In this document: positions 1 to 64,000 of the stretch, piece after piece
How positions within the stretch are numbered: position 1 is the first letter of the stretch
Layout: the number at the start of each line of letters is the position of its first letter
Assembly (NCBI RefSeq): GCF_000015045.1
Contig: NC_008609.1
Coordinates: forward strand, 1,993,501-2,057,500
Direction: 5' to 3'
Length of the DNA: 64,000 nt
Origin: Pelobacter propionicus DSM 2379
GTDB lineage: Bacteria > Desulfobacterota > Desulfuromonadia > Geobacterales > Pseudopelobacteraceae
The notes under the pieces: generated by a model
The model's database searches: none
What the model was told of the DNA's origin: nothing
What the model saw: the letters and a program-made list of their open reading frames with translations, nothing else
Position numbers and translations under genes: made by a program

Positions 1-71
1 TAAAATGTCGGTTCAGGTCGAATTGGTATTCATACGAGCCGGTAGTACTCGCTCCCCATTTTCAACCAGAC

Positions 72-3000
72 CTACCCCCACTCCGCGCTCAGCGTCTCCG
101 CCTGGTCCAGCACCAGCTGTACCGCCTCTTCCTGCCGGTCCGGCGGATACTTGTACTTTCGCAGGATGCGCTTCACCATCAGCCGCAGCTTGGCCCGCAC
201 GCTTTCCCGCACCGACCAGTCTACGCTGATGTTCTTCCGCAGGTTCTCCGCCAGTTCATGGGCGATCTTCTTCAGTATCTCGTCACCCATCTCACGCACC
301 GCTTCCTCGTTGTTGGCCAGGGCGTCGTAGAAGGCCAACTCATCGGCATTAAGCCCCAGCTCTTCCCCCCGGTTGATGGATTCCCGAAACTTCTTGGCCA
401 TGGCGATCAACTCTTCCATGACCTGGGCGGTTTCGATGGCCCGGTTCTGGTAGCGGGCGATGACCTTGGCCAGCAGCTCCGAGAACCTGGACTGCTGGAC
501 GATGTTGGTGCTAAAGCGGGTCCTGATCTCCCCTTCCAGCAACCGCTCCAGCAGCTCCACCGCCAGGTTCCGTTCCGGCAGGTTGCGGACGTCGTTCAGA
601 AACTCGTCATCCAGGATGCCGATGTTGGGCTTGTCCAGCCCGACTGCCTGGAAAATGTCCACCACATCTTCCGATACCAGCGCCGAGCCGATGATCTGGC
701 GGATGGCCAACTCGCGTTCTTCGTCCGTGCGCCTTTGAGTGCTGATCTCCCGTTTGGTCAGCAGCACCTTGACCGCCTGGAAGAAGGCCACCTCTTCCCG
801 CACGGCCCTGGCCTCATCCAGGGTGCAACAGAGGGTGAAGGCCTTGGACATGGCCAGCGCCGTATCGCCGAAGCGCTTCTTGCCGTCCTGGAGCCCCAGC
901 ACATGGTTGGCGGTCCTGGCCAGCAGACCGTGGCCGCCGGTGAGGAAGCCGCTGTAGTCGAACTCATGCAGCATGGCCCGCAGGATGTCCAGCTTCTCCT
1001 CCAGCACCGCGTAGGCTTCGCGGGCATCGACGGTCGGTCGGCCGCGCCCCTTGCTGGCGGTGTATTCCTTGAGTGCCTGCTTCAGGTCGTTGGCGATGCC
1101 GATGTAGTCCACCACCAGCCCGCCCTGCTTGTCGCGGAAGACGCGGTTGACCCGGGCGATGGCCTGCATCAGGTTGTGCCCCTTCATCGGTTTGTCCACG
1201 TACATGGTGTGCGCGCAGGGGGCATCGAAGCCGGTCAGCCACATGTCCCGCACGATGACCAGCTTCAGGGGGTCGTCCGGGTCTTTGAAGCGCTTTTCCA
1301 GGCGCTTCTTGGTCTGCTTGGCATATATGTGCGGCCTCAGCAGCGGCTTGTCGCTGGCGGAGCCGGTCATGACGATCTTGATGGCACCCTTTTCCGGGTC
1401 TTCGTCGTGCCACTCCGGCCGCAAGGCGATGATGGCGTTGTAGAGGTGGACGCAGATGTCGCGGCTCATGGCCACCACCATGGCTTTGCCGCTCTGGGCC
1501 TGGTTACGTTCCTCGAAGTGGGCCACCAGGTCGGCCGCCACCTGTTTGATGCGCGGCTCGGCGCCGACCACCTTTTCCAAGGCCGCCCACCGGCTCTTGA
1601 GCCGGGCCTGCTGGTCGTCCTCCTCATCCTCGGCCAGTTCATCCACCTCGGCGTCGATCTCCGGCAGCACGTCTGTCTTCAGCCCCAGCTTGGCCAGGCG
1701 CGATTCGAAGTAGATCGCCACGGTGGCGCCGTCGTCGCGGGCCTGCTGCATGTCGTAGATGCTGATGTAATCGCCGAACACGGCCCGGGTGTCCCGGTCC
1801 TCCGATGATACCGGGGTGCCGGTGAAGGCCACAAAGGTGGCATTAGGCAGGGCATCCCGCAGATGCTGGGCATAGCCCACCTGATACCCCTTGGCATCCC
1901 CCTTGAACTTGGCTTCAAAGCCGTACTGGGTGCGGTGGGCCTCGTCGGCGATGACGACGATGTTGTGACGGTCGGACAGGATCGGAAAGCTGTCCTCATC
2001 CTCACCGGGCATAAACTTCTGGATGGTGGCAAAGACGATGCCGCCCGAGGGGCGGTTGGCCAGCTTGTCGCGCAGGTCCTGGCGGGTTTCTCCCTGCACC
2101 GGCTGTTCCCGCAGCAGCTCCTGGGAAAGGGAGAACACGCCGAACAGTTGCCCGTCCAGGTCGTTGCGGTCGGTGATGACAACGATGGTGGGGTTCTCCA
2201 TGGCCGCTTCGCGCATGACCCGCGCCGCGAAGCAGGTCATGGTGATGCTTTTGCCCGAGCCCTGGGTATGCCAGACCACGCCCCCCTTGCGGCTGCCGCC
2301 GGGCCGGGATGCCGCTACCACCTGGTCGATGGCCGAGCGCACCGCATGGAACTGGTGGTAGCCGGCGATCTTCTTGACCAGGGTGCCGTCATCCTCGAAC
2401 AGCACGAAGAAGCGCAGGAAGTCCAGCAGGTAGTCCGGGGCCAGTACGCCGCGCACCAGGGTCTCCAGTTCGTTGAACTGCCCCAGCGGGTCGAGCGTGA
2501 CTCCGTCGATGGTGCGCCAGGCCATGAAGCGTTCCCTGTTTGCGGAGAGAGACCCCAGGCGCGCCTCGGTGCCGTCCGAGATCACCAGGATCTCGTTGTA
2601 CTGGAAGACGTCCGGGATCTGCTCCTTGTAGGTCTGGATCTGGTCGTAGGCCTTCCAGATGTCCGCCTTCTCGTCGGCCGGGTTCTTCAGCTCCAGCAGC
2701 ACCAGCGGCAGGCCGTTGACGAACAGGACGATGTCCGGGCGGCGGGTGAATTTCGGCCCCTTGATGGAGAACTGGTTGACCGCCAGCCACTCGTTGGCGC
2801 CCGCGTCGCCAAAGTCCATCAGGCGCACGAAGTCGCCCCGCGTCTCGCCCTCCTGCTGGTACTGGACCGGCACGCCGTTGACCAGCAGTTGGTGGAAGGC
2901 ACGGTTGGCGGCCAGGAGCACCGGTGTGTCCAGGTTGAGCACCTGTTGCAGGGCGTCTTCGCGGGCCACTTGGGGAACAAGGGGATTCAGCCGGTTGATC

Positions 3001-3152
3001 GCCTCGCGCAGGCGGCCAACCAGCAGCACCTGGCTGTAGCTGCCGCGTTCCGGCTGCGGTCCATCCGGCGCGATATCCAGTCCATAACGGTAGCTATAGC
3101 CGGTATCCGCCAGCCAACCCAGGGTTTCCCGTTCCAGGTGTTCTTCGGTCAT
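72..3152 (-). CDS. hsdR: Type I restriction enzyme subunit HsdR
   Basis: Motor and nuclease subunit of a type I restriction-modification complex: ATP-driven translocation followed by cleavage of unmodified DNA. The 1026-residue length is normal for the family. Seen in order: an N-terminal PD-(D/E)xK nuclease core (RPDIVLF followed by LLELKNP, about residues 138-157), Walker A HTQGSGKS near 295, the DEAH box DEAHRTQYG near 405, motif III TGTP near 445, then the second RecA-like lobe and the helical HsdM-binding tail. The ATG has a GGAG element 6 nt upstream. It is the last gene of a minus-strand locus hsdM, hsdS-fic, RAYT, hsdR, and is separated from hsdS by the RAYT/REP insertion, so it may need its own promoter or readthrough. 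All domains look intact. Confidence 0.95.
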
Positions 3153-3178
3153 GTTGTCTCCGATGGATTAAATTGCAT

Positions 3179-3260
3179 CGTTGGGGTTCACGGTACGTCC
3201 GTTCACCCCAACCTACACAGGCAGGTTTTCGTAGGTTGGGGTGAGGTACGAACCCCAACG
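3179..3260. repeat. Pair of REP-type palindromic repeats between hsdR and RAYT
   Basis: Two inverted copies of a short palindromic unit. The first (3179-3216) runs from GTTGGGGTTCACGG to CACCCCAACCTAC. The second (3231-3260) is the opposite orientation, beginning GTAGGTTGGGG and ending CCCCAACG. The same units occur at 3819-3912 and inside hsdS-fic at 4969-5062. They flank a RAYT gene, which is the usual arrangement for REP elements mobilised by that transposase. Confidence 0.85.
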
Positions 3261-3264
3261 ACTC

Positions 3265-3792
3265 TTATTCACCGAAATCCCCCGAAATTTCTAAAGACAA
3301 AGCCCCCCAATTGGCCGGCACTATCCCTGATGCTACAAAGCGGTGAATGGAGGAATACGGCCAGTCAATCGGGTTTGACACATAGCCATGTTTAACCGGA
3401 TTGAAATGGATGTAATCCACATGTCGCGTAAAATCCTCGTCATTACGAATCAGATGCTCCCAATAGCGACGTTGCCAGATGCCACGCTCACCTTTGGCGG
3501 CCCGGCTTGCACCTATCATCTCGACCTTTGCAATATTTCGGGAGAAACCTGCTTTGATAAGAGCCCACCGGGTGGGATAGTCTTTATCTCCTTCTGGCAG
3601 CGTCCAGATTGTGTGGAGATGTTCGGGCATTATTACGATTGATTCGAGGGCAAACGGATGTCGATCTTTTACCAGGCTGATGACAGAACGCAGCAGATCA
3701 ATATGATCCACGAGTGTGGCTTGGCGACGGTCAGCAAGGTTAACCGTGAAAAAATAGGTGCCACCTTCAGTTTTTACCCGCCTATAGTTCAT
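3265..3792 (-). CDS. REP-associated tyrosine transposase (RAYT)
   Basis: Y1/HUH-family single-strand transposase of 175 residues, the normal size for RAYTs. The HUH metal site is visible as MPEHLHTIW (about residue 57) and the catalytic tyrosine lies in HVDYIHFNPVKHG (about residue 125), both hallmarks of the family. Known RAYTs cut and join REP palindromes; here matching REP units lie on both sides (3179-3260 and 3819-3912) and a third copy lies 1.2 kb away inside hsdS-fic, so this enzyme is the obvious agent for that insertion. It sits between hsdS-fic and hsdR and is probably a guest in the restriction operon. The reading frame looks intact and possibly active. Confidence 0.9.
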   Translation of the reverse strand: MNYRRVKTEGGTYFFTVNLADRRQATLVDHIDLLRSVISLVKDRHPFALESIVIMPEHLHTIWTLPEGDKDYPTRWALIKAGFSRNIAKVEMIGASRAAKGERGIWQRRYWEHLIRNDEDFTRHVDYIHFNPVKHGYVSNPIDWPYSSIHRFVASGIVPANWGALSLEISGDFGE

Positions 3793-3818
3793 AGGTCATC
3801 ATCCCATGAGAGTAGTTC

Positions 3819-3912
3819 GTAGGTTGGGGGTGAGTCACAAACCCCAACGGGGTCAAGGGTGCCGACGCCGTAACGTTGGGGTTCACGGTACGTCCGTTCA
3901 CCCCAACCTACA
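3819..3912. repeat. REP-type palindromic unit of about 94 bp
   Basis: Begins GTAGGTTGGGGGTGAG and ends TTCACCCCAACCTAC, with inner CCCCAACG and CGTTGGGG arms. It is the same length and layout as the copy inside hsdS-fic at 4969-5062 and flanks the start side of the RAYT gene. Confidence 0.85.
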
Positions 3913-3961
3913 AATTTGAGGGGCGACTTGGGGGGAAAAGATAGCGCTCAAGCGGCGAAAG

Positions 3962-6337
3962 TCACTCCAGTATTTCCCAATAACCACCCTTGTCCGGCCC
4001 GACACGACGCAACCGGCCTTCGCCTTGCAGCTTTTGCAGATTGCGCTCGATGGAGCGTGTGGTGACGCCGATCATTTCAGCCAGCTCCGGAATAGTCATT
4101 GAACGATTCTGCCGCAGGGCCGCGACGATTTTCCCCGACGTTTTCCCCGACGTTTTCCCCGACGTTTTCCCCGACGTTTTCCCCGACGTTTTTGCGAGGG
4201 CATCGGACAAGGTATCCTGCAAGGCCAATAAAACAAACTCGATGAATACCGTCGAATCCCCTTGTTTGTCCGCATCCGCCAAGGCCTGGTAATAGCCCGC
4301 CTGGCGCACTCTGATCAGCGATTCAACCGGCAGATACGCCAGCAGCGGTTGCCATTTACTCAAAATCAGCGTCTGCCATAAACGCCCCATGCGGCCGTTG
4401 CCGTCGGCAAAGGGGTGGATGAATTCGAATTCGTAATGGAACACGCAACTGGCGATCAGGGGGTGCACCGGGTCGGTCGCCAGCCAGGCCAGCAGATCCG
4501 CCATGAGCGTGGCGACCCGTCCGGCAGGGGGCGCCATGTGGACCAATCCCCGGTCGTTGAAGACCCCCACACCGCTGCCCCGGTACGCGCCGGCTTCGTT
4601 CACCAATCCCGCCATCAGCAGGCCGTGGGCCGCCAGCAGGTCCGCTTCGCTCTGGGGTTGCCACTCGGGGAGCCGTTCGTAGGCGGTGTAGGCGTTTTTT
4701 ACCTCCTGAATCTCGCGCGGCAGACCGATCACCGCTTTCCCCTCCAGGACATCGGTCACCTGCTCGATACTTAGGGTGTTGTTTTCAATGGCCAGGGAGG
4801 CCTGGATGGTGCGGATGCGGTTGGCTCGCCGCAGTTGTGGCGACTGGGCAGATTCTACCGATATCGACCAGCGTGTCAGAAGTTCGACGATCTCCGCTAC
4901 CTGTTGCACAATCCGTGGTGTGATGGTGAAAGGTGGCTGATTATTCAAGGGGAAAACCTCATTATTTCGTAGGTTGGGGTGAGGTACGAACCCCAACGGG
5001 GTTAATGATGCCAGCGCCGAAATGTTGGGGTTCACGATACATCCGTTCCCCCCCAACCTACAAACTTCATCCGGCAAACGCAACTGGCCGGAGATCAGGC
5101 GGGGGAGCAGGGTGTCGCGGAGGGTGGCGAGGGTTTGGGCTGATTGGTGGTTCCCTGTAATCCGTTTTTGAATTGCTTGGACTACTTCAGTAAACGCAGT
5201 AGCTACCCCGTTGTTCGGTATTGCAAGATGGTAGCGACCAAGCACATCATTTTGAATGCGTTGCCGGCCACTTGTACCCGACATACTTTGAATGGCGTAA
5301 TCCCTGAATGCATGGTGGCGACACAGCAAATAGCCGAAGTATTCCGGCAGCGGCGCTTTAGGTCGAAGAACAAGAAACTCTGTCGAGCCCCAACCAATCT
5401 GTTCATCCACAAGGAAATCAACAAAAGCAGACTTCCCATTCTCCAGACAGGGTGTAATGCGGGCTAGCAATGTGTCGCCGTTTCGAAACTTTGCGCCTGA
5501 ACCCATTTCGCGTTGTATTGGGTTCTCAACACAATGGCCGCTTGTAGCCAGACTGGCCATATCCAGATAGGGTGCAATCGAGCCCTTTTTTAGTGATCGT
5601 TTTGGATTGATCTCGAACGCGTCTGCGAGGGTTGTAACCTGCCACCCCTTCGGCACCAACCCCAGTTCCGATTCCTCGAAGCAGTCGGGGAAGAGCGCGG
5701 CGGTGTCGGTGTCCATCCCTTCCGGTTCGCGCCCTTCCTGCTTGGCGCGCACGGGGTCGAAGTCCACGAACCAGGATTTGAACAGGGCTTGGGCGATGGT
5801 TTCCAGGGTGATGTTGGTTTCGCGGAGGAGGGTGATGCGGTCGTCGAGCGTAGTCAGGAAATCTGCAATGGTTACCTGCAAGCTCAAACAAGGAATTGGA
5901 AATGCAAGGTCACGCAAAACCTGAAGATTGATATTTTCCTGTACTGACCCATAAGCACGACGTTTAACATTCTCACGCATTGCGCGAAATAAATACTCGA
6001 TGTATCTTACATCTGCCTTTTCTGGATGTGCTGTAAATCCAACAACACTATCTGGAAAACAAGCAGGAAATGTTAGTAATGCCGTTTCAGCAATGTTCGC
6101 AGCAATAGTAATCGCGAGAGTGTTTTTAGGCCACAGCTTACTTTGAGCAAGCCCTGCTTCACTGTAGGTTTGTCGGTAGGTCGTAATCCTCCCACCTGCT
6201 GCGGTAACATCACCTGTTTGAATAAACGGATAAGGCCCACCGTATAAATGTGCAGCATCGCGAGGACGATGTTTAGATTTGCCCCTATCGAAGGTACCCA
6301 ATAAAGATAGTTTTTTATACGGCCACTCAGAACTCAT
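3962..6337 (-). CDS. hsdS: HsdS specificity subunit fused to a Fic/winged-helix protein
   Basis: 791-residue fused frame. Residues 1-425 are a type I specificity subunit with two target-recognition domains, each followed by its conserved helical spacer ([12 protein letters not shown] near 160; [14 protein letters not shown] near 420). Residues about 425-456 are the translation of a REP palindrome (4969-5062). Residues 457-791 are a class II Fic protein: inhibitory-helix motif SLAIEN, the AMP-transferase motif [12 protein letters not shown] (about 641-652), five KTSG repeats, and a C-terminal winged helix (about 735-790). A TTG ([11 protein letters not shown]) preceded by GAGG 8 nt upstream could start Fic separately. 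Overlaps the hsdM stop by 11 bp. Fic proteins are known neighbours in type I loci, but a fusion is unusual; whether one long or two proteins are made is not visible. Confidence 0.85.
4129..4188. repeat. Five tandem 12-bp repeats inside the Fic reading frame
   Basis: Five exact copies of TTTTCCCCGACG on the plus strand, encoding KTSG repeats on the minus strand between the Fic core and the winged helix. Because the unit is a multiple of three, copy-number change alters linker length without breaking the frame. Similar repeat linkers are known in this Fic-winged-helix family. Confidence 0.9.
4969..5062. repeat. REP-type palindromic unit inside hsdS-fic
   Basis: Same 94-bp layout as 3819-3912: starts GTAGGTTGGGGTGAGG, ends CCCCCCAACCTAC, with inner CCCCAACG and TGTTGGGG arms. 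Read on the minus strand it encodes about 31 residues with no similarity to HsdS or Fic and contains no stop in this frame. Confidence 0.85.
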
Positions 6338-7949
6338 ACCCCAGCCCTCCCAGCTTCCGGCGTATCAGCTCGTCCAGTTCCGCGCCCCTGGCCATCTGCT
6401 CGCCCAGGGTCTCGGTCAACCGCTGCATCTTCTCGGTGAATGCCTCGTCGTCGTCCTCCACCGCCTCTGCACCCACATAGCGCCCCGGCGTCAGGACATG
6501 GCCGTGCTCGGCGATTTCGGCAAGTGACACGCTGCGGCAGAAGCCGGGGATGTCCTGATAAATCCCCCCCGGCCCCCCTTTAGTAAAGGGGGGAATTGTT
6601 TCGGCCTCCCCCTTTGGCAAAGGGGGATTGAGGGGGATTTCACCATCACCACGCCACGCATGCACGGTGTCGGCGATCCTCTGAATATCCTCGTCGCTGA
6701 ACTCGATCTGCACCCGGCTGATCATGGTGCCCAGCTTGCGAGCGTCGATGAACAGCACCTCTCCCTGGCGGACGCTCTTCTGTTTGGCCAGGAACCAGAG
6801 GCAGGCCGGGATCTGGGTGTTGAAGAAGAGCTGCCCCGGCATGGCCACCATGACCTCCACCTTGTCCGCCTCCACCAGGGCGCGGCGGATCTCCCCCTCG
6901 GAGTTCTGGCTGGAGGACATGGAACCGTTGGCCAGCACGATGCCGGCCCGGCCGGTCGGTTTCAGGTGGTAGAGCATGTGCTGCAGCCAGGCGTAGTTGG
7001 CGTTCCCCTGGGGCGGCGTGCCGTACTCCCAGCGCGGGTCACCCTCCAGGCTGGGGTGCCACCAGTCGGAGACGTTGAAGGGCGGGTTGGCCAGCACGAA
7101 GTCGGCCCGCAGGTCGGGGTGCTGGTTGCGGACGAAGGTGTCGGCCGGCTCCTTGCCCAGGTTGAAGTCGATGCCGCGAATGGCCAGGTTCATGGCCGCC
7201 AGCCGCCAGGTGGTGGGGTTGGACTCCTGGCCGTAGATGGAGACATCGCCGATCCTGCCGCCGTGGGCTTCGATGAACTTTTCCGATTGGACGAACATGC
7301 CGCCGGAACCGCAGCAGGGGTCGTACACCTGGCCATGATGAGGGGCGAGAATCGCCACCAGGGTCCTGACGATGCTGGCCGGCGTGTAGAACTGGCCGCC
7401 CCGCTTCCCCTCGGCGCTGGCGAACTGGCCCAGGAAATACTCGTACACCTGCCCCAGGATGTCGCGGGCGCTCTCCCCGGTGACGCCGAAACCGATGGTG
7501 GAGACCATGTCCACCAGCTCCCCCAGCTTGCCGTCGGGGAGCTGCACGCGGGCATAGCGTTTGTCAAGGATCCCTTTCAGCTTGGGGTTTTCGGCCTCGA
7601 TCAGGGTCAGGGCGTCGTCGATGCGCTTGCCGATGTCGGGCTGCTTGGCCTGCGCCCGGATATTCTCCCAGCGCGCCGCCTCCGGCACCCAGAAGGTGTT
7701 CACCTCCCGGTAATAGTCCCGGTCCTCCAGCTCGCAGACCAGGGTTTCGTCGTCGGCATCCTGGATGTAATACTCGTCATCGGGATTGCCGAAGCGCTCC
7801 CGCAACTCAGAGCTGCGAGTCTGGAAGGTGTCGGAGATGTATTTGACGAAGATGAGGCCGAGCACGATGTGCTTGTACTCGGCGGCGTCCATGTTGGCGC
7901 GCAGCTTGTCGGCGGTGGCCCAGAGGGTCTTGATCAGCTCGGGATTCAT
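6327..7949 (-). CDS. hsdM: Type I DNA methyltransferase subunit HsdM
   Basis: N6-adenine methyltransferase subunit that modifies the HsdS target and is also needed for restriction. Seen: the helical N-terminal domain ([20 protein letters not shown]), SAM-binding motif [12 protein letters not shown] near residue 212, and catalytic NPPF near 285. I start it at the ATG at 7949 ([10 protein letters not shown]), which matches the family N-terminus; an in-frame TTG at 7988 would add 13 unrelated residues. About residues 436-463 (NPPLPKGE through [10 protein letters not shown]) are encoded by an inserted palindromic repeat; the flanking sequence resumes in frame, so the protein may still work. First gene of the locus and overlaps hsdS by 11 bp. 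Confidence 0.93.
6560..6640. repeat. Palindromic repeat inserted in frame in hsdM
   Basis: Two adjacent hairpins, CCCCCCTTTAGTAAAGGGGGG and CCCCCTTTGGCAAAGGGGG (each within 20-21 bases), bounded by AAATCCCCC on the left and GGGGGATTT on the right, which are themselves inverted. This is a small mobile palindromic element of the C-rich intergenic type, but here it lies within a coding frame and adds about 27 residues. Confidence 0.75.
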
Positions 7950-8122
7950 GGGGTGGCAGGCCTCCGGTGGGGTGGTGGTGCATGTCAACGGTTCACATGA
8001 GCTTTCTTACATAGCAGAAATCAGAGCAGAATAACAATGGAATGAGTATCCATTAAAAGATGGAGGGGGCTGTGGGACAACAATAGGTTGCACCAGGGGG
8101 GGCACAAAAAGCGGTTAAACAA

Positions 8123-8153
8123 AAAGGGCTACGGCAAATTGCCATAACCCTTT
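8123..8153. terminator. Bidirectional rho-independent terminator after tRNA-Ser
   Basis: Hairpin with arms AAAGGG..GGCAA and TTGCC..CCCTTT, T-rich on both outer sides. On the minus strand it directly follows the tRNA 3' end, so it is most likely the native tRNA terminator; it can also stop plus-strand transcripts. The rest of 7950-8122 shows no gene. Confidence 0.7.
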
Positions 8154-8163
8154 ATTTTTTTTG

Positions 8164-8224
8164 TGGCGGAGAGGTAGGGATTCGAACCCTAGGTACGTTT
8201 CCGTACACCTGATTTCGAGTCAGT
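8164..8224 (-). tRNA. 3' part of tRNA-Ser(CGA), integration-site duplicate
   Basis: Reading the minus strand, anticodon stem-loop CTGA-CTCGAAA-TCAG (anticodon CGA), a long variable arm GTACGGAAACGTAC, the T arm with GGTTCGAATCC and the acceptor 3' strand ending CGCCA are all recognisable. Upstream of the anticodon stem the sequence changes to AT-rich DNA with no D arm or 5' acceptor strand, so this is not a complete tRNA. This is what remains at the far end of an element that has integrated into the anticodon region of a tRNA gene, and the integrase gene lies just beyond it. Confidence 0.85.
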
Positions 8225-8360
8225 TATATTCATATTTTGAGGTTGTTTCAACCGCATTCAAGTACGCCCAATTAATCATTTTTGTCATTTAATTTCAGCT
8301 ATTTATAAATTGTGTTGTCACAAGTTGTTTCATTCGATTTCATAAAGTAAAGCCATCAGA

Positions 8361-8445
8361 GGATACGTGAGGGGATACGGAAAAAGACTGGTATATCTTG
8401 TAATGTTAGTATATTATGCTTTATAAGGATACGCTATAGGATACG
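8361..8445 (+). promoter_or_regulatory. Two pairs of GGATACG direct repeats (probable integrase/excisionase arm sites)
   Basis: GGATACG occurs at 8361, 8373, 8427 and 8439. Within each pair the spacing is 12 bp, and the pairs are 66 bp apart; the second copy of each pair is extended to GGATACGG. They lie between the tRNA core and the integrase start, the usual place for arm-type binding sites. Assignment to integrase or to the AlpA-like protein at 54.1 kb is inference. Confidence 0.65.
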
Positions 8446-8470
8446 GTAGTATATTTGAAGGGAAAATACA

Positions 8471-9754
8471 ATGGCAACCGGAACTCGTTTTACTGATAAA
8501 TTTATTATGAGTCTGAAACCGGCAGATAAGGAGTATTGGAAGAGGGAGGGGCAGGGATTCTCAATTCGTGTTTATCCTTCTGGCGAAAAAGCCTGGTATT
8601 TTATCTATACATTTGATGGGCGAAAAAAATACATGCGCTTAAAAGATGGGGGCTATCCCGACGTTTCACTGGCAGATGCAAGAGAAGCATTCGACATCGC
8701 TAAGGTTAAGTTGAAAAATGGAATCGACCCCCTCGCAGAACTCGAACAGGCAAGACTTGACCGTAAGCATACGCCGTTTGTGAAAGAGTTTGTTGACGAG
8801 TTTATCAGAATTTACTGTAAAGAGAATAATCGGGGGTGGAAAGAAATCGAACGCGCATTAAAATCAGAGATAGTTCCGAGATGGGGAAAGCGAAAACTGA
8901 CTGACATCAAACGACGAGACCTTGTCCTTGTGTTGGATGAAATCAAAGAACGAGGCGCACCTGTAATGGCAAATCGGATTCTTGCGTATACCCGCAAAAT
9001 GTTTTCGTGGGCATTAGAGCGCGCTGCTCTGGAAGTTAACCCATTTCTTATGATGAGTAGGCCGAATGATGAAACATCAAGGGAAAGGGTATTATCTGAA
9101 AAAGAGATTAAGACCTTTTGGCATAACCTCGATGAATGTAAAATGAGTGACAGCATCAAAAGAGCATTAAAGTTGATACTTGTAACGGGTCAGCGCCCTG
9201 GGGAAATTATTGGCATGCACCGTAACGAAATTGATGGTGAATGGTGGGAGATTCCTGCCGCACGTTCCAAGAACAAACAGGCGCATCGTGTTTTCCTGAC
9301 AATAACAGCTAAACAGCTAATTGGTGATGCGTCTGGATTTATTTTTGAATCACCAGCTAATCCAGCTAAACCTGACGAAACGCCTCCAAAGCCTGCCAAA
9401 CCTTATGAAGTTAGAACCATGACCCACGACATAAAGCAGAATCTTCCGCATACGCCTCACAGTAAGGTGATTGACCGTCTAAAGGTACCGCATTTTACTC
9501 CTCATGATTTGCGCCGAACTGCCGCGACTAGATGGGCAGAAATGGAGATTACCGGTGATATGATTGACCGGTTACAGAACCACATTACAAGGCAAAAGCA
9601 GGGTGTTGGCCATGTTTACAATCGTTACTCGTACGCTAGGGAAAAACAGCAGGCACTTGAAGCATGGGAGCAAAAGCTTAACAGTATCATCACCAGCATC
9701 GGATCAGACAGCGTGGTCCTGATCGACAAAGACAGCGACACAAATGCCGCGTAA
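8471..9754 (+). CDS. int: Tyrosine recombinase integrase (P4 type, DUF4102 arm-binding)
   Basis: Catalyses site-specific integration and excision of the element at tRNA-Ser. 427 residues, typical for P4-like integrases. Residues 1-90 form the DUF4102 N-terminal arm-binding domain, followed by a SAM-like core-binding domain (about 105-190) and the catalytic domain with the conserved Arg in TGQRPGE (about 242), HDLRR (His/Arg, about 345-348) and the nucleophile Tyr in the HVYNRYSYA region (about 385). All catalytic residues look present, so it is probably active. It lies 250 bp from the tRNA fragment and reads into the element. A terminator hairpin follows at 9822. Confidence 0.93.
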   Translation: MATGTRFTDKFIMSLKPADKEYWKREGQGFSIRVYPSGEKAWYFIYTFDGRKKYMRLKDGGYPDVSLADAREAFDIAKVKLKNGIDPLAELEQARLDRKHTPFVKEFVDEFIRIYCKENNRGWKEIERALKSEIVPRWGKRKLTDIKRRDLVLVLDEIKERGAPVMANRILAYTRKMFSWALERAALEVNPFLMMSRPNDETSRERVLSEKEIKTFWHNLDECKMSDSIKRALKLILVTGQRPGEIIGMHRNEIDGEWWEIPAARSKNKQAHRVFLTITAKQLIGDASGFIFESPANPAKPDETPPKPAKPYEVRTMTHDIKQNLPHTPHSKVIDRLKVPHFTPHDLRRTAATRWAEMEITGDMIDRLQNHITRQKQGVGHVYNRYSYAREKQQALEAWEQKLNSIITSIGSDSVVLIDKDSDTNAA

Positions 9755-9821
9755 ACATTTTTTATCGTAAGACGAAATGGTAATAAGGATTATGCGCAGC
9801 TGAAACCAACAATGTAGAAAC

Positions 9822-9853
9822 AAGGGGCTGCGATTCGCGGCCCTTATTTTTTT
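9822..9853 (+). terminator. Terminator downstream of integrase
   Basis: AAGGGGCTGCG - ATT - CGCGGCCCTT hairpin followed by ATTTTTTT. From here to 10121 I see no gene. Confidence 0.65.
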
Positions 9854-10121
9854 CACGCTAAAGCCCTACATGCTCATGAGCATGACTAACAAGTCCCCGC
9901 AAGACCCTCCCCTGATTTTCCGCACAATCGAAACTTAACGCCATATTTTCGATAGCTGTTACAAAAAGATATTTCGTTCTTAATCATTTTGTGAGTTCTA
10001 CATCGCCAGTTCAAAGGGCTGCAGAGCTGATCGAGCACAACACATATCCTTTCAATTTCTAAAAAATACTTGCGCGGATCATATAATGTGGTTTGTTAGA
10101 AGTTGAAATTGCATTGACATA

Positions 10122-10946
10122 TCAATTTATTCGATGAATTTGAGCTGTTTCTCGTTGGGCAGTCCGTGCATAGTGTACCGCTGGTTTTCCGAATACCATC
10201 GCGTAGCCAAATACATGATTCTCTGGAATTCCTAAACGACTGCGAAACTCAGGCATCAAGTCACAGATAGCCCATTTGAGCAGCCCATCCCAAACAGTGC
10301 CAACACCAAGCGCCTGGGCGAACAACTCGAACGTGGTCATGGCTATCAAACAGTCCTGAACAGGGGTTGCAGTGTCAGAGGGAGCAGAAACCAATAGAAG
10401 ATGCGGGGCACCACGAAAAAGGGTGTCGATACCTTGTTCTTCCCATGCTTTATAAATATCGGCAAAGAACTCTCGGCCTTCCGGAAGTGATTTCTCCCGA
10501 ATTATCCGTCCAAGCCCGTTCATCATTTCTTCACGCAGTTTTGCCAATTTATCACGGTCGTCAACAATGGTAAAAAGAAGCTGACGGTCATTCCTTCCGG
10601 TTGGTGCATGAGAAGCTACGTCCAGTAATCGTTGCACCACTTCCGGTTCCAGATTCTCAGGTTTGTAATGTCTGATTGAACGACGCCCCTTGATAAGAAG
10701 CTCCATTTGCGTAGCATTTGGAAAATCTCCTGTCAGCGGCAGGCTCTTTTCGGGATCGAGACCCAAAATGGAAATAGAACCCGTTGGACAAATGGTTAAG
10801 CAGTGCTGGCATCTGTAGCAGTTAGCTTCTTTTTCCGGGGCAATGAAGGGGCCGTCTTCGTTCAGGGAGATGATTGTCGCCAGACAATCGGTGACACACT
10901 GGCCGCACTTTGTACATGTCTGATGGTTCACTATGAAATCGAGCAT
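10122..10946 (-). CDS. Nitroreductase-family protein with N-terminal 2[4Fe-4S] ferredoxin domain
   Basis: FMN-dependent oxidoreductase fused to its own electron-transfer domain. Residues 1-60 carry two CxxCxxCxxxC clusters (CTKCGQCVTDC and CYRCQHCLTIC), which bind two 4Fe-4S centres; residues about 85-265 are a nitroreductase fold beginning RRSIRHYKPENL, with SHAPTGRND for FMN phosphate contact. The substrate cannot be told from sequence. 274 residues is normal for this fused family. It is first in a reading order with the SDR gene in front of it (23 bp gap) and another nitroreductase 0.8 kb upstream on the same strand, suggesting a small redox or detoxification cluster carried as cargo. Confidence 0.88.
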   Translation of the reverse strand: MLDFIVNHQTCTKCGQCVTDCLATIISLNEDGPFIAPEKEANCYRCQHCLTICPTGSISILGLDPEKSLPLTGDFPNATQMELLIKGRRSIRHYKPENLEPEVVQRLLDVASHAPTGRNDRQLLFTIVDDRDKLAKLREEMMNGLGRIIREKSLPEGREFFADIYKAWEEQGIDTLFRGAPHLLLVSAPSDTATPVQDCLIAMTTFELFAQALGVGTVWDGLLKWAICDLMPEFRSRLGIPENHVFGYAMVFGKPAVHYARTAQRETAQIHRIN

Positions 10947-10969
10947 TTATAATTCCTTCTGATATGGGG

Positions 10970-11728
10970 TTATGGAAAACTCTGGCCTGTGGGGCGAACC
11001 ATAATTTCATTGATGTTCACATGAGGCGGCAGAGTAAGCAGCCAGTGGATACTATCGGCAATAGCCTGAGGTTCGAGTACTTTCCCGAACTGGGCAATTG
11101 ATTTACCAAAGTTTTCCTGATTATATCCGGCCACTTCCTGAAATCCACTGGTCACAATTCCCGGCATTACCAAGGAAACACGTACCCCGTACTGGCAAAT
11201 CTCGCGGCGCAGTGCTTCGGTAAGAGCACCGACTGCAAATTTACTGGAACCGTAAAAACCGCTATATGGAGAAATATTTTTCCCCACGACCGAACCAATG
11301 ACCACAATATCGCCGCTTTTCTGTTGAGCCATATATTGACCTACCCGTCGTATCAGGCTGGCCACACCGATTACGTTGGTCTGGTATAATTCCTGCCACT
11401 GTGAGTCATCACTGTCAAGGATGCCACCTGCCAGTCCACGACCAGCGTTTGCAACGACAATATCATACTTGCCGCCGCTCTCTTTCCAAGTCAAAGTCTG
11501 TTCAAGCAGCAGGTCAATATCCTCCTGACTTCCCGCATCACCTGCAACCGCGAGTGCTTTTCCTCCTTGAGCAGTTATTTCCTCTACCAACTTATCCAGT
11601 CGGTCTTTGCGCCGGGCGTTTGACACCACGGCAGCGCCTGCACGAGCTAATGTAATAGCAGTAGCGTATCCAATACCGGAGCTGGCACCGGTTACAATTG
11701 CAGTCTTACCTGTAAGTGGCTTGTCCAT
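10970..11728 (-). CDS. Short-chain dehydrogenase/reductase
   Basis: NAD(P)-dependent oxidoreductase of the classical SDR family, 252 residues. Visible: cofactor-binding TGASSGIGYA (residues 13-22), NAG motif VVANAGRG near 90, catalytic Ser in VIGSVVG near 147, and the YGSSKFA motif, in which the usual YxxxK is read as FYGSSKFA near 160 with Tyr and Lys four apart. The substrate is not predictable. Same strand and close spacing with the flanking nitroreductase genes suggest a joint transcript. Confidence 0.88.
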   Translation of the reverse strand: MDKPLTGKTAIVTGASSGIGYATAITLARAGAAVVSNARRKDRLDKLVEEITAQGGKALAVAGDAGSQEDIDLLLEQTLTWKESGGKYDIVVANAGRGLAGGILDSDDSQWQELYQTNVIGVASLIRRVGQYMAQQKSGDIVVIGSVVGKNISPYSGFYGSSKFAVGALTEALRREICQYGVRVSLVMPGIVTSGFQEVAGYNQENFGKSIAQFGKVLEPQAIADSIHWLLTLPPHVNINEIMVRPTGQSFP

Positions 11729-11752
11729 ATAAAATTCTCCTTTTTGAATAGC

Positions 11753-12346
11753 TTACCATTTTCCCCAGTGAATTTTATCCTTTTGGAATTTGTCCTTCGG
11801 CTTGTCTTCACCGGTTGGGACACCGACCAAGATGACGTTCAGAGGAATTATGTTGGCCGGTATGCCGAGTACCGTACGCACATGTTTCATCTTATCTTCA
11901 TAGGGGAATGAAGCGGTCCAATGCCCGCCCAGGCCCAAGGCCTCGGTCGCCAGCAGAATGTTCTCGCTGGCCAGGGATGCGTCAACAACCGCTAAGTCTT
12001 TGCTCTGCATATGGGCTTTCTCCGGTTCTGCGCAGACAATGATAACTGCCCCGGCTTTTTCGATGCCGCGTGCGGTCGGGAGTCCAGCAGCCAAAGCGTT
12101 GATGGTCTTCTTTTCGGTCACCACAACAAATGACCACGGCTGTTTGTTCACTGCGGTTGGCGCGGCCATCCCGGCCCGGATGATCTTTTCGAGGTTTTCC
12201 CTGCTGACAGATGCGCCGGTAAATGATCTCACGCTCTTCCTGGAATGAATAATAGAAAACGTGTCTTTCGCAATTTCAGGCTCTTTAGCAGAAACAGACC
12301 CAGCCAGCACCAAGACAGCCATCAAGCAAATAAATGAAAATCTCAT
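11753..12346 (-). CDS. Exported nitroreductase-family protein
   Basis: Single-domain nitroreductase fold, 197 residues. I start it at the ATG at 12346 (MRFSFICLMAVLVLAG), which has GGAGG 8 nt upstream and gives a clean signal peptide with a cleavage site around SVSA-KE near residue 20; the longer frame from 12409 lacks this. FMN-contact regions HSRKSVRSFTG and AAPTAVNKQPW are clear, as is the C-terminal GHWTASFPYED region. A periplasmic location is unusual for an FMN enzyme and would need flavin export or folding before Tat export, although no twin-arginine is seen. It lies 24 bp from the SDR gene. Confidence 0.8.
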   Translation of the reverse strand: MRFSFICLMAVLVLAGSVSAKEPEIAKDTFSIIHSRKSVRSFTGASVSRENLEKIIRAGMAAPTAVNKQPWSFVVVTEKKTINALAAGLPTARGIEKAGAVIIVCAEPEKAHMQSKDLAVVDASLASENILLATEALGLGGHWTASFPYEDKMKHVRTVLGIPANIIPLNVILVGVPTGEDKPKDKFQKDKIHWGKW

Positions 12347-12372
12347 GTCCCAAACCTCCAATAATTGAGTAT

Positions 12373-12705
12373 TTAGTGTACTAGTTGCTCTGAATCGCTC
12401 AAATCCCACATTGAACCCCGCCAGTTGCTGATTATACCCTTGTCATTGCACTTTTGGCACATCCACATGATATCGTCGGTTTCAGGATTGATGATGCCGA
12501 CTATTTCACCCAGACAAGGATTGCGATTTGGTCGCCGGCGACATTTCACGATGTATTCCGGAGGATATTCATGGTCTGGATATGAAGCCATGAACACAAT
12601 TGTTGCAAAGTATTCTGCGAGGGCTTTTGCCTGTGCCGGTTCTGATACAAGATCACCAGCATCATCAAAAAAGTGAGTTAAATCAGTTATCCATGTGTCT
12701 ATCAT
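12373..12705 (-). CDS. Hypothetical protein, 110 aa
   Basis: Unrecognised small soluble protein. The ATG at 12705 has AAGGA 7 nt upstream. The C-terminal half contains a CQKC pair (about residue 83) and a further Cys at residue 49 and 64, but not a complete zinc-ribbon. The middle has the segment CRRRPNRNPCLGEIVGIINP. It lies 12 bp downstream of recD2 on the same strand and is probably co-transcribed with it. No function can be assigned. Confidence 0.7.
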   Translation of the reverse strand: MIDTWITDLTHFFDDAGDLVSEPAQAKALAEYFATIVFMASYPDHEYPPEYIVKCRRRPNRNPCLGEIVGIINPETDDIMWMCQKCNDKGIISNWRGSMWDLSDSEQLVH

Positions 12706-12717
12706 TACGAAATCCTT

Positions 12718-14904
12718 TTACCCGGATTCTGATATTCTAGAAGCCAGCTTAGTCAGTCGCTTATTCGACTTCCGGTTCTTGACCGCCATTGCTAGCGCCT
12801 TTGGTTGACCGATGATCGTCACGAGCTTCTTTCCCCTGGTGACGGCAGTGTATATCAGATTGCGCTCCAACAGCGTGTAATGCTGCATGGCCAAAGGAAT
12901 CACCACCGCTGGGTATTCCGATCCCTGGCTTTTATGGATGCTGGTGGCATAGGCCAGAGAAACCTCATCCAGTTCGCCGAACTCGTATTCAACAGTTCTG
13001 CCATCATAATCAACCTGTAATAATCCTTCTTCGACATCAATCTCAGTAATCTGACCGATGTCACCGTTGAACACCTCTTTATCGTAGTTGTTCACCGTCT
13101 GGATGACCTTGTCGTCGGGAGCAAAGGTGGTGCCGAATCGTGTGACTTTTGGTTCCGCCTTTTCGTTTAGCGCCTTCTGCAACTCGGCATTCAATGAATG
13201 CGCACCAAGACCGCCACGATTCGTTGGGGTAAGCACCTGGATATCTTTCACCGGATGAAGACCAAATCTCTTGGGGATACGCTCTGTGACAACCTGAATG
13301 AGTTTGTCATGGATTTCTTCCGGAGTATTGGTCGGAATGAAATAAAAGTCCGATAGTTCGGTGCCTTCGGCTTTGAGAGGCATCTCACCCTTATTGATTC
13401 GGTGGGCATTGACGATGATGCGTGAATTTGCTGCTTGACGGAATATCTCCGTAAGCCTCACAGTAGGCACTACTCCCGAATCAATGATATCCGAAAGCAC
13501 GGAGCCGGGACCGACAGAGGGGAGTTGGTCAACGTCTCCAACAATCATCAGAGCTGCATTGGTTGGAACGGCAGCCAGAAGCTTATTCATCAAGGCTATA
13601 TCAACCATTGAAGATTCGTCTATAACCACCAGGTCGGTTTCCAGCGGATTATCTTTATTTCGCTTGAATCCGAATGACTGCGGGTCGAACTCCAGCAAGC
13701 GGTGGATGGTCTTTGCCTCAATACCGGTTGATTCCGACAATCTTTTGGCAGCACGTCCGGTCGGTGCACAGAGAGTAACCCTCATCTGCTTTGCCTGGAT
13801 CGTGAGCAGTATGCTGTTGACCAGGGTCGTTTTGCCAACACCAGGACCACCGGTAATAACCACGACTTTGCTGTTGAGAGCTAAAATGACGGCATCACGT
13901 TGGGAACTGGATAGTGTCAGGCCGGTCTTTGCTTCTACCCAGGGAATAGCCTTTTCTGCATCAATTACTCCCCAGGGAGGTGTTCCCCGTAGGAGCCGGG
14001 TGATGCTTGTAGCGGTTCCGGATTCAGCACGAAACAGAGGGATCAGGAAGAGACAGGCTGAGCCTTCAATATCCTCCTGGATAAGGTTCTCTTCTGCAAT
14101 TTCAGCATGAATGGCCTCTTCTATAATGCTTGCTGGTATTTCCAAAAGTTCGGCTGCAGATTTAACCAAGTCAACCCATGGCGCAGCACAATGTCCATCA
14201 TCTGCAATTTCCTGAAGAACATGACGGACACCGGCTTGAGCGCGAATAAGTGAATCAGCAGCGATCCCCAGCTTCATGGCAAGAGTGTCTGCGGTCTTGA
14301 AACCAATACCGTGAATATCCAGTGCGAGTCTGTAAGGGTTTTCAGTTACCTTGAGAATGGATTCGTCGCCATAGGTCTTGTATATCCTGACCGCTCGTCC
14401 TGTTCCGATTCCGTGCGATTGAAGGAAGACCATGATTTCACGAATGACTTTCTGTTCGGACCAGGCACTTGTCACCTTCTCCATGCGCTTTCGACCGATA
14501 CCGGGAAGAGTAAGCAGCTTCTCTGGTTCAGATTCGATTACGGTGAAGACATCCTCTTTGAAAGCTTTGACGAGAATCTTGGCGAAGTGAGGACCAATTC
14601 CCTTGACCATCCCTGAGCCGAGATATTTCTCAATTCCTTCAAGTGTGCTTGGTGGTACGACTTTCAACTGGTTGGCTTTGAATTGTAGTCCGTGGGTTCG
14701 GTCGTTTGTCCAGATACCAATGCACTCAATGTATTCACCGGGGGTGATGGATGCAGCGGAACCGATAACGGTAATCAGTTCCCGCTGTCCCTTGACTTTG
14801 GTACGGAGCACACAGAAGCCGGATTCTTCACTGTGGAAGGTGACCCGTTCAACTGAACCGGAGAGGCGTTCGACAGGGGTATCAAGCGAATTGGGCTGTT
14901 TCAT
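12718..14904 (-). CDS. recD2: RecD2-family SF1B DNA helicase
   Basis: 5'-3' DNA helicase of the RecD2 (RecD-like, RecBC-independent) family; 728 residues is typical. Seen: N-terminal OB-like domain (about 1-90), helix-hairpin-helix repeats ([17 protein letters not shown] and [12 protein letters not shown], about 90-190), Walker [11 protein letters not shown] near 350, Walker B VVIDESSM near 425, motif [15 protein letters not shown] near 455, and the C-terminal UvrD-like motif with [13 protein letters not shown] near 660. Chromosomal RecD2 acts in replication fork repair and mismatch-linked processes. Here it is in a minus-strand block of DNA-processing genes (to 20.1 kb) on a mobile element, so it may be element-specific. 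Confidence 0.93.
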
Positions 14905-14929
14905 GGGGTAACAGCTTTATTGGGAATAA

Positions 14930-15703
14930 TCATTTTCCACAACATTTCTTGTACTTTATACCGCTCCCGCAGGGGCACGGGTCGTTGCGGCCAATCTTGA
15001 CGACTTGTAGGGGAGAGGATGGGTTGATTGTTGTGCTGGTCTCGGAGTTTTTTATGACTTCCTTAACAACCATAGCGTACTCCCTGATACTGACAACTGC
15101 AGCAGGAAGCATGGAAATGAAATTGGCATCTGAAATCACGGGTCCAATATCAGTTCTTACTCCCTTTTGTAATCGCTCCAACAATTCTGGAGTCTTTTCC
15201 GGATACGCAACTGCCTTCAGAATGCAGTAACAAACGGCAAACGTCTCGTTGTCTATGCTCTGGTTATCGCTACCTTTTTTGATTTCATCGTAAACCTTGA
15301 ATATTTTCTTGGACGTGCTCAATATCCGGTAAAGCCCACGGCTCCATTCTCGCGCACGATTAACGTCTTTGGTCGAGTCCTTTTTAATATCAAAAGGGAA
15401 AACAAACTCTCCGGTCATATTGTCTGTGATAATGCGGTTATAGGCCGAAAACAGACTCCCAAAAAGTTGCTCTCCTTCTATTGTATCGTTGATTACGAAC
15501 GATTCCTCCTCACCAAAAATGGCGGCAGTCCATTGGCTGGGCATGATCATTTCGGGGATGATTGCGAGTCCAAAGAGATAGCCGTGAAGCTCATCGAGTG
15601 TCATGATTTTATCTTGGTTTGTGGCGCTACTGAGAAGCTTTATGATATTTTTCTTCTCACTGGAAGTAAACATAGTCATCTTGCTTGCCGCTGCCTCCGT
15701 CAT
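14930..15703 (-). CDS. UPF0149 (YecA)-like protein with C-terminal SEC-C zinc motif
   Basis: About 257 residues. The body has the YecA/UPF0149 features [23 protein letters not shown] (the first 20 residues of which are the conserved helix) near residue 30, and the C-terminus is a SEC-C motif, [15 protein letters not shown], which binds zinc. The function of the family is poorly defined; SEC-C domains often mediate protein or ribosome contacts. The start is uncertain: ATG 15703 lies 8 bp after the yedK-like stop and suits coupled translation, while ATG 15679 or 15673 also fit. Convergent or overlapping shadows on the other strand were ignored. Confidence 0.8.
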
Positions 15704-15711
15704 ATGATTTA

Positions 15712-16380
15712 TCAAACACAAACTATGCAAGCCGGGGAATCGAAGCGAGGGTTGTTCACAAGGTCAGGAACCATGTAATAAGTCATAAGTTCATCCGGGA
15801 AAGGGGCATAGAGATGTTCTAAATGGTGAGGGTCCTGAAGGTTTCTATCAAGCCATAATCCGTAAGTATCTGGCTGGAGAATTACCGGCATGCGTTCATG
15901 AAGACCTGAAATAAGCTTGTTAGCGGAAGTGGTCAGAATGGAAAATGTCTCCAAGACGGTTCCGTCCGGAGATTTCCAATGTTCCCAGATACCGGCCAGT
16001 GCCATAACTGATTTATCTGCCAAGCAAATGAAATGGGGATGCTTTTCCGTCCCCGCATGGCTCCACTCAAAAAAACCTGACACGGGGATGATACAGCGGT
16101 TTTTCTTGATAGCGTGCCGAAAAGAGGGTTTTTCTGCGACAGTCTCCGATCGGGCATTTATCAGTGAAGCTCCTTTTGACGGGTCCGTTGACCAAGACGG
16201 AATCAGTCCCCATTTCGACTGGTCATAGTGATTGGTTGAGTCCTCCGCTTGGCGGATTACTCCAACACTCTGGGTGGGGGCGACATTGTAGCGTTGCTCG
16301 GGGCGAGTCTGACTCTCCACAAGGTCAAAAATCTGCTTCAACTCTTCATAGGGGATGATTGTCACGAATCGACCACACAT
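15712..16380 (-). CDS. yedK: SOS response-associated peptidase, HMCES/YedK family
   Basis: Shields abasic sites in single-stranded DNA by forming a thiazolidine crosslink through its N-terminal cysteine. The invariant MCGR start (catalytic Cys2) is present, followed by YNVAPTQ (Asn near 32), the WGLIPSW region near 57, NARSET near 75, and SGFFEW with the conserved Glu near 104; the C-terminal HERMPVIL (His near 161) is also present. 222 residues is normal. It lies between the UPF0149 gene and the exonuclease VII operon, adding to a group of DNA damage functions on this element. Confidence 0.93.
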
Positions 16381-16440
16381 CTGTATTACCTCAAGGTGAT
16401 ATACAGTTTGATAATCGCCGTTAGCTTTAACTCCATCTGA

Positions 16441-17001
16441 TTATACTGTCGCTTGCATGTTATCAAGGATTTCATCGACTCCCTTTACTTGGGCAAACAC
16501 CGCTCCAAGAGCTGACATGTATGAGGCATGTACCTGCTCTGCCGGTACTGTGATGCCTTTGAACGACAGTTCTCTGGTTGCGCAAGCGTCATGGGTGACA
16601 ATGCAGGAGAAGCCAAGGTCAAATGCAGCACGGACGGTTGTATCAACGCACATATGGCTCATCATACCGCATATCAGCAGAGTATCGACACCGGCAGATT
16701 TCAGTTGTTCCAGCAGGTCGGTGTTGCGGAAACTGCTAGGGTAGTGTTTGGTGATGACCGATTCACCCGGTAATGGGGCAACACTGGTATGAATATCTGC
16801 TCCCGGTGTCCCCGGTAGAAAAAAGGTGGGGCTTGGTTGGGCAGCGATATGCTGAACATGGAAGATTGACCAGGCTTGCTTTCTGAAAGCCGCCAACAGT
16901 CGAGCCGCAGCTGCCGCAGCTTCGGTACTGCCGACCAGCTCCATCTTGCCGCCGGGGAAGTAGTCGTTCTGGATGTCGATAATGAGTAAGGCGGTTTTCA
17001 T
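16441..17001 (-). CDS. Cysteine hydrolase, isochorismatase family
   Basis: Predicted soluble amidohydrolase of 186 residues. The family's catalytic Asp is in LLIIDIQNDYF (Asp9), the Lys in TKHYPSSF (about 85) and the nucleophilic Cys in GMMSHMCVDTT (about 119). The AAFDLGF and THDACAT segments after it are also typical. The substrate is unknown (nicotinamidase-like or ureide-type enzymes share these features). The ATG has GAGG about 6 nt upstream, and the gene starts 12 bp after xseB, so it is probably the last gene of the HU-nuclease-xseA-xseB operon; its link to DNA metabolism is not obvious. Confidence 0.87.
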   Translation of the reverse strand: MKTALLIIDIQNDYFPGGKMELVGSTEAAAAAARLLAAFRKQAWSIFHVQHIAAQPSPTFFLPGTPGADIHTSVAPLPGESVITKHYPSSFRNTDLLEQLKSAGVDTLLICGMMSHMCVDTTVRAAFDLGFSCIVTHDACATRELSFKGITVPAEQVHASYMSALGAVFAQVKGVDEILDNMQATV

Positions 17002-17013
17002 AGGGTTCCTCGT

Positions 17014-17232
17014 TTAAGCATTATTGCTGTTTTCCAGTTCTTTGAAGGCATCCAACACCTCTGTTTCAACCTGCTTCAGCTTCTGGTCAAGCTCCTTGAT
17101 GAGTTTGGCACCCTCCTTGACGTCCTTGGCTAGTTCGTCGATAGGTGTTTCCGAATTGTCGAGTCGGGTCAGTATTTCATCCAACCTAGCTACTTTCTGC
17201 TCATAAGAGAGTTCATCAGTTGCTTCACTCAT
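17014..17232 (-). CDS. xseB: Exodeoxyribonuclease VII small subunit
   Basis: Seventy-two residues, the normal size for XseB, almost entirely helical: LSYEQKVARLDEILTRLDNS followed by a second helix with the acidic/basic pattern of the family. XseB helices coat XseA and regulate the enzyme that degrades single-stranded DNA from both ends. The start overlaps the xseA stop by 4 bp, so translation is probably coupled. Confidence 0.93.
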   Translation of the reverse strand: MSEATDELSYEQKVARLDEILTRLDNSETPIDELAKDVKEGAKLIKELDQKLKQVETEVLDAFKELENSNNA

Positions 17233-18821
17233 GCTTTTGCCTCCTTGGCGACCACTTCGCTGATTACAGTGCCGTCAACTACATGTGTCCGTATGGTATC
17301 AGATTTATTTATATCGTGTATTGACCGGATAAGCTGACCATCCTGCCGGTATACCAGCGCGAACCCGCGTTGCAGCGCATTCTGCGGGTCAGTTGCCCGA
17401 ATAGTTGCCATCTTGTCATTCAGGCTCTTGCGCTCGACCATGATGCGCTGCTTGACTTTTTCTACCCGGAAGCGTTCTTTTCGATTCCACTGCTGCATAG
17501 TCAAAAGCTTTACCGCTGCGGTAAATCGGCTCAGCAGTTGTTGACTGGACTTATCATGTGCGTCACTTTCAACCTGTAGTCGCTTGATATAACGATTCTT
17601 GTCGAAGCGGCCTTTCAATCGGCTCATTGTGCCAGTCCAACCGGATAAAGCAAACTTTACCTGAGTTCCGATATTCTGCTTCTTGGAAGAGAGGCGCTCT
17701 ATCTGTTTTTGGATGACAGCAAGCGGTAATGATTTTAGCTGGCTCCGCTTACTTTCAAGCTGGATATGTTCGGTTGATAGGCGCTCTGATACCAGATGCC
17801 GTAAATCCTGCGCCTGTTCACGCAAATTGCTGACGGTAACTTCCAATAGCTTTCTTGGTCCTTGATGAATGCCGATTATTGCTCTGTCAAGATACTCTCG
17901 GTCTATTTTGAAGCGATATGCCCATACCGTTTGTAGGGTATTCGACGCTTCCTCCAGTTGACGTTGCATCTGAATAAATCGTGCAACAAGCTCTTCCGCG
18001 ACTGCCGTCGGCGTCTTGAATGATTTGTTGGCTACGTAATCCAGCACACTGGTGTCGATTTCATGACCGATGCCGGTCCAGACGGGGATTGTGCAAGCGG
18101 CAATCTTGCGGGCGACAGCTTCGTTGTCAAGGAAGTAGAGGTCTGTCTTGCTGCCTCCGCCACGCGCAATGACAATCAATTCCACACCAAGCTTACAGAG
18201 CGCATCCATAGCACGAAGAACGGATTTTTCAGTCTGTTCACCTTGCATCATGGCATCAGCCATATGGATTTTGAAGCCGAACATAGAAGTGGTTAGGGTC
18301 TGAATAAAGTCGTTGTATGCGGCACTGCCAAAACTGGAAATCAAACCGATATTCTGCGGTAACAGCGGAACAAAACACTCTTTGTTCGGTTGGAACAGTC
18401 CTTCTCTCTGAAGTCGTTCGATGATTTCCCGTTTTTTGAGTTCCATTTCCCCCAAAGCGAACGAGGGGTCAGCGTCAATTACACGAAGGGAGATGCCGTA
18501 TTGCGGGCTGTATTGCAGAGAACACTGGAAACCGACCACCGTCCCATCAGTCAGTACCAAGTCCATACCTTTAGATTTGAAGAGATTGCGAATGCTGGTC
18601 AGTTCCTGTGACCAGATGGTGCAGGATATTTTGGCTGCTATCTTGCCATTGGCACCGGTTTCAATCAGGTCACAGTAGAATGCACCTCCACGTTCCCGAC
18701 CGGACATGACTTCGGCCTTTACCCAGAACCGCTTGGTTATGGCAGGTTGCAGCAGTTCACTGATGCGAGTGGTGATACTTGATAAGGGGAAGAAGCGTTT
18801 GATTACATCATCACTCATCAT
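17229..18821 (-). CDS. xseA: Exodeoxyribonuclease VII large subunit
   Basis: Catalytic subunit of exonuclease VII; 530 residues, somewhat longer than the usual 400-450 because of an extended coiled-coil region. Seen: N-terminal OB-fold (about 15-120; FWVKAEVMSGRERGGAFYC), catalytic domain with GLISSFGSAAYNDF near 158, IVIARGGGSKTDLYFLDNE near 222, and TGIGHEIDTSVLDYVA near 250, then a long helical segment (about 290-470) and the C-terminal region LQRGFALVY near 490. Overlaps both the 85-aa gene upstream (4 bp) and xseB downstream (4 bp). Finding a full ExoVII on a mobile element rather than only on the host chromosome is noteworthy. Confidence 0.93.
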   Translation of the reverse strand: MMSDDVIKRFFPLSSITTRISELLQPAITKRFWVKAEVMSGRERGGAFYCDLIETGANGKIAAKISCTIWSQELTSIRNLFKSKGMDLVLTDGTVVGFQCSLQYSPQYGISLRVIDADPSFALGEMELKKREIIERLQREGLFQPNKECFVPLLPQNIGLISSFGSAAYNDFIQTLTTSMFGFKIHMADAMMQGEQTEKSVLRAMDALCKLGVELIVIARGGGSKTDLYFLDNEAVARKIAACTIPVWTGIGHEIDTSVLDYVANKSFKTPTAVAEELVARFIQMQRQLEEASNTLQTVWAYRFKIDREYLDRAIIGIHQGPRKLLEVTVSNLREQAQDLRHLVSERLSTEHIQLESKRSQLKSLPLAVIQKQIERLSSKKQNIGTQVKFALSGWTGTMSRLKGRFDKNRYIKRLQVESDAHDKSSQQLLSRFTAAVKLLTMQQWNRKERFRVEKVKQRIMVERKSLNDKMATIRATDPQNALQRGFALVYRQDGQLIRSIHDINKSDTIRTHVVDGTVISEVVAKEAKA

Positions 18822-19075
18822 TCAAAAGGGTTGGCTACTGTTTCTGACTTAGTTAATTCCACTTTTTCCGGTAGGTCACATTTTTCAAGTTCAGATATGG
18901 TCTGGTCAATGATGGTTTTCAGTTGTTGTGCGACTTTCAGGCCATCTTTATCTTTCCAAAGGTCGATGGAGCCGTAGATACAAATCCGGTCTAACCGGTT
19001 TTCAATAGTCAGGTCAGCTATCTGGAGACTATCGGCTTCATTATGATAGGGTGAAAATGATTTCTTAGCCATCAC
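18818..19075 (-). CDS. Hypothetical protein, 85 aa
   Basis: Not recognised as a named family. It starts MMAKKSFSPYHNEADSLQI and contains a short beta-rich centre (DRICIYGSIDLWKDKDG) and a C-terminal helix. It overlaps the endonuclease stop and the xseA start by 4 bp each, so it is locked into the translation chain HU, endonuclease, this protein, xseA, xseB. The location suggests an accessory of the ExoVII module; that is inference only. Confidence 0.75.
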   Translation of the reverse strand: MMAKKSFSPYHNEADSLQIADLTIENRLDRICIYGSIDLWKDKDGLKVAQQLKTIIDQTISELEKCDLPEKVELTKSETVANPFE

Positions 19076-19863
19076 CGATCACCTTTCCGCTTCCGTTCCT
19101 TATATGACTTCGGTTCAGGTAGGCGCATGAGTAGAGATTTTGTAGCGTCACCGACTGCTGGGAACAGGCTGATTCCGGTAATCTTCTCCAAGTCCGCGAC
19201 ACTGATTTTCTCAGGTTGCGCATCTGCAGTATTGTCTATCAGATAAGCTCCTGATTCCTGACGATGCGGGTCATACACCGCTTTGAAGAGTTTGGTCGGC
19301 ACCATGACGGCGCCGCCTATTTTCTGAATTTCACCCTGGTAAATCGGGCCGGTGACAACATAGATGTCGCCTCGGTCTTTGGCCATTTTCCGAATCGTAG
19401 ATTCAATACCTTCCCAGGGGCCACGGTTGTTCTCTGGAACTTGCGGAACCATGTTGGCAAGGCTGAAACACTCTTGCTGCGATTGTATATCGAACATATC
19501 TGCAGAAGGCGCAACATGGCCACGGTCATAACCTGACCGCGCATAATGATGGAGTTCCGCTCTTTCAGAAGCGGGGATGTTGGTATCCGGGAAGAACTTG
19601 CTTTGGCGCTTAAGCCCCTTGCCATGAAGCATGCGTTCTCGGGTCAGGTGTTCTGCTGAGTAAAGTGGAGTGCGGGTAATGCCGGAATGCTTGAGCGCAT
19701 AACCCGAATAACAGATTTCAAGGGTCTTGGCGGTCATTTTCTGATTGATGATGTCAGGTGCTTTTCCACCGGTAAAATGTTCAGGGCACGAGGTGTCAGC
19801 AGCGAACGCAATTCCGGCACTCAGCAATAATGCTGTAATTGACAATAGATAAGGACGTATCAC
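19072..19863 (-). CDS. Secreted DNA/RNA non-specific endonuclease (NucA/EndA type)
   Basis: 263 residues with a clear signal peptide (hydrophobic residues 5-18, cleavage near AFA-AD at 22). The catalytic motif is YDRGHVAPSADM near residue 112 (DRGH, His general base), followed by the metal-binding Asn in FSLANMVPQVPENNRG near 140. Such beta-beta-alpha-metal nucleases degrade DNA and RNA in the periplasm or outside the cell. Placement in one operon with HU and cytoplasmic exonuclease VII is unusual because the compartments differ; possible roles are degrading incoming DNA or scavenging nucleotides. Overlaps the HU stop by 4 bp. Confidence 0.9.
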   Translation of the reverse strand: MIRPYLLSITALLLSAGIAFAADTSCPEHFTGGKAPDIINQKMTAKTLEICYSGYALKHSGITRTPLYSAEHLTRERMLHGKGLKRQSKFFPDTNIPASERAELHHYARSGYDRGHVAPSADMFDIQSQQECFSLANMVPQVPENNRGPWEGIESTIRKMAKDRGDIYVVTGPIYQGEIQKIGGAVMVPTKLFKAVYDPHRQESGAYLIDNTADAQPEKISVADLEKITGISLFPAVGDATKSLLMRLPEPKSYKERKRKGDR

Positions 19864-20144
19864 TGCTTTGCACCGTTAATCGCTGTTTTAAGGACACCGC
19901 TCGGCTTAAAGGTAAGGATACGACGTGCCTCGATGGTGATTGTCTCACCGTTCTGCGGGTTGCGACCACGACGGTCTGCCTTCTGCTTGACCTCAAAGTT
20001 CCCAAAACCGGCTATCTTAATTTTTTCACCGGATTCCAGTGTACTTTTGATTAAGGAGAACACTGCTTCTACCAGTTCAGCGGATTCTTTTTTTGTGTAG
20101 CCTAGGTTCGAGGATACTTTTTCAAAAATGTCAGCTTTTGTCAT
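19860..20144 (-). CDS. HU/IHF family DNA-binding protein
   Basis: Ninety-four residues with the full histone-like fold: N-terminal helices (MTKADIFEKVSSNLGYTKKE), the KIAGFGNFEVKQK strand, and the DNA-binding arm RRGRNPQNGETITI with its intercalating Pro. The sequence is closer to the IHF-alpha style of HU relatives than to the two other family members in this window (46938 and 49974). It leads the operon that continues through the endonuclease, xseA and xseB; SD GGAAG lies 6 nt before the ATG. Confidence 0.93.
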   Translation of the reverse strand: MTKADIFEKVSSNLGYTKKESAELVEAVFSLIKSTLESGEKIKIAGFGNFEVKQKADRRGRNPQNGETITIEARRILTFKPSGVLKTAINGAKQ

Positions 20145-20187
20145 TTAATTCTTCCAAATAATCATTTATGTGCAACAATATTTATGT

Positions 20188-21963
20188 TTAGACAACATCA
20201 TACTCGAATTTGATGCATTTTAGCTCGGGCGTAATGCCTAAATCAGACCCACTTTTCGTTGTCCTGCCAATTTCACTTATCAGGTGTAAATTCTTCTTGG
20301 CTCGTGAACAAATAACATATAACAATTTTTTTGCTGCATCAGATGCCCTGCCGGAAAAAATATCATTCCAATGAGGGACGTAGCCGTTTAACAGTCCATA
20401 GGAAATGACCGTATCAAACTCTTCGCCTTTTACACCAACACATGTATTGATTATTACGCCTGTCATTTCCCTGTAAAAACTTTTGAATGATTGAATATCA
20501 CTTGGCACCTTAAAGGTATCGTCATTCAATCTTTTATCAATATTATCGAAGAACAGGTTCCTGTGTTCTACAAGTTGTGGATATTTAAGCTGGTCGATGC
20601 CTATGATTTGCAGAAATTGGTCAAAACAATCGTTTAAATAATCAATACCTTCCATTTCAGAAGACTTTATGGAATTAATAAGCCTCAACAGGTCACGTTC
20701 ATTTTTATAAAGTTCATTGAATTCAGTATTTGTGTCAACACGGAAACTATCAATTAAATCAGTTGCCCATCTGTACCTTGAAGAATAAATTTTCGGATTT
20801 GGTTCAGTAAGCAAAAGACGTGATAGTTTATACCAAATATTTTCTCTGTTTTTTGACATGGGTGCTAACCCGGATGCGTCAAAACTCACACCTGGCAATG
20901 ATGCACGCAATTTCTTCGTAACAATCGTTATTAACCACCATTGAGGAACGAGAACACAAATTTCGTTTTCTGGAATGCCTGTGTCTAAACTTAATTGAAT
21001 CAATTTCGCAATTTCATCAACAATATTTGAATGATGAATATCTGAATTGAACGTTATAAGCCCTTCTTCCTTGGCGTTTTTTCCGACAGCATGAATCTGA
21101 TACTTTTGAGTTTGAAAATTTGAGTAAAAATCAATAATTCTTTGGCTTGACCGATAGTTTCCGGTAAGAGTCAAGTGAGTTATTGGCATATTGTCTATTT
21201 CGGCTTTAATTTCCTGTAAACTTTTTGCCACACCACCGAGCGAAGCGTAGATAGCTTGGTCAGTATCCCCGACAAAAAATAAAGATGTCTTTCCGTTACC
21301 TGCCTTGATAATTACCGAGATAATTGCATAAAGTAAATCCTGAGTATCCTGGTATTCATCAACACATATCAGTTCAAATATATTTGATAATGTAATTTGG
21401 ATATTCGGGTAGGTGACAAGCAATTTGTATGAATAATACAAAATTAGCTCAAAATCTATGAGCTTGTTACTTATAAGGATGCTGTGATACTCAGCAATTA
21501 GCTTCTGTTGAATACTTTTATTTTCAACATAACTTCCATCTCTATTAATTCTGAAATTTACCGGATCTATTTGCTTCAGCTTGTATTTGTCTTTAAGGCT
21601 GCTAACCAATTCCGCACAAAATGCTTCGTCGGCTATTGCAAACCCATTTGACAATTCTGGCAGATAACATGAATAAGGCTTTATTATCCATTCAAAGCAA
21701 AAGGAATGAAGAGTGCCAGACCAGATATTATTGCTGTTAATCCCTATCCCATTTAATCGCCTAAATATTTCTTCCGAAGCCCTAACTGTGAACGTTACGG
21801 CGGCAATTCGCTTTTTGCTGTTTTCAGGAAGCTTTGAGAGGTTGTAGGCAAGTTTATGGATTAATACTCGTGTTTTCCCACTTCCAGGACAAGCCGTCAA
21901 TAATACATGCCCTTCCTGCTTCACGGCCAACTTCTGCTCGTGGTTTAATTTAGCAAGAATCAT
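20188..21963 (-). CDS. UvrD/PcrA-like SF1A helicase, Gabija GajB-like
   Basis: 591-residue superfamily 1 helicase. Motifs: Walker A LTACPGSGKTRVLI (about 24-37), motif Ia FTVRASEEI, Walker B/II LICVDEYQDTQDLLY near 207, motif III GDTDQAIY near 237, motif IV TLTGNYRSSQRI near 280, motif V NTCVGVKGEEFDTVI near 502 and motif VI LLYVICSRAKKNLHLI near 560. It directly overlaps an upstream OLD-family nuclease gene by 4 bp. An OLD/TOPRIM nuclease plus UvrD-like helicase in this order is the architecture of Gabija (GajA-GajB), where GajB is thought to sense or process DNA ends. AT-rich compared with neighbours, consistent with separate acquisition. Confidence 0.85.
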   Translation of the reverse strand: MILAKLNHEQKLAVKQEGHVLLTACPGSGKTRVLIHKLAYNLSKLPENSKKRIAAVTFTVRASEEIFRRLNGIGINSNNIWSGTLHSFCFEWIIKPYSCYLPELSNGFAIADEAFCAELVSSLKDKYKLKQIDPVNFRINRDGSYVENKSIQQKLIAEYHSILISNKLIDFELILYYSYKLLVTYPNIQITLSNIFELICVDEYQDTQDLLYAIISVIIKAGNGKTSLFFVGDTDQAIYASLGGVAKSLQEIKAEIDNMPITHLTLTGNYRSSQRIIDFYSNFQTQKYQIHAVGKNAKEEGLITFNSDIHHSNIVDEIAKLIQLSLDTGIPENEICVLVPQWWLITIVTKKLRASLPGVSFDASGLAPMSKNRENIWYKLSRLLLTEPNPKIYSSRYRWATDLIDSFRVDTNTEFNELYKNERDLLRLINSIKSSEMEGIDYLNDCFDQFLQIIGIDQLKYPQLVEHRNLFFDNIDKRLNDDTFKVPSDIQSFKSFYREMTGVIINTCVGVKGEEFDTVISYGLLNGYVPHWNDIFSGRASDAAKKLLYVICSRAKKNLHLISEIGRTTKSGSDLGITPELKCIKFEYDVV

Positions 21964-24071
21964 AGGAATGCTAAAAAGGTTGTAAGTTGGTCGTTTTTGA
22001 AATCAGCAATGAAAGCGGAAACAATCTCTTCATGTGATTTATCCTTAACGTCAAAGTCTTTGGCCTTTTCCTGAAGCGAATTGCCATCGTGTTCCTGAAT
22101 ATGTTTAATGCGATGCAGTACCGCCTTTGCTTTAGAGGATATATTAATATGCGCAGCAGCAAATGCTATGGCTTCAAGAATATATTTTGGAATGAAAGTG
22201 TTATATACAAGTTGTTCCGCTACCAATAAAGCCAACCACCCTTTACCATGCTTGCCCGCAATCCTTAAAACTTCGACACCAGCAATCTCTACTGACTTGT
22301 TTTCAAGTTTTTCTTTTGCCTTATCAATCGCAGCGCCTTGCTTATAAATCGAATCCAAGCAATTGGCAAATTCATAGCTGTTAGAGTTCATAAGGAAATC
22401 AACTTCAAACGTATACTTTGCATAAATCGGCTTTATATATGTGTTTCCTTTGCAAAAATCTGTAAGTCGAAGTTTCCTTTCTTTTCCACTTTTCTCTGAT
22501 GCTCTACAATGAGCCTGGTACTCGGTGTCGGTTTTAGGGTCTGCAGGAAGTGTCACGATGGACGTATCATCATCCGTGAGAATGGAACAGTTTTTCCTTA
22601 CCCTGTCAGGATGAAAAATCCTCGCGACGTTTTCGAAGCCGGTACTACCTATATTTATTAAGCTTACACCGATTTCATCCAAAGAAAGCCCAAAGACTTT
22701 TTTGAACATCTCTGGAATCAATATCTGTTCCGCATCACCTTCAACCAAAACAACACCTTTCGCAAATAGTAAATTACTTCTAACTGCATCAAGGTATCGC
22801 TCAATTCTTATAATTTCGTCTTTGTCCAGACCTTTTGACGGATAAAATATTTGAGCCTCTTTGTCACCACGACTCAATATATTGACTTGGCTTATATTGC
22901 TTACTGACGAGATATGAGTGGAATGAGTTGATACAATGACTTGGGTTTTGTTCTCTTTCAGATTGTTAAAAAGGGTTTTTTGAATATGAGTGTGAACGTG
23001 TGCTTCCGGTTCTTCGACCAAAAGGAAATTTGCAATCCTGTCGGTCTTAACTTTTTCATATTCCAACAACTTTAAGGACAGATAAATGATGTTAGCACCT
23101 CCCAAACTCAATTCCGATATTCTCCCTTTGTGACCATCTTCGTCTGGGTCGCCAATCCATAGTTTTAACGATTGGAACAGTTTCTCCATTTCATTTGGAA
23201 GTTCGGACTTTATGTCGATATTTGGTGCATAGGTAGTACCAACCGTTTCCTTAATGCTCTTATCAATACCGTTCTTTACTTCCATCACTTCATCGAGCGA
23301 ACTGATTTGTTCGTTCAGCTGGTCAATACTCTCTATAATCTCGTGCTGTTTAGTAATTTCAACGGTCTTTTCTTTTCCTCTTAAAAGGCTTATTAGTGGG
23401 TTACTTGAATAGGAACGTAAATCGCTTTCAACGTCTCTAAGTGCTTTAATGAATGTGCAGGACAATTCGTTGTGGATATTGATTTCTTTGGGTAACCATG
23501 TCCCGAATATCAATTCTTCTTTATCATCAGGGTCTGGGAATTCAATCTTGTCAAAATCACCAACGTACTTTTTATAAATATCATCTATGCTGAAATCCGC
23601 CGTACTCCTGCATAAATAGACGGTTTCATAATCTTCAATTGCCAGCTTATCCAACAAAAGTTTCAATCCTGCTGAATCCTTGCCTTCAACCTGAGAGTAT
23701 TCGTAAAGTTCTTTTCTAAATTGGTATTTCGGCCTGAAATATACCGAATAGCTTCCTTGTGTGGCTGTTTCCATATGTCCACTTGACTGTATCGCTAATG
23801 CCTGGGCTTCTTCGCTTGTGTCTAATCCGTCAAATGTTATTGAAATAATAATCCAATGCCCGGCCCAACTATCCAACACCCTATTAAAATCAGTTTGATA
23901 AAATTTGAAATATCTCGGCAGGGTGTTATCAATCAAAATCCGTAAAGAGAAAAAAAGATTTGTTTTGCCAGAGCCATTTTCTCCAATGATAGTATTGATA
24001 CCTTTTCTAAAATGCAGTTGGGCACTTTTGAAGTTCCTGAAGTTCCGAATTGATAAACAAGATATATGCAT
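21960..24071 (-). CDS. OLD-family ATPase/TOPRIM nuclease, Gabija GajA-like
   Basis: 703 residues. N-terminal ABC-type ATPase: LSIRNFRNF and Walker A TIIGENGSGKTNLFF near 28-42; signature LSLGGANIIYLSLKL near 323; Walker B NFLLVEEPEAHVH near 343; His-switch IVSTHSTHIS near 378. The C-terminal TOPRIM nuclease begins VVLVEGDAEQILIPEMF (catalytic Glu, about 442) and continues with the ILTDDDTS acidic pair near 505. Known Gabija GajA proteins nick phage DNA when nucleotide levels fall. The pair with the overlapping UvrD-like helicase supports Gabija; a two-gene OLD class 2 system is the alternative name. 703 aa is longer than the founding GajA, so subtype assignment is uncertain. Confidence 0.85.
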   Translation of the reverse strand: MHISCLSIRNFRNFKSAQLHFRKGINTIIGENGSGKTNLFFSLRILIDNTLPRYFKFYQTDFNRVLDSWAGHWIIISITFDGLDTSEEAQALAIQSSGHMETATQGSYSVYFRPKYQFRKELYEYSQVEGKDSAGLKLLLDKLAIEDYETVYLCRSTADFSIDDIYKKYVGDFDKIEFPDPDDKEELIFGTWLPKEINIHNELSCTFIKALRDVESDLRSYSSNPLISLLRGKEKTVEITKQHEIIESIDQLNEQISSLDEVMEVKNGIDKSIKETVGTTYAPNIDIKSELPNEMEKLFQSLKLWIGDPDEDGHKGRISELSLGGANIIYLSLKLLEYEKVKTDRIANFLLVEEPEAHVHTHIQKTLFNNLKENKTQVIVSTHSTHISSVSNISQVNILSRGDKEAQIFYPSKGLDKDEIIRIERYLDAVRSNLLFAKGVVLVEGDAEQILIPEMFKKVFGLSLDEIGVSLINIGSTGFENVARIFHPDRVRKNCSILTDDDTSIVTLPADPKTDTEYQAHCRASEKSGKERKLRLTDFCKGNTYIKPIYAKYTFEVDFLMNSNSYEFANCLDSIYKQGAAIDKAKEKLENKSVEIAGVEVLRIAGKHGKGWLALLVAEQLVYNTFIPKYILEAIAFAAAHINISSKAKAVLHRIKHIQEHDGNSLQEKAKDFDVKDKSHEEIVSAFIADFKNDQLTTFLAFL

Positions 24072-24222
24072 GATTTATTTGCCTTTTCAGAAGTTCAGAC
24101 TGATGAAGTTGCTTCTCTTTCTGTGTCAGAAAGTCTCAGTGGAACATCTTATCCACTTCCGATGCTGCACTCAGTTGAAGCGCCATGTATGGAATGTTCG
24201 GCTTCTGTTGTTATGTCCAGAT

Positions 24223-27075
24223 TTATTCCCCAGTATCAAATTCATGGCTTTTGAATCTGAGAACATTGCAGTTTTCACGGATTGACCGTTGAACGTTTTC
24301 GTCAAACCCTGACATTGACTCGGCTTGAATATCAATCGAGATTTTCACCTTCACGTCATGCTTTGAAGTGAATATCTGTACGACTTCGTCAACAATCGTT
24401 GCAAAATCAATTTTTGCCCTTACTGGGTCAAGTTCTAGGGAACCATAGAATAGCTTCTTCTTTGGTGCAGTAGGCAGTGGCGGAGTATCATTTTCCGGTG
24501 TAGTAGGTGTGGTGCTGCCACCGCCACCATGACCAGTATTTGTAGTCGTAGTGCCGCCACCAGGAGTTGTGTTACCACCGTCAGTATCTGTAGTTGTATC
24601 GTCTACTGGGACTGGAACCGATTTCGTCTTTATTTCATATTCTCCAGCCGATGCCGGTTCAATCAGCAATAATGAATTATCAAATATGGGAGTCGTTGCA
24701 TTCCCACAGCTGAACCCCATGTATTTATCATCTTCCTTACCATAAGCGAATCCGAAGAAGTCCTTACTTGAAGCCCCGGCGGAAACAGCACGCTGGAAAA
24801 CTGATTCATCTTTAAGCCGTGGCATATACAGATAACAACAAGATTTGTGCCACACGTCTATTGCACCGGCATCAACAGCCCCATCTTTCCAAAACCAGCG
24901 TGAAAGAAGATTTTTAAGGTGTATCGGTGCCCACTCAAGAATAAGCACTTCATTATCCTTCAAGACCTTCCCGATTTCCTGAGTCAGATTCAAGGCACTT
25001 GATGAAACCATGAAGCTTTCCCATTTAATCTCGGAAATCTTACCGTTGGCTTCCTGAACCGGAGCCAGAAGCCACTTGTATGTGTCCTTAACGACCCTGT
25101 TCAATACGTCCTGGGCGTCTTCTAGGCTCTTTTGTGCTTGCCTTGCCTGAAGTTGGTCAAGGTTCAGCTTCATTTCCCTGTTATCATCAATAATGGATTT
25201 CCAAGCCAGGACGCTTTTTACCTGGTCTTTCAAACGGCTGACGTTCTCCATGTCAGCTGTTAGGAAGATAAGTCGGTTCTGCTTCAATCGTGGTTGGTCA
25301 CCACGGTTTTTCAGATATTCACCGGCTTTTTGCACAGCCAGGTTTTCACCGGCACGACTGAATGCAAAATTCGGCGGAAGAACTACAAGGCGAAGCTGAA
25401 AATCATCAGGCACGTCATTGTGCGGCACAAAGACATGGTTCCCGGCAAATACGCCAGACGACAGGCTTTGCTGAAGTCTTGTTCTTATTTCTGGATAAAC
25501 ATGTTCCGCATCCTGGAAGCGCCGTTTCCGTTCTTCCATTTCCCGACGCAGGTTCGGTCGAACGTCGAACCAGAACCTATTATTCCCGGAATTCAGGTAA
25601 TGAAGTCTGTCAGCAAGACGGCGCAGCGCATCCTTGAAAATTCCGGTTTGCTGACCAGGTTGAACACAGCCCAACATAATCTGTTCAGCCTCGATGCCCC
25701 TTGCCATTTGATTAGCAGTACATGGCGCACTACCAAGGAAGATTGTCCTTGCAGAACGACGAGATGCTTGGACGCTTCCGAGTCTAGTATCCTTGCTGTC
25801 TATTTCAGTCGTCTCGGCCCGCTCACCGTCGATGTCCCGTTCCATAACCGGGTCCCAGCCCGGCGGGAGATAGTAAATAACTTCGTTCCGCACATCAGCG
25901 TCATATAGTGGCAAATTCCCAGGCTGAATCAGCAAGTCTTTGTTGTCATCTTTCCAAAGACGGTAAATGACCTTTGCCATCATTTTAAGTACGCCACGAG
26001 TTCGCTGAAAATTTTCGAGAGTAGACCAGTCTTCATATAGGCGACTGAAAACTTCTGGGTGAATCGGATAGGCTGAGATAAGACGGTCGAAATACCTGCT
26101 TTCCTGCGTTTCGCGGGGGAAGTCGGCACTGTTTGCAATGTAGAAGTCCGCAAAAGTTCGACAGACATTTTCCGCAGCAACACGGTCGTTAATCGAAGAG
26201 AATAGCCTCCTACGAACGATTTCGAATGATTCGTCCGTTCCGACTGGCTTCCAGATAGCTTGAACGCGGGCAAAGTAATGTTCCAAGGCTTTTAATGCTG
26301 TAACACCGCGATTGCTTCCAGCCTCTTTCTCCGATTGCGGAAGAGAAGCCAACAGCATTGCATTAGGAACGGATTTTAGGGCTTCGGTAAGAGCTTGAAA
26401 GAAGGACAGGTTTGAATCGAACGTTCCGCCGGTCAGCTTGTTCCCATCTTCAAATTGACGCAGATACGCAACCAGTTCGTCAACCAGGATAACACAAGGT
26501 GCGTTTTCCAGAATTAGTTCGACCAGGTTCTCTTTGCCGGGAGATGTTCCGCTTACGTCGGCTGCGCGAACCTTTTCATATCCTGCTTCTTTGCCCAACT
26601 GCCAAGCAAGTTCCCCCCAGATGGTATGAACCGTAACGCTACCGCGCTTACGTGGTTGATTAGGGGCAAGGTTGTTGCCGTCTAGAACGACTATTCTGGC
26701 CGTCGGTAATTCCGTAATACTTGCAGCATCTAGCAGTGGTGGAATTCCTTGTAAATCATTTACATGACATTTTCCTGAAGCAAGATGGTAAACGGCAAGC
26801 ATGGTGTGCGTCTTACCGCCACCGAAGGCTGTTTGAAGCTGAATGACCGGGTCTCCGCCTTTACCGCACAGACGGCGAATGACCGAGTCCAGTAATAGTC
26901 GCATACCTTCTGTTATAAATGTCCGCTTATAAAACAGCTCAGGATTCAAGTATTCTTCGGAAGCAGTTCCGTTGTGAACCTGGGTCAGGTCAGCAGCAAA
27001 CTCGGCTTGCTGAAATGTTCCTTTAAGGACGTCTTCATGCGGAATCGCAACTTCACGCCAAGGTTTGAGGTTCAT
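24223..27075 (-). CDS. DUF499-family ATPase of a defence operon
   Basis: 950-residue P-loop protein. It begins [19 protein letters not shown], has Walker [15 protein letters not shown] near residue 80 and Walker [15 protein letters not shown] near 193, and matches the DUF499 proteins that occur beside DUF1156 methylases in bacterial defence islands (often annotated anti-phage-associated). The region after about 820 is a low-complexity Gly/Thr/Pro linker, followed by a C-terminal domain of about 80 residues starting [15 protein letters not shown]. It lies 22 bp downstream of the DUF1156 gene and is transcribed with it and the helicase. Its biochemical role is not established; an ATP-dependent effector or loader is likely. 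Confidence 0.88.
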
Positions 27076-27097
27076 ATTACACCACCGTTTAAGGGAT

Positions 27098-29446
27098 TTA
27101 TTGTAGGTTCATTTCGATCTGAGAGCCAGTGTGACCAACTTCATGCGAAATCTTTTCAACTTCGTGCCATGCAGCAATCAATTCATTGTAAGGACGTGCA
27201 TCTTCTGCCCATCCATTACGTTCACAAAGAGTATAAAGCCTGTATGAAAGCTGGCGGATTGATTCGCCACGTTCTGGCATACGAGCTAATAGAATCCCAG
27301 CAGCAGTTTCGCCTTCTGATTGAATGGCACGAATGAGCTGATGTAATGATTCCCACGCAGGAGTGCGGTTGTCTTTTCCTGGGTCCCAATCTGCAGGATA
27401 TTCAGAATATTTTAAAAGTCGAACACGTCCGGCACCAGATTCAATGACACCCGCTTCTTTCACACCATCAACGGTTGTACCTTTGGCTCTTGAAAGTATA
27501 TCGGCTTGCCCAAATTGGCCTGCACGCCAGTCATTCTCTTCAAACCACGAAATACAGAAATTGGTATCAGCATCAAAGGATTGACCACCAAAATAGTCGT
27601 CAATTTCTTTGTTGATTAATGTCAGAGCAGTATGAACCGTCATTTTTTGACCATCAGCTTCAATTACTGCTTCATATTTCGAAAATACAGCCATGCCTGG
27701 ACCAATTGCAGCTTGGGCAAGGTCAACAGGTGCAATAGGGGACATGCCTTCTTTTCCGCCTATCATATCTTCAAGAGCTTCAGGCATTGCTTCTTTTAAT
27801 TCACGTTGGAATTCTCGTCGAGAAATTGAAAGAGCATCAGATTCTCGCATACGACATACAAGAATAATGCTTGAAGCAAGTGCATTGGTGCCGGTTTTGA
27901 GACCTTGGTCCCGCTCTGTCCGGAGGGGCCAAGTCCCGGTTATGTAGAATCCTGCGTTTAATACGGCTTCTAAAAAAGTCTCCCAACCAGTGGACGCGGT
28001 TCCCGCTTCGTTAGTTTTCGATTGCTTAAACGCATAGTAAATTGTTACAGGGAATGCTTTATTTGCTTGGTTAGCAATGTTTGTCATTGCTATTGTCATG
28101 CCGTTCAAGAAAAAAGTTTCAGACGCCTCTTTCCCGCCCTGACGATAAGGTTGGGCAATTAGTTCTTCCCCTTTGGGAGTCGATAAAGTCTGGAATAGTT
28201 CTGGAATGATTGGCTTAAGAACATGTCTTAACCAAATATAGAAAAAATCGGACAAATCTGAATACGATATATTATCGTAATAAGGAGGGTCAGTTGAGAT
28301 TACCTTATTTTTTGAGATAGTCTGGGTTTGTGCGTCGAACTGGGTTGAATGCCCAGGACTGTTTGCTGGAATTGCAAACTTCAAAACCCGATTAATCCAA
28401 TCAATTGCCCCAAGCCAATTACCTGTTGAGCTTGAAAATGGGTTGCCTTCTGCATGGTCCCATATCATGGGAATTGCATTTCTACCGAAGGTTTGAACAA
28501 TAAAATCACCGCCCCAAGGCGTAAGAGATGACCAGTAATTTGCACACCTTCCAACCGCTAACGCCAAGTAAACACAAATAGCCTCAGAATAACCGTTATA
28601 CTTTTGGTCTTTATTTTTTTCGGTGTGCTTTGCTATATCACTATCAATTTTTGTCCTTGCTTCTTGTATTACTTCTGAAAAAGTTGATAAAGCAACAAGT
28701 TGGCGTGGCGTGAATAAATCACCATAATTTCCAAGACCATAATTCAGTGTCCAAAAGTTCCGTGGGTCATCAGGAAGTGCTAAATTAGGTTTCCAATTAG
28801 GATTTGCTTGCCGAACTATTTCTTCATGCTGTTCGGTCGGAGATAAATAAATCTTTCCTTTTGGTCCTTCGGTAATAATCGCTAAAAGTCTTGATCCTAT
28901 TCGCCCAGCCAATCCCTCTGATTTAATGTATTTGCTGTCAATAGGGGTACCAGATAACAAACACTTAAAATTGGCACCACGAGCCAGCTTTGTACCACTT
29001 TTTACCGACTCAATATCCGTCGGCTTTCCGGTATGAACTACAAAGTGATATTTATCACCGTCGATAATCGGCTCAATATAAGCCTCCCTTGTAGCCTTAC
29101 TTGAAATATAAAATGTAGTTGTTAATGGCACTTCGACGTGACTGAATGCAGGGTTTGGACTCCTGACCGTACGTGCCCAGATCCATGCAATAACAGTTAA
29201 TTTCTCGCCAATCAGCGGTTTTAATTCAGGTCTATTTTTTGCTTCTTCGGCAGTAATTTCTATTTGTGGATATAGATTCTCTAAACGTTTGTATACTTGA
29301 CCCTTTATCCATATACCATATCTACGAACATCTTCTGCAAGACCATTTGCTTTTGACCAGTCATTGTGAAGCTTTAATTGTTTGTCGCTTTTAGGTATCG
29401 GACCAATCGGGGTAATTCCAGAATGTTTCGGAGGTATTTCAATCAT
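27098..29446 (-). pseudogene. DUF1156 DNA methylase, C-terminal fragment after frameshift
   Basis: 782 residues carrying the catalytic part of an adenine-type methyltransferase: ISTDPPYYDNISYSDLSDFF, with the catalytic DPPY near residue 388. The N-terminal SAM-binding part is encoded separately at 29455-29970. The upstream frame ends [11 protein letters not shown]-stop; one missing base in TCTTTTAAATAAAGC would restore the usual continuation through NKAMIEIPPK. The ATG at 29446 has no ribosome binding site (TTTTAAATAAAGCA precedes it), so this fragment is unlikely to be an independent gene. A single-base deletion, a sequencing error or frameshifting are the options. Confidence 0.82.
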
Positions 29447-29454
29447 TGCTTTAT

Positions 29455-29970
29455 TTAAAAGACTGCGACAGGGTTCAAGTCAGTAGCATGACTTTCCAAT
29501 CCTAAACGTTGTGCCTCAAGCGGAATTGTGCCACCACCGGCAAAAGGGTCATGTGTAGCTGGCAAAATATCAGGGTTAAATAATTCTTCCGCGTTAGGGT
29601 GATTCTTATTAAGTGCGCAGGTTTCTACCCAACTTTTACGAATTTCTACGCGAGCTTTTTCAAGGACTTCTTCGTTGTTAGTGTTTTCCCACAAAACGAG
29701 TTGACGGATTATTTCAAATAATCTTTCTCTTTGAGCCTGGGCATTTTCTTTATTTATCCCACGTCCAAGACTTCGTTCATATCCAGGGTCATTAACTAAC
29801 TGAGCAAAAAGTACAGCACGTGCTGCAGCCAAAGGGCGACGTGCCCACCACAAGTGAATTGTTGATGGATGTCCGTGACGTATGGACTTTTCTCTCGATG
29901 CCGCCTTGTTTATGTCATCAAGAGGCAATGCCACCTCAATCAGTTTTTTTGGTGCTTTAATCTCGATCAT
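29455..29970 (-). pseudogene. DUF1156 DNA methylase, N-terminal fragment
   Basis: 171 residues: the DUF1156 signature [20 protein letters not shown] (about 29-48) and the SAM-binding loop [17 protein letters not shown] (about 138-155), ending soon after in a TAA. Alone it lacks the DPPY catalytic motif, which lies in the next frame (27098-29446). It starts 9 bp after the helicase stop with AAGG upstream of the ATG. In intact homologues both parts form one protein of about 950 residues that modifies self DNA in DUF499-type defence loci. Confidence 0.82.
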
Positions 29971-29979
29971 AAGGGCCTT

Positions 29980-32900
29980 TTAGTTCGTTACTGAATTTGG
30001 GTTTTGTGCTTTTCCAAGTAATTGTGCCAGGTCGTAATTGATGCTGGTAACGCCCCAATCTGGTTCATGGGTGAATGGATTCCATATATAATGTGGTCCT
30101 TCATGGTTATTACCATCCACCAGAACCACAGCAAGAACAAATTTGTCCGATTGATTCAAGCCATATAGAATTTCATTCCTGGTAACGGTAATGGTCGTTT
30201 GACCTTTTGCTCGACCTTTTACTTCAATGTGACGAACTTCTGGGATTTTGCCATCCTTCATGGGCGGTCTTGACGTGACATCCCACCCACATTTTTCAGC
30301 AGATACGTCAGTAACTTCATACCCTAAGCTTCTTTCCAGATTCATTACCGCTTGCATGGCAACCATTTCAACTCTTGCACGGGATTCAGCGTCGGCACAG
30401 AATTCATTGCTGCCTTTACATTGTGCAAGTAAACCTGCTGGGATAACCAAAGCACCGCCGACAATTAACGGTGTGGATGAAATCACATGACGCATTGCCA
30501 CAAGCTCTTTCTTCCTTGTTTCAAGCCGTGCCGTCAGTTCATCAATGGTCCGCCGGACATTTTCAAGCTGAACCCGTGGTTGCCTTCCTGCGTTTACATC
30601 GTCTTGGAGCTTTATGTAACGGTCGCTCCAGTAGTTGATTTCTTTAACCAGGCGTTCATTGACAGCAGAAAGCGTCTTGTCAACCTGACGCTCCCGCCGA
30701 GCTTTTATCTCGTCAAAATGAATCGGAATCATATTTTGAGAAGCATATGACAGGGCAACCTGTTCAAGGTCTCTGTTGAGCCAGTCACCATTTAGAATGT
30801 TTTCAATTAGGGCGAGGTCGCTCTTTTCAATCGGTTCAAGGTCGAGATGAGGTGCCCATCCGGCATTAACTGCATTGCTGGTCTGGTCAATTTCTACGAA
30901 TTGTATCCTTCGTGAAATTGCCTTATCCGGCTGATTCCCCTCTCTAACAGAATGGTCAATGAGGAACATTACTTTCGGAACAAGACCAGGGTCACCGTGG
31001 TCAACCAGAATTGCTCCTTGCTTCAGTTTTGACCGGTGAGCCTCAAGCATCAAATCAATCGTTGATTGCATTAGGGGATGACCAGGATGAAGTAAACTCG
31101 CCATTGACTTGTTGCTGGTAATCCGAATGTTCTGTTTTTCAAAACAGACTCTTTCGTAGCGTTTTAACACCGGGTCGCGGGAAAACCTGTCCCGACCGGA
31201 TATTTGACGGTCACGCTCACGGATTATGGCGGGGACGTTCATTATTTCAAAACGACCTGCTTCACGCGGACGTAATTCACCACCCAATTGTTTGAATGCC
31301 TGATTGAAGAAGGCTCTTATGAAATATGGCTGCAGCTTCCGTGCTTCAGCCTTTTCCATATCGTCTTTGACGGCAAAGAGCTTTTGTTCATCCATGATCT
31401 CTTCACAAAGAGCATTGCGATTCATAATGTTCCGCAAGTGAGTCGTATCGAGTGCTTCATCAACGACATGATTCAACTCAAGTTGGCGGATAGGGTCGTC
31501 ACCATAACGAACTGCGTCAATCAGCAGTTCACGGAGGGACTTGTTCTCAAACACTTCCCCAAGGATGTCGAAGACTCTCCCGCCAAGTGCTTGTCGTTCG
31601 ATTTCGAGCTTATCCAGGAGGCGCTGGAATACATCTCCTTCACGGGTTTCGTTAGCCACCATGTTCCACAAGTGGCAGACCTGATCTTGACCGATACGGT
31701 GGATACGACCAAAGCGTTGTTCCAGGCGATTTGGATTCCAGGGAAGATCATAATTGACCATTAAATTAGCGTTCTGAAGGTTGATACCCTCACCGGCAGC
31801 GTCGGTGGCAACCAGAACCCTGACTTCGGGGTCGTTTCTAAACAATTCCTGAATTTTCCGGCGGTCGTCACGCTTTACTCCGCCATGTATCGTTACAACG
31901 CTGTCTTCTGACCCTATGAGACCACGAATTTTCATTACGAGGTAATGAAGCGTGTCCTTATGCTCCGTAAAGATGATGAGTTTACGCTGGCGTCCATCCT
32001 TGTCTCGCATTTCAGGGGTATTTTGGAGAAGGTTTGACAACTCTTCCCACTTGCGGTCTTGCCCGGAATGAACAACGTCGCTTGCTTGATTTACAAGCCC
32101 TTCGAGAATATGAATCTCTACTTCGAGTTCTTGGATAGTCTGTGCTGCTGTCGCTTGGTCAACAACAGCCTCTTCAAAGCGTTCGTATTCATCATCTCCC
32201 ATTTCATCAGCGGAATCATATATATTTTCCGGTACGTCAAAGCCAGTCACTTCCGTCAGTAATTGTCCGCGTTGGCGAAGTTTTTCATCTGCTACCCGGC
32301 GCTTGAGCTTTAAATGACGTCGTTTAAGTGATTGATAAATAGCTTCTGGGCTTGACGCAAGACGACGTTGAAGGGCAGTAAGGGCGAATCCTACGGTGCC
32401 TCTGCGTCCACCTTCAAGTTCATCAGCTTTGTTCATTTCCTCTTTGACGTATTCTGTTACTGAATGATAAAGGCGAGCCTCCATTTCTGAGAGTTGGTAG
32501 TTTGCAGTATAGGCCCTACGTTCGGGGAACAGTTTTGTCCCGTCAAATTTCAGTAATTCCTCTTTGACCATGCGCCGCATTAAATCGGAAGTATCAACCT
32601 TATGCGCGCCATCACGGAATTTGCCGTAAAACCGGTCGGAATCGAGCAATGACAAGAATAGCTGGAAGTCTTCTTCTTTTCCGTTATGCGGTGTAGCAGT
32701 CATCAGTAAGAGATGGCGGGTAGTTGAACCAAGGAACTTAGCCAATTTGAAACGTTTTGTTTCAGTGACTTTTTGACCGTACCATGTAGCAGAAAGCTTA
32801 TGAGCCTCGTCGAAAATCACCAAGTCCCAGTTTACAGACGTCAACTTCTCTTGAAGGTCTTCACTGCGGCTTAATTGGTCAAGACGGGCAATAAGGGTAT

Positions 32901-33498
32901 CGTTTTCATAAAACGCATTGCCAGTTCGGGACTGCTGTTCAAGTTCACGGCTAAATATGGTGAATGTGAGTCCGAATTTTTCGTAAAGTTCGTCTTGCCA
33001 TTGTTCTACCAGGCTACCCGGAGCAATAATCAGGACTCGTTGTGCATCAGCCCGCATCATAAGCTCACGGATATATAAGCCAGCCATGACCGTTTTACCT
33101 GCACCAGGATCATCGGCAAGGACATACCTTAATGGTTGACGGGGAAGCATTGATTCATATACGGCTGTGATTTGATGTGGAAGGGGCTGAACGTTTGAAG
33201 TATGAACAGCCATCATACTGTCGAAGAGGTAGGCGAGATTGATTCGGTATGCCTCGGTCGCTATTTTAAAATCTGCTCCGTCTGCGTCGAAGGACCATGG
33301 ACGACCTGCTTTAGTAATTGATAGCTGAAGCTCATCCGTTCGGAACAGCATTCTTTCCAGAACACGTCCATCTGATGTCTTGTAATAAACAGTGAGAGCG
33401 TCTGTTCCAACTGGTTCGGTCGTGACAATTCGGACGGTCTGTCCTGGCTCAATGCCATTTACGGCAGCGTTTTTACGGATTTCTTCCAGCTTAAGCAT
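29980..33498 (-). CDS. SNF2/DEAD-type helicase with C-terminal DUF3883
   Basis: 1172-residue superfamily 2 helicase, first gene of the DUF1156-DUF499 operon. Seen: Walker [18 protein letters not shown] near residue 130, [16 protein letters not shown] box [10 protein letters not shown] near 230, motif [13 protein letters not shown] near 270, motif [13 protein letters not shown] near 565 and motif [12 protein letters not shown] near 600. The last 120 residues are a DUF3883-like domain ([13 protein letters not shown].. with D/ExK-type residues), often predicted to be a nuclease-like or modified-DNA-reading fold. Similar helicases drive DISARM-like systems. SD GGAGG lies 6 nt before the ATG. The reading frame is intact. 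Confidence 0.9.
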
Positions 33499-33592
33499 TC
33501 AATCCTCCACCCATTCATAAAACCTTGGAAACATATCACAATACTGGGCCTTTATGTAGAGTTTATGTCCTGCAGTGGACCATTTAAAACGA

Positions 33593-33722
33593 TTTTGGCT
33601 AACTCTGCCAAAAAACTGGCTTTCTTACCATCAATTTAGGCTAACCGCCTAACTAATTGGATTTTATTGCATAAATTTTGGCTGTTTTGCCTAGAAATAG
33701 CTGCCAAAATGATAATTTTGGC
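33593..33722. promoter_or_regulatory. Cluster of TTTTGGC/GCCAAAA inverted repeats
   Basis: Within 130 bp of AT-rich DNA: TTTTGGC-N7-GCCAAAA (33593-33613), TTAGGC-N5-GCCTAA (33636-33652), an arm ATTTTGGC at 33675-33682, and GCCAAAAT-GATA-ATTTTGGC (33703-33722). The cluster lies between the divergent helicase (defence operon) and ftsZ-like genes, so it is a good candidate operator array for either or both. No candidate regulator gene is adjacent. The rest of 33499-33923 has no gene. Confidence 0.6.
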
Positions 33723-33923
33723 TTATGAATTGATTGCAGTGGCTGTTGCGTGAAATTGGCCATATGGAGTTGGCAACTGAAGAATGCTGCTGTAATGTGC
33801 CTCACTGCGGAACCGTTTGAATATCTGCATGGATTTCATGGAAAGCCCGATAATGGCGCTGGGAAACTGTAATTTGTTGTTGAAGTGAATAATTTAACAT
33901 TCAGTGTATTAACGGGAGGTTAT

Positions 33924-34931
33924 ATGAGTATCAATGATTCGGAAGAGTGTGACCGTTTAGTTGTTAAAGTCGTTGGTGTCGGCGGGGTTGGTGTCCTGGC
34001 CCTGGAGAGCATGATAAAAGCAAAAATCCGGGGGGTCGATTTCATTGCAGTCGATACAGAAGCTCAAGCATTGGAAACCTCTTCAGCTCCGATTAAAATC
34101 CGACTTGGCGTGAACACGACAAAAGACGGTGGCTCAGGTTCGAGGCCTGAATCAGACCGTGCTGATGCTGAAGAATCACGACAAGAAATTGGGGAGGCTC
34201 TGAAGGGTGCCGATGTTGTAATTATTGTTGCCAGAATGGGAGGTTGCACAGGTACAGGTGCTGTTCAAGTCATTGCAGATGCTGCCAAGGTGTCGGGAGC
34301 ATTGATGACTGTTGGCATTGTAACGCTGCCTTTTAATCATGAAGGCAAAATACGCATGGAAACGGCCGAAGAAGGGGTTCGTGCTCTCGGAAAGCGAGTG
34401 GACTCTTTGATTGTTATTCCGAATGAGGGTATGGCTGCTGTCGGTTCCACCGAGCAGAACCTTTTGGAGGTGTTAACAGGTGATGCAATTCTCACTGAGG
34501 CTGTACGTGGAATTACAGACCTTCTGAGACCACGCTTCCCGGCAATTGACCCTGGGGATATAATTCGCGTTCTGCCAAGTGAATATCCGATTACTTTTGG
34601 AATAGGCGAGGCTTCAGGACATGATCGTGCATTGAAAGCTGCCCAAAAGGCTATGCACCCTCTTTCCCGAGGAGGTGTTGATATCGCTCAGGCCAGTGAC
34701 GTACTGGTGAATATTGCCGGTTCGAGCGATATGACAATGGCCGATTACAATGAAGTCAACAAGTTCATTTGCAGCAAAATCAGCGATGACACCCAGATCA
34801 AAATTTGTTTTACTGTTGATGACCGCCTGGAGGATAAAATTAAAGTGACGGTATATTTGTCCAAATCTGAACCGACTGCAACAATACGGACAGAGAACAC
34901 AAATTATGATGTCCCTTCATATTTATTATAA
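33924..34931 (+). CDS. Divergent FtsZ-like tubulin GTPase
   Basis: 335 residues. The tubulin/FtsZ signature is RMGGCTGTGAVQVIADAAK (about residue 106), with the N-terminal nucleotide loop KVVGVGGVGVLALESM and the TLPFNHEGK segment that matches the FtsZ TxPFxxEG. The T7 region reads AIDPGDI, keeping the two acidic positions needed for GTP hydrolysis but not the usual Asn. The protein ends YDVPSYLL, resembling the FtsZ C-terminal peptide (DIPxFL) that binds FtsA and other partners, with almost no linker. Start chosen at ATG 33924 (GGGAGG 4-5 nt upstream). It is a paralogue on a mobile element, so interference with or substitution for host division is possible; plasmid segregation is an alternative. 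Confidence 0.87.
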   Translation: MSINDSEECDRLVVKVVGVGGVGVLALESMIKAKIRGVDFIAVDTEAQALETSSAPIKIRLGVNTTKDGGSGSRPESDRADAEESRQEIGEALKGADVVIIVARMGGCTGTGAVQVIADAAKVSGALMTVGIVTLPFNHEGKIRMETAEEGVRALGKRVDSLIVIPNEGMAAVGSTEQNLLEVLTGDAILTEAVRGITDLLRPRFPAIDPGDIIRVLPSEYPITFGIGEASGHDRALKAAQKAMHPLSRGGVDIAQASDVLVNIAGSSDMTMADYNEVNKFICSKISDDTQIKICFTVDDRLEDKIKVTVYLSKSEPTATIRTENTNYDVPSYLL

Positions 34932-35603
34932 AATTCAGGCAATGCGTGATTGATAGGTATGGTCACGAAGCGGATGATTCGTATGAAGATTGTCGGGCTG
35001 TGGAGCTTGAAGCCTAACCTGGTGCAAAATCGGCAGAAAATGCCAAATACTCCTATGTGACACTGTTAGCTTACAATATTGGCGTCAGATTGAGGGGTAC
35101 AATACCTAGACAGAATGAAACAAAATGTGTATCGGGTCATAGTCAGTATGCGACAGCAATTCGCGGACTCTCTGCTATGACACGCGGTTCAAAATGCAGT
35201 ACCGGCGGTATTTCATTTTTGCGGTAGCAGGCCATTTGCTTACGCTCGGCGTTTTGTATGCATGTGCAGCATTTCCCTGATGCCAAGTCGGCACAAGAAT
35301 TTATTGGCAATGACTCAAGACGGTATCTTGTTACAATTCAACAAGTTAATGAAGCGTCACGCCGACTTTGTAATGCTATCTGGGCATAATATAAGTAAAT
35401 CGCCAGCGAACTTAACACAATGACTGTACCGACTCCTCGCGGATCGCAGTGGACCGTTCATGCCGCTAAGAATGCTCTGGCCAAAACATAAAACAACTAT
35501 TAGAAATTGTTTCAATGTGGTATTGAAAAACAAGTGATTTTGTCAGGTTGTTGAGACTTAGGCACATACTGGGATTACTGGAGCATATTGATGAGGAAGC
35601 TCT
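34932..35603. other. Intergenic region without a convincing gene
   Basis: 670 bp between the FtsZ-like gene and the hybrid kinase. A short frame near 35260-35390 encodes about 44 residues (MHVQHFPDAKSAQEFIGNDS as its first 20) without a visible ribosome binding site; it may be a gene remnant. Nothing else recognisable. Confidence 0.5.
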
Positions 35604-35618
35604 ATGATAAAAATTCTA

Positions 35619-35637
35619 CCCCCCCCCCCCCCCCCCC
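35619..35637 (+). repeat. Homopolymer run of 19 C in the 5' region of the hybrid kinase gene
   Basis: The run follows ATGATAAAAATTCTA. The ATG at 35604 has GAGGAAG about 7 nt upstream and enters the run in a frame that is one base out of register with the kinase (it stops at a TGA at about 35670). With 18 or 21 C the frames join. Confidence 0.85.
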
Positions 35638-35649
35638 GAAAAACCCCCA

Positions 35650-37464
35650 ATGATATTACGCCAAAAGGCTGAAGAACGGCTGTTGGACAAAACAATTGAA
35701 GCTGACCCTTCTCATACAGAGATGGACTCACAACGCCTGATCCACGAATTGCAGGTGTACCAAATCGAACTAGAGATGCAGGTAGAGGAACTTCGCCAGG
35801 CTAGGGATGAGGAAGCTATGGCGCGAGAGATGTACGCCGACCTCTACGATTTCGCCCCGGTGGGATACGTTACCCTCGACCGCGACGGGATCATCCGAAA
35901 TGCAAACCTGACCGGCTCTGTTCTCTTGGGAGTCGTGCGCTCCCAGCTGATCGGCCAGCGCCTTGGGGTTTTCGTCGCCGTTGTATCCCGTCCCGCTTTC
36001 GCCGACTTCCTCGAAAAGGTTTTTACGAGCCCGACCAAAGTGGCCTGCGAGGTGTCGCTCATGAAAGAGGGCGTTCCCGAGCTTTTCGTGCAGATCGAGG
36101 GGGTGGCCGTCGCATCGGGAGAGGAATGCCGGATTGGGTTGATTGACATCACCGAACATAAGCGGGCAGAAGAGGTGCTTTGGATGGCCAAGGAGGCTAC
36201 CGAAGCGGCAATTTTAGCCAAGGAGACAGCCAAGGCACTTCGCCTGGAGAAGGAGATAAGCGAGTCGCTTCGAAGGGAAAAAGAGGCAGCAGAGTCAGCT
36301 ACTAGAGCAAAGGACCAGTTTCTTGCCAACATGAGCCACGAGCTGCGCACCCCGATGACAGGCGTTCTCGGCATGCTCCAACTCGCTCTAGAAGAAGAAC
36401 TCGCCCCGACGCTACGTAATTACCTGGGAACAGCGCATAGTTCGGCCAACTCTCTGCTCCAGATTCTTAATGATATCCTCGACATGACCAAAATTGAAGC
36501 CGGAAAGATCATCATCGAGGAAATGCCTTTCTCTCCACGGAGGTGCGTAACTGGGGCAGTCGATATCATTACTCCCGAAGTGCGGCGCAAGGGACTTGAC
36601 ATCGCCATTTCGGTGGCGGAGGAAGTGCCAGATAAGCTTGTCGGGGACCAGATGCGACTACGGCAAGTCCTCATCAACCTCATCGCCAACGCCGTCAAGT
36701 TCACTAACGAGGGTAAGGTAGCCGTGCAAGTCACAGCAGGTGGGACGAACTCCGACGGGAAGCGAGAGTACACTTTCGCCGTTACGGACACCGGCATCGG
36801 CATCCCCGAAGACAAGAAAGACCTTCTCTTCCACGTATTCAGCCAGGTTGATGCATCTCACACTCGCACTTACGGCGGCACGGGCCTTGGTCTTGCCATC
36901 TGCAAGGAACTTGTGGAACTGATGGGGGGAATGATTGATTTCGATAGCAAAGAGGGGGTGGGAAGCACCTTCTACTTCACCATCTCACTAAGAGAAGCCA
37001 AATCAGAGAGAAATGCTCCGACCGCAGCCGAACCCCTGTCACCCGAAACTTTTACTGCTCCGAAGGGGGAAAGGATTCCGCATCTCCTTCTTGCCGAAGA
37101 CGATCCGACCATCCAACAAATCCTCGAAATGATGCTCACGAAGTCGAACTACAGTCTTGATATCGCTAAGGATGGCAAGCAGGCGGTCGAAATGTGGGAA
37201 CAGGGAGAATATGACCTCGTGCTGATGGATGTCCAGATGCCTCTTCTCAGCGGCTTCGATGTGACCCTAGCCATTCGGGAGAGAGAGAGAGAACGTGGCG
37301 GTCACACCCCCATCGTCGCCATGACGGCCCACACCGGCAAGGAAGCCGAGAAGAAGTGCATCGCCGCAGGCATGGACCACTATATTTCCAAGCCGATTGA
37401 CTTTAATGAGTGTTTGAAGTTGATAGGGCAGATCATCGGGCAGAAGTCCAGCGGCAATAACTGA
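35650..37464 (+). CDS. Hybrid sensor histidine kinase (PAS-HisKA-HATPase-REC)
   Basis: 604 residues from the first in-frame ATG. N-terminal helical region (LIHELQVYQIELEMQVEELR), a PAS domain (about 50-175; DFAPVGYVTLDRDGII), coiled coil, HisKA with phospho-acceptor NMSHELRTPM (His near 232), HATPase with N box NLIANAVKFTNEG near 342 and G boxes GIGIPEDK and GGTGLGLAI, and a C-terminal receiver (about 475-600) with LMDVQMPLL as the phosphorylated Asp. No membrane segment, so cytoplasmic. ATG 35650 has no SD; the better start is ATG 35604 beyond the poly-C tract, requiring a different C count. GC-richer than its neighbours. Output partner unknown. Confidence 0.9.
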   Translation: MILRQKAEERLLDKTIEADPSHTEMDSQRLIHELQVYQIELEMQVEELRQARDEEAMAREMYADLYDFAPVGYVTLDRDGIIRNANLTGSVLLGVVRSQLIGQRLGVFVAVVSRPAFADFLEKVFTSPTKVACEVSLMKEGVPELFVQIEGVAVASGEECRIGLIDITEHKRAEEVLWMAKEATEAAILAKETAKALRLEKEISESLRREKEAAESATRAKDQFLANMSHELRTPMTGVLGMLQLALEEELAPTLRNYLGTAHSSANSLLQILNDILDMTKIEAGKIIIEEMPFSPRRCVTGAVDIITPEVRRKGLDIAISVAEEVPDKLVGDQMRLRQVLINLIANAVKFTNEGKVAVQVTAGGTNSDGKREYTFAVTDTGIGIPEDKKDLLFHVFSQVDASHTRTYGGTGLGLAICKELVELMGGMIDFDSKEGVGSTFYFTISLREAKSERNAPTAAEPLSPETFTAPKGERIPHLLLAEDDPTIQQILEMMLTKSNYSLDIAKDGKQAVEMWEQGEYDLVLMDVQMPLLSGFDVTLAIRERERERGGHTPIVAMTAHTGKEAEKKCIAAGMDHYISKPIDFNECLKLIGQIIGQKSSGNN

Positions 37465-37469
37465 CTTCT

Positions 37470-37823
37470 TTAATAATTTTGAAGGTTTTCTGCTTCACGC
37501 GGGCGCGCTGCTTTTACCGCCTCCGCTCCCGCCGTGGAGGCAATCATGTTGAACCTGATCTCCGGTTCATTGTTGAGCAGTTTCATTGCTCCTATCAGAA
37601 TACTGAAGTGAACAGACCTCAGATGGGTGTTCAAGTCCTCACTGGTATCCCACTCTTCGTTGAAGAAAATAATGTTTTCATTCTCAACATCCACGTAGCA
37701 ATTGCAGCTTATGCAGCCCTGTTCACGTCGAATAAGGACGAGTATTGCCTTTAAGGTTTGAAGGACCTCCTTCCTTTTTTCTGGTGGCACCGTCATCTTA
37801 ATTGTGGCGTCGAGCATGGGCAT
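37470..37823 (-). CDS. Antibiotic biosynthesis monooxygenase (ABM)-fold protein
   Basis: 117 residues of dimeric alpha-beta barrel type: MLDATIKMTVPPEKRKEVLQ, the EQGCISCNCYVD strand, and FFNEEWDTSEDLNTHLRS with the family His near residue 69. These proteins act as cofactor-free monooxygenases or related quinol enzymes such as YgiN; the substrate is not predictable. It is convergent with the hybrid kinase (5 bp gap) and may be unrelated to it. The C-terminal 20 residues are charged and probably disordered. Confidence 0.82.
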   Translation of the reverse strand: MPMLDATIKMTVPPEKRKEVLQTLKAILVLIRREQGCISCNCYVDVENENIIFFNEEWDTSEDLNTHLRSVHFSILIGAMKLLNNEPEIRFNMIASTAGAEAVKAARPREAENLQNY

Positions 37824-38507
37824 TATCCCTGAGACATAATGAAATTAACTTTCTTTCAAAGAAAGCTCGACAGTAATCATGTTCTGCTAATACAATCCGT
37901 TAGCAACTAATGTGCCAGAAAAGATATTATGATTCTGCAAGTGTGATGACTTTATTATTCAGGGAAATACAAAAGAGAGAGTCCGGGATGAAGGGAAATC
38001 CGTCAGCGGCTTCCGTCATATTTTACAGAACTTTCATATGAAACGGACACTTTTAGGCCAACATTTGTGTTTTTGTGTTACCGTTGCTGAGTTTTGTCCG
38101 TGAATTGCTGTCGCGCACTGACCATGGCCCGATACACGATTTCAATAGTGCGCATAAAAGCCGATATTAAACAAAATGATGCGGAGGCAGAAAGGCTTCA
38201 GGCAGCCACCAGATGGGGGCCATAACGATCCCGACTGCTTTACGACTGCTTCATGCGGGGAATTACTCTCGATATTTTGATAAAGACATATAGCTTTTCA
38301 TCCAATGGGAGGTTGTTTAATGAGTTGTGACCGCGCAAGCGACTTTTGACGGGTTTTATGCAAATATATTAATCATCGGGTGTTTTGGATATCCTTCATT
38401 CTGTGGTATCTCTTTAGACAAAATCAGCATTATGTAAATTGCTGTAATAACAGCAGGTTGTGGCTGTGCTTACTTGCGATTAAAACAGCAAAAACCGCTA
38501 TAAATGC
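37824..38507. other. Intergenic region
   Basis: About 680 bp between the ABM gene and the promoter at 38508. I find no frame with a ribosome binding site and family resemblance. Short open frames on both strands look accidental. Confidence 0.5.
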
Positions 38508-38536
38508 TTGGCTTTGCAAGTTATTTGTGGTATATT
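38508..38536 (+). promoter_or_regulatory. Sigma70-type promoter for the AAA-ATPase transcript
   Basis: TTGGCT, 17-bp spacer, TATATT. Transcription would start near 38543 and give a 5' leader of about 340 nt before the ATG at 38885, containing the terminator-like hairpin at 38754-38794. Confidence 0.5.
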
Positions 38537-38588
38537 GGGTCCATGGGGATTTGCAGCCAAATAAACACTCAACTTTTGAATTTCCTCC

Positions 38589-38604
38589 GAAAAAGTTGGA
38601 GAAT
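38589..38604 (-). repeat. Dispersed copy of the 114-bp-repeat core
   Basis: Reading the minus strand, ATTCTCCAACTTTTTC is an exact 16-base match to 55522-55537 in the first unit of the tandem array at 55.5 kb. A weaker related stretch (TTTCTTCAACTTTTTCGAATTG, minus strand) lies near 40961-40983 in front of the bet gene. Confidence 0.5.
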
Positions 38605-38753
38605 ATTTCACAGGTCTTCCGACGACAGTTAAACGCCTCTTTCCGATCCAACTCACATTGATTGCCTCATAGCTTTTCATTTGAAAGCACCCTTGTTTCC
38701 ATAGAATCATCTCCCCCCTGCCGCACATTCGTAGCGTTAAGCTACATCAGAAT

Positions 38754-38794
38754 AGCCCCAGATTGCGAAAATCCACTCGCAGCCTGGGGCTTTC
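38754..38794 (+). terminator. Terminator-like hairpin in the leader of the AAA-ATPase gene
   Basis: AGCCCCA (38754-38760) pairs with TGGGGCT (38785-38791), with an inner GCGA/TCGC pair, followed by TTTCTCTGTTT. It lies 90 bp upstream of the start codon, so it is either a terminator of an upstream transcript or an attenuator. Confidence 0.6.
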
Positions 38795-38884
38795 TCTGTT
38801 TCGTCTGAAGATCAATTCATACGCATAGGCAAATTACGATTTACTTCCAATAATAAAACGCCTCGCAAGAAAGGAGTCCCCCTC

Positions 38885-40738
38885 ATGGAATTAGCAAATT
38901 ACCTATTAACTGTTGCAACCCGACATGCACGGGCAGTAGATGCCCATGAAGAAGAAATGAAGGAACTTCGGCTCCGGGAAAAACGGAGTAAGAGTGGACG
39001 ACATAATTTCAGTCTGACCTATGACGACGAAACCGCGCTTCTCAAGGGTGTCATCAGCTGGGTTCGCGGTAAACCCGCCTGTCTGAAAAAACTCAGCTCG
39101 CCAGCCATCGGTTCCCTTGCGTACATTTTTCAGGCGAAAGTTGCGGATGATCCCAATATCGAAGGCTACGAAATAGTCGATAAACTGGTGTATGACCCTG
39201 AAAAAACAATCAATTACCTGAACAGTTTAGGCGAGTTAAAAGAACAGGGGTGGATTCGACTGATAGATATACCGGGTAAGTCATTCACCGAACAGCCACC
39301 GTTTTGCTGGTTGCAGTCTTACATCGAGCTTGGTGATACCTTTCACAAGGAAATGGGGGCGTCTCAGCAAAGCAGTCGTTCCTTCATCTCTAATGATGCT
39401 TATTTGGACGCCGCATTCTTATATCTACAGGCAGTGATCCATGACGACACCTCAATTTACCATGTAAACGAACCGGCAACTGACTTGGCGACCTACCAGC
39501 CTGAAGACTGGTTCAGACGGATTGTCATGGCTGTGCAGTGCTCGACCTGTTCCTTACCGGCGGCAGGGACCATCGAGAAGTATTCCCTGAGTGTGCTTCA
39601 GCATCTAACCTTGGTCGGCCTGCTCGGCACGCGGGACGGTGATATTCAATATGACTTCACCGATCCTGCCAACGTGAGCAAGCTGTTCGCGCAGGGTCGC
39701 GTCTGTCGGAAACAGATGGAGGAGCACCTGTTCGGTGAGAAGAGCCCGCTGATGCGCAATCGGCTGCTGGAAAGCAACCATGGATCCTTCGGCGAAACCG
39801 TGCAGCTGACCCAGCTTGGTATCAAATCACTCCTCGGGAAACAGTGTGGCAAGATCACAGCTAAGGAACAGAAAAGACGCGTTAAGAAAAATACGCTCTT
39901 CGATTTTGAAGAACCCAAAGTCAAAAAGGATTCTGTCCAATTACCTGTTTCGGCAATGGAAGCAATCCAGTCGCTTATATTCAGCGAATCGCGGGAAGGG
40001 AGAGTAATCCGGAAAAGTTGGCAGTTATCGCTACCCGCTGCATGTGGTTCACCGACAGGCAGTACCGTGTTGCTCTATGGCCCACCTGGTACCGGCAAGA
40101 CACTGACCGCCCAATATCTTGCTTCTGAATTATCGCTACCATTACTAAAAATAGATGCCGCGAGGGTGCTCAGTTGCTGGGTTGGGGAGTCAGAGCAAAA
40201 TGTGCGGCGAATCTTCGATGATTATTCAATGCTGCAGAAAGAGTTGGGAATAGCCCCGGTCCTGTTGCTAAATGAGGCTGACCAACTTCTTGGTGCTCGC
40301 GACGCTGGAAGCAATTCGGTTGATCGAATGAACAACAACATGCAGAACCTGTTTCTGGAAGGGTTGGAACGCTTTTCCGGAATTCTGGTGGCAACCACGA
40401 ACCGTCGCGATCTGCTGGACGAAGCATTCAGCAGACGATTCACTTATAAGCTGGAGCTGTCAGCCCCCGACAGGAACCTGCGGATAGAACTATGGAAAAG
40501 TCACCTGCCGTTGCAACGCTTAGCCGAAGATGTCGATATTGGACAACTGGCCGACCACAGTTTGTCAGGAGGAGAAATCAGTCTGGTGATCGAAAGGGCA
40601 GTGCGCCTTTTGTCCTATCGCGGAATCACAACCATCGACCATAAGACCCTGATGGATATCGCCAGAGAGGAACTGGCCAGCCGGATGAAACGCAACGGAC
40701 CATCTGGCAAGATCGGATTTGGTGCTGTAAATAGCTGA
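38885..40738 (+). CDS. AAA ATPase with unknown N-terminal domain
   Basis: 617 residues. About the first 380 are unrecognised, with a basic helix near 20-40. The C-terminal AAA module has Walker A LYGPPGTGKTLTAQYLA near 405, a SCWVGESEQNVRRIFDD segment, Walker B PVLLLNEADQLL near 460, sensor 1 LVATTNRRDLLDEAFSRRF near 500 and a lid with SLSGGEISLVIERAV. The Walker B has Asn in place of the usual Asp before Glu (LLLNEAD); the Glu is kept. Closest in general type to CDC48/FtsH-like remodelling ATPases. First gene of a plus-strand set with bet and the Cas4-like nuclease; SD AAAGGAG lies 9 nt before the ATG. Confidence 0.82.
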   Translation: MELANYLLTVATRHARAVDAHEEEMKELRLREKRSKSGRHNFSLTYDDETALLKGVISWVRGKPACLKKLSSPAIGSLAYIFQAKVADDPNIEGYEIVDKLVYDPEKTINYLNSLGELKEQGWIRLIDIPGKSFTEQPPFCWLQSYIELGDTFHKEMGASQQSSRSFISNDAYLDAAFLYLQAVIHDDTSIYHVNEPATDLATYQPEDWFRRIVMAVQCSTCSLPAAGTIEKYSLSVLQHLTLVGLLGTRDGDIQYDFTDPANVSKLFAQGRVCRKQMEEHLFGEKSPLMRNRLLESNHGSFGETVQLTQLGIKSLLGKQCGKITAKEQKRRVKKNTLFDFEEPKVKKDSVQLPVSAMEAIQSLIFSESREGRVIRKSWQLSLPAACGSPTGSTVLLYGPPGTGKTLTAQYLASELSLPLLKIDAARVLSCWVGESEQNVRRIFDDYSMLQKELGIAPVLLLNEADQLLGARDAGSNSVDRMNNNMQNLFLEGLERFSGILVATTNRRDLLDEAFSRRFTYKLELSAPDRNLRIELWKSHLPLQRLAEDVDIGQLADHSLSGGEISLVIERAVRLLSYRGITTIDHKTLMDIAREELASRMKRNGPSGKIGFGAVNS

Positions 40739-40897
40739 CGATGTAACGATTCATCCCCGACTTTTCCCAATCCGTTTCCCCGCAGCTCATATCATTCCTA
40801 CCAAACATACTGGCCCATTCTGTACTGGACACATGGAAGGTGGCGACACCATGACAGTCGAATAGCGTCTGAAAATCCATCAACACAATTATCAAAA

Positions 40898-40926
40898 AGG
40901 CCCATTTCCTCAAGGATTTGGGCCTC
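40898..40926 (+). terminator. Terminator-like hairpin upstream of bet
   Basis: AGGCCCA (40898-40904) pairs with TGGGCCT (40919-40925), inner TCC-TCAA-GGA, followed by CTCCATTTT and then a perfect AAGGAGGTGA Shine-Dalgarno that serves only a short GTG frame of about 9-11 codons (ELPTIRKS-stop), a possible leader peptide. Confidence 0.55.
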
Positions 40927-41022
40927 TCCATTTTAAGGAGGTGAGCGTGGAGCTCCCAACAATTCGAAAAAGTTGAAGAAATTGAATGCTGAATAACCCA
41001 ACAACGAAAGGAGAACCAAATC

Positions 41023-41991
41023 ATGAGCAACGCATTAGTCAAGCTGGAGTTCGACAAGGAGCAGATGGCGGTCATCGAAACTCAACTTTTCCCTTCAGGG
41101 ACCAGTAAGGCCGAACAGCAGTATTGCTTATCAGTGGCCCGGGAGCTGTGCCTGAACCCGATCACCAAAGAGATTTTCTTTGTGAAACGCAGACAGAAGA
41201 TCGACGACAAGTGGGTTACCAAGGTGGAACCGATGGTCGGTCGAGACGGATTTCTGTCTATCGCGCACCGGTCTAAACAGTTTGCCGGAATCGAAACAAC
41301 TGCCGGTATCCGGGAAGTCCCTCAGTTGGAGGGTGGTCAATGGGGATTCAAGAATCAGCTCGTAACTGAGTGTATCGTCTGGCGCAAGGACAGCCCCAAG
41401 CCTTTTACCGTTCAGGTTGCCTACAACGAGTATTGTCAGAGGAATTCCGAAGGCAATCCGACCAAGTTCTGGGCCGAGAAACCGGAGACAATGCTCAAGA
41501 AGGTAGCCGAGAGTCAAGCCCTGCGGAAAGCATTCAACATCCACGGGGTCTACTGCCCGGAAGAGTTGGGAGCAGGTTTCGAGTTGGCAAGCGGTGACAT
41601 CGTCATCCAGGCCATCGAAGAAGAGCGCCCCGGTAATGAGACGGACAAATCCCACCTCTCCGTCGTTAAGCCGCCACAGGCAGAAACACAAGCAACGAAG
41701 ACACCCAAGCATCAGAAATCCTCCACCGCCACTACCTCACAATCAGCCCCCATCAATGAAGAGGTACAGACCTCGCCACCATCACCAGGGCAGGTCATTG
41801 ATGAAGCTGCTCTTCTGGTTATCGAACTGCTGGACGGGAAGCATATTCCCTACGACATCGCCATCAATGGGCTTGACGGAATCATCAGTGCCAAATCATT
41901 CAACGAGAAGGAACTCTTGAAATCGTCCGGTTTCCGCTGGTCTGCCGATCAGAAACGCTGGATTTACAAATTCAGGAACGAACCCTTTTAA
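41023..41991 (+). CDS. bet: Bet/RecT-type single-strand annealing protein
   Basis: Phage-lambda Bet family recombinase that anneals complementary single strands. 322 residues: the core (about 5-190) shows LCLNPITKEIFFVKR, VGRDGFLSIAHRS, WGFKNQL..ECIVWRKD and FWAEKPETMLKKVAESQALRKAF, all Bet features. After a Pro/Ser/Gln-rich linker (about 205-260) the last 60 residues form an extra domain (VIELLDGKHIPYDIAINGLD; SGFRWSADQKRWIYKF) resembling short DNA-metabolism tails found in other element proteins. SD AAAGGAG lies 9 nt before the ATG. Followed after 14 bp by a Cas4-like nuclease, its probable exonuclease partner. Confidence 0.92.
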   Translation: MSNALVKLEFDKEQMAVIETQLFPSGTSKAEQQYCLSVARELCLNPITKEIFFVKRRQKIDDKWVTKVEPMVGRDGFLSIAHRSKQFAGIETTAGIREVPQLEGGQWGFKNQLVTECIVWRKDSPKPFTVQVAYNEYCQRNSEGNPTKFWAEKPETMLKKVAESQALRKAFNIHGVYCPEELGAGFELASGDIVIQAIEEERPGNETDKSHLSVVKPPQAETQATKTPKHQKSSTATTSQSAPINEEVQTSPPSPGQVIDEAALLVIELLDGKHIPYDIAINGLDGIISAKSFNEKELLKSSGFRWSADQKRWIYKFRNEPF

Positions 41992-42005
41992 GGAAAGGAA
42001 TTATT

Positions 42006-42977
42006 ATGAATCTTATACCGTTTATCGAGACCGCAGTAGCAGCATTGAACCGCAACAAAAGCGCCGAGCTGGGGGACCGGACTCTGTATATCGGCTCAAG
42101 TGACGTTAGCGGTTGTGCCCGGAAGGTCTATCTGCAAAAGAAGAATCCGAAAGAACCGAGTGTCAGCACCATGCTCAAATTCAGCCGGGGGCATGTCGCA
42201 GAGACTTTAATCGAAAACATGTTTAATGCAGCCGGAGTAGGACATCTCTATGAAACGCAGGTAGAACTACAACATCCAGTGTATTCGAGCCTGAAAGCTC
42301 ATATAGACTTTTTGTTCAATGCCGACTTTGATGGAAATCCGGAACTCCATGTTATCGAGGTTAAATCGGTCAGCGCAATCCCCGATGATCCGTTTCCACA
42401 GTGGGAAGACCAGCTGGCTTTCCAGCTTGGTCTGCTGCGCATAAAGTATCCTGGAGAAAAGATCGGCGGTTCCATACTCGCCATTGACCTCAACGCAGGC
42501 AAGGTTCATCAGTTCAACGGCTACGAATATAACGATGCGGTATTCAACTATCTTTACACCCGTGCGCTGTATCTGCTGGACTGCCTGGAAGAAAAGGATG
42601 AGGCACTCCCTTCGGCTTCCCATACCTGTTCCTTCTGTTCGTACCGTTCCGATTGCCCCGCCATGACCCTGCCGGTAGTGGAACTGCCACCGGAAATAGA
42701 GGCGCTTGCCAGCAAGTATGCCAAGCTGAACAGCACCAAAAATCATGCAGAAAAGGAGATGAAAAGCATCCGTCAGGAACTGCTGGACTTTACCGGTCCT
42801 GTCTTCAAGGGGAGATCAGACAAGGTTGGTCTGGTAGTCTCCTCTGTTGCCCCCAGTATGGCGGTGGATGCGGAACTGCTGAAGAATCAGTTCCCGAATA
42901 TATATACCGGAGTATTAAAGGGTCGAGCCGGGTACACGAAACTGGAATGCAAGCCGGTCAAATCTGTAACTGCTTAA
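42006..42977 (+). CDS. PD-(D/E)xK nuclease, Cas4/RecB-like with Fe-S cysteines
   Basis: 323 residues. The nuclease core reads AHIDFLFNAD (Asp near 99) and HVIEVKSVS (ExK near 118), with an upstream GHVAETLIENM helix (His/Glu). One Cys at SGCARKVYL (about 38) and three in HTCSFCSYRSDC (about 207-218) form the four-Cys Fe-S arrangement of Cas4/AddB-type nucleases. A 60-residue C-terminal coiled region follows. Pairing with Bet directly upstream suggests it generates the single strands that Bet anneals, a Red-type recombination pair using a Cas4-like enzyme instead of a lambda exonuclease. No CRISPR genes occur in the window, so this is not a CRISPR Cas4. Confidence 0.85.
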   Translation: MNLIPFIETAVAALNRNKSAELGDRTLYIGSSDVSGCARKVYLQKKNPKEPSVSTMLKFSRGHVAETLIENMFNAAGVGHLYETQVELQHPVYSSLKAHIDFLFNADFDGNPELHVIEVKSVSAIPDDPFPQWEDQLAFQLGLLRIKYPGEKIGGSILAIDLNAGKVHQFNGYEYNDAVFNYLYTRALYLLDCLEEKDEALPSASHTCSFCSYRSDCPAMTLPVVELPPEIEALASKYAKLNSTKNHAEKEMKSIRQELLDFTGPVFKGRSDKVGLVVSSVAPSMAVDAELLKNQFPNIYTGVLKGRAGYTKLECKPVKSVTA

Positions 42978-43000
42978 TCACTATCACACACAACATAACA

Positions 43001-43029
43001 GCGCCCTTGTTCCCACGGTTCAAGGGTGC
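43001..43029 (+). terminator. Hairpin upstream of small membrane protein
   Basis: GCGCCCTTG (43001-43009), loop of 11, CAAGGGTGC (43021-43029; one G-U pair), followed by TTCCATTT and a GGAGG for the next gene. Terminator or attenuator. Confidence 0.5.
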
Positions 43030-43046
43030 TTCCATTTGGAGGACTC

Positions 43047-43208
43047 ATGTCGAATTACGGTTCCGGTCTTATAGGTCTGGATGTAAAGCCACGCAGAAAA
43101 GTTGCACGGAGAAACCGTTACAGGACAACGCTCAACCGATGGTTGTTCCCCGCAATCTTTGCCCTGGCGCTCACCCTGGGGCTCTTCGTTGTTATCGGCA
43201 CGCGGTAA
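43047..43208 (+). CDS. Small single-pass membrane protein, 53 aa
   Basis: Start at ATG 43047 with GGAGG 5 nt upstream. A basic N-terminal half (KPRRKVARRNRYR) is followed by one hydrophobic helix (WLFPAIFALALTLGLFVVI) and a short tail, so it is predicted to sit in the inner membrane with the basic part in the cytoplasm. No family recognised. Followed after 9 bp by radC. Confidence 0.65.
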   Translation: MSNYGSGLIGLDVKPRRKVARRNRYRTTLNRWLFPAIFALALTLGLFVVIGTR

Positions 43209-43217
43209 GGAGGGGTT

Positions 43218-43718
43218 ATGAATATGAAGGAATTATTCCAGGAAGACGGCCCGGATTGTCGCACCAAGACACTGCGGTTGCGGGTAATGAGACCCGTCTT
43301 CAGCAGGGAAGTTATCCGGGAGGATATGCCGGACTATATTGACACTAAAAGGTTTACCTCACCACTTCAGGTGTTCGAGATGTTCCGGGACCTAGTAATT
43401 GAGACGAAGGAGCACTTTCTATGCCTCCACCTCGATGGAAAGAATCGGATTGTCTGTCTGGATCGAGTATCAGTTGGCAGTCTAAATCAGAGCATTGTCA
43501 ATGTCAGAGAAGTCCTGAAATCTGCACTCCTGAGTTCTGCTGCGGCGATTCTGCTGGTCCATAATCACCCTTCCGGTGATCCGACTCCCAGCGGTGAAGA
43601 TATTGCCATTACCAGACGTCTCAAAGAATCGGGAGAACTGATCTGCATTCCGGTGCTCGATCATATCATCATTGGCGATGGTCAGTATGTCTCTTTCGTA
43701 GAGAGGGGGCTGTTATGA
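43218..43718 (+). CDS. radC: RadC-like JAB/MPN domain protein
   Basis: 166 residues, consisting mainly of the MPN (JAB) metalloprotease-like domain: HNHPSGDPTPSGEDIAITR supplies the HxH..D zinc ligands near residue 117, with the Glu upstream. The helix-hairpin-helix N-terminus of chromosomal RadC is missing, which is the normal short form on plasmids and integrative elements. Function of short RadC is unknown; it is a good marker of mobile element backbones. SD AAGGAGGGG lies just before the ATG; the stop overlaps the next start (ATGA). Confidence 0.9.
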   Translation: MNMKELFQEDGPDCRTKTLRLRVMRPVFSREVIREDMPDYIDTKRFTSPLQVFEMFRDLVIETKEHFLCLHLDGKNRIVCLDRVSVGSLNQSIVNVREVLKSALLSSAAAILLVHNHPSGDPTPSGEDIAITRRLKESGELICIPVLDHIIIGDGQYVSFVERGLL

Positions 43719-44515
43719 CAACTGAGATTATCAAACGCGATACGGTGGCACAACTGGTTGAAAACTATGAAACTGCCGTGGATGATATCACCCAAGCCTA
43801 TAGCCTGTTGCATGCTGCCAAGAACCGTCTCAATACCTCGTTCGGAATGGGGAAGCGTATCCACTCCTTCGATGTTTTACCGCATGGCTACCATCGCGGA
43901 GCAACTTTAGCCAATGATTCACTGACTCAAGTCATGGCGCAAATCAAGCTTGATGCCTGGCGCGTTCTTATGGAGCGGTTGGAATTGCGGAAGCTGCTGT
44001 CGATTGCCCGCCGCGAGGAACTGGATAATCAGCTGTCCGATGGCAAAGGACTTCCGGACATTACGCTGGAGAACGTCTGGGGGATGTTCGAGTCGGCGGT
44101 ATCGAACGTTGACCGGTATATGGAAGAGGCCGTGCTGGTGGTGTATGAATTCCTCCGGCCACCATCGTCAAAATATAAGACCAACACCGAGTTCGAGGTC
44201 GGCAAGCGAGTTATCTTGAAATGGTATGTCGAACCGAATTACTCCAAGTCCGGATTCAACGTCCGCTATTCGTATGATCCGAAGATTACCGCACTTGATA
44301 ATGTCTTCCTGCGTCTGGACGGGAAAGGCATTGTCTCAACCTATCACGGCCCAACTCATGATGCTGTTAAGGATGCGGGACGCGACGGAGTTTGCGAGAC
44401 GGACTACTTCAAACTCAGCTGCTGTATGAACGGAAATCTGCATCTGGAATTCAAACGCCCGGACCTGGTGAAGAGACTGAATGCAATTGCCGGAGGGGCT
44501 CGATTGCGAACCTGA
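43715..44515 (+). CDS. DUF4942 domain protein
   Basis: 266 residues, matching DUF4942 proteins common on integrative elements of Proteobacteria; role unknown. Notable segments are LLHAAKNRLNTSFGMGKR, LIMERLELRKLLSIARREEL region near 90, and the C-terminal half with WYVEPNYSKSGFNVRYSYD and the HLEFKRPDLVKRLN tail. Mostly helical in the first half and beta-rich in the second. The start overlaps radC by 4 bp. Confidence 0.75.
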   Translation: MTTEIIKRDTVAQLVENYETAVDDITQAYSLLHAAKNRLNTSFGMGKRIHSFDVLPHGYHRGATLANDSLTQVMAQIKLDAWRVLMERLELRKLLSIARREELDNQLSDGKGLPDITLENVWGMFESAVSNVDRYMEEAVLVVYEFLRPPSSKYKTNTEFEVGKRVILKWYVEPNYSKSGFNVRYSYDPKITALDNVFLRLDGKGIVSTYHGPTHDAVKDAGRDGVCETDYFKLSCCMNGNLHLEFKRPDLVKRLNAIAGGARLRT

Positions 44516-44537
44516 ATTTCTAACTATCATTACACCG

Positions 44538-44572
44538 AACACGGATAGGGGCTTGATGCCCCTTCCGTGTTT
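44538..44572 (+). terminator. Strong hairpin in front of moxR-like gene
   Basis: AACACGG (44538-44544) pairs with CCGTGTT (44565-44571) and inner GGGGC with GCCCC around a TTGAT loop, followed by TCTACAGGAG, the ribosome binding site of the next gene. Distance from hairpin to ATG is only 17 nt. Confidence 0.65.
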
Positions 44573-44588
44573 CTACAGGAGATATAAC

Positions 44589-45575
44589 ATGAGGAAACGC
44601 AGTAACGAAACAGTCAGCACCGAGACCACTCTGATCCCAGCCAACTACACCGTACAGGAGGTATTCGGCTTTCCGTCGCAACTTCAATTGGCGGGCTATG
44701 CGCCGGGTCATGCGCTGGTACCTAAGGCGACTCCCGGTTACGTCTGGGACGCGCGAATTGCCAGAGACTTCATAGAATGGCTAACGGAACCGAATCCCGA
44801 TCCTCTCTGGATATCAGGGCCGACCGGTTGCGGCAAGACGGATGCCCTGAAGAACGTCTTCGCAGCATTGAACATTCCAACTGTAATCGTTTCTGCAAAA
44901 AGTTCCACTGAGCCGGACGACATCCTAGGGAGAGTCCAACTTCGGGGAGGTGACACAGTCTTTGTCCCTGGCAATCTGTTGCTGGCCTACGAGAAGGGTC
45001 ACGCCATAATTCTGGACGAGATCGACGGATACAATCCGGAAGTCCTAATGGCTTGTCACCGACTGCTGGAAAGGGCGGTCGTGACTCTTGATGACGGCAC
45101 GATCATCCAACCTGCCTCCCGCATTTACATGGCGGCAACAGCGAACACACGCGGGGATGGTCAAGGAGGCGACATCTACACCGCCACCAATATCTTCAAT
45201 GTCGCATCGCTCAACCGTTTCGAGAAATGGGAGATGACCTATCCGCCCCCAGAAGTTGAAGAGCAAATACTTGAGAATATGTTTTCCGGAAAGTTGCAAT
45301 CCAACATCATGAAAGCGATGGTGAAGACCGCAACAGACATCCGACGGGCATATCTCGACGGTAACTGCCCTAGTCCGGTCTCCATCCGTGATTTGCTCCG
45401 GTGGGGAAGGAAGTTGATTCAAGCATGGAACCGTAAGGATGTTGCGCCACTATACCACTCCTTCGACAAAGCGTTCGGCAACGGCGTTGACCCGCATGTT
45501 CGGGCGATGCTTCACACGCTTATCCAAACAAACTTCGGTGTTCCAGCTCCGGAAATTCAGGGGGTGAGTCCATGA
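44589..45575 (+). CDS. MoxR/CbbQ-type AAA ATPase
   Basis: 328 residues from the ATG at 44589 (AGGAG 8 nt upstream; a longer frame from 44481 starts inside the DUF4942 gene). Walker A ISGPTGCGKTDALKN near 75, Walker B HAIILDEIDGYNPEVL near 140, sensor 1 AATANTRGDGQGG near 180. MoxR ATPases usually act as chaperones on a partner with a von Willebrand A domain; here the VWA protein is three genes downstream at 47456, so this is a probable MoxR-VWA pair. Overlaps the WGR-like gene by 4 bp. Confidence 0.88.
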   Translation: MRKRSNETVSTETTLIPANYTVQEVFGFPSQLQLAGYAPGHALVPKATPGYVWDARIARDFIEWLTEPNPDPLWISGPTGCGKTDALKNVFAALNIPTVIVSAKSSTEPDDILGRVQLRGGDTVFVPGNLLLAYEKGHAIILDEIDGYNPEVLMACHRLLERAVVTLDDGTIIQPASRIYMAATANTRGDGQGGDIYTATNIFNVASLNRFEKWEMTYPPPEVEEQILENMFSGKLQSNIMKAMVKTATDIRRAYLDGNCPSPVSIRDLLRWGRKLIQAWNRKDVAPLYHSFDKAFGNGVDPHVRAMLHTLIQTNFGVPAPEIQGVSP

Positions 45576-45943
45576 TTCCGAACCTGCAACCCCAGACCAT
45601 ATATGCTGTTCACCTGCGGGCTCCATCATCGACTGGTGGAAAGGACTGGGTCGGTTCCGTAACCTCATATGGAGAAATCCATACCTATTGGGGAAGAACG
45701 AATCAAATAAACCAGCATGCTGCCAAACTGGGAAACATCACTGCGCTGCACAAAATTATCAGCCAGAAGAAGAACGGCAAGGACAGGTACCAACAGGTTG
45801 ACGAGTACCATCCGCAACAGGGGTGGCAGAGTCAGAGAGATCAGACTCCATCTCCATCGCAAGCCAAAGCACCACCGCCTGTCCCCGCACCTGTTGTTGA
45901 CTGGGTAGAAGCGCCGCCAGCTTCAATCCAGTGGGACTTTTAG
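45572..45943 (+). CDS. WGR-like small protein with C-terminal IQWDF
   Basis: 123 residues. The first half (YAVHLRAPSSTGGKDWVGSV, then HTYWGRTNQIN) resembles a WGR-type domain, a fold often found next to DNA-binding and repair proteins; this is a modest similarity. The second half is Pro/Gln-rich and ends IQWDF. The 310-aa protein of the next gene ends IAWDF, so the two share a terminal peptide. It is translationally coupled to the moxR-like gene. Confidence 0.65.
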   Translation: MIPNLQPQTIYAVHLRAPSSTGGKDWVGSVTSYGEIHTYWGRTNQINQHAAKLGNITALHKIISQKKNGKDRYQQVDEYHPQQGWQSQRDQTPSPSQAKAPPPVPAPVVDWVEAPPASIQWDF

Positions 45944-45977
45944 AAAGCAATCAATTCAACCTCATAAGGAGAACTCG

Positions 45978-46910
45978 ATGAAGACTCAGGCCATTCTCGA
46001 CCAGATGATTCTCGTAGTATTGAACATATCCCTCTGGCAGGGGCGCAAAGCACTGCAGGCAGGCGACCTTGCTACAAACGGAATAGACGTTAGCAAGCTG
46101 CCACCGGGGACACTCGCTACCCTGGGAAGCAAACGGATTATCTCGCCCGATGCGCTGAAGGTCTTTCTCGCGCTGAAACGTGAAGCGGTCACACTCTGTC
46201 TGAAGAACGGAGTGCGTTTTGGAAGTAATGGTTATGCAATTCCCCGTGAAAAAGTTGGGGAACTAAGCAGGGAGCTGAAGAGACTGAAAGATGAGTTCGA
46301 GACCGCCAAGTCAGACTTCCTTTCAGTGTATGAGCAAGAGGTAGAAAACTGGATTGACTCGAACCCGGAATGGGCACCGATTATTCGTTCAGCAGTTGAC
46401 TCCCCAAGCCACATACAAAAAGCCATCGCCTTCAACTATGCCGCCCTTGATGTGAAAGCTCCTGCGGATATTGGTGAGAACGGTCTTGATGAAGAGGTGA
46501 ACAGTCTGTATGGGCAACTCTGCCAGGAAGTCAGGTTTGCCGCCCGTCGCGCCTTCGAGTACACGTTCATTGGCAAACAGGAGGTTTCGCAGAAGGCGTT
46601 GCGTCCTATCAGGACCATCCGCTCAAAGCTGACAGGGCTTCTGTTCCTTGACCCATCCATTGCCGAGACCATCCAGGTCATTGACGACACCCTTGAAAAG
46701 CTTCCTCAGAACGGGGCAATAAAAGGTACTGATCTCAATATGGCTGCGGGTCTGGTGGGAAGGCTACTCGCCAATATGGGGCGCGTGGTAATAGGAGAAC
46801 CGGAAGGTGAAAATGACAACAGCGAAGAATCACCGGAAGTCAGCATGCCGGCAGAAATAATCAACTCACAGAATACCGGCAAGGTCGCACCGATTGCCTG
46901 GGACTTCTAG
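45978..46910 (+). CDS. DUF3150-like protein of the MoxR-VWA cluster
   Basis: 310 residues, mainly helical. N-terminal LDQMILVVLNISLWQGRKAL, a central long coiled coil (about 80-125), and a C-terminal helical bundle; the protein ends IAWDF. Size, helical content and position between MoxR and VWA genes match DUF3150 proteins of integrative elements, but that name is by context and general resemblance. SD AAGGAG lies 7 nt upstream of the ATG. Confidence 0.6.
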   Translation: MKTQAILDQMILVVLNISLWQGRKALQAGDLATNGIDVSKLPPGTLATLGSKRIISPDALKVFLALKREAVTLCLKNGVRFGSNGYAIPREKVGELSRELKRLKDEFETAKSDFLSVYEQEVENWIDSNPEWAPIIRSAVDSPSHIQKAIAFNYAALDVKAPADIGENGLDEEVNSLYGQLCQEVRFAARRAFEYTFIGKQEVSQKALRPIRTIRSKLTGLLFLDPSIAETIQVIDDTLEKLPQNGAIKGTDLNMAAGLVGRLLANMGRVVIGEPEGENDNSEESPEVSMPAEIINSQNTGKVAPIAWDF

Positions 46911-46937
46911 GATAGTGGAAATTCATTTGCAAGGGGC

Positions 46938-47210
46938 TTACAGTATGCGTTCCTTCAAATCCTTACCTACCTTGAAGAAAGGGCGTTTCTTGGCGGCAAC
47001 AGATACCTCGATACCCGACTTGGGATTCCTACCAGTACGCTCGTCATAGTCCCGGTTTTCGAAACTGCCGAAACCGCGTATTTCGATACGGTCACCGGCA
47101 ATCAGGGTGTCAGTCATACTACCAAAGATTTCCTGAACAATTTTCTCCGCAGTACCAATTGAGATGTCTTTCCTTACTGACAGTTGTTCTACCAATTCTG
47201 ACCTTGTCAT
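46938..47210 (-). CDS. IHF-beta-like DNA-bending protein
   Basis: Ninety residues with the IHF-B pattern: MTRSELVEQLSVRKDISIG, then RIEIRGFGSFENRDYDERTGRNPKSG (first 20 residues of the arm shown as RIEIRGFGSFENRDYDERTG) and the C-terminal VGKDLKERIL helix. Binds and bends DNA; element-encoded copies could assist integration or the operator loops here. It runs opposite to its neighbours and overlaps the stop of a 54-aa gene by 3 bp (ATGA). Confidence 0.93.
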   Translation of the reverse strand: MTRSELVEQLSVRKDISIGTAEKIVQEIFGSMTDTLIAGDRIEIRGFGSFENRDYDERTGRNPKSGIEVSVAAKKRPFFKVGKDLKERIL

Positions 47211-47371
47211 TTATCATTCTCCGCAAGTGTAATAACCCGTTTCGACCATTCAATAGCTCGGTGGTGACGCTCCATATCATCGGCTGATGGAAGTTTGCCG
47301 CTGGTCATTGCCAATGATGCTTCCAGTAATTCTTTCAGAGCCGCAAGTAAATCATTTTCTAAAAGCGTCAA
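47207..47371 (-). CDS. Small hypothetical protein, 54 aa, upstream of ihf
   Basis: A short frame from a TTG at 47371 (GGGGG 6 nt upstream) encoding mostly helix: LLENDLLAALKELLEASLAM then a DMERHHRAIEWSKRVI helix. Stop overlaps the IHF start in ATGA. Small proteins of this LLEALKELL type are frequent in phages and mobile elements; function unknown. Confidence 0.5.
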   Translation of the reverse strand: MTLLENDLLAALKELLEASLAMTSGKLPSADDMERHHRAIEWSKRVITLAENDK

Positions 47372-47455
47372 AGCTAACCCCCATAAGTTATGACACTTTT
47401 ACTATCACAACTAACCAATTTCAGTCCACGACAATATTTAAAAAGGAGAAATTCC

Positions 47456-49012
47456 ATGATTCGAGACCAGGAGCTTGCGGGTCTGGCAATGACGCTTGGC
47501 CGGGACGCAAAGATAAAGATAACAGTCAGCGGGGATACCTCCTTCTGCAGTCCGGATGGTTCGCACATCAACATCGCCCGAATGCCTTCAACTCCATTGG
47601 GAAGGATGCTAGCTGCAGGTCTGGTCTTTCACGAGGTCGGGCACAAGAATTACACCAAGGGAGGCAGACCGGACGGATTGCTCGGAGACATGATGAACGT
47701 TATCGAGGATGTCCGTGTCGATATGGAGACCATCAAGACACGACCAGGAACATGCTTCAATCTGGAAGCGGTTACTACCTACTATGTGAACAAGGGGAGT
47801 CTCGAACCGACAAGCCTTGCTCATGCCATGCTCGGCAAGGTCATGTCCTACGGGTTCGGCAGACTGATGAACCACAAAGCTATCCTGCCGCAGGAAACAC
47901 TTTGCAATGAAATGATGGATGATGCTTTCGGGCAAGAATTCATAGAAGAGGTGGAGGTAATCATCAAGGACATCCCCAAACTCCGAAGTACCAGAGACAC
48001 AACCGTAATGGCGCAAAAGCTCATTGACCTGCTTGTCCAGCAACAGACACCTCCGTCACGGCCAGCACAAAAGCAACTGCAGGGACAAGAACAAAACGTG
48101 AAGCAGGGAAGCAACGGTGGTGGTTCCAGTGGCGGAAAACGCCCTACACCTGAAGAAATCGAAGTGTTGCTGAAAAACAATACCGGCTATGGAGACTTCT
48201 CTACGCTAATCCAAAAGGAACTGGACAGTATGTCCGACAGCATCCCGGATGACATAAGGGAAGGTATCCCCATGTTACCCGTTATCGGGAAGTTGAAAGC
48301 ATCACACGGAAAGATGGACGAGGTAGAGGCAATCTCTGCATCTTCCAGGATGCGTGCGAGGATGATGGGGTTGCTGCAATCCATCAAGAGGCAACCGAAA
48401 TCGTATGGTCTCTCTGGGAGGAAACTGGCACCAGGTCGTTTGGTGAAATTGGCAACAGGTGACCCGCGAATCTTCAGAAAGAAGATCGAAAAGGTTGAGG
48501 TCAATACAGCCGTCATTCTGCTTTTGGATTTATCCGGCAGCATGACCAGCAAGTATGAAATAGCCAATGCCGCAACATTCGCACTCCATACCACGCTCTT
48601 CGGTCTGAAAGGTGTTGCGGTCTGCTCCGTTGAGTTCAGCGGCAAGGATAAGGAACCGGAAGTCAACATCCTCGTCGATTTCGGTCGGAAGCCACAGTCC
48701 GAAAACTTCAACCATCGACCGTTCGACAGTACACCCACTCACAATGCCATATGGGCGGGACGTGCCATGTTGCTTCAGCGCCCTGAGCCTCGAAAGATAA
48801 TGTTGCTCCTGACGGATGGCTGTCCGGACAACAAACCCGAAACAAGAGGTGCTACGCAGAGGACTATGAAGGATGGAATAGAGGTTGCGGCTATCGGTAT
48901 CATGGATAAGAACGTCCGGCGCTTCTGGGACAATCATAAAATCATAGAGACCATTCAAGAGCTTCCGGTAGCTATGTTCGGGATTATGGAGGGGTTGCTG
49001 ATTAAACGCTGA
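47456..49012 (+). CDS. VWA-domain protein with N-terminal zinc metalloprotease-like motif
   Basis: 518 residues from ATG 47456 (AAGGAG 7 nt upstream). Near residue 60 FHEVGHKNY gives an HExxH-like HEVGH and a following DVRVDMET acidic stretch (NVIEDVRVD), then a Gln/Gly-rich linker (about 200-240) and a C-terminal von Willebrand A domain with MIDAS LLDLSGSMTSKYE near 365 and LLLTDGCPDN near 448. Resembles CobT-type VWA proteins, but the HEVGH is striking and suggests a metal site. Expected partner of the MoxR ATPase at 44589. Confidence 0.82.
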   Translation: MIRDQELAGLAMTLGRDAKIKITVSGDTSFCSPDGSHINIARMPSTPLGRMLAAGLVFHEVGHKNYTKGGRPDGLLGDMMNVIEDVRVDMETIKTRPGTCFNLEAVTTYYVNKGSLEPTSLAHAMLGKVMSYGFGRLMNHKAILPQETLCNEMMDDAFGQEFIEEVEVIIKDIPKLRSTRDTTVMAQKLIDLLVQQQTPPSRPAQKQLQGQEQNVKQGSNGGGSSGGKRPTPEEIEVLLKNNTGYGDFSTLIQKELDSMSDSIPDDIREGIPMLPVIGKLKASHGKMDEVEAISASSRMRARMMGLLQSIKRQPKSYGLSGRKLAPGRLVKLATGDPRIFRKKIEKVEVNTAVILLLDLSGSMTSKYEIANAATFALHTTLFGLKGVAVCSVEFSGKDKEPEVNILVDFGRKPQSENFNHRPFDSTPTHNAIWAGRAMLLQRPEPRKIMLLLTDGCPDNKPETRGATQRTMKDGIEVAAIGIMDKNVRRFWDNHKIIETIQELPVAMFGIMEGLLIKR

Positions 49013-49232
49013 AGACATAACCGCAGCCTGGGAGCATAATCGGTTTATATCAATTGTCTAAAGATATCAGACACAAGGAGTCGCATTCAGAGCCATATAT
49101 AATGATATCTGCTCAAGATGTATTCTGCTGCTGTATTCCTAGCAATAACCCCATTGAATAATACATTTTTTTAACGCCGAAACTGCTGATAATGTTCAAT
49201 AATTTCCTTTACATTTTCGCATTTGTAGCATA

Positions 49233-49250
49233 TGTAGTATGAATACTACA
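49233..49250. promoter_or_regulatory. Probable KfrA-type autoregulatory operator
   Basis: TGTAGTAT-GA-ATACTACA, an 18-bp inverted repeat with 8-bp arms, preceded 9 bp upstream by a TGTAGCA half site. It lies 24 bp before the ATG of the KfrA-like gene, where plasmid KfrA proteins bind their own promoter. Confidence 0.65.
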
Positions 49251-49274
49251 TTTACAACACGATGGAGAATACGT

Positions 49275-49898
49275 ATGACCACATATGACAAAATATTTGA
49301 GGCCGCAGACAAGCTTGATTTTCAAGGCAAAGCGGTAACGTTGGCATCGGTCAGAGAGGTACTTGGAGGTGGATCTTATTCTACAATCACTCCGGCCCTG
49401 AAAGAATGGAAAGTCCGCAAAGGCGCACAACTGCAATTACCAGTTGTGCCTGAAGAGTTGAACAGAAGGCTGATGGCACTCAGTACGGAGTTGTGGAATC
49501 AAGCGTGCCAGATTGTTGAGAAACGTTTTGTAGGCGAACGTATGGAGCTTGAAGAACAAATCAAGCAACTCGAATCCAACCTTAATGATGCTGCTTCAGC
49601 TGCTGATAGTGCTGAAGCAGCAAAGGAATTGGCTGAGAAAAAAGTAACAGAACTGCAAGAATCAATTGAACCGCTTCGAGCTAAGCTTAATGAGCAAATG
49701 CAGCGAGCAACTGAGGCGGTGATTCGTCACCAGGAATCAGAACACAGGATTAAAGATTTGCTGTCAATGATTGACATGCTCGCTAAACAGAATGACGAAC
49801 GTAATGCCAAGAACAACAAACTTGCGAGCGCATTGACAGACAATGTAGAAGCCATGTTCCCGTTGGAAACGAAGATCAGGAAAAGAAACCAGATGTAG
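49275..49898 (+). CDS. kfrA: KfrA-like DNA-binding protein with coiled coil
   Basis: 207 residues from ATG 49275 (TGGAG upstream). The N-terminus (DKIFEAADKLDFQGKAVTLA, VREVLGGGSYSTITPALKEW) is the KfrA_N DNA-binding domain; about residues 75-185 are a long Glu/Lys/Ala-rich coiled coil, as in plasmid KfrA, which forms filaments and assists segregation. Supports the idea that this element has plasmid-type maintenance functions. Confidence 0.85.
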   Translation: MTTYDKIFEAADKLDFQGKAVTLASVREVLGGGSYSTITPALKEWKVRKGAQLQLPVVPEELNRRLMALSTELWNQACQIVEKRFVGERMELEEQIKQLESNLNDAASAADSAEAAKELAEKKVTELQESIEPLRAKLNEQMQRATEAVIRHQESEHRIKDLLSMIDMLAKQNDERNAKNNKLASALTDNVEAMFPLETKIRKRNQM

Positions 49899-49973
49899 AA
49901 GAAGTCTCGTAAAGTATGAATTGTGAACAATAGCGTTATCAGTATATAACCACAAAAACACCAAGGAGGGGTT

Positions 49974-50354
49974 ATGAACAAAACAGAACTCGTTGCGAAA
50001 ATTGCAGAAGGTGCTGAATTGACCAAGGTACAAGCAGAAAAGGTGCTCGATATTTTCATTGCTTCAACCACTGCCGCTCTCAAAGCCGGTGATAAAGTTG
50101 CGATCATCGGTTTTGGTGCATTCAGCGCGGTGACCCGTAAAGCACGCACCGGCAGGAATCCACAGACCGGCAAGGCACTGCAAATCGCCGAAAAGACAAA
50201 TGGTAAATTCACACCAGGTAAAGCACTTAAGGATTTAACGGCTAAACCGGTCAAATCGAAATCTGCTAAACCGACCAAATTGGAATCAGCAAAACCAATT
50301 AAGTTGGAGTCTGCAAAACCAACCAAGTTGAAATCGGCAATAAAGAAGAAGTAG
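49974..50354 (+). CDS. HU-family protein with repetitive basic tail
   Basis: 126 residues. The first 92 are a normal HU (MNKTELVAKIAEGAELTKVQ, IIGFGAFSAVTRKARTGRNP). The tail has three 8-residue repeats of the form SAKPTKLE, then KKK, giving a basic, extended C-terminus like histone-H1-type tails in some bacterial HU proteins. Such tails add nonspecific DNA binding. Start supported by AAGGAGGGG. A strong terminator follows. Confidence 0.92.
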   Translation: MNKTELVAKIAEGAELTKVQAEKVLDIFIASTTAALKAGDKVAIIGFGAFSAVTRKARTGRNPQTGKALQIAEKTNGKFTPGKALKDLTAKPVKSKSAKPTKLESAKPIKLESAKPTKLKSAIKKK

Positions 50355-50373
50355 AATCAGCCGATTGCGGTCA

Positions 50374-50416
50374 ATGGTCCTGGCGTAATTGTCTGCACTG
50401 ATTACGCCAGGACCAT
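50374..50416 (+). terminator. Terminator of the HU gene
   Basis: Perfect 16-bp stem ATGGTCCTGGCGTAAT (50374-50389) / ATTACGCCAGGACCAT (50401-50416), loop of 11, followed by TTCATT. It works on both strands in principle. Confidence 0.8.
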
Positions 50417-50567
50417 TTCATTCTCACCATTTATTTCATATAATTTATTACTATGCGGCAACTGTTTTTTAGTAATGAGTAAATGATTATACAATTGTGT
50501 TTGATAGCCGTTCACAAAAGTGAAGTGCAGTTATATATGACAAAATTGCTATTCAGCATCCACTAGT

Positions 50568-50813
50568 TTACTGGTGAATAATTTTAAAACCATCTCTTAT
50601 TAACTCACCTTGGCATATGTAAGAATGACCATCAGTTGCTGTAGGATGAAATACACCATCACAACCAATTCTATTGCATTCTCCTTGTTCAGCCTTCTTA
50701 ATAGCTTTTTCAGAGTTATCCGCTTCAACTATGCCAGAGACACAATGCTCTTCAGTCCATGTAACTAAGAAACATTTTGGTACTTTTTTTGTAGCTTTAT
50801 TTTTTCTCTTCAT
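50568..50813 (-). CDS. Hypothetical protein, 81 aa
   Basis: The start chosen is ATG 50813 (GGAG 6 nt upstream). Basic N-terminus MKRKNKATKKVPK, then a segment with ECNRIGCDGVFHPTATDGHS containing two Cys and a His. Not recognised. In an AT-rich tract of small minus-strand genes. Confidence 0.55.
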   Translation of the reverse strand: MKRKNKATKKVPKCFLVTWTEEHCVSGIVEADNSEKAIKKAEQGECNRIGCDGVFHPTATDGHSYICQGELIRDGFKIIHQ

Positions 50814-50917
50814 TTTAGTCTCCATATTGAATGATCTTTTGAGCAAACGGATTTGACAATTGAGGGTTACAGTGTAAAGGAGTAATACATCGAGGTTAAG
50901 TGGAAAGCAGCAATACA

Positions 50918-50939
50918 AACCCCGCCGATTACAGCGGGG
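50918..50939 (-). terminator. Hairpin terminator after DUF2158 gene
   Basis: On the minus strand CCCCGC-TGTAATC-GGCGGGG hairpin followed by TTTGTATT, between two minus-strand genes. Confidence 0.55.
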
Positions 50940-50963
50940 TGTCAATCGTTCCGCAGTTAAGAG

Positions 50964-51164
50964 CTAGTCATCGTATTTGTGAAGTGCGACAGGAGTAAGA
51001 AACTTTTGTTTCATCTTCTTTCTGTCAAACCAAGTGCAAACCACCTCATCATATTCTTTGCAAACACAAGTTACTGTCATAGGTGGCCCGCCTGAATTCA
51101 AGCCAACAACATCTCCAATTTTGAAATCCAACGATTCCCCACATCCTGAACATACTTTTTCCAT
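50964..51164 (-). CDS. DUF2158 (YodC-like) protein with N-terminal zinc pair
   Basis: 66 residues. The KIGDVVGLNSGGPPMTVT segment and VVCTWFDRKKMKQ are the DUF2158 signature. It has an added N-terminal CSGCGES with a CxxC pair. Function unknown. SD GAAGGAG lies 9 nt before the ATG. Confidence 0.75.
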   Translation of the reverse strand: MEKVCSGCGESLDFKIGDVVGLNSGGPPMTVTCVCKEYDEVVCTWFDRKKMKQKFLTPVALHKYDD

Positions 51165-51271
51165 TTCTTTTCTCCTTCAGTTTAAATAGTACTTCTACTA
51201 AATTATTTACAGTTTTTGTATTTCTGTTGGTTACGTCTGGATTCGTAGAAACTGTAGAACTCGATTGAGAG

Positions 51272-51646
51272 CTACACGTCATAATCGTACTCATCATAGT
51301 AACCAAACCCATATTTGTGAGCCATCTCGTGTGAATATTCATTTTCAATGGATTTATTGCTGCAAGATAAATACTTCAAGATGAGTTTATATGGTATTCC
51401 ACGTAATGCTTCCAGTTCCAATATTTCAGTCACAACGAAATAATCAGGAAGACGAAGCAGTACGTAATCATTGGTTCTGAGACACTTTTTAACATCTGAT
51501 AAGTATTCAGCAGTTAATTGTCTCATACCTGAAAGCATAATTAATTCATATCTTGATATTGTGTACATGTTAAAGCTGTTGTTACCAAAAGTTTTAGTGT
51601 AAATTAGTTGTAGGATTGTTGCCAATAGTTCGGGTGTTCGTCTCAT
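51272..51646 (-). CDS. Hypothetical protein, 124 aa
   Basis: Not recognised. Start at ATG 51646 with AAGGAG upstream. Helical and Leu-rich in the first part (ELLATILQLIYTKTFGNN, LIMLSGMRQLTAEYLSDVKK) and a Tyr/Asp-rich C-terminus (HKYGFGYYDEYDYDV). In the AT-rich set of small minus-strand genes. Confidence 0.55.
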   Translation of the reverse strand: MRRTPELLATILQLIYTKTFGNNSFNMYTISRYELIMLSGMRQLTAEYLSDVKKCLRTNDYVLLRLPDYFVVTEILELEALRGIPYKLILKYLSCSNKSIENEYSHEMAHKYGFGYYDEYDYDV

Positions 51647-51797
51647 ATCATTTCTCCTTGTTAATTCCAGTATAGGGTACGGAACGTAATAACGGTGTCG
51701 ATTTAGAGCTGTTAAACAATGCAGTTAATGTGCTCAGTGGTATAGCTTGATGTGAACTCGCGAGATTCTCTGCTGTGCGTGATAATGGTTAGTTATT

Positions 51798-52106
51798 CTA
51801 ATTGATACACTTGAGGTCAATTATAGTGTGACCTTTATGTTGTGAGACAGAGAACACAGACTTGACGGCGCACTTTTCGCACCATAAAAATATGTTTAAA
51901 CCGTTGCGTCGAGGACTCGGGTTTCCCTCAAGTAATCTATCTATTATTGTAATCTCACCAGACACAGTACAATGGATGCCAACTTTTGCATCTTGAGTGC
52001 GCTCAAAAACATCTACTTTGTAGTGATGAAGATAGCTTGAACAACAATTTGGACAAAGTAGCTCCGAGCCAAAACCTTCATCATTATTACCAATTATTAT
52101 TTGCAT
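51798..52106 (-). CDS. Hypothetical zinc-ribbon-like protein, 102 aa
   Basis: Start chosen at ATG 52106 (AGGTGG 6 nt upstream), MQIIIGNNDEGFGSELL. Two CxxC pairs, CPNCC near 18 and CEKCAV near 77, suggest a zinc ribbon. Function unknown. Confidence 0.6.
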   Translation of the reverse strand: MQIIIGNNDEGFGSELLCPNCCSSYLHHYKVDVFERTQDAKVGIHCTVSGEITIIDRLLEGNPSPRRNGLNIFLWCEKCAVKSVFSVSQHKGHTIIDLKCIN

Positions 52107-52777
52107 TTTATTCCACCTTATTTGATAAAGATTAAAGACAACTGCGGACTGAAACCGGACATGTGATACAAGCGTCAATGTTGGTCATTGAGAAGCTCAG
52201 CAACCACCACACAAAGTCACAAACGGATTGGACCATGTTGGTGGCTACGTGACGTTATATCTGTAAGAAATTGGCAAGTTCCTCTGATACCTGCAACATC
52301 GGTGAAAACTGAAACACTTTCATTTGATACCGCACAATCCTTTAGATATTGCGTTACCAGAGGAACTTTATGACCAATTGACACTGTAATTAACAAATCC
52401 TGTGTTGGGAGCAGGACACTTAAATCTGACGTATTTAGAGCGGTCAAACTGCAGTGCGGATATACCACAGATTATAGTTTGACACGTGTTGCACACCACT
52501 TTCTGGAATAGAAACAACCACACTCGGCAGTAACTGGCATTTCACAATATCTACATTCAAATCAGCAATTGTAGACAGTAATTGTAGACAGTATCAACAT
52601 TGATTGATCTAACTGATGAGCTAAGCAACGCATACAACTATCTTATTAACATTCTGTTCAATTGGTAAGTGTATAGTTGGCTTATATAATCAATGTAGGT
52701 AATGAAAATGGGGTGTGCTGTAACTAGTTAGTATCATTGAGTGAGGTATATTCTATAGTGTATTATGATAAGGGAAT
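52107..52777. other. Non-coding region with imperfect inverted repeat
   Basis: About 670 bp without a gene. AAATTGGCAAGTTCCTCTGATACC (minus a few bases; 52268-52291) is matched in inverse by GTTACCAGAGGAACTT..CCAATT (52354-52379), giving a long-armed hairpin with a 60-nt loop. It could be a structured RNA or a binding region near the replication gene; nothing more can be said. Confidence 0.4.
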
Positions 52778-53761
52778 TTAGAAATATGGTTCAGTATCAG
52801 TTTTAACGAGTTTAAAACCAATATTATCGCCAACTGCGTTCAATACTTCTTTTTCAGCATGATTTGATTTCAGTTTCTTTGACGTACTTTTAATCAAAGA
52901 TGTAATCCTTTGGACACGTTTATTTATAACTTCTTTGTCAGATACAGTGCGATTGGCTACTTTCTGTTTACAAAGTTTACTCCAGTTAACTGGTTTGACT
53001 TCGGAGCCGAGGAATGCTTTCCATTCACCAGTCATTTTATATTTAGCTTTGCAACCCTTACGCTTGCTCGCCGCAGTTACAAAATTGATACAAGTAACAA
53101 GCAACCTTTTACTGCGCTTGTTAAATACACGCGTATCGGTGGCGTTATACTTCTTAAGTAAGAACATAATTTTAAATTCGTCTTTGATTTTGATCTCAAA
53201 CCTGAAACATTCTGTGTCAGGACGAATATAAATAGTCCCATGATTAACTTTAGAACTCGCTTTGCCAAGCTGGATGCGGCTGAGCTTTTTATTAGTTGTC
53301 ACGACTTCTGGCGGCATCCTTCTCACTAATGTACCTGTACAGTTATCGTAACTAAAATCACACCAATGACGAACATTCTTTTCTGTCAGACATGACTTGT
53401 CATCGTTAAAAGCGACATCAAGTTGAGTCGGCTTGTAATCATACTTAGAAAGAAACTTAATTGTGTCATCGAGCCTGAATTTTGGTGAACAATCAAAGAA
53501 GGAACCTTTCAAGCGTAAGAACACATATGGCACATCTTTGTTACCATCAAACTTGATAACCACGCTTTCTTTTTCTTTAACATTATGTGGTTCATTCCCA
53601 TTTGCAACAATGAATTTATATTTCATTGTTTTATAGTTACCGTACTCAGTACAATCAAACTCTTCCGGTTCCAATCCGAGGTAATCAGAACACAGTTTGT
53701 CAATTTCTGTTATCGGCATATTGCGGATAGTAGCGTTAAATCCGTGAATTTCAATTTCCAT
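52778..53761 (-). CDS. Probable replication initiation protein (Rep_trans-like)
   Basis: 327 residues, AT-rich. The features TQLDVAFNDDKS near 130 and VNHGTIYIRPDTECFRFEIKI (first 20: VNHGTIYIRPDTECFRFEIK) near 170 resemble replication initiation factors of rolling-circle plasmids and phages, where a conserved Asp and a FRxE segment are found. The catalytic tyrosine cannot be placed with certainty. ATG at 53761 has GGAG about 10 nt upstream. It lies next to AlpA and the tandem repeat array, in keeping with an autonomous replication or plasmid-like phase of the element. An unrelated function remains possible. Confidence 0.55.
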   Translation of the reverse strand: MEIEIHGFNATIRNMPITEIDKLCSDYLGLEPEEFDCTEYGNYKTMKYKFIVANGNEPHNVKEKESVVIKFDGNKDVPYVFLRLKGSFFDCSPKFRLDDTIKFLSKYDYKPTQLDVAFNDDKSCLTEKNVRHWCDFSYDNCTGTLVRRMPPEVVTTNKKLSRIQLGKASSKVNHGTIYIRPDTECFRFEIKIKDEFKIMFLLKKYNATDTRVFNKRSKRLLVTCINFVTAASKRKGCKAKYKMTGEWKAFLGSEVKPVNWSKLCKQKVANRTVSDKEVINKRVQRITSLIKSTSKKLKSNHAEKEVLNAVGDNIGFKLVKTDTEPYF

Positions 53762-54109
53762 GATTTAAATCTCCTCTGTGCCTTTGAGTGAGGCTTCTAA
53801 ATAGTAAACTAAATTTCGTAATGCACTATTCCGACATATTTCAGTGCTTGTAAATTCAAAACAAAAGAATGACATAGAGATGCACGTTTAATGCTTCTTG
53901 TATAGTTGCCGGAAAACTTATTGCTAACGCAGCAATTAGATATATTCCGTTGGCAAATATTTCAATGTATGCACCAACATCTATTCAGCAATTATTATTG
54001 CGGATAGGTGTGAGCGTTATGTTGTCTTGGGATGTTGATGAATTAGACAGAGCACTGAACTAAGATAGAAAGGTGGGGCGAGCGTACGAAGGTATTACTA
54101 AACTCGGAT
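53762..54109. other. Intergenic, AT-rich
   Basis: 350 bp between the Rep-like gene and alpA; no gene or clear signal seen. Confidence 0.5.
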
Positions 54110-54340
54110 TTATTTTGATTCCATTTGCGGACCTCCTTTCTCAATACGTTCTTCAATCCATCGCTCAATGTCTATGCGGCGATAACCGCGCGATGTACCG
54201 GTCAGAAATATTTTTGGTACGAAGTCACCGTGTTTTTCTAAGCGCCAAATGGTTGTCCTTGACAACCCTGTTAGGCGTGGCAGTTCGCGTGGGCGGATAA
54301 TCTCATTGCTTACAACAGCACTGAGTACTGATTTATTCAT
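54110..54340 (-). CDS. alpA: AlpA-family excisionase/regulator
   Basis: 76 residues with the MerR-like winged helix of AlpA/phage excisionases: IRPRELPRLTGLSRTTIWRL, then FVPKIFLTGTSRGYRRIDIE. Such proteins bind near attachment sites and steer the integrase toward excision or regulate its gene. SD AAGGAGG lies 7 nt before the ATG. Candidate binder of the GGATACG pairs at 8.4 kb, although it lies 46 kb away. Confidence 0.88.
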   Translation of the reverse strand: MNKSVLSAVVSNEIIRPRELPRLTGLSRTTIWRLEKHGDFVPKIFLTGTSRGYRRIDIERWIEERIEKGGPQMESK

Positions 54341-54438
54341 TGCACAACCTCCTTTGCATTTTTAGTTCATCTCTTTGTATGTATTGACAGTTTTAGTTAT
54401 TTTGAGATTTGTTTACGCCGCTGCCGCAAGGTTTGGAG

Positions 54439-54560
54439 TTCGAAAAAATCTACAACTTTTCTCAGTAGTTTATGAATAATTTACCCAGACAAGAGCAACA
54501 TTCATTTTATTTACAGTATTGCCTCTTTTGACATTATTGATGTCAATGCTAGGCGTCGGT
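54439..54560 (+). repeat. Detached degenerate copy of the 114-bp repeat
   Basis: TTCGAAAAAATCTACAACTT, then TATTTACAGTATTGCCTCTT and GATGTCAATGCTAGGCGTCGG follow the same order as the array units at 55.5 kb (GAAAATTCTCCAACTTTTTC; TATTTACAGTTTACGC; GACGTCAATGCCAGCTGTTGG). It lies just downstream of alpA, about 1 kb before the array. The 950 bp between also contains isolated fragments such as GATTTACAGTATTACAATTC and a duplicated GTTTACTGGYGATGATT (54571 and 54740). Confidence 0.6.
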
Positions 54561-55513
54561 AGTGGGCCAAAGTTTACTGGTGATGATTGGAAGTTTTGTT
54601 TTGTGATATGTGAAGTTGATGTTGAGAGGTATCGCGTGTATAATTGTTTGAATTGTTCTGAAAGTGAGTTAAACTTTATTTTTAAAAACAGATTTGATTC
54701 GAAGTTATACACTGCATTGGTTGTATATGGAGTGATCCAACGTTTACTGGCGATGATTCAGTGATTTAATTTTAGAAATTGTGAAGGCAATGTGTGGAAA
54801 TGTAGCGATGAAATATTATATAAATACCGCAGAAGAGCTGTATATTTAATTTGCTATAAATGTTTATACTTTGAAAGTGGTCACATATAGATACAACCAT
54901 CTTATTGAATTTCTATTTCGGACTGTTTCGCTATTAATTTTTGTTATCAACCTGATTTACAGTATTACAATTCAAAAAGCATGCGATATTACCTGTCAAA
55001 TACTCAAACAGAAGTTATTAACAAGTTTGTGCATTCTACGCTCTTTCATAGTTTGACCTTCCGATGCAATTTGAGTTTAGTTATTGCCGCTTCATGTAAT
55101 TTGCTTTTTTTGTATTCTAACCATTGAAAACGATATGATGCGTTAAAACATCCTTTGTATACGCGCAAGGCTTTTGCTGATTTAATTTTAAATCCTATTT
55201 ACGCTGCTTATATAATTTATGATTCATCGTTACCACGCTCTGTGATTTGCAGTTTCCATTTCCACATCTCATAAATACAACTCTTCTCCTCTAACGCATG
55301 CACCGTTGCTATCCTCGCATTTCTATTGAACAATTAACTCAATACAGTGGATTTTCGCGTGGAGTTTTTTCTACCAATATTTATTCTTGTTTTGAACAGC
55401 TAAGGCAATTGTGGATATTGTTAATAGTGCTGCGAATTAGTAGGAAGGGAGTTAATTCTGGACGATATTGGAGCGGATAAGAATTGTTTGACGGCAATGC
55501 AGGAGGTTGCTTA

Positions 55514-56001
55514 GATCGAAAATTCTCCAACTTTTTCAGATAAATTTTCCCGACAACAACTACATTTAATTGTATTTACAGTTTACGCTTATCAGATATA
55601 TTTGACGTCAATGCCAGCTGTTGGTCGGATCGAAAATTCACCAGCTCTTTTTTGGGAAAATATTATTCGGCTTTTCTGCATTCAATTCTATTTACAGTAT
55701 TCGCTTTTCAGAATTTGTGACGGGACTGTCTGAACTTTATTGCATCAAAAATTCTCCAACTTATCTGATAAATATTATCCGACATTTGCGCATTCAATTT
55801 ATTTACAGTATTCGTTATTTTGTAATGTGATAACGCATTGCCACAAAGTTGATTGCATCAAAAATTCTTCAACTTTTTTGGACAAATATTATCCGGCTGT
55901 TCTGCATTCAATTTGATTTACAGTTTTTACTTTTCTGAATTTGTGATGGCATTGCCGGAAGTGTGGTTGCATTGAGAGTTCTCCAACTTTTCAGATATGA
56001 C
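55514..56001 (+). repeat. Array of about four and a third degenerate 114-bp tandem repeats
   Basis: Units start at 55514, 55628, 55742, 55855 and 55969 (spacings 114, 114, 113, 114). Each begins (G)ATCGAAAATTCTCCAACTTT or GCATCAAAAATTCTYCAACTT, then AAATATTATCCGRC, TGCATTCAATTT, TATTTACAGTATTCGC, and TTTGTGAYGGCATTGCC. The last unit is cut after about 30 bp. No reading frame fits the period, and units differ at 20-30% of positions. The array is AT-rich and near the Rep-like gene and lexA; iterons of an origin or a partition (centromere-like) site are plausible roles. Confidence 0.75.
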
Positions 56002-56185
56002 TACGTCCGCAGAGCGGATGGCTTGATTGGATAATAATATACTGCCCAATTGCAGCCCCTTTACCAACCATACCCAGCTGAACCGGCGAAAATGTTTGAA
56101 GTCTCAGCAGCAGTCAACTCTTCCCGTCATAACTCATCTGGACCGCTCTTTTCAGTTCACCATTGACTTCCAATCGCCCCGAGTG

Positions 56186-56257
56186 TACCATTTAGTACAT
56201 GTCCTAAACGGTAGTCAAATGAGCAGTTGTACCGTTTGGTAAGTATCCTAAAAAGTA
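56186..56257 (+). promoter_or_regulatory. Double operator in front of lexA
   Basis: Two sites with the same 10-8-10 layout: TACCATTTAG-N8-CTAAACGGTA (56186-56213) and TACCGTTTGG-N8-CTAAAAAGTA (56230-56257). The first is a nearly perfect inverted repeat, the second is degenerate on the right. They end 13 bp before the lexA ATG, overlapping the likely promoter, so LexA autoregulation is the simplest reading. The motif differs from the GGTTN2CN4GN3ACC consensus reported for Geobacter LexA. Confidence 0.7.
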
Positions 56258-56270
56258 CATCGAGGAACAC

Positions 56271-56873
56271 ATGGAAGCCCTATCTCCGCGACAAAAGCAG
56301 GTTCTTGAATTCATCAGGGGATATGTTGCCCAGAACGAGTATCCCCCATCATTGCGCGATATTGGCAATTACATTGGGGTATCCGGCAATACGGCTGTCC
56401 TTAGTCACTTGGAAGCTTTGGAACGTAAAGGACACATCCGCCGCGATACAGGCAGCTCACGGAGGATTGTGTTAATTCGTGATAAACAGCATGAGGTCTT
56501 ACAGATACCGATTGTCGGAACGGTTCAGGCCGGAATACCGACTCTTGCTGTCGAGAGCATCGAAGGGTATTACCCGATGGAAAAGATGCAACTCAGAGGC
56601 GGCACCTTCTTCCTCCGGGTCAAGGGTGATTCCATGATTAACGATGCCATCATGGACGGCGACCTTGCCTTGATTCGACCACAGGAAACAGCGGAAAACG
56701 GTGATATAGTCGTTGCCTTAATTGAAGACGAGGCAACCCTGAAGAGGTTTTATCGCGAGGGGGACTTTATTCGGTTAGAGCCAAGCAATACCAACTTTGC
56801 AGTAATCGTCATTTCTGCCAAAGATGTTACCATTATCGGCAAGGCCATCAAGATTGTCCGCGACATCGACTAA
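56271..56873 (+). CDS. lexA: LexA-type SOS repressor
   Basis: 200 residues: N-terminal winged helix (SPRQKQVLEFIRGYVAQNEY, PPSLRDIGNYIGVSGNTAVL), Ala-Gly cleavage site in TVQAGIPTLA near 84, catalytic Ser in VKGDSMINDAIMDGD near 120 and Lys in EDEATLKRFY near 157. It should repress this operon until cleaved after RecA activation. The stop overlaps the next start (TAATG), so lexA, DUF6504, membrane gene and polymerase are probably one transcript. This is a mobile copy in addition to any host lexA. Confidence 0.95.
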   Translation: MEALSPRQKQVLEFIRGYVAQNEYPPSLRDIGNYIGVSGNTAVLSHLEALERKGHIRRDTGSSRRIVLIRDKQHEVLQIPIVGTVQAGIPTLAVESIEGYYPMEKMQLRGGTFFLRVKGDSMINDAIMDGDLALIRPQETAENGDIVVALIEDEATLKRFYREGDFIRLEPSNTNFAVIVISAKDVTIIGKAIKIVRDID

Positions 56874-57118
56874 TGCAAGCCGGACTCCCTATCCGCATAG
56901 CCGTTGTTTATCAAGCAGGAGTCAAACCAAAGCCAGTCTGGTTTGAGCTGAACCGTAAACAGCACCGGATCGCCAGGACAACCTACTACTGGAAAGACCG
57001 GCTAGGAGATGCTCCGTTGCTCCACTGGGCTGTTGTGACGGAAGACGATGCCCTGTATGAACTGGTGTTCAACGCTCTAGACCAGACCTGGGAGTTATTC
57101 CCTCACCGAACAGAATGA
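56873..57118 (+). CDS. DUF6504-like protein of SOS mutagenesis operon
   Basis: 81 residues. PVWFELNRKQHRIARTTYYW and GDAPLLHWAVVTEDDALYEL (first 20 each) resemble DUF6504 proteins that accompany ImuA/ImuB/DnaE2 or Pol IV genes in SOS cassettes. Function is unknown. Overlaps lexA (TAATG). Its last 51 bp are repeated in diverged form at the end of the next gene. Confidence 0.7.
   Translation: MQAGLPIRIAVVYQAGVKPKPVWFELNRKQHRIARTTYYWKDRLGDAPLLHWAVVTEDDALYELVFNALDQTWELFPHRTE
57068..57118 (+). repeat. Copy A of a duplicated DUF6504 3' end
   Basis: Encodes FNALDQTWELFPHRTE-stop. Copy B (57706-57759) read in the corresponding frame encodes FKDQAQTWELYPPHKTE-stop. CCAGACCTGGGAGTT is identical at 57082 and 57720. 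Confidence 0.8.
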
Positions 57119-57149
57119 CATTATCGCTATCTCTACAGGATGTTGCACC

Positions 57150-57755
57150 ATGATCGAAGTAGTCCCGTCAGCAGCAAATATGTTGTCAGTATTGAAACTC
57201 TTCCTTATCCCGGTCGGGGGTGGAATACCCGCCGGTGTCATGCTCTCTCAAGCAAAAGGCGTGGCATGGCCTGTTATGACATTGCTCTACCTGGTTTCGG
57301 ATATTGTCCTGGCTCTTGCTTTTGAACCGGTTCTTCGCCTTATCGCTTTAATCTGCGGTGAAATTGCATTTTTAGCTCGTATCAGTGCAGTCTTGAAAGC
57401 TGCAACTGCTCGTAGTGTATCGCATTTTAGTGGCACGGGAGCCGGACCGATTGGGCTCATCATGATTGCTTTCGGTGTTGACCCTATGACGGGGCGAGCC
57501 TCTGCACATGCTGCCGGTCACGGATTCATTGCTGGATGGGCAATCGCCATCGCTGGCGACATGCTTTATTTCGCCGTCATCGCGCTCACTACGTTGAGTC
57601 TAAACACGTACATCCGAGACCCTGACACGACAATGTACATTATTTTAGCTGCGATGTTCGTCGTGCCCATGCTGATACGGCGTATTCGATCAAGTCGATT
57701 ATTCATTCAAGGATCAGGCCCAGACCTGGGAGTTGTACCCACCCCACAAGACTGA
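57150..57755 (+). CDS. Multi-pass membrane protein inside the SOS operon
   Basis: 201 residues with about five hydrophobic helices (e.g. MLSVLKLFLIPVGGGIPAGV, MTLLYLVSDIVLALAF, GFIAGWAIAIAGDMLYFAVI, TMYIILAAMFVVPMLI). Not recognised as a transporter family; small multidrug or cation-exporter types are possible. AGGA lies 9 nt before the ATG. The final dozen residues (GPDLGVVPTPQD) come from reading through a remnant of DUF6504 in another frame, so the natural C-terminus may be changed. It appears to have been inserted between DUF6504 and the polymerase gene. Confidence 0.75.
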   Translation: MIEVVPSAANMLSVLKLFLIPVGGGIPAGVMLSQAKGVAWPVMTLLYLVSDIVLALAFEPVLRLIALICGEIAFLARISAVLKAATARSVSHFSGTGAGPIGLIMIAFGVDPMTGRASAHAAGHGFIAGWAIAIAGDMLYFAVIALTTLSLNTYIRDPDTTMYIILAAMFVVPMLIRRIRSSRLFIQGSGPDLGVVPTPQD

Positions 57756-57759
57756 ATAG
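57706..57759 (+). repeat. Copy B of the DUF6504 3' end (remnant)
   Basis: In the frame used by DUF6504 this encodes QTWELYPPHKTE-stop and ends with TAG at 57757, 2 bp before the dinB ATG, the position expected for the original end of DUF6504 before the membrane gene arrived. Confidence 0.75.
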
Positions 57760-57761
57760 CC

Positions 57762-58997
57762 ATGGAAGAACAGCGCATTGTGATCCACAACGATATGAAT
57801 GCGTTTTTTGCTTCGGTCGAGCAACAGGCGAACCCGGAACTGCGGGGGAAACCAATAGCCGTGGTCGGAGGAGGTGGCAGGACAGTCATCACGACCAGCT
57901 CCTATGAAGCACGAGCTTTTGGCGTCAAGACCGGCATGGCTAAATGGGAGGCACTGAGAGTTTGCCCCCAACTCATCATCGTCGTGGGGGACAATAAGAA
58001 ATACACCTACACATCAGCACGCATCATGGAAATGATGAAGGAATACACCCCACTGGTGGAAGTCTTCTCAATTGATGAAGCATGGATGGACATTACCCAC
58101 TCCCTGTCCATCTTCGGCACCCCGGAACGCATTGCATATTTGTTGAAGGCCCGCATCAAAGAATCTTTCGGTATCACCTGCTCCATCGGGATCGCCCCCA
58201 ATAAGCTGCTGGCGAAACTCGCATCTGACCTTCATAAACCGGATGGATTAACCGTAATCAAACCTGAAGAGGTGTCGCGAGTCCTTGAACGCATGCCGAT
58301 TAAGGAGCTGTGCGGCATAGGCAAGAAGACGGAATATCAGTTAAAAGTCATGAATATCAACACCTGTGGCGAGTTGGGACGCTGTGACGAATCACGATTG
58401 ACCCGTAAGTTTGGCATAATCGGTTCAAGGTTGAAGCAGATGGGCCAGGGTATTGACGATAGCCCGGTTACCCCAAACGAAGAAGATGATGAGGTCAAGA
58501 GTGTTGGCCATAGCATGACCTTGAGGAGGGATGTAGAGCGGAGGGAGGATATTCTCAAGTACCTGTTGCAGCTATCGGAGATGGTTGGCAGGAGAGCCAG
58601 GAGATATGGTGTGTCGGGGAAGACAGTGACTCTGCACGTGCGATTCGCGGATTTCTACAGCTCGTTCGGCAAACAAAACACCCTGAAATCCTATATCAAT
58701 CTAAGTGACGACATTTTCAAAGCGGCGGTCGCTATCCTGGATACGACAGAACTCCCCCAGCCGGTTCGTCAGCTGGGGGTCAAATTGTCCAATTTGAAAT
58801 ACCAGGCCGAGCAGTTGTCGTTATTCCGGGATGTGCAGAAGAAGAGTGACGCTATCAAAGCGATGGATGCCGTAAATGATCGTTACGGTGAGTTTAAGGT
58901 GACTTTCGGTTCGTTGCTACAGTCGGAAGACAAGGGGAGTCATGTAATTTCACCGGCATGGCGACCGGAGGGGATACGAAACGTGGACGTACAATAG
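57762..58997 (+). CDS. dinB: Y-family DNA polymerase (Pol IV type)
   Basis: 411 residues, lesion-bypass polymerase. Catalytic Asp in VIHNDMNAFFASVEQQ (about 10) and the Asp-Glu pair in FSIDEAWMDITH near 105; the thumb GIGKKTEYQLKV near 187; little-finger domain from about 240. A short C-terminal tail lacks a classic beta-clamp motif that I can identify (QLSLFRDVQKK near 350 resembles one). The HNDMN variant of the usual HIDMD keeps both metal-binding positions partly (N for D at the fourth). In the lexA operon, hence SOS-inducible. Confidence 0.92.
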   Translation: MEEQRIVIHNDMNAFFASVEQQANPELRGKPIAVVGGGGRTVITTSSYEARAFGVKTGMAKWEALRVCPQLIIVVGDNKKYTYTSARIMEMMKEYTPLVEVFSIDEAWMDITHSLSIFGTPERIAYLLKARIKESFGITCSIGIAPNKLLAKLASDLHKPDGLTVIKPEEVSRVLERMPIKELCGIGKKTEYQLKVMNINTCGELGRCDESRLTRKFGIIGSRLKQMGQGIDDSPVTPNEEDDEVKSVGHSMTLRRDVERREDILKYLLQLSEMVGRRARRYGVSGKTVTLHVRFADFYSSFGKQNTLKSYINLSDDIFKAAVAILDTTELPQPVRQLGVKLSNLKYQAEQLSLFRDVQKKSDAIKAMDAVNDRYGEFKVTFGSLLQSEDKGSHVISPAWRPEGIRNVDVQ

Positions 58998-59069
58998 GTT
59001 AACGCCTTTATATGATTGGCAACTATCACAAAGACTTGGGTATCGAATAGTATTCAACTGATTTACTCG

Positions 59070-59927
59070 TTAAAATAAGAACTTAATACAAGTTACCAGC
59101 ACTATGACGGTAATCATCAAACCTATTACCATCAATAGTTTTATTGGTGCGATGACCTTTGATCCTGCCGACTCAATTTTCAAGTCAATGACGTTTTTGA
59201 CAGCCTCAAGTTTTTTGACCGCCATATCAAAGCTGGTGTTGATGGAGTTTGCAGTTTCGTCACTGATCTTGCTTACCTTAGTTGTAACAACAGCAATTTT
59301 TTCAGAGTGATTATTCACCGAGTTATTGGTTCTTTCATCCAGCACGGCAAGTGTAGAGTTTGCTACTGCCACAATAGTTGTATTAAAAAGATACTCCAGA
59401 GGTCTTCTTACAATCTTAAACTTGGATACGATAATCTGCTGAAGAGTCGGAAGTATGATGCCGAATATTACCCCTTGCAGCAGATCAGACAGCTTGGGCA
59501 AATTGCTTTGACATTCTGAGACACTGTGAACGCTTCTCTGTATCTCTGAATTCGTGTCAGCAAGAATTGTCCTAATGGTATCAATAGATAACGAGAATAA
59601 CTGCTTCACATCGTTCTTGATGGTGCCCATGAGCACCACTATGCCTGTAAGTATACCTACTACTATCGAAGGTATAATACCACCCAATCCAATTACAATA
59701 CCTGCGACATTTTTTGACGTTATAAAAGCGTATGCAGCTATACCCCAGTGAATCAGCAACAATAGCAAGACTGGAATTGAGATTGCCTTAATTGCGTAAA
59801 ACTGAATTGTAAGCAAATTGCCCAGTTTTTCGACAAGAACGGGATCACGGTACCGGGCGAAATCTATACCGGTTCGTGCCGCTATCTCTTTAAGTTTGTT
59901 CTGATATTTTTGACCAACTGGCTTCAT
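59070..59927 (-). CDS. Hypothetical membrane protein with long helical region
   Basis: 285 residues from ATG 59927 (a TTG at 59993 inside the upstream gene is the alternative). Hydrophobic helices near the N-terminus (AISIPVLLLLLIHWGIAAYA; VAGIVIGLGGIIPSIVVGIL) and at the C-terminus (LLMVIGLMITVIVLVTCI), separated by a predicted coiled stretch rich in Asn/Ser/Val (SKISDETANSINTSFDMAVK). No family recognised. Same strand and nearly contiguous with the 218-aa gene upstream; probably an operon of two membrane proteins. Confidence 0.7.
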   Translation of the reverse strand: MKPVGQKYQNKLKEIAARTGIDFARYRDPVLVEKLGNLLTIQFYAIKAISIPVLLLLLIHWGIAAYAFITSKNVAGIVIGLGGIIPSIVVGILTGIVVLMGTIKNDVKQLFSLSIDTIRTILADTNSEIQRSVHSVSECQSNLPKLSDLLQGVIFGIILPTLQQIIVSKFKIVRRPLEYLFNTTIVAVANSTLAVLDERTNNSVNNHSEKIAVVTTKVSKISDETANSINTSFDMAVKKLEAVKNVIDLKIESAGSKVIAPIKLLMVIGLMITVIVLVTCIKFLF

Positions 59928-59976
59928 GCTGTTGATTCCACTTGTATGCGATAGGGTTTTGGTTGTGAAAACATCA

Positions 59977-60633
59977 TTAGTTGGAACTCTCAAATTCGTT
60001 TATCAGCGTGGGTTTCCTTTTTGCAACTGACTGAATGGCAGCAATACACTCATCACGCTTTTGCTTATTGGTGAAAGAAATACCGCGAGAACCGAAGGGG
60101 CCATGTATATAGAGCCGTTTACCAGATTGTCTTGAGATTTTCTCTATATCATTCAATTCTACTTCGTCCATGCGTGATAAGTTTCTGATGAATTTGAGCT
60201 TTATGTAGTCTTCAATACCATATCCAGCCATATCTTCAGGAAATACTACTGTTCCGGATTCAGGAATGATTGCCGCGCCAAAGTAGCAGGAGGCAGATCG
60301 CTGGGCCAGTTTAATACCGATGTACAAGGCGACTATGATTACTGCGTAGCTTAACGCCTGGTAATTGCTATAAGTCGTGATAATCAGCATATATGTTCCT
60401 AAAACAACTCCAGCAAACGAGTAGAATGGAACACCCAAATTCCAGATATCAACAACCCGCCTAACCCCTTTTGATTTAAGGTATTTCCCCCTCAACCTCA
60501 TGTAGTGCCAAAGACCGAATGTTAAGACAAGCGGAATGAAAACAATACCGATTGCCATCAGAACAAGATTGGCTCCACCTTGATTCTTCTTTTGCGCCAC
60601 GGCCATACTCCTTGTGTTTTCTGGAATCACCAT
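59977..60633 (-). CDS. Hypothetical membrane protein with cytoplasmic PH-like tail
   Basis: 218 residues. Three hydrophobic helices (LVLMAIGIVFIPLVLTFGLW; FAGVVLGTYMLIITTYSNY; LSYAVIIVALYIGIKLA) then a soluble tail (about 115-218) with KLKFIRNLSRMDEVELNDIE, LYIHGPFGSRGISFTNKQKR, which looks like a PH/YdbT-like strand pattern. ATG 60633 or 60606 possible; the latter has GGAG too close. No known function. Confidence 0.65.
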   Translation of the reverse strand: MVIPENTRSMAVAQKKNQGGANLVLMAIGIVFIPLVLTFGLWHYMRLRGKYLKSKGVRRVVDIWNLGVPFYSFAGVVLGTYMLIITTYSNYQALSYAVIIVALYIGIKLAQRSASCYFGAAIIPESGTVVFPEDMAGYGIEDYIKLKFIRNLSRMDEVELNDIEKISRQSGKRLYIHGPFGSRGISFTNKQKRDECIAAIQSVAKRKPTLINEFESSN

Positions 60634-60759
60634 TCGTCCGTCAGCATCAAGGACAATGGTCTACGTACCATAGGGTGTGGGCGCCAAGCGCGACATACAT
60701 CTACACTGGGCTATTTTTATCGACAAAACGCATTCTCAAATGTTTAATAGCCCCAAACA

Positions 60760-60795
60760 GACGTATTGTCAATTGATATACGTCTATATATACGT
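60760..60795 (+). promoter_or_regulatory. Operator/promoter of the XRE regulator gene
   Basis: GACGTAT-N11-ATACGTC (60760-60784) followed by TATATATACGT. A TTGTCA at 60766 with TATATA 15 bp later overlaps the repeat, so a promoter lies under the operator. Likely bound by the XRE protein encoded just downstream. Confidence 0.55.
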
Positions 60796-60844
60796 TCAAT
60801 CTATTGCGGTTGCTGGTCATCCTGTGCACACAGGAGGGATCAGG

Positions 60845-61168
60845 ATGCGAACTGCGAATGAACTGCTTGGCCTACGAATCCGGGAGCTTCGGAAAAGGGC
60901 TGGAATGACCCAAGAACAACTGGCTGAGCTGCTCGGTATAGATCAGAAACACATGAGCAGAATCGAACTCGGTAAAAGTTATCCAAGTCTGGACAGGCTT
61001 TTAAAAATTGCGGTGGTGGTGAATGCTCCACTGCCGAATCTTTTTGAATTTGGCCACATGAATACTGCTGCCGATCTGCAACAACAAGTTGTGAATATAG
61101 TGATGCAGTTGGGGCCGAAAGACTTGAAGAGAATTTACCGGATACTTGAGGCATTGCGGGAGGGTTAG
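60845..61168 (+). CDS. XRE-family transcriptional regulator
   Basis: 107 residues from ATG 60845 (SD AGGAGG upstream). Classic helix-turn-helix: LRIRELRKRAGMTQEQLAEL, GIDQKHMSRIELGKSYPSLD. The C-terminal half is helical (AADLQQQVVNIVMQLGPKDL). The longer frame upstream is not used because it crosses the promoter. Divergent to the membrane-protein pair, so it may control both directions. Confidence 0.88.
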   Translation: MRTANELLGLRIRELRKRAGMTQEQLAELLGIDQKHMSRIELGKSYPSLDRLLKIAVVVNAPLPNLFEFGHMNTAADLQQQVVNIVMQLGPKDLKRIYRILEALREG

Positions 61169-61195
61169 TACAATTATGTCGGTTAGGGTCTGTCC

Positions 61196-61621
61196 TTGAA
61201 TCGGAAACTCCGAACTGAGAAATTCACGCCATGCCCTGTTGACGACGGTGACGAATTGTACCCGAACGGCATCTTCGTCTTCAATATCACCAAAATGGCG
61301 CAGTTTATCGCAGACAACGGCATCTCATGCGAAGAAGTGCTGGTCAGTGATTTCAGCAGAGGGTCCTCTAAGTGGAAAGAAGACTACGTAGAATCGGTAA
61401 ATATTACCAATCCGGTAATAGTGGCTGAAATTGCTCCGGGCCGCTACAACGTTATTGACGGTAATCACAGGATGGAGAAGGCCCGGAGACTCGGACTAGA
61501 AAAACTAATGGCCTACCGGTTGGGACCGGAACTGCACATGCAGTTCCTGACCACTGAACAAGGCTATCTGGCATACGTTGATTACTGGAACAGTAAGCTG
61601 AAGGCGGCCAAACGATTGTGA
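61196..61621 (+). CDS. ParB/sulfiredoxin-fold nuclease-like protein
   Basis: 141 residues. VNITNPVIVAEIAPGRYNVI followed by DGNHRMEKARRLGLEKLMAYRL contains the GNHR motif of ParB-like (ParBc) domains. Such single-domain proteins act as DNA-binding or nucleotide-using enzymes; the function here is unknown. The start is TTG 61196 with AGGG upstream, so less certain. Confidence 0.7.
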   Translation: MNRKLRTEKFTPCPVDDGDELYPNGIFVFNITKMAQFIADNGISCEEVLVSDFSRGSSKWKEDYVESVNITNPVIVAEIAPGRYNVIDGNHRMEKARRLGLEKLMAYRLGPELHMQFLTTEQGYLAYVDYWNSKLKAAKRL

Positions 61622-61989
61622 TGTATCAACATATTGTTGGTTGGCTTCCGGCAGAAAGTTTTCGAGTTATCAGCCCTGTATGGCGCGACCGGATGGAATT
61701 CGGAATGTTGATGTGCAGTAGGAGGGATTGTGGCGGATGTTCTTCTCTTTCAAACGCGGCATCACAATCGCTGAGAATATACGAAACAAAATATTTTGAA
61801 CAGACTGTTTTTTTATTTTCCTGATGTTATATTCCAATCAGTTGGAAGGCAGCACAAACCGCTCAAAAGGAGGTTCTTATCAAATACACTCGACATGCAG
61901 GTATCTATAATTGAAGGCAACATTGATCCGATCGAATCAAAGAATCGGATAACTTCCTGAAAAAGGGATCAAATAATTACTCTAACAGA

Positions 61990-62020
61990 AGCCCATCGCC
62001 CAAAATGATGGGCTTTTTCA
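61990..62020 (+). terminator. Rho-independent terminator
   Basis: AGCCCATC (61990-61997), loop, GATGGGCT (62007-62014), TTTTTCATTTT. Terminates whatever precedes it; the region 61622-61989 has only a doubtful 67-aa frame (from ATG 61621) and an orphan AAAGGAGG at 61866. Confidence 0.75.
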
Positions 62021-62110
62021 TTTTCAGTTCTCCGCTCCACGTAGTATCTTTCGGGGTATGGGTGTTAAACGAACCTCTTTTTTATCTGGGGCAACGCTGT
62101 CCTCGCAGGA

Positions 62111-62172
62111 ATTGTTCTGGTGAGCGGCTACCCCCGCCCGTCAGGTCAAGTGCGAAACCGTTGGTGAAGAAC
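62111..62172 (+). other. Possible structured leader, copy 1 (before NAT)
   Basis: GTTCT..GAGCGG arms pair with CCGT..AGAAC and enclose CAGGTCAAGTGCGAAACCGTTGGTGA. A related stretch lies at 63055-63090. Not assigned to any known riboswitch. Confidence 0.3.
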
Positions 62173-62192
62173 TATAATTAGAAGGATCCACC

Positions 62193-62999
62193 ATGAATAT
62201 TGAGTCATTCCTCATACGCATCGGCGTTCAATCACTTCCGGAGTCTCCACTGAACCGCCTTCAGGCACTTCACAGGGCTATGACCCAAACCGTGCCCTTT
62301 GAAAACCTTGCGGTTCTTGAGGGGCAAAAAATCAGCCTGGACCCAGAAACCTTATTTACAAAAATAGTTGAACGAGGCCGGGGTGGATACTGTTTTGAGT
62401 TGAATACCATGCTGGCTGAAGTTCTTGATTTTATGGGCTACAAGGTGGAGCGTCTTTTAGGAAGAGTCTGGGCGAACGGTGCAGCGTCACCCCCACTTAC
62501 CCATATGACATTAAAGGTGACGGTGGAAAATCAATCTTACCTTTGCGATGTTGGATTCGGTGGTGGCACACTTAGAGAGCCATTGCCTTGGAATACCGGA
62601 GCAATAGTGAATCAGTCGTCAGACAGTTTCCGCCTTGATAAGACTGATAACGCAGAAACCATGCTTTCGCGTCTGACAGGCGATTCATGGAAGAACCTAT
62701 ACAGTCTTCTCCCATGTGTGGTTCGCGTCCAGGATTATATTCCTGCCAATCATTACACCTCCACTCATCCCGATTCGTATTTTACCCAGGGACCTGTTGC
62801 CGCCCTGACAACCGAAGACGGACGTATTACGCTCCGTGGCCGCATTTTTCGAAGTGTAGGAGCAAATCGAGAGGAGGAACGGGAATTGGCGACCTTCGAT
62901 GAACTTATTCAGGTATTATCCCGAGATTTTGGTTTGGACAATCTGGATGTTAAGAACCTGAAGAGTCGCCTTTCAGGGCTCTTCCTCCAAGCAGGGTAG
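62193..62999 (+). CDS. nat: Arylamine N-acetyltransferase
   Basis: 268 residues, normal for bacterial NATs, which transfer acetyl from acetyl-CoA to arylamines and hydrazines. The catalytic triad is visible: Cys in RGRGGYCFELN (about residue 69), His in PPLTHMTLK (about 107) and Asp in LCDVGFGGG (about 122). VPFENL at 35 is also typical. SD AGAAGGATCC lies 6 nt before the ATG. Cargo on the element; no operon partner. Confidence 0.95.
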   Translation: MNIESFLIRIGVQSLPESPLNRLQALHRAMTQTVPFENLAVLEGQKISLDPETLFTKIVERGRGGYCFELNTMLAEVLDFMGYKVERLLGRVWANGAASPPLTHMTLKVTVENQSYLCDVGFGGGTLREPLPWNTGAIVNQSSDSFRLDKTDNAETMLSRLTGDSWKNLYSLLPCVVRVQDYIPANHYTSTHPDSYFTQGPVAALTTEDGRITLRGRIFRSVGANREEERELATFDELIQVLSRDFGLDNLDVKNLKSRLSGLFLQAG

Positions 63000-63031
63000 T
63001 GCTTACCTATGAAAACGAAGATTCAACATGC

Positions 63032-63090
63032 GAATAGACTGTTTCGCTACGCTCTCAGGTCAACCGCAAAGCCGTTAGCGAGATAACTGA
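63032..63090 (+). other. Possible structured leader, copy 2 (before PocR remnant)
   Basis: TTTCGCTA (63043-63050) pairs with TTAGCGAGA (63076-63084), enclosing CAGGTCAACCGCAAAGCC. Shares CAGGTCAA-N2-GCRAARCCGTTRGYGA with copy 1 at 62139. Function unknown. Confidence 0.3.
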
Positions 63091-63202
63091 AATGGAAAAT
63101 CATGAATACCGGAAACAATTCTTCGATTGAATATATGGATTACAGCAAATCCGCGTTCCAGGCAAAACAGTCAGGAGTCAGGATTTGCTTCACAGGCTTT
63201 GA

Positions 63203-63430
63203 AAATTAAATCTACCCCAAGAAACTGATTTAGGGCGGGTATACGCGTTTAATCAACGTATTGATTTTGAGCAGGTGCGAAATCTGTTGAAATCGCACTA
63301 TGATCTTATGGGGTTGACCTTTGCCATTCTTGATACCGACGAGAACTTCCTGATTGCGGTGGGAAGGCAGGATATCTGCGTACAATTCCATCGGGTCAAG
63401 TTAAACAGAGACAACAGAGGTTATCTATGA
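63203..63430 (+). pseudogene. PocR-domain remnant
   Basis: Open frame without a start codon near its beginning (it follows a TGA at 63200). It encodes VRNLLKSHYDLMGLTFAILD and GRQDICVQFHRV, a match to the start of a PocR ligand-binding domain including its CxxFHRV cysteine segment, then breaks into unrelated residues and stops at TGA 63428, overlapping the ATG of the next gene. Usually PocR continues for another 100 residues and precedes PAS/kinase domains, so this is a fragment of a sensor protein. Confidence 0.7.
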
Positions 63431-64000
63431 ATGTATTTATATATAGACAGTCAGCTACTCTACGTATAGTGGGAATATATTTGCTGGTAGGCTGTCTCTG
63501 GATATATACCTCTGATACGATTCTCGATTGGTTGGTTCATGACCAGCAAATCTTGGTTAAAATCGCCATCTACAAGGGGAGCTTTTACGTCATCTTTACC
63601 TCTCTGCTTCTGTATTTCCTCATCAATCGATACAGCAGGAGCCTTGCTGACTCAGAGCAGGCCCTGAAGGATCAAGTAAAGTCATTACTTGAAAGTAAAA
63701 CCAACCTCAAACAAGCTGAGGCTGCTCTGTTAAATATCCGCAGATTGCATGAAGCAACCGAGAGAATCGGAAAAGTTGGCGGTTGGGAGTTTGATACTGA
63801 AACATTGGAACAGACCTGGACAGATGAGGTCTATCGTATACATGAAGTCGAATTGTCATACAAACCAACGATTGACGATTGGATCAATTTCTATACCCCG
63901 GAATCCCGTTCAGCTATTGAACATGCGGTACAACATGCCATCGAACATGGCGAACCGTTTGATGTCGAGTTGGAAATAATCACAGCCAAAAGAAATACCA
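63427..64000 (+). CDS. Membrane PAS sensor protein, 5' part (runs off the window)
   Basis: 191 codons to the window edge with no stop. ATG 63427 with AGAGG 6 nt upstream. Two hydrophobic segments (about residues 12-30 and 46-64) anchor it in the inner membrane; then coiled coil (LADSEQALKDQVKSLLESKT) and the beginning of a PAS domain (ATERIGKVGGWEFDTETLEQ). Probably a membrane histidine kinase or diguanylate cyclase; the output domain is outside the window. Confidence 0.85.
   Translation, partial: MNVFIYRQSATLRIVGIYLLVGCLWIYTSDTILDWLVHDQQILVKIAIYKGSFYVIFTSLLLYFLINRYSRSLADSEQALKDQVKSLLESKTNLKQAEAALLNIRRLHEATERIGKVGGWEFDTETLEQTWTDEVYRIHEVELSYKPTIDDWINFYTPESRSAIEHAVQHAIEHGEPFDVELEIITAKRNT

Follow-up and report, generated by a model that had tools for sequence, protein, structure and literature searches.

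An accessory FtsZ on a tRNA-Ser island

What would a second copy of the division protein FtsZ do on a mobile island, in a cell that retains a canonical ftsZ beside ftsA? The question is raised by an open reading frame (P0001) in the 64,000 nt of Pelobacter propionicus DSM 2379 DNA analyzed here, which we call the window. The canonical gene of the same genome lies at C3:3618296; the P0001 gene does not adjoin ftsA. Coordinates of the principal features are collected in Table 1.

An earlier note, made from the sequence alone, had called the gene mobile, and its surroundings bear this out. A 65-bp direct repeat derived from the end of a tRNA gene is matched by a second copy in an intact tRNA-Ser(CGA), the left repeat adjoins an integrase gene, and the GC content drops from ~0.60 outside to 0.36-0.52 inside. 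The P0001 gene therefore lies in an island integrated at tRNA-Ser, with a size of ~69.6 kb. Also on the island are the HmaCBA defense operon, an adjoining Gabija-like pair (an OLD/TOPRIM ATPase, or OLD nuclease, and a UvrD helicase; 20188-24071), and genes for RecT, PD-(D/E)XK, AAA_5, CobT-VWA and KfrA_N proteins. A type I R-M locus is found immediately outside. Directly downstream of the P0001 gene, a recombinase-like remnant can be read.

Table 1. Features of the window and of the right island boundary.
Feature	Coordinates	Strand	Basis or remark
P0001, FtsZ paralogue, 335 aa	33924..34931	+	sequence, Pfam, TIGR00065, AF2
T4 signature loop GGCTGTG (canonical GGGTGTG)	34239..34259	+	sequence, alignment
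T7 loop A-I-D-P-G-D; Asn207 to Ala, Asp209 and Asp212 kept	34542..34559	+	alignment
C-terminal peptide YDVPSYLL, preceded by ~14 aa linker	34905..34928	+	sequence, alignment
HmaA helicase, first gene of divergent defense operon	29980..33498	-	PADLOC PDLC00659, 2070 bits
HmaB, split into two ORFs	27098-29446 and 29455-29970	-	PADLOC, ORF list
HmaC	24223-27075	-	PADLOC
Four (A/G)ATTT(T/A)GGCT repeats (AATTTTGGCT-like), 40-42 bp spacing	33591..33723	.	hmaA-P0001 divergent promoter region
Winged-helix protein, 124 aa	51272..51646	-	family neighbors accessory FtsZ-like genes in relatives
Left 65-bp direct repeat, tRNA-Ser 3' end remnant	8159..8223	.	repeat comparison
Right repeat copy	77718-77782 (window scale, outside window)	.	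3' end of intact tRNA-Ser(CGA)
Tyrosine integrase of island	8471..9754	+	position beside left repeat; family read from sequence

P0001 retains the FtsZ fold and has lost assembly residues

The P0001 frame is open throughout and is preceded by a good ribosome-binding site, GGGAGG, 6-10 nt 5' of the ATG. Both FtsZ domains are present, the GTPase (Pfam Tubulin, E=1.4e-37) and FtsZ_C (E=2.7e-17), and the TIGR00065 FtsZ model matches with E=1.2e-68, its 232 bits falling under the equivalog cut-off of 295 bits. An AlphaFold2 (AF2) model (pTM 0.80) superimposed on B. subtilis FtsZ with a Z score of 41 across 301 residues; residues 316-335 were modeled with pLDDT <50.

P0001 thus resembles canonical FtsZ in its core fold, tubulin signature, T7 aspartates and C-terminal conserved peptide (CTP), and departs from it in score, in residues and in genomic setting. 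Alignment confirmed the tubulin signature and both acidic T7 positions that had been noted earlier, with GGC in place of the GGG of the host ftsZ. In E. coli FtsZ numbering, the assembly residues N24, D45, Q47, R142, N207, D209 and D212 read L, E, Q, R, A, D and D. The extreme C-terminus, NYDVPSYLL compared with QYDIPTFLRKSVD in the host protein, contains DVPSYL, a match to the CTP pattern D-I/V-P-x-F/Y-L, so that the proposed divisome-type peptide holds up. The near absence of a linker was likewise upheld: ~14 aa precede the peptide, versus ~66 aa in host FtsZ.

P0001 belongs to the FtsZ lineage of its host

The phylogenetic comparison with FtsZ and TubZ suggested in the earlier note came out on the side of cellular FtsZ, with P0001 grouping among FtsZ of the Geobacterales. 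In a tree that took in FtsZ from other phyla, with TubZ itself outside it, P0001 fell within Desulfuromonadia FtsZ on a long branch (support 98/94), and the placement persisted when diverged relatives were removed (97/95). All matches of P0001 to PDB sequences were FtsZ and none was TubZ. Lying among Desulfuromonadia FtsZ on a long branch, P0001 is thus, as judged from sequence, a fast-evolving derivative of cellular FtsZ from the host's own lineage. Its neighbor in the tree, L033, comes from a related genome and is 45-48% identical to it. Long branches may have aided this adjacency; the two proteins also have in common a one-residue insertion before IVTLP and a VLPSE-x-x-x-TFG-x-GEA block.

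Close orthologues of P0001 were absent from 85k genomes in a pattern search, and none of 395 genomes of the phylum and 277 of the class held an orthologue scoring above canonical FtsZ. We rejected a phage origin: there was no PHROG match, phage and plasmid matches stayed below 43% identity (the annotated ones being ordinary ftsZ), and scans of viral contigs returned nothing for P0001 and only 7 general FtsZ matches.

The host genome holds a third ORF with an FtsZ domain (L003; L100:7161-9212, C3:274069 region). Its product runs from a signal peptide through a transmembrane segment, a DYVDIPLLI stretch that resembles the division peptide and an FtsZ GTPase half lacking the C-terminal domain to zinc ribbons. 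The gene neighbors three serine recombinases, and a truncated comM-like gene apparently adjoins it.

Accessory FtsZ-like proteins and the division peptide

Canonical and near-canonical FtsZs in our alignment retained N207, D209 and D212. Most FtsZ-like proteins without the GTP signature had Asn207 replaced by G, A or C while retaining both T7 aspartates; Ala at 207 is common to P0001 and its closest relative, L033. At the position matching 207, the S. aureus substitution N208L abolished assembly, and mutations at the bottom interface of S. aureus FtsZ were toxic and blocked division (PMC8936486).

Of 25 accessory FtsZ-like proteins, 7 carry a C-terminal division peptide; among the 597 ORFs of the compared loci that do not encode FtsZ, none does. 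The peptide occurs in two proteins without the GTP signature (L058, EVPSWL; L069, DIPPFL) and in a protein consisting of the C-domain only (L055, RIPAFQ), a retention that points to selection for divisome docking. The peptide is missing from L033 and from 18 of the 25, so docking would not be general to the group.

Among the accessory proteins, L035, L036, L037 and L044 lack the nucleotide loops and keep the T7 aspartates and C-domain; the first three have a twin-arginine-like N-terminus (MDRRTFLT). In L045:7806-8819 the division peptide is replaced by an end, FVSKMLLALKRFFRRTHG, that resembles an amphipathic membrane helix. The L035 cluster (G022:C1) lies directly 3' of dnaN-recF-gyrB, near the chromosomal origin.

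A winged-helix family accompanies FtsZ-like genes

The window also encodes a small winged-helix protein, 17 kb from the P0001 gene and on the opposite strand. Of the 277 class genomes, 36 encode relatives; beyond the class, an evenly drawn sample of the phylum yielded a single genome with a relative. In its AF2 model the winged-helix core has pLDDT ~90, and most members of the family have an acidic tail after this core; Foldseek returned no significant match, TubR ranking 35th (E=0.58).

We collected 40 loci (560 kb) solely for the presence of the winged-helix protein. Ten also held non-canonical FtsZ-like ORFs (threshold E <=1e-5), whereas ~0.2 were expected by our own estimate, which takes ftsZ to occur about once in 3.9 Mb. 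A distance of at most 250 bp, on the same strand, separates six FtsZ-like genes from a winged-helix gene; two of the six were assigned by clustering only. In L074 the two genes are adjacent, and their products are 37% and 45% identical to the window's FtsZ and winged-helix proteins, respectively; with both proteins related to this adjacent pair, the window's two genes may represent such a pair in split form. P0001 itself lacks the same-strand adjacency seen in L074 and elsewhere. Related clusters contain genes for WYL regulators, AAA, JAB and ankyrin proteins and ADP-ribosylglycohydrolase.

The loci L072, L101 and L102 (G015:C1:203000-235000) contain tandem 6.9-kb units. In each unit a winged-helix gene, of the same subtype as that in the window, adjoins an IS200-type transposase gene and ArsA- and DsbD-like genes.

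Incomplete look-alikes of division and replication proteins

The winged-helix gene is also adjoined by genes for DnaB_C-only proteins that lack the N-domain (L051, L053, L057, L058, L060, L062). Most overlap it; in four loci the overlap measures 37-40 nt. DnaA-like proteins lacking the DNA-binding domain IV are encoded next to FtsZ-like genes (L036, L037, L058), and the DnaA paralogues at L036:7443-8240 and L058:1544-2563 are adjacent to or overlap those genes. L041 and L054 encode FtsA-like proteins that have no C-terminal membrane helix; in L041 a single operon-like run comprises two FtsA-like genes together with two FtsZ-like ones.

An oligomerizing core without one working part, repeated across related loci, fits dominant-negative or decoy action. 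It is conceivable, though we lean against it, that P0001 belongs to mobile cell-cycle mimic modules of the Desulfuromonadia: incomplete paralogues of FtsZ, FtsA, DnaA and DnaB would each keep the oligomerization core and miss one working part; under a threat to the island or its host they would halt or gate division and replication or serve as decoys, with the acidic-tailed winged-helix protein as their dedicated controller. Our literature search turned up no paper describing an accessory FtsZ from a Geobacter island or mimic sets of this kind, and the recurring island gene set of incomplete division and replication proteins is apparently undescribed. That a set of look-alikes is tied to one winged-helix family is more surprising than P0001 itself.

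A candidate division modulator and its alternatives

The observed sequence, location, phylogenetic origin and motif state of P0001, and the recurrence of FtsZ-like genes beside a winged-helix partner, frame the reading that we tentatively prefer, at somewhat less than even probability: P0001 may be an FtsZ subunit, impaired in assembly, that docks to the host's FtsZ or FtsA and modulates or poisons division. It would combine the FtsZ core and an FtsA-type docking tail with a much shortened linker and with the loss of two residues on which normal self-assembly depends (N24, replaced by L, and N207, replaced by A). Assembling only weakly with itself, it could enter or cap host FtsZ filaments by hetero-association, and its tail might also, or instead, fill CTP sites of the divisome on FtsA-type partners. 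Expression from the island would then slow or block division, and the winged-helix protein would presumably control P0001. The lost N207 and the diverged relatives that keep the peptide strengthen the suggestion, made in the earlier note, that P0001 co-polymerizes with or poisons host FtsZ, which we regard as plausible. Against the division-modulator reading stand the absence of the CTP from L033 and most accessory FtsZs and the distance and orientation of the window's winged-helix gene.

Several known systems offer other models. FtsZl1 and FtsZl2 are distant families encoded in vWA/kinase/GTPase operons (Makarova and Koonin 2010; PMC2875224). They share with P0001 the presence of an extra FtsZ-like gene alongside a normal ftsZ, whereas P0001 is a derived cellular FtsZ with an FtsZ_C domain and a CTP. 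No membrane-protein operon of the FtsZl1 type, with vWA, kinase or GTPase genes, surrounds P0001; it is neighbored by the Hma genes and one for a hybrid histidine kinase, and the CobT-type vWA gene belongs to a different module at a distance of 13 kb. FtsZm of magnetosome islands is a truncated FtsZ paralogue, and P0001 is like it in being an FtsZ paralogue on a genomic island. FtsZm has been reported without its C-terminal part, which would set it apart from P0001.

An autonomous second FtsZ, forming its own filaments for a task apart from host division, as proposed for FtsZl1 or reported for the magnetosome FtsZ-like protein, is an unlikely reading. The complete core folds as FtsZ in the AF2 model, and because the signature, R142, Q47, D209 and D212 are kept, P0001 could still be a self-polymerizing GTPase working on its own. 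The loss of N24 and N207, the nearly absent linker and the nonetheless intact divisome peptide speak against such independence, as does the lack of an FtsZl1-type operon. Only slightly more credible, and still improbable, is a decoy or guard role, in which P0001 would imitate a host division protein attacked by phage while the winged-helix, AAA or another partner senses the attack; the gene would then count among the island's defenses. FtsZ, FtsA, DnaA and DnaB, the proteins imitated in the wider set, include known phage targets, and the defense load of the island and its border (Hma, the Gabija-like pair, type I R-M) and the regulator, AAA and other genes of the related clusters agree with it; no effector was found, and P0001 matched 0 PADLOC families. 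Its position divergent from a defense operon, as described earlier, is real (HmaCBA, 24223-33498, minus strand), but a special tie is not supported: none of the other fetched Hma loci has an FtsZ-like or winged-helix gene nearby, so we rejected P0001 as an Hma-linked gene, and the arrangement looks incidental. HmaA occurs in only 6 of the 277 class genomes, and with hmaB split into ORFs of 171 and 782 aa in different frames, the Hma system here may be inactive or two-part.

A captured ftsZ copy that has no function and is drifting toward decay as a passenger would account for the very long branch, the missing close orthologue and the recombinase-like remnant downstream; the intact frame, the ribosome-binding site, the conserved fold and the retention of both T7 aspartates and the C-terminal peptide make it quite unlikely. 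Most doubtful is a segregation motor like TubZRC, in which the winged-helix protein would serve as the adaptor in the manner of TubR and the 41-bp repeats would form the centromere. TubZ/RepX plasmid tubulins of type III segregation resemble P0001 as tubulin-superfamily genes on mobile elements, and a predicted winged-helix protein, four regularly spaced repeats upstream of the P0001 gene and a KfrA_N gene are all at hand. P0001, however, has the sequence, domains and tree position of cellular FtsZ and a divisome peptide that segregation would leave unexplained, while the candidate adaptor barely registers against TubR and belongs to a family that pairs with DnaB-like genes too. The repeats form part of GGC-N5/6-GCC palindromes, and their exact pattern occurs once genome-wide; no such repeats were found near the winged-helix gene. 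We therefore set aside a TubZ identity, which the PDB sequence matches and the FtsZ tree do not support, and the segregation role raised earlier gained no positive evidence.

Implications

A division-modulating P0001 would act through FtsZ binding, as MciZ, SulA and the CbtA toxin do. These are not FtsZ homologues, whereas P0001 is a paralogue and would act by mimicry; its mechanism would thus differ from that of the small-protein inhibitors SulA and MciZ, and mobile elements would be steering host division through altered versions of the very protein by which the host divides. The FtsZ-like proteins that lack the signature and keep only the T7 aspartates would be natural half-site subunits, useful for studying the capping of FtsZ filaments and inter-subunit GTP hydrolysis. 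The look-alike set and its winged-helix regulator offer a defined gene family for testing, and, if the mimic-module reading is true, FtsZ, FtsA, DnaA and DnaB look-alikes under one regulator family would represent a new route from islands to the cell cycle.
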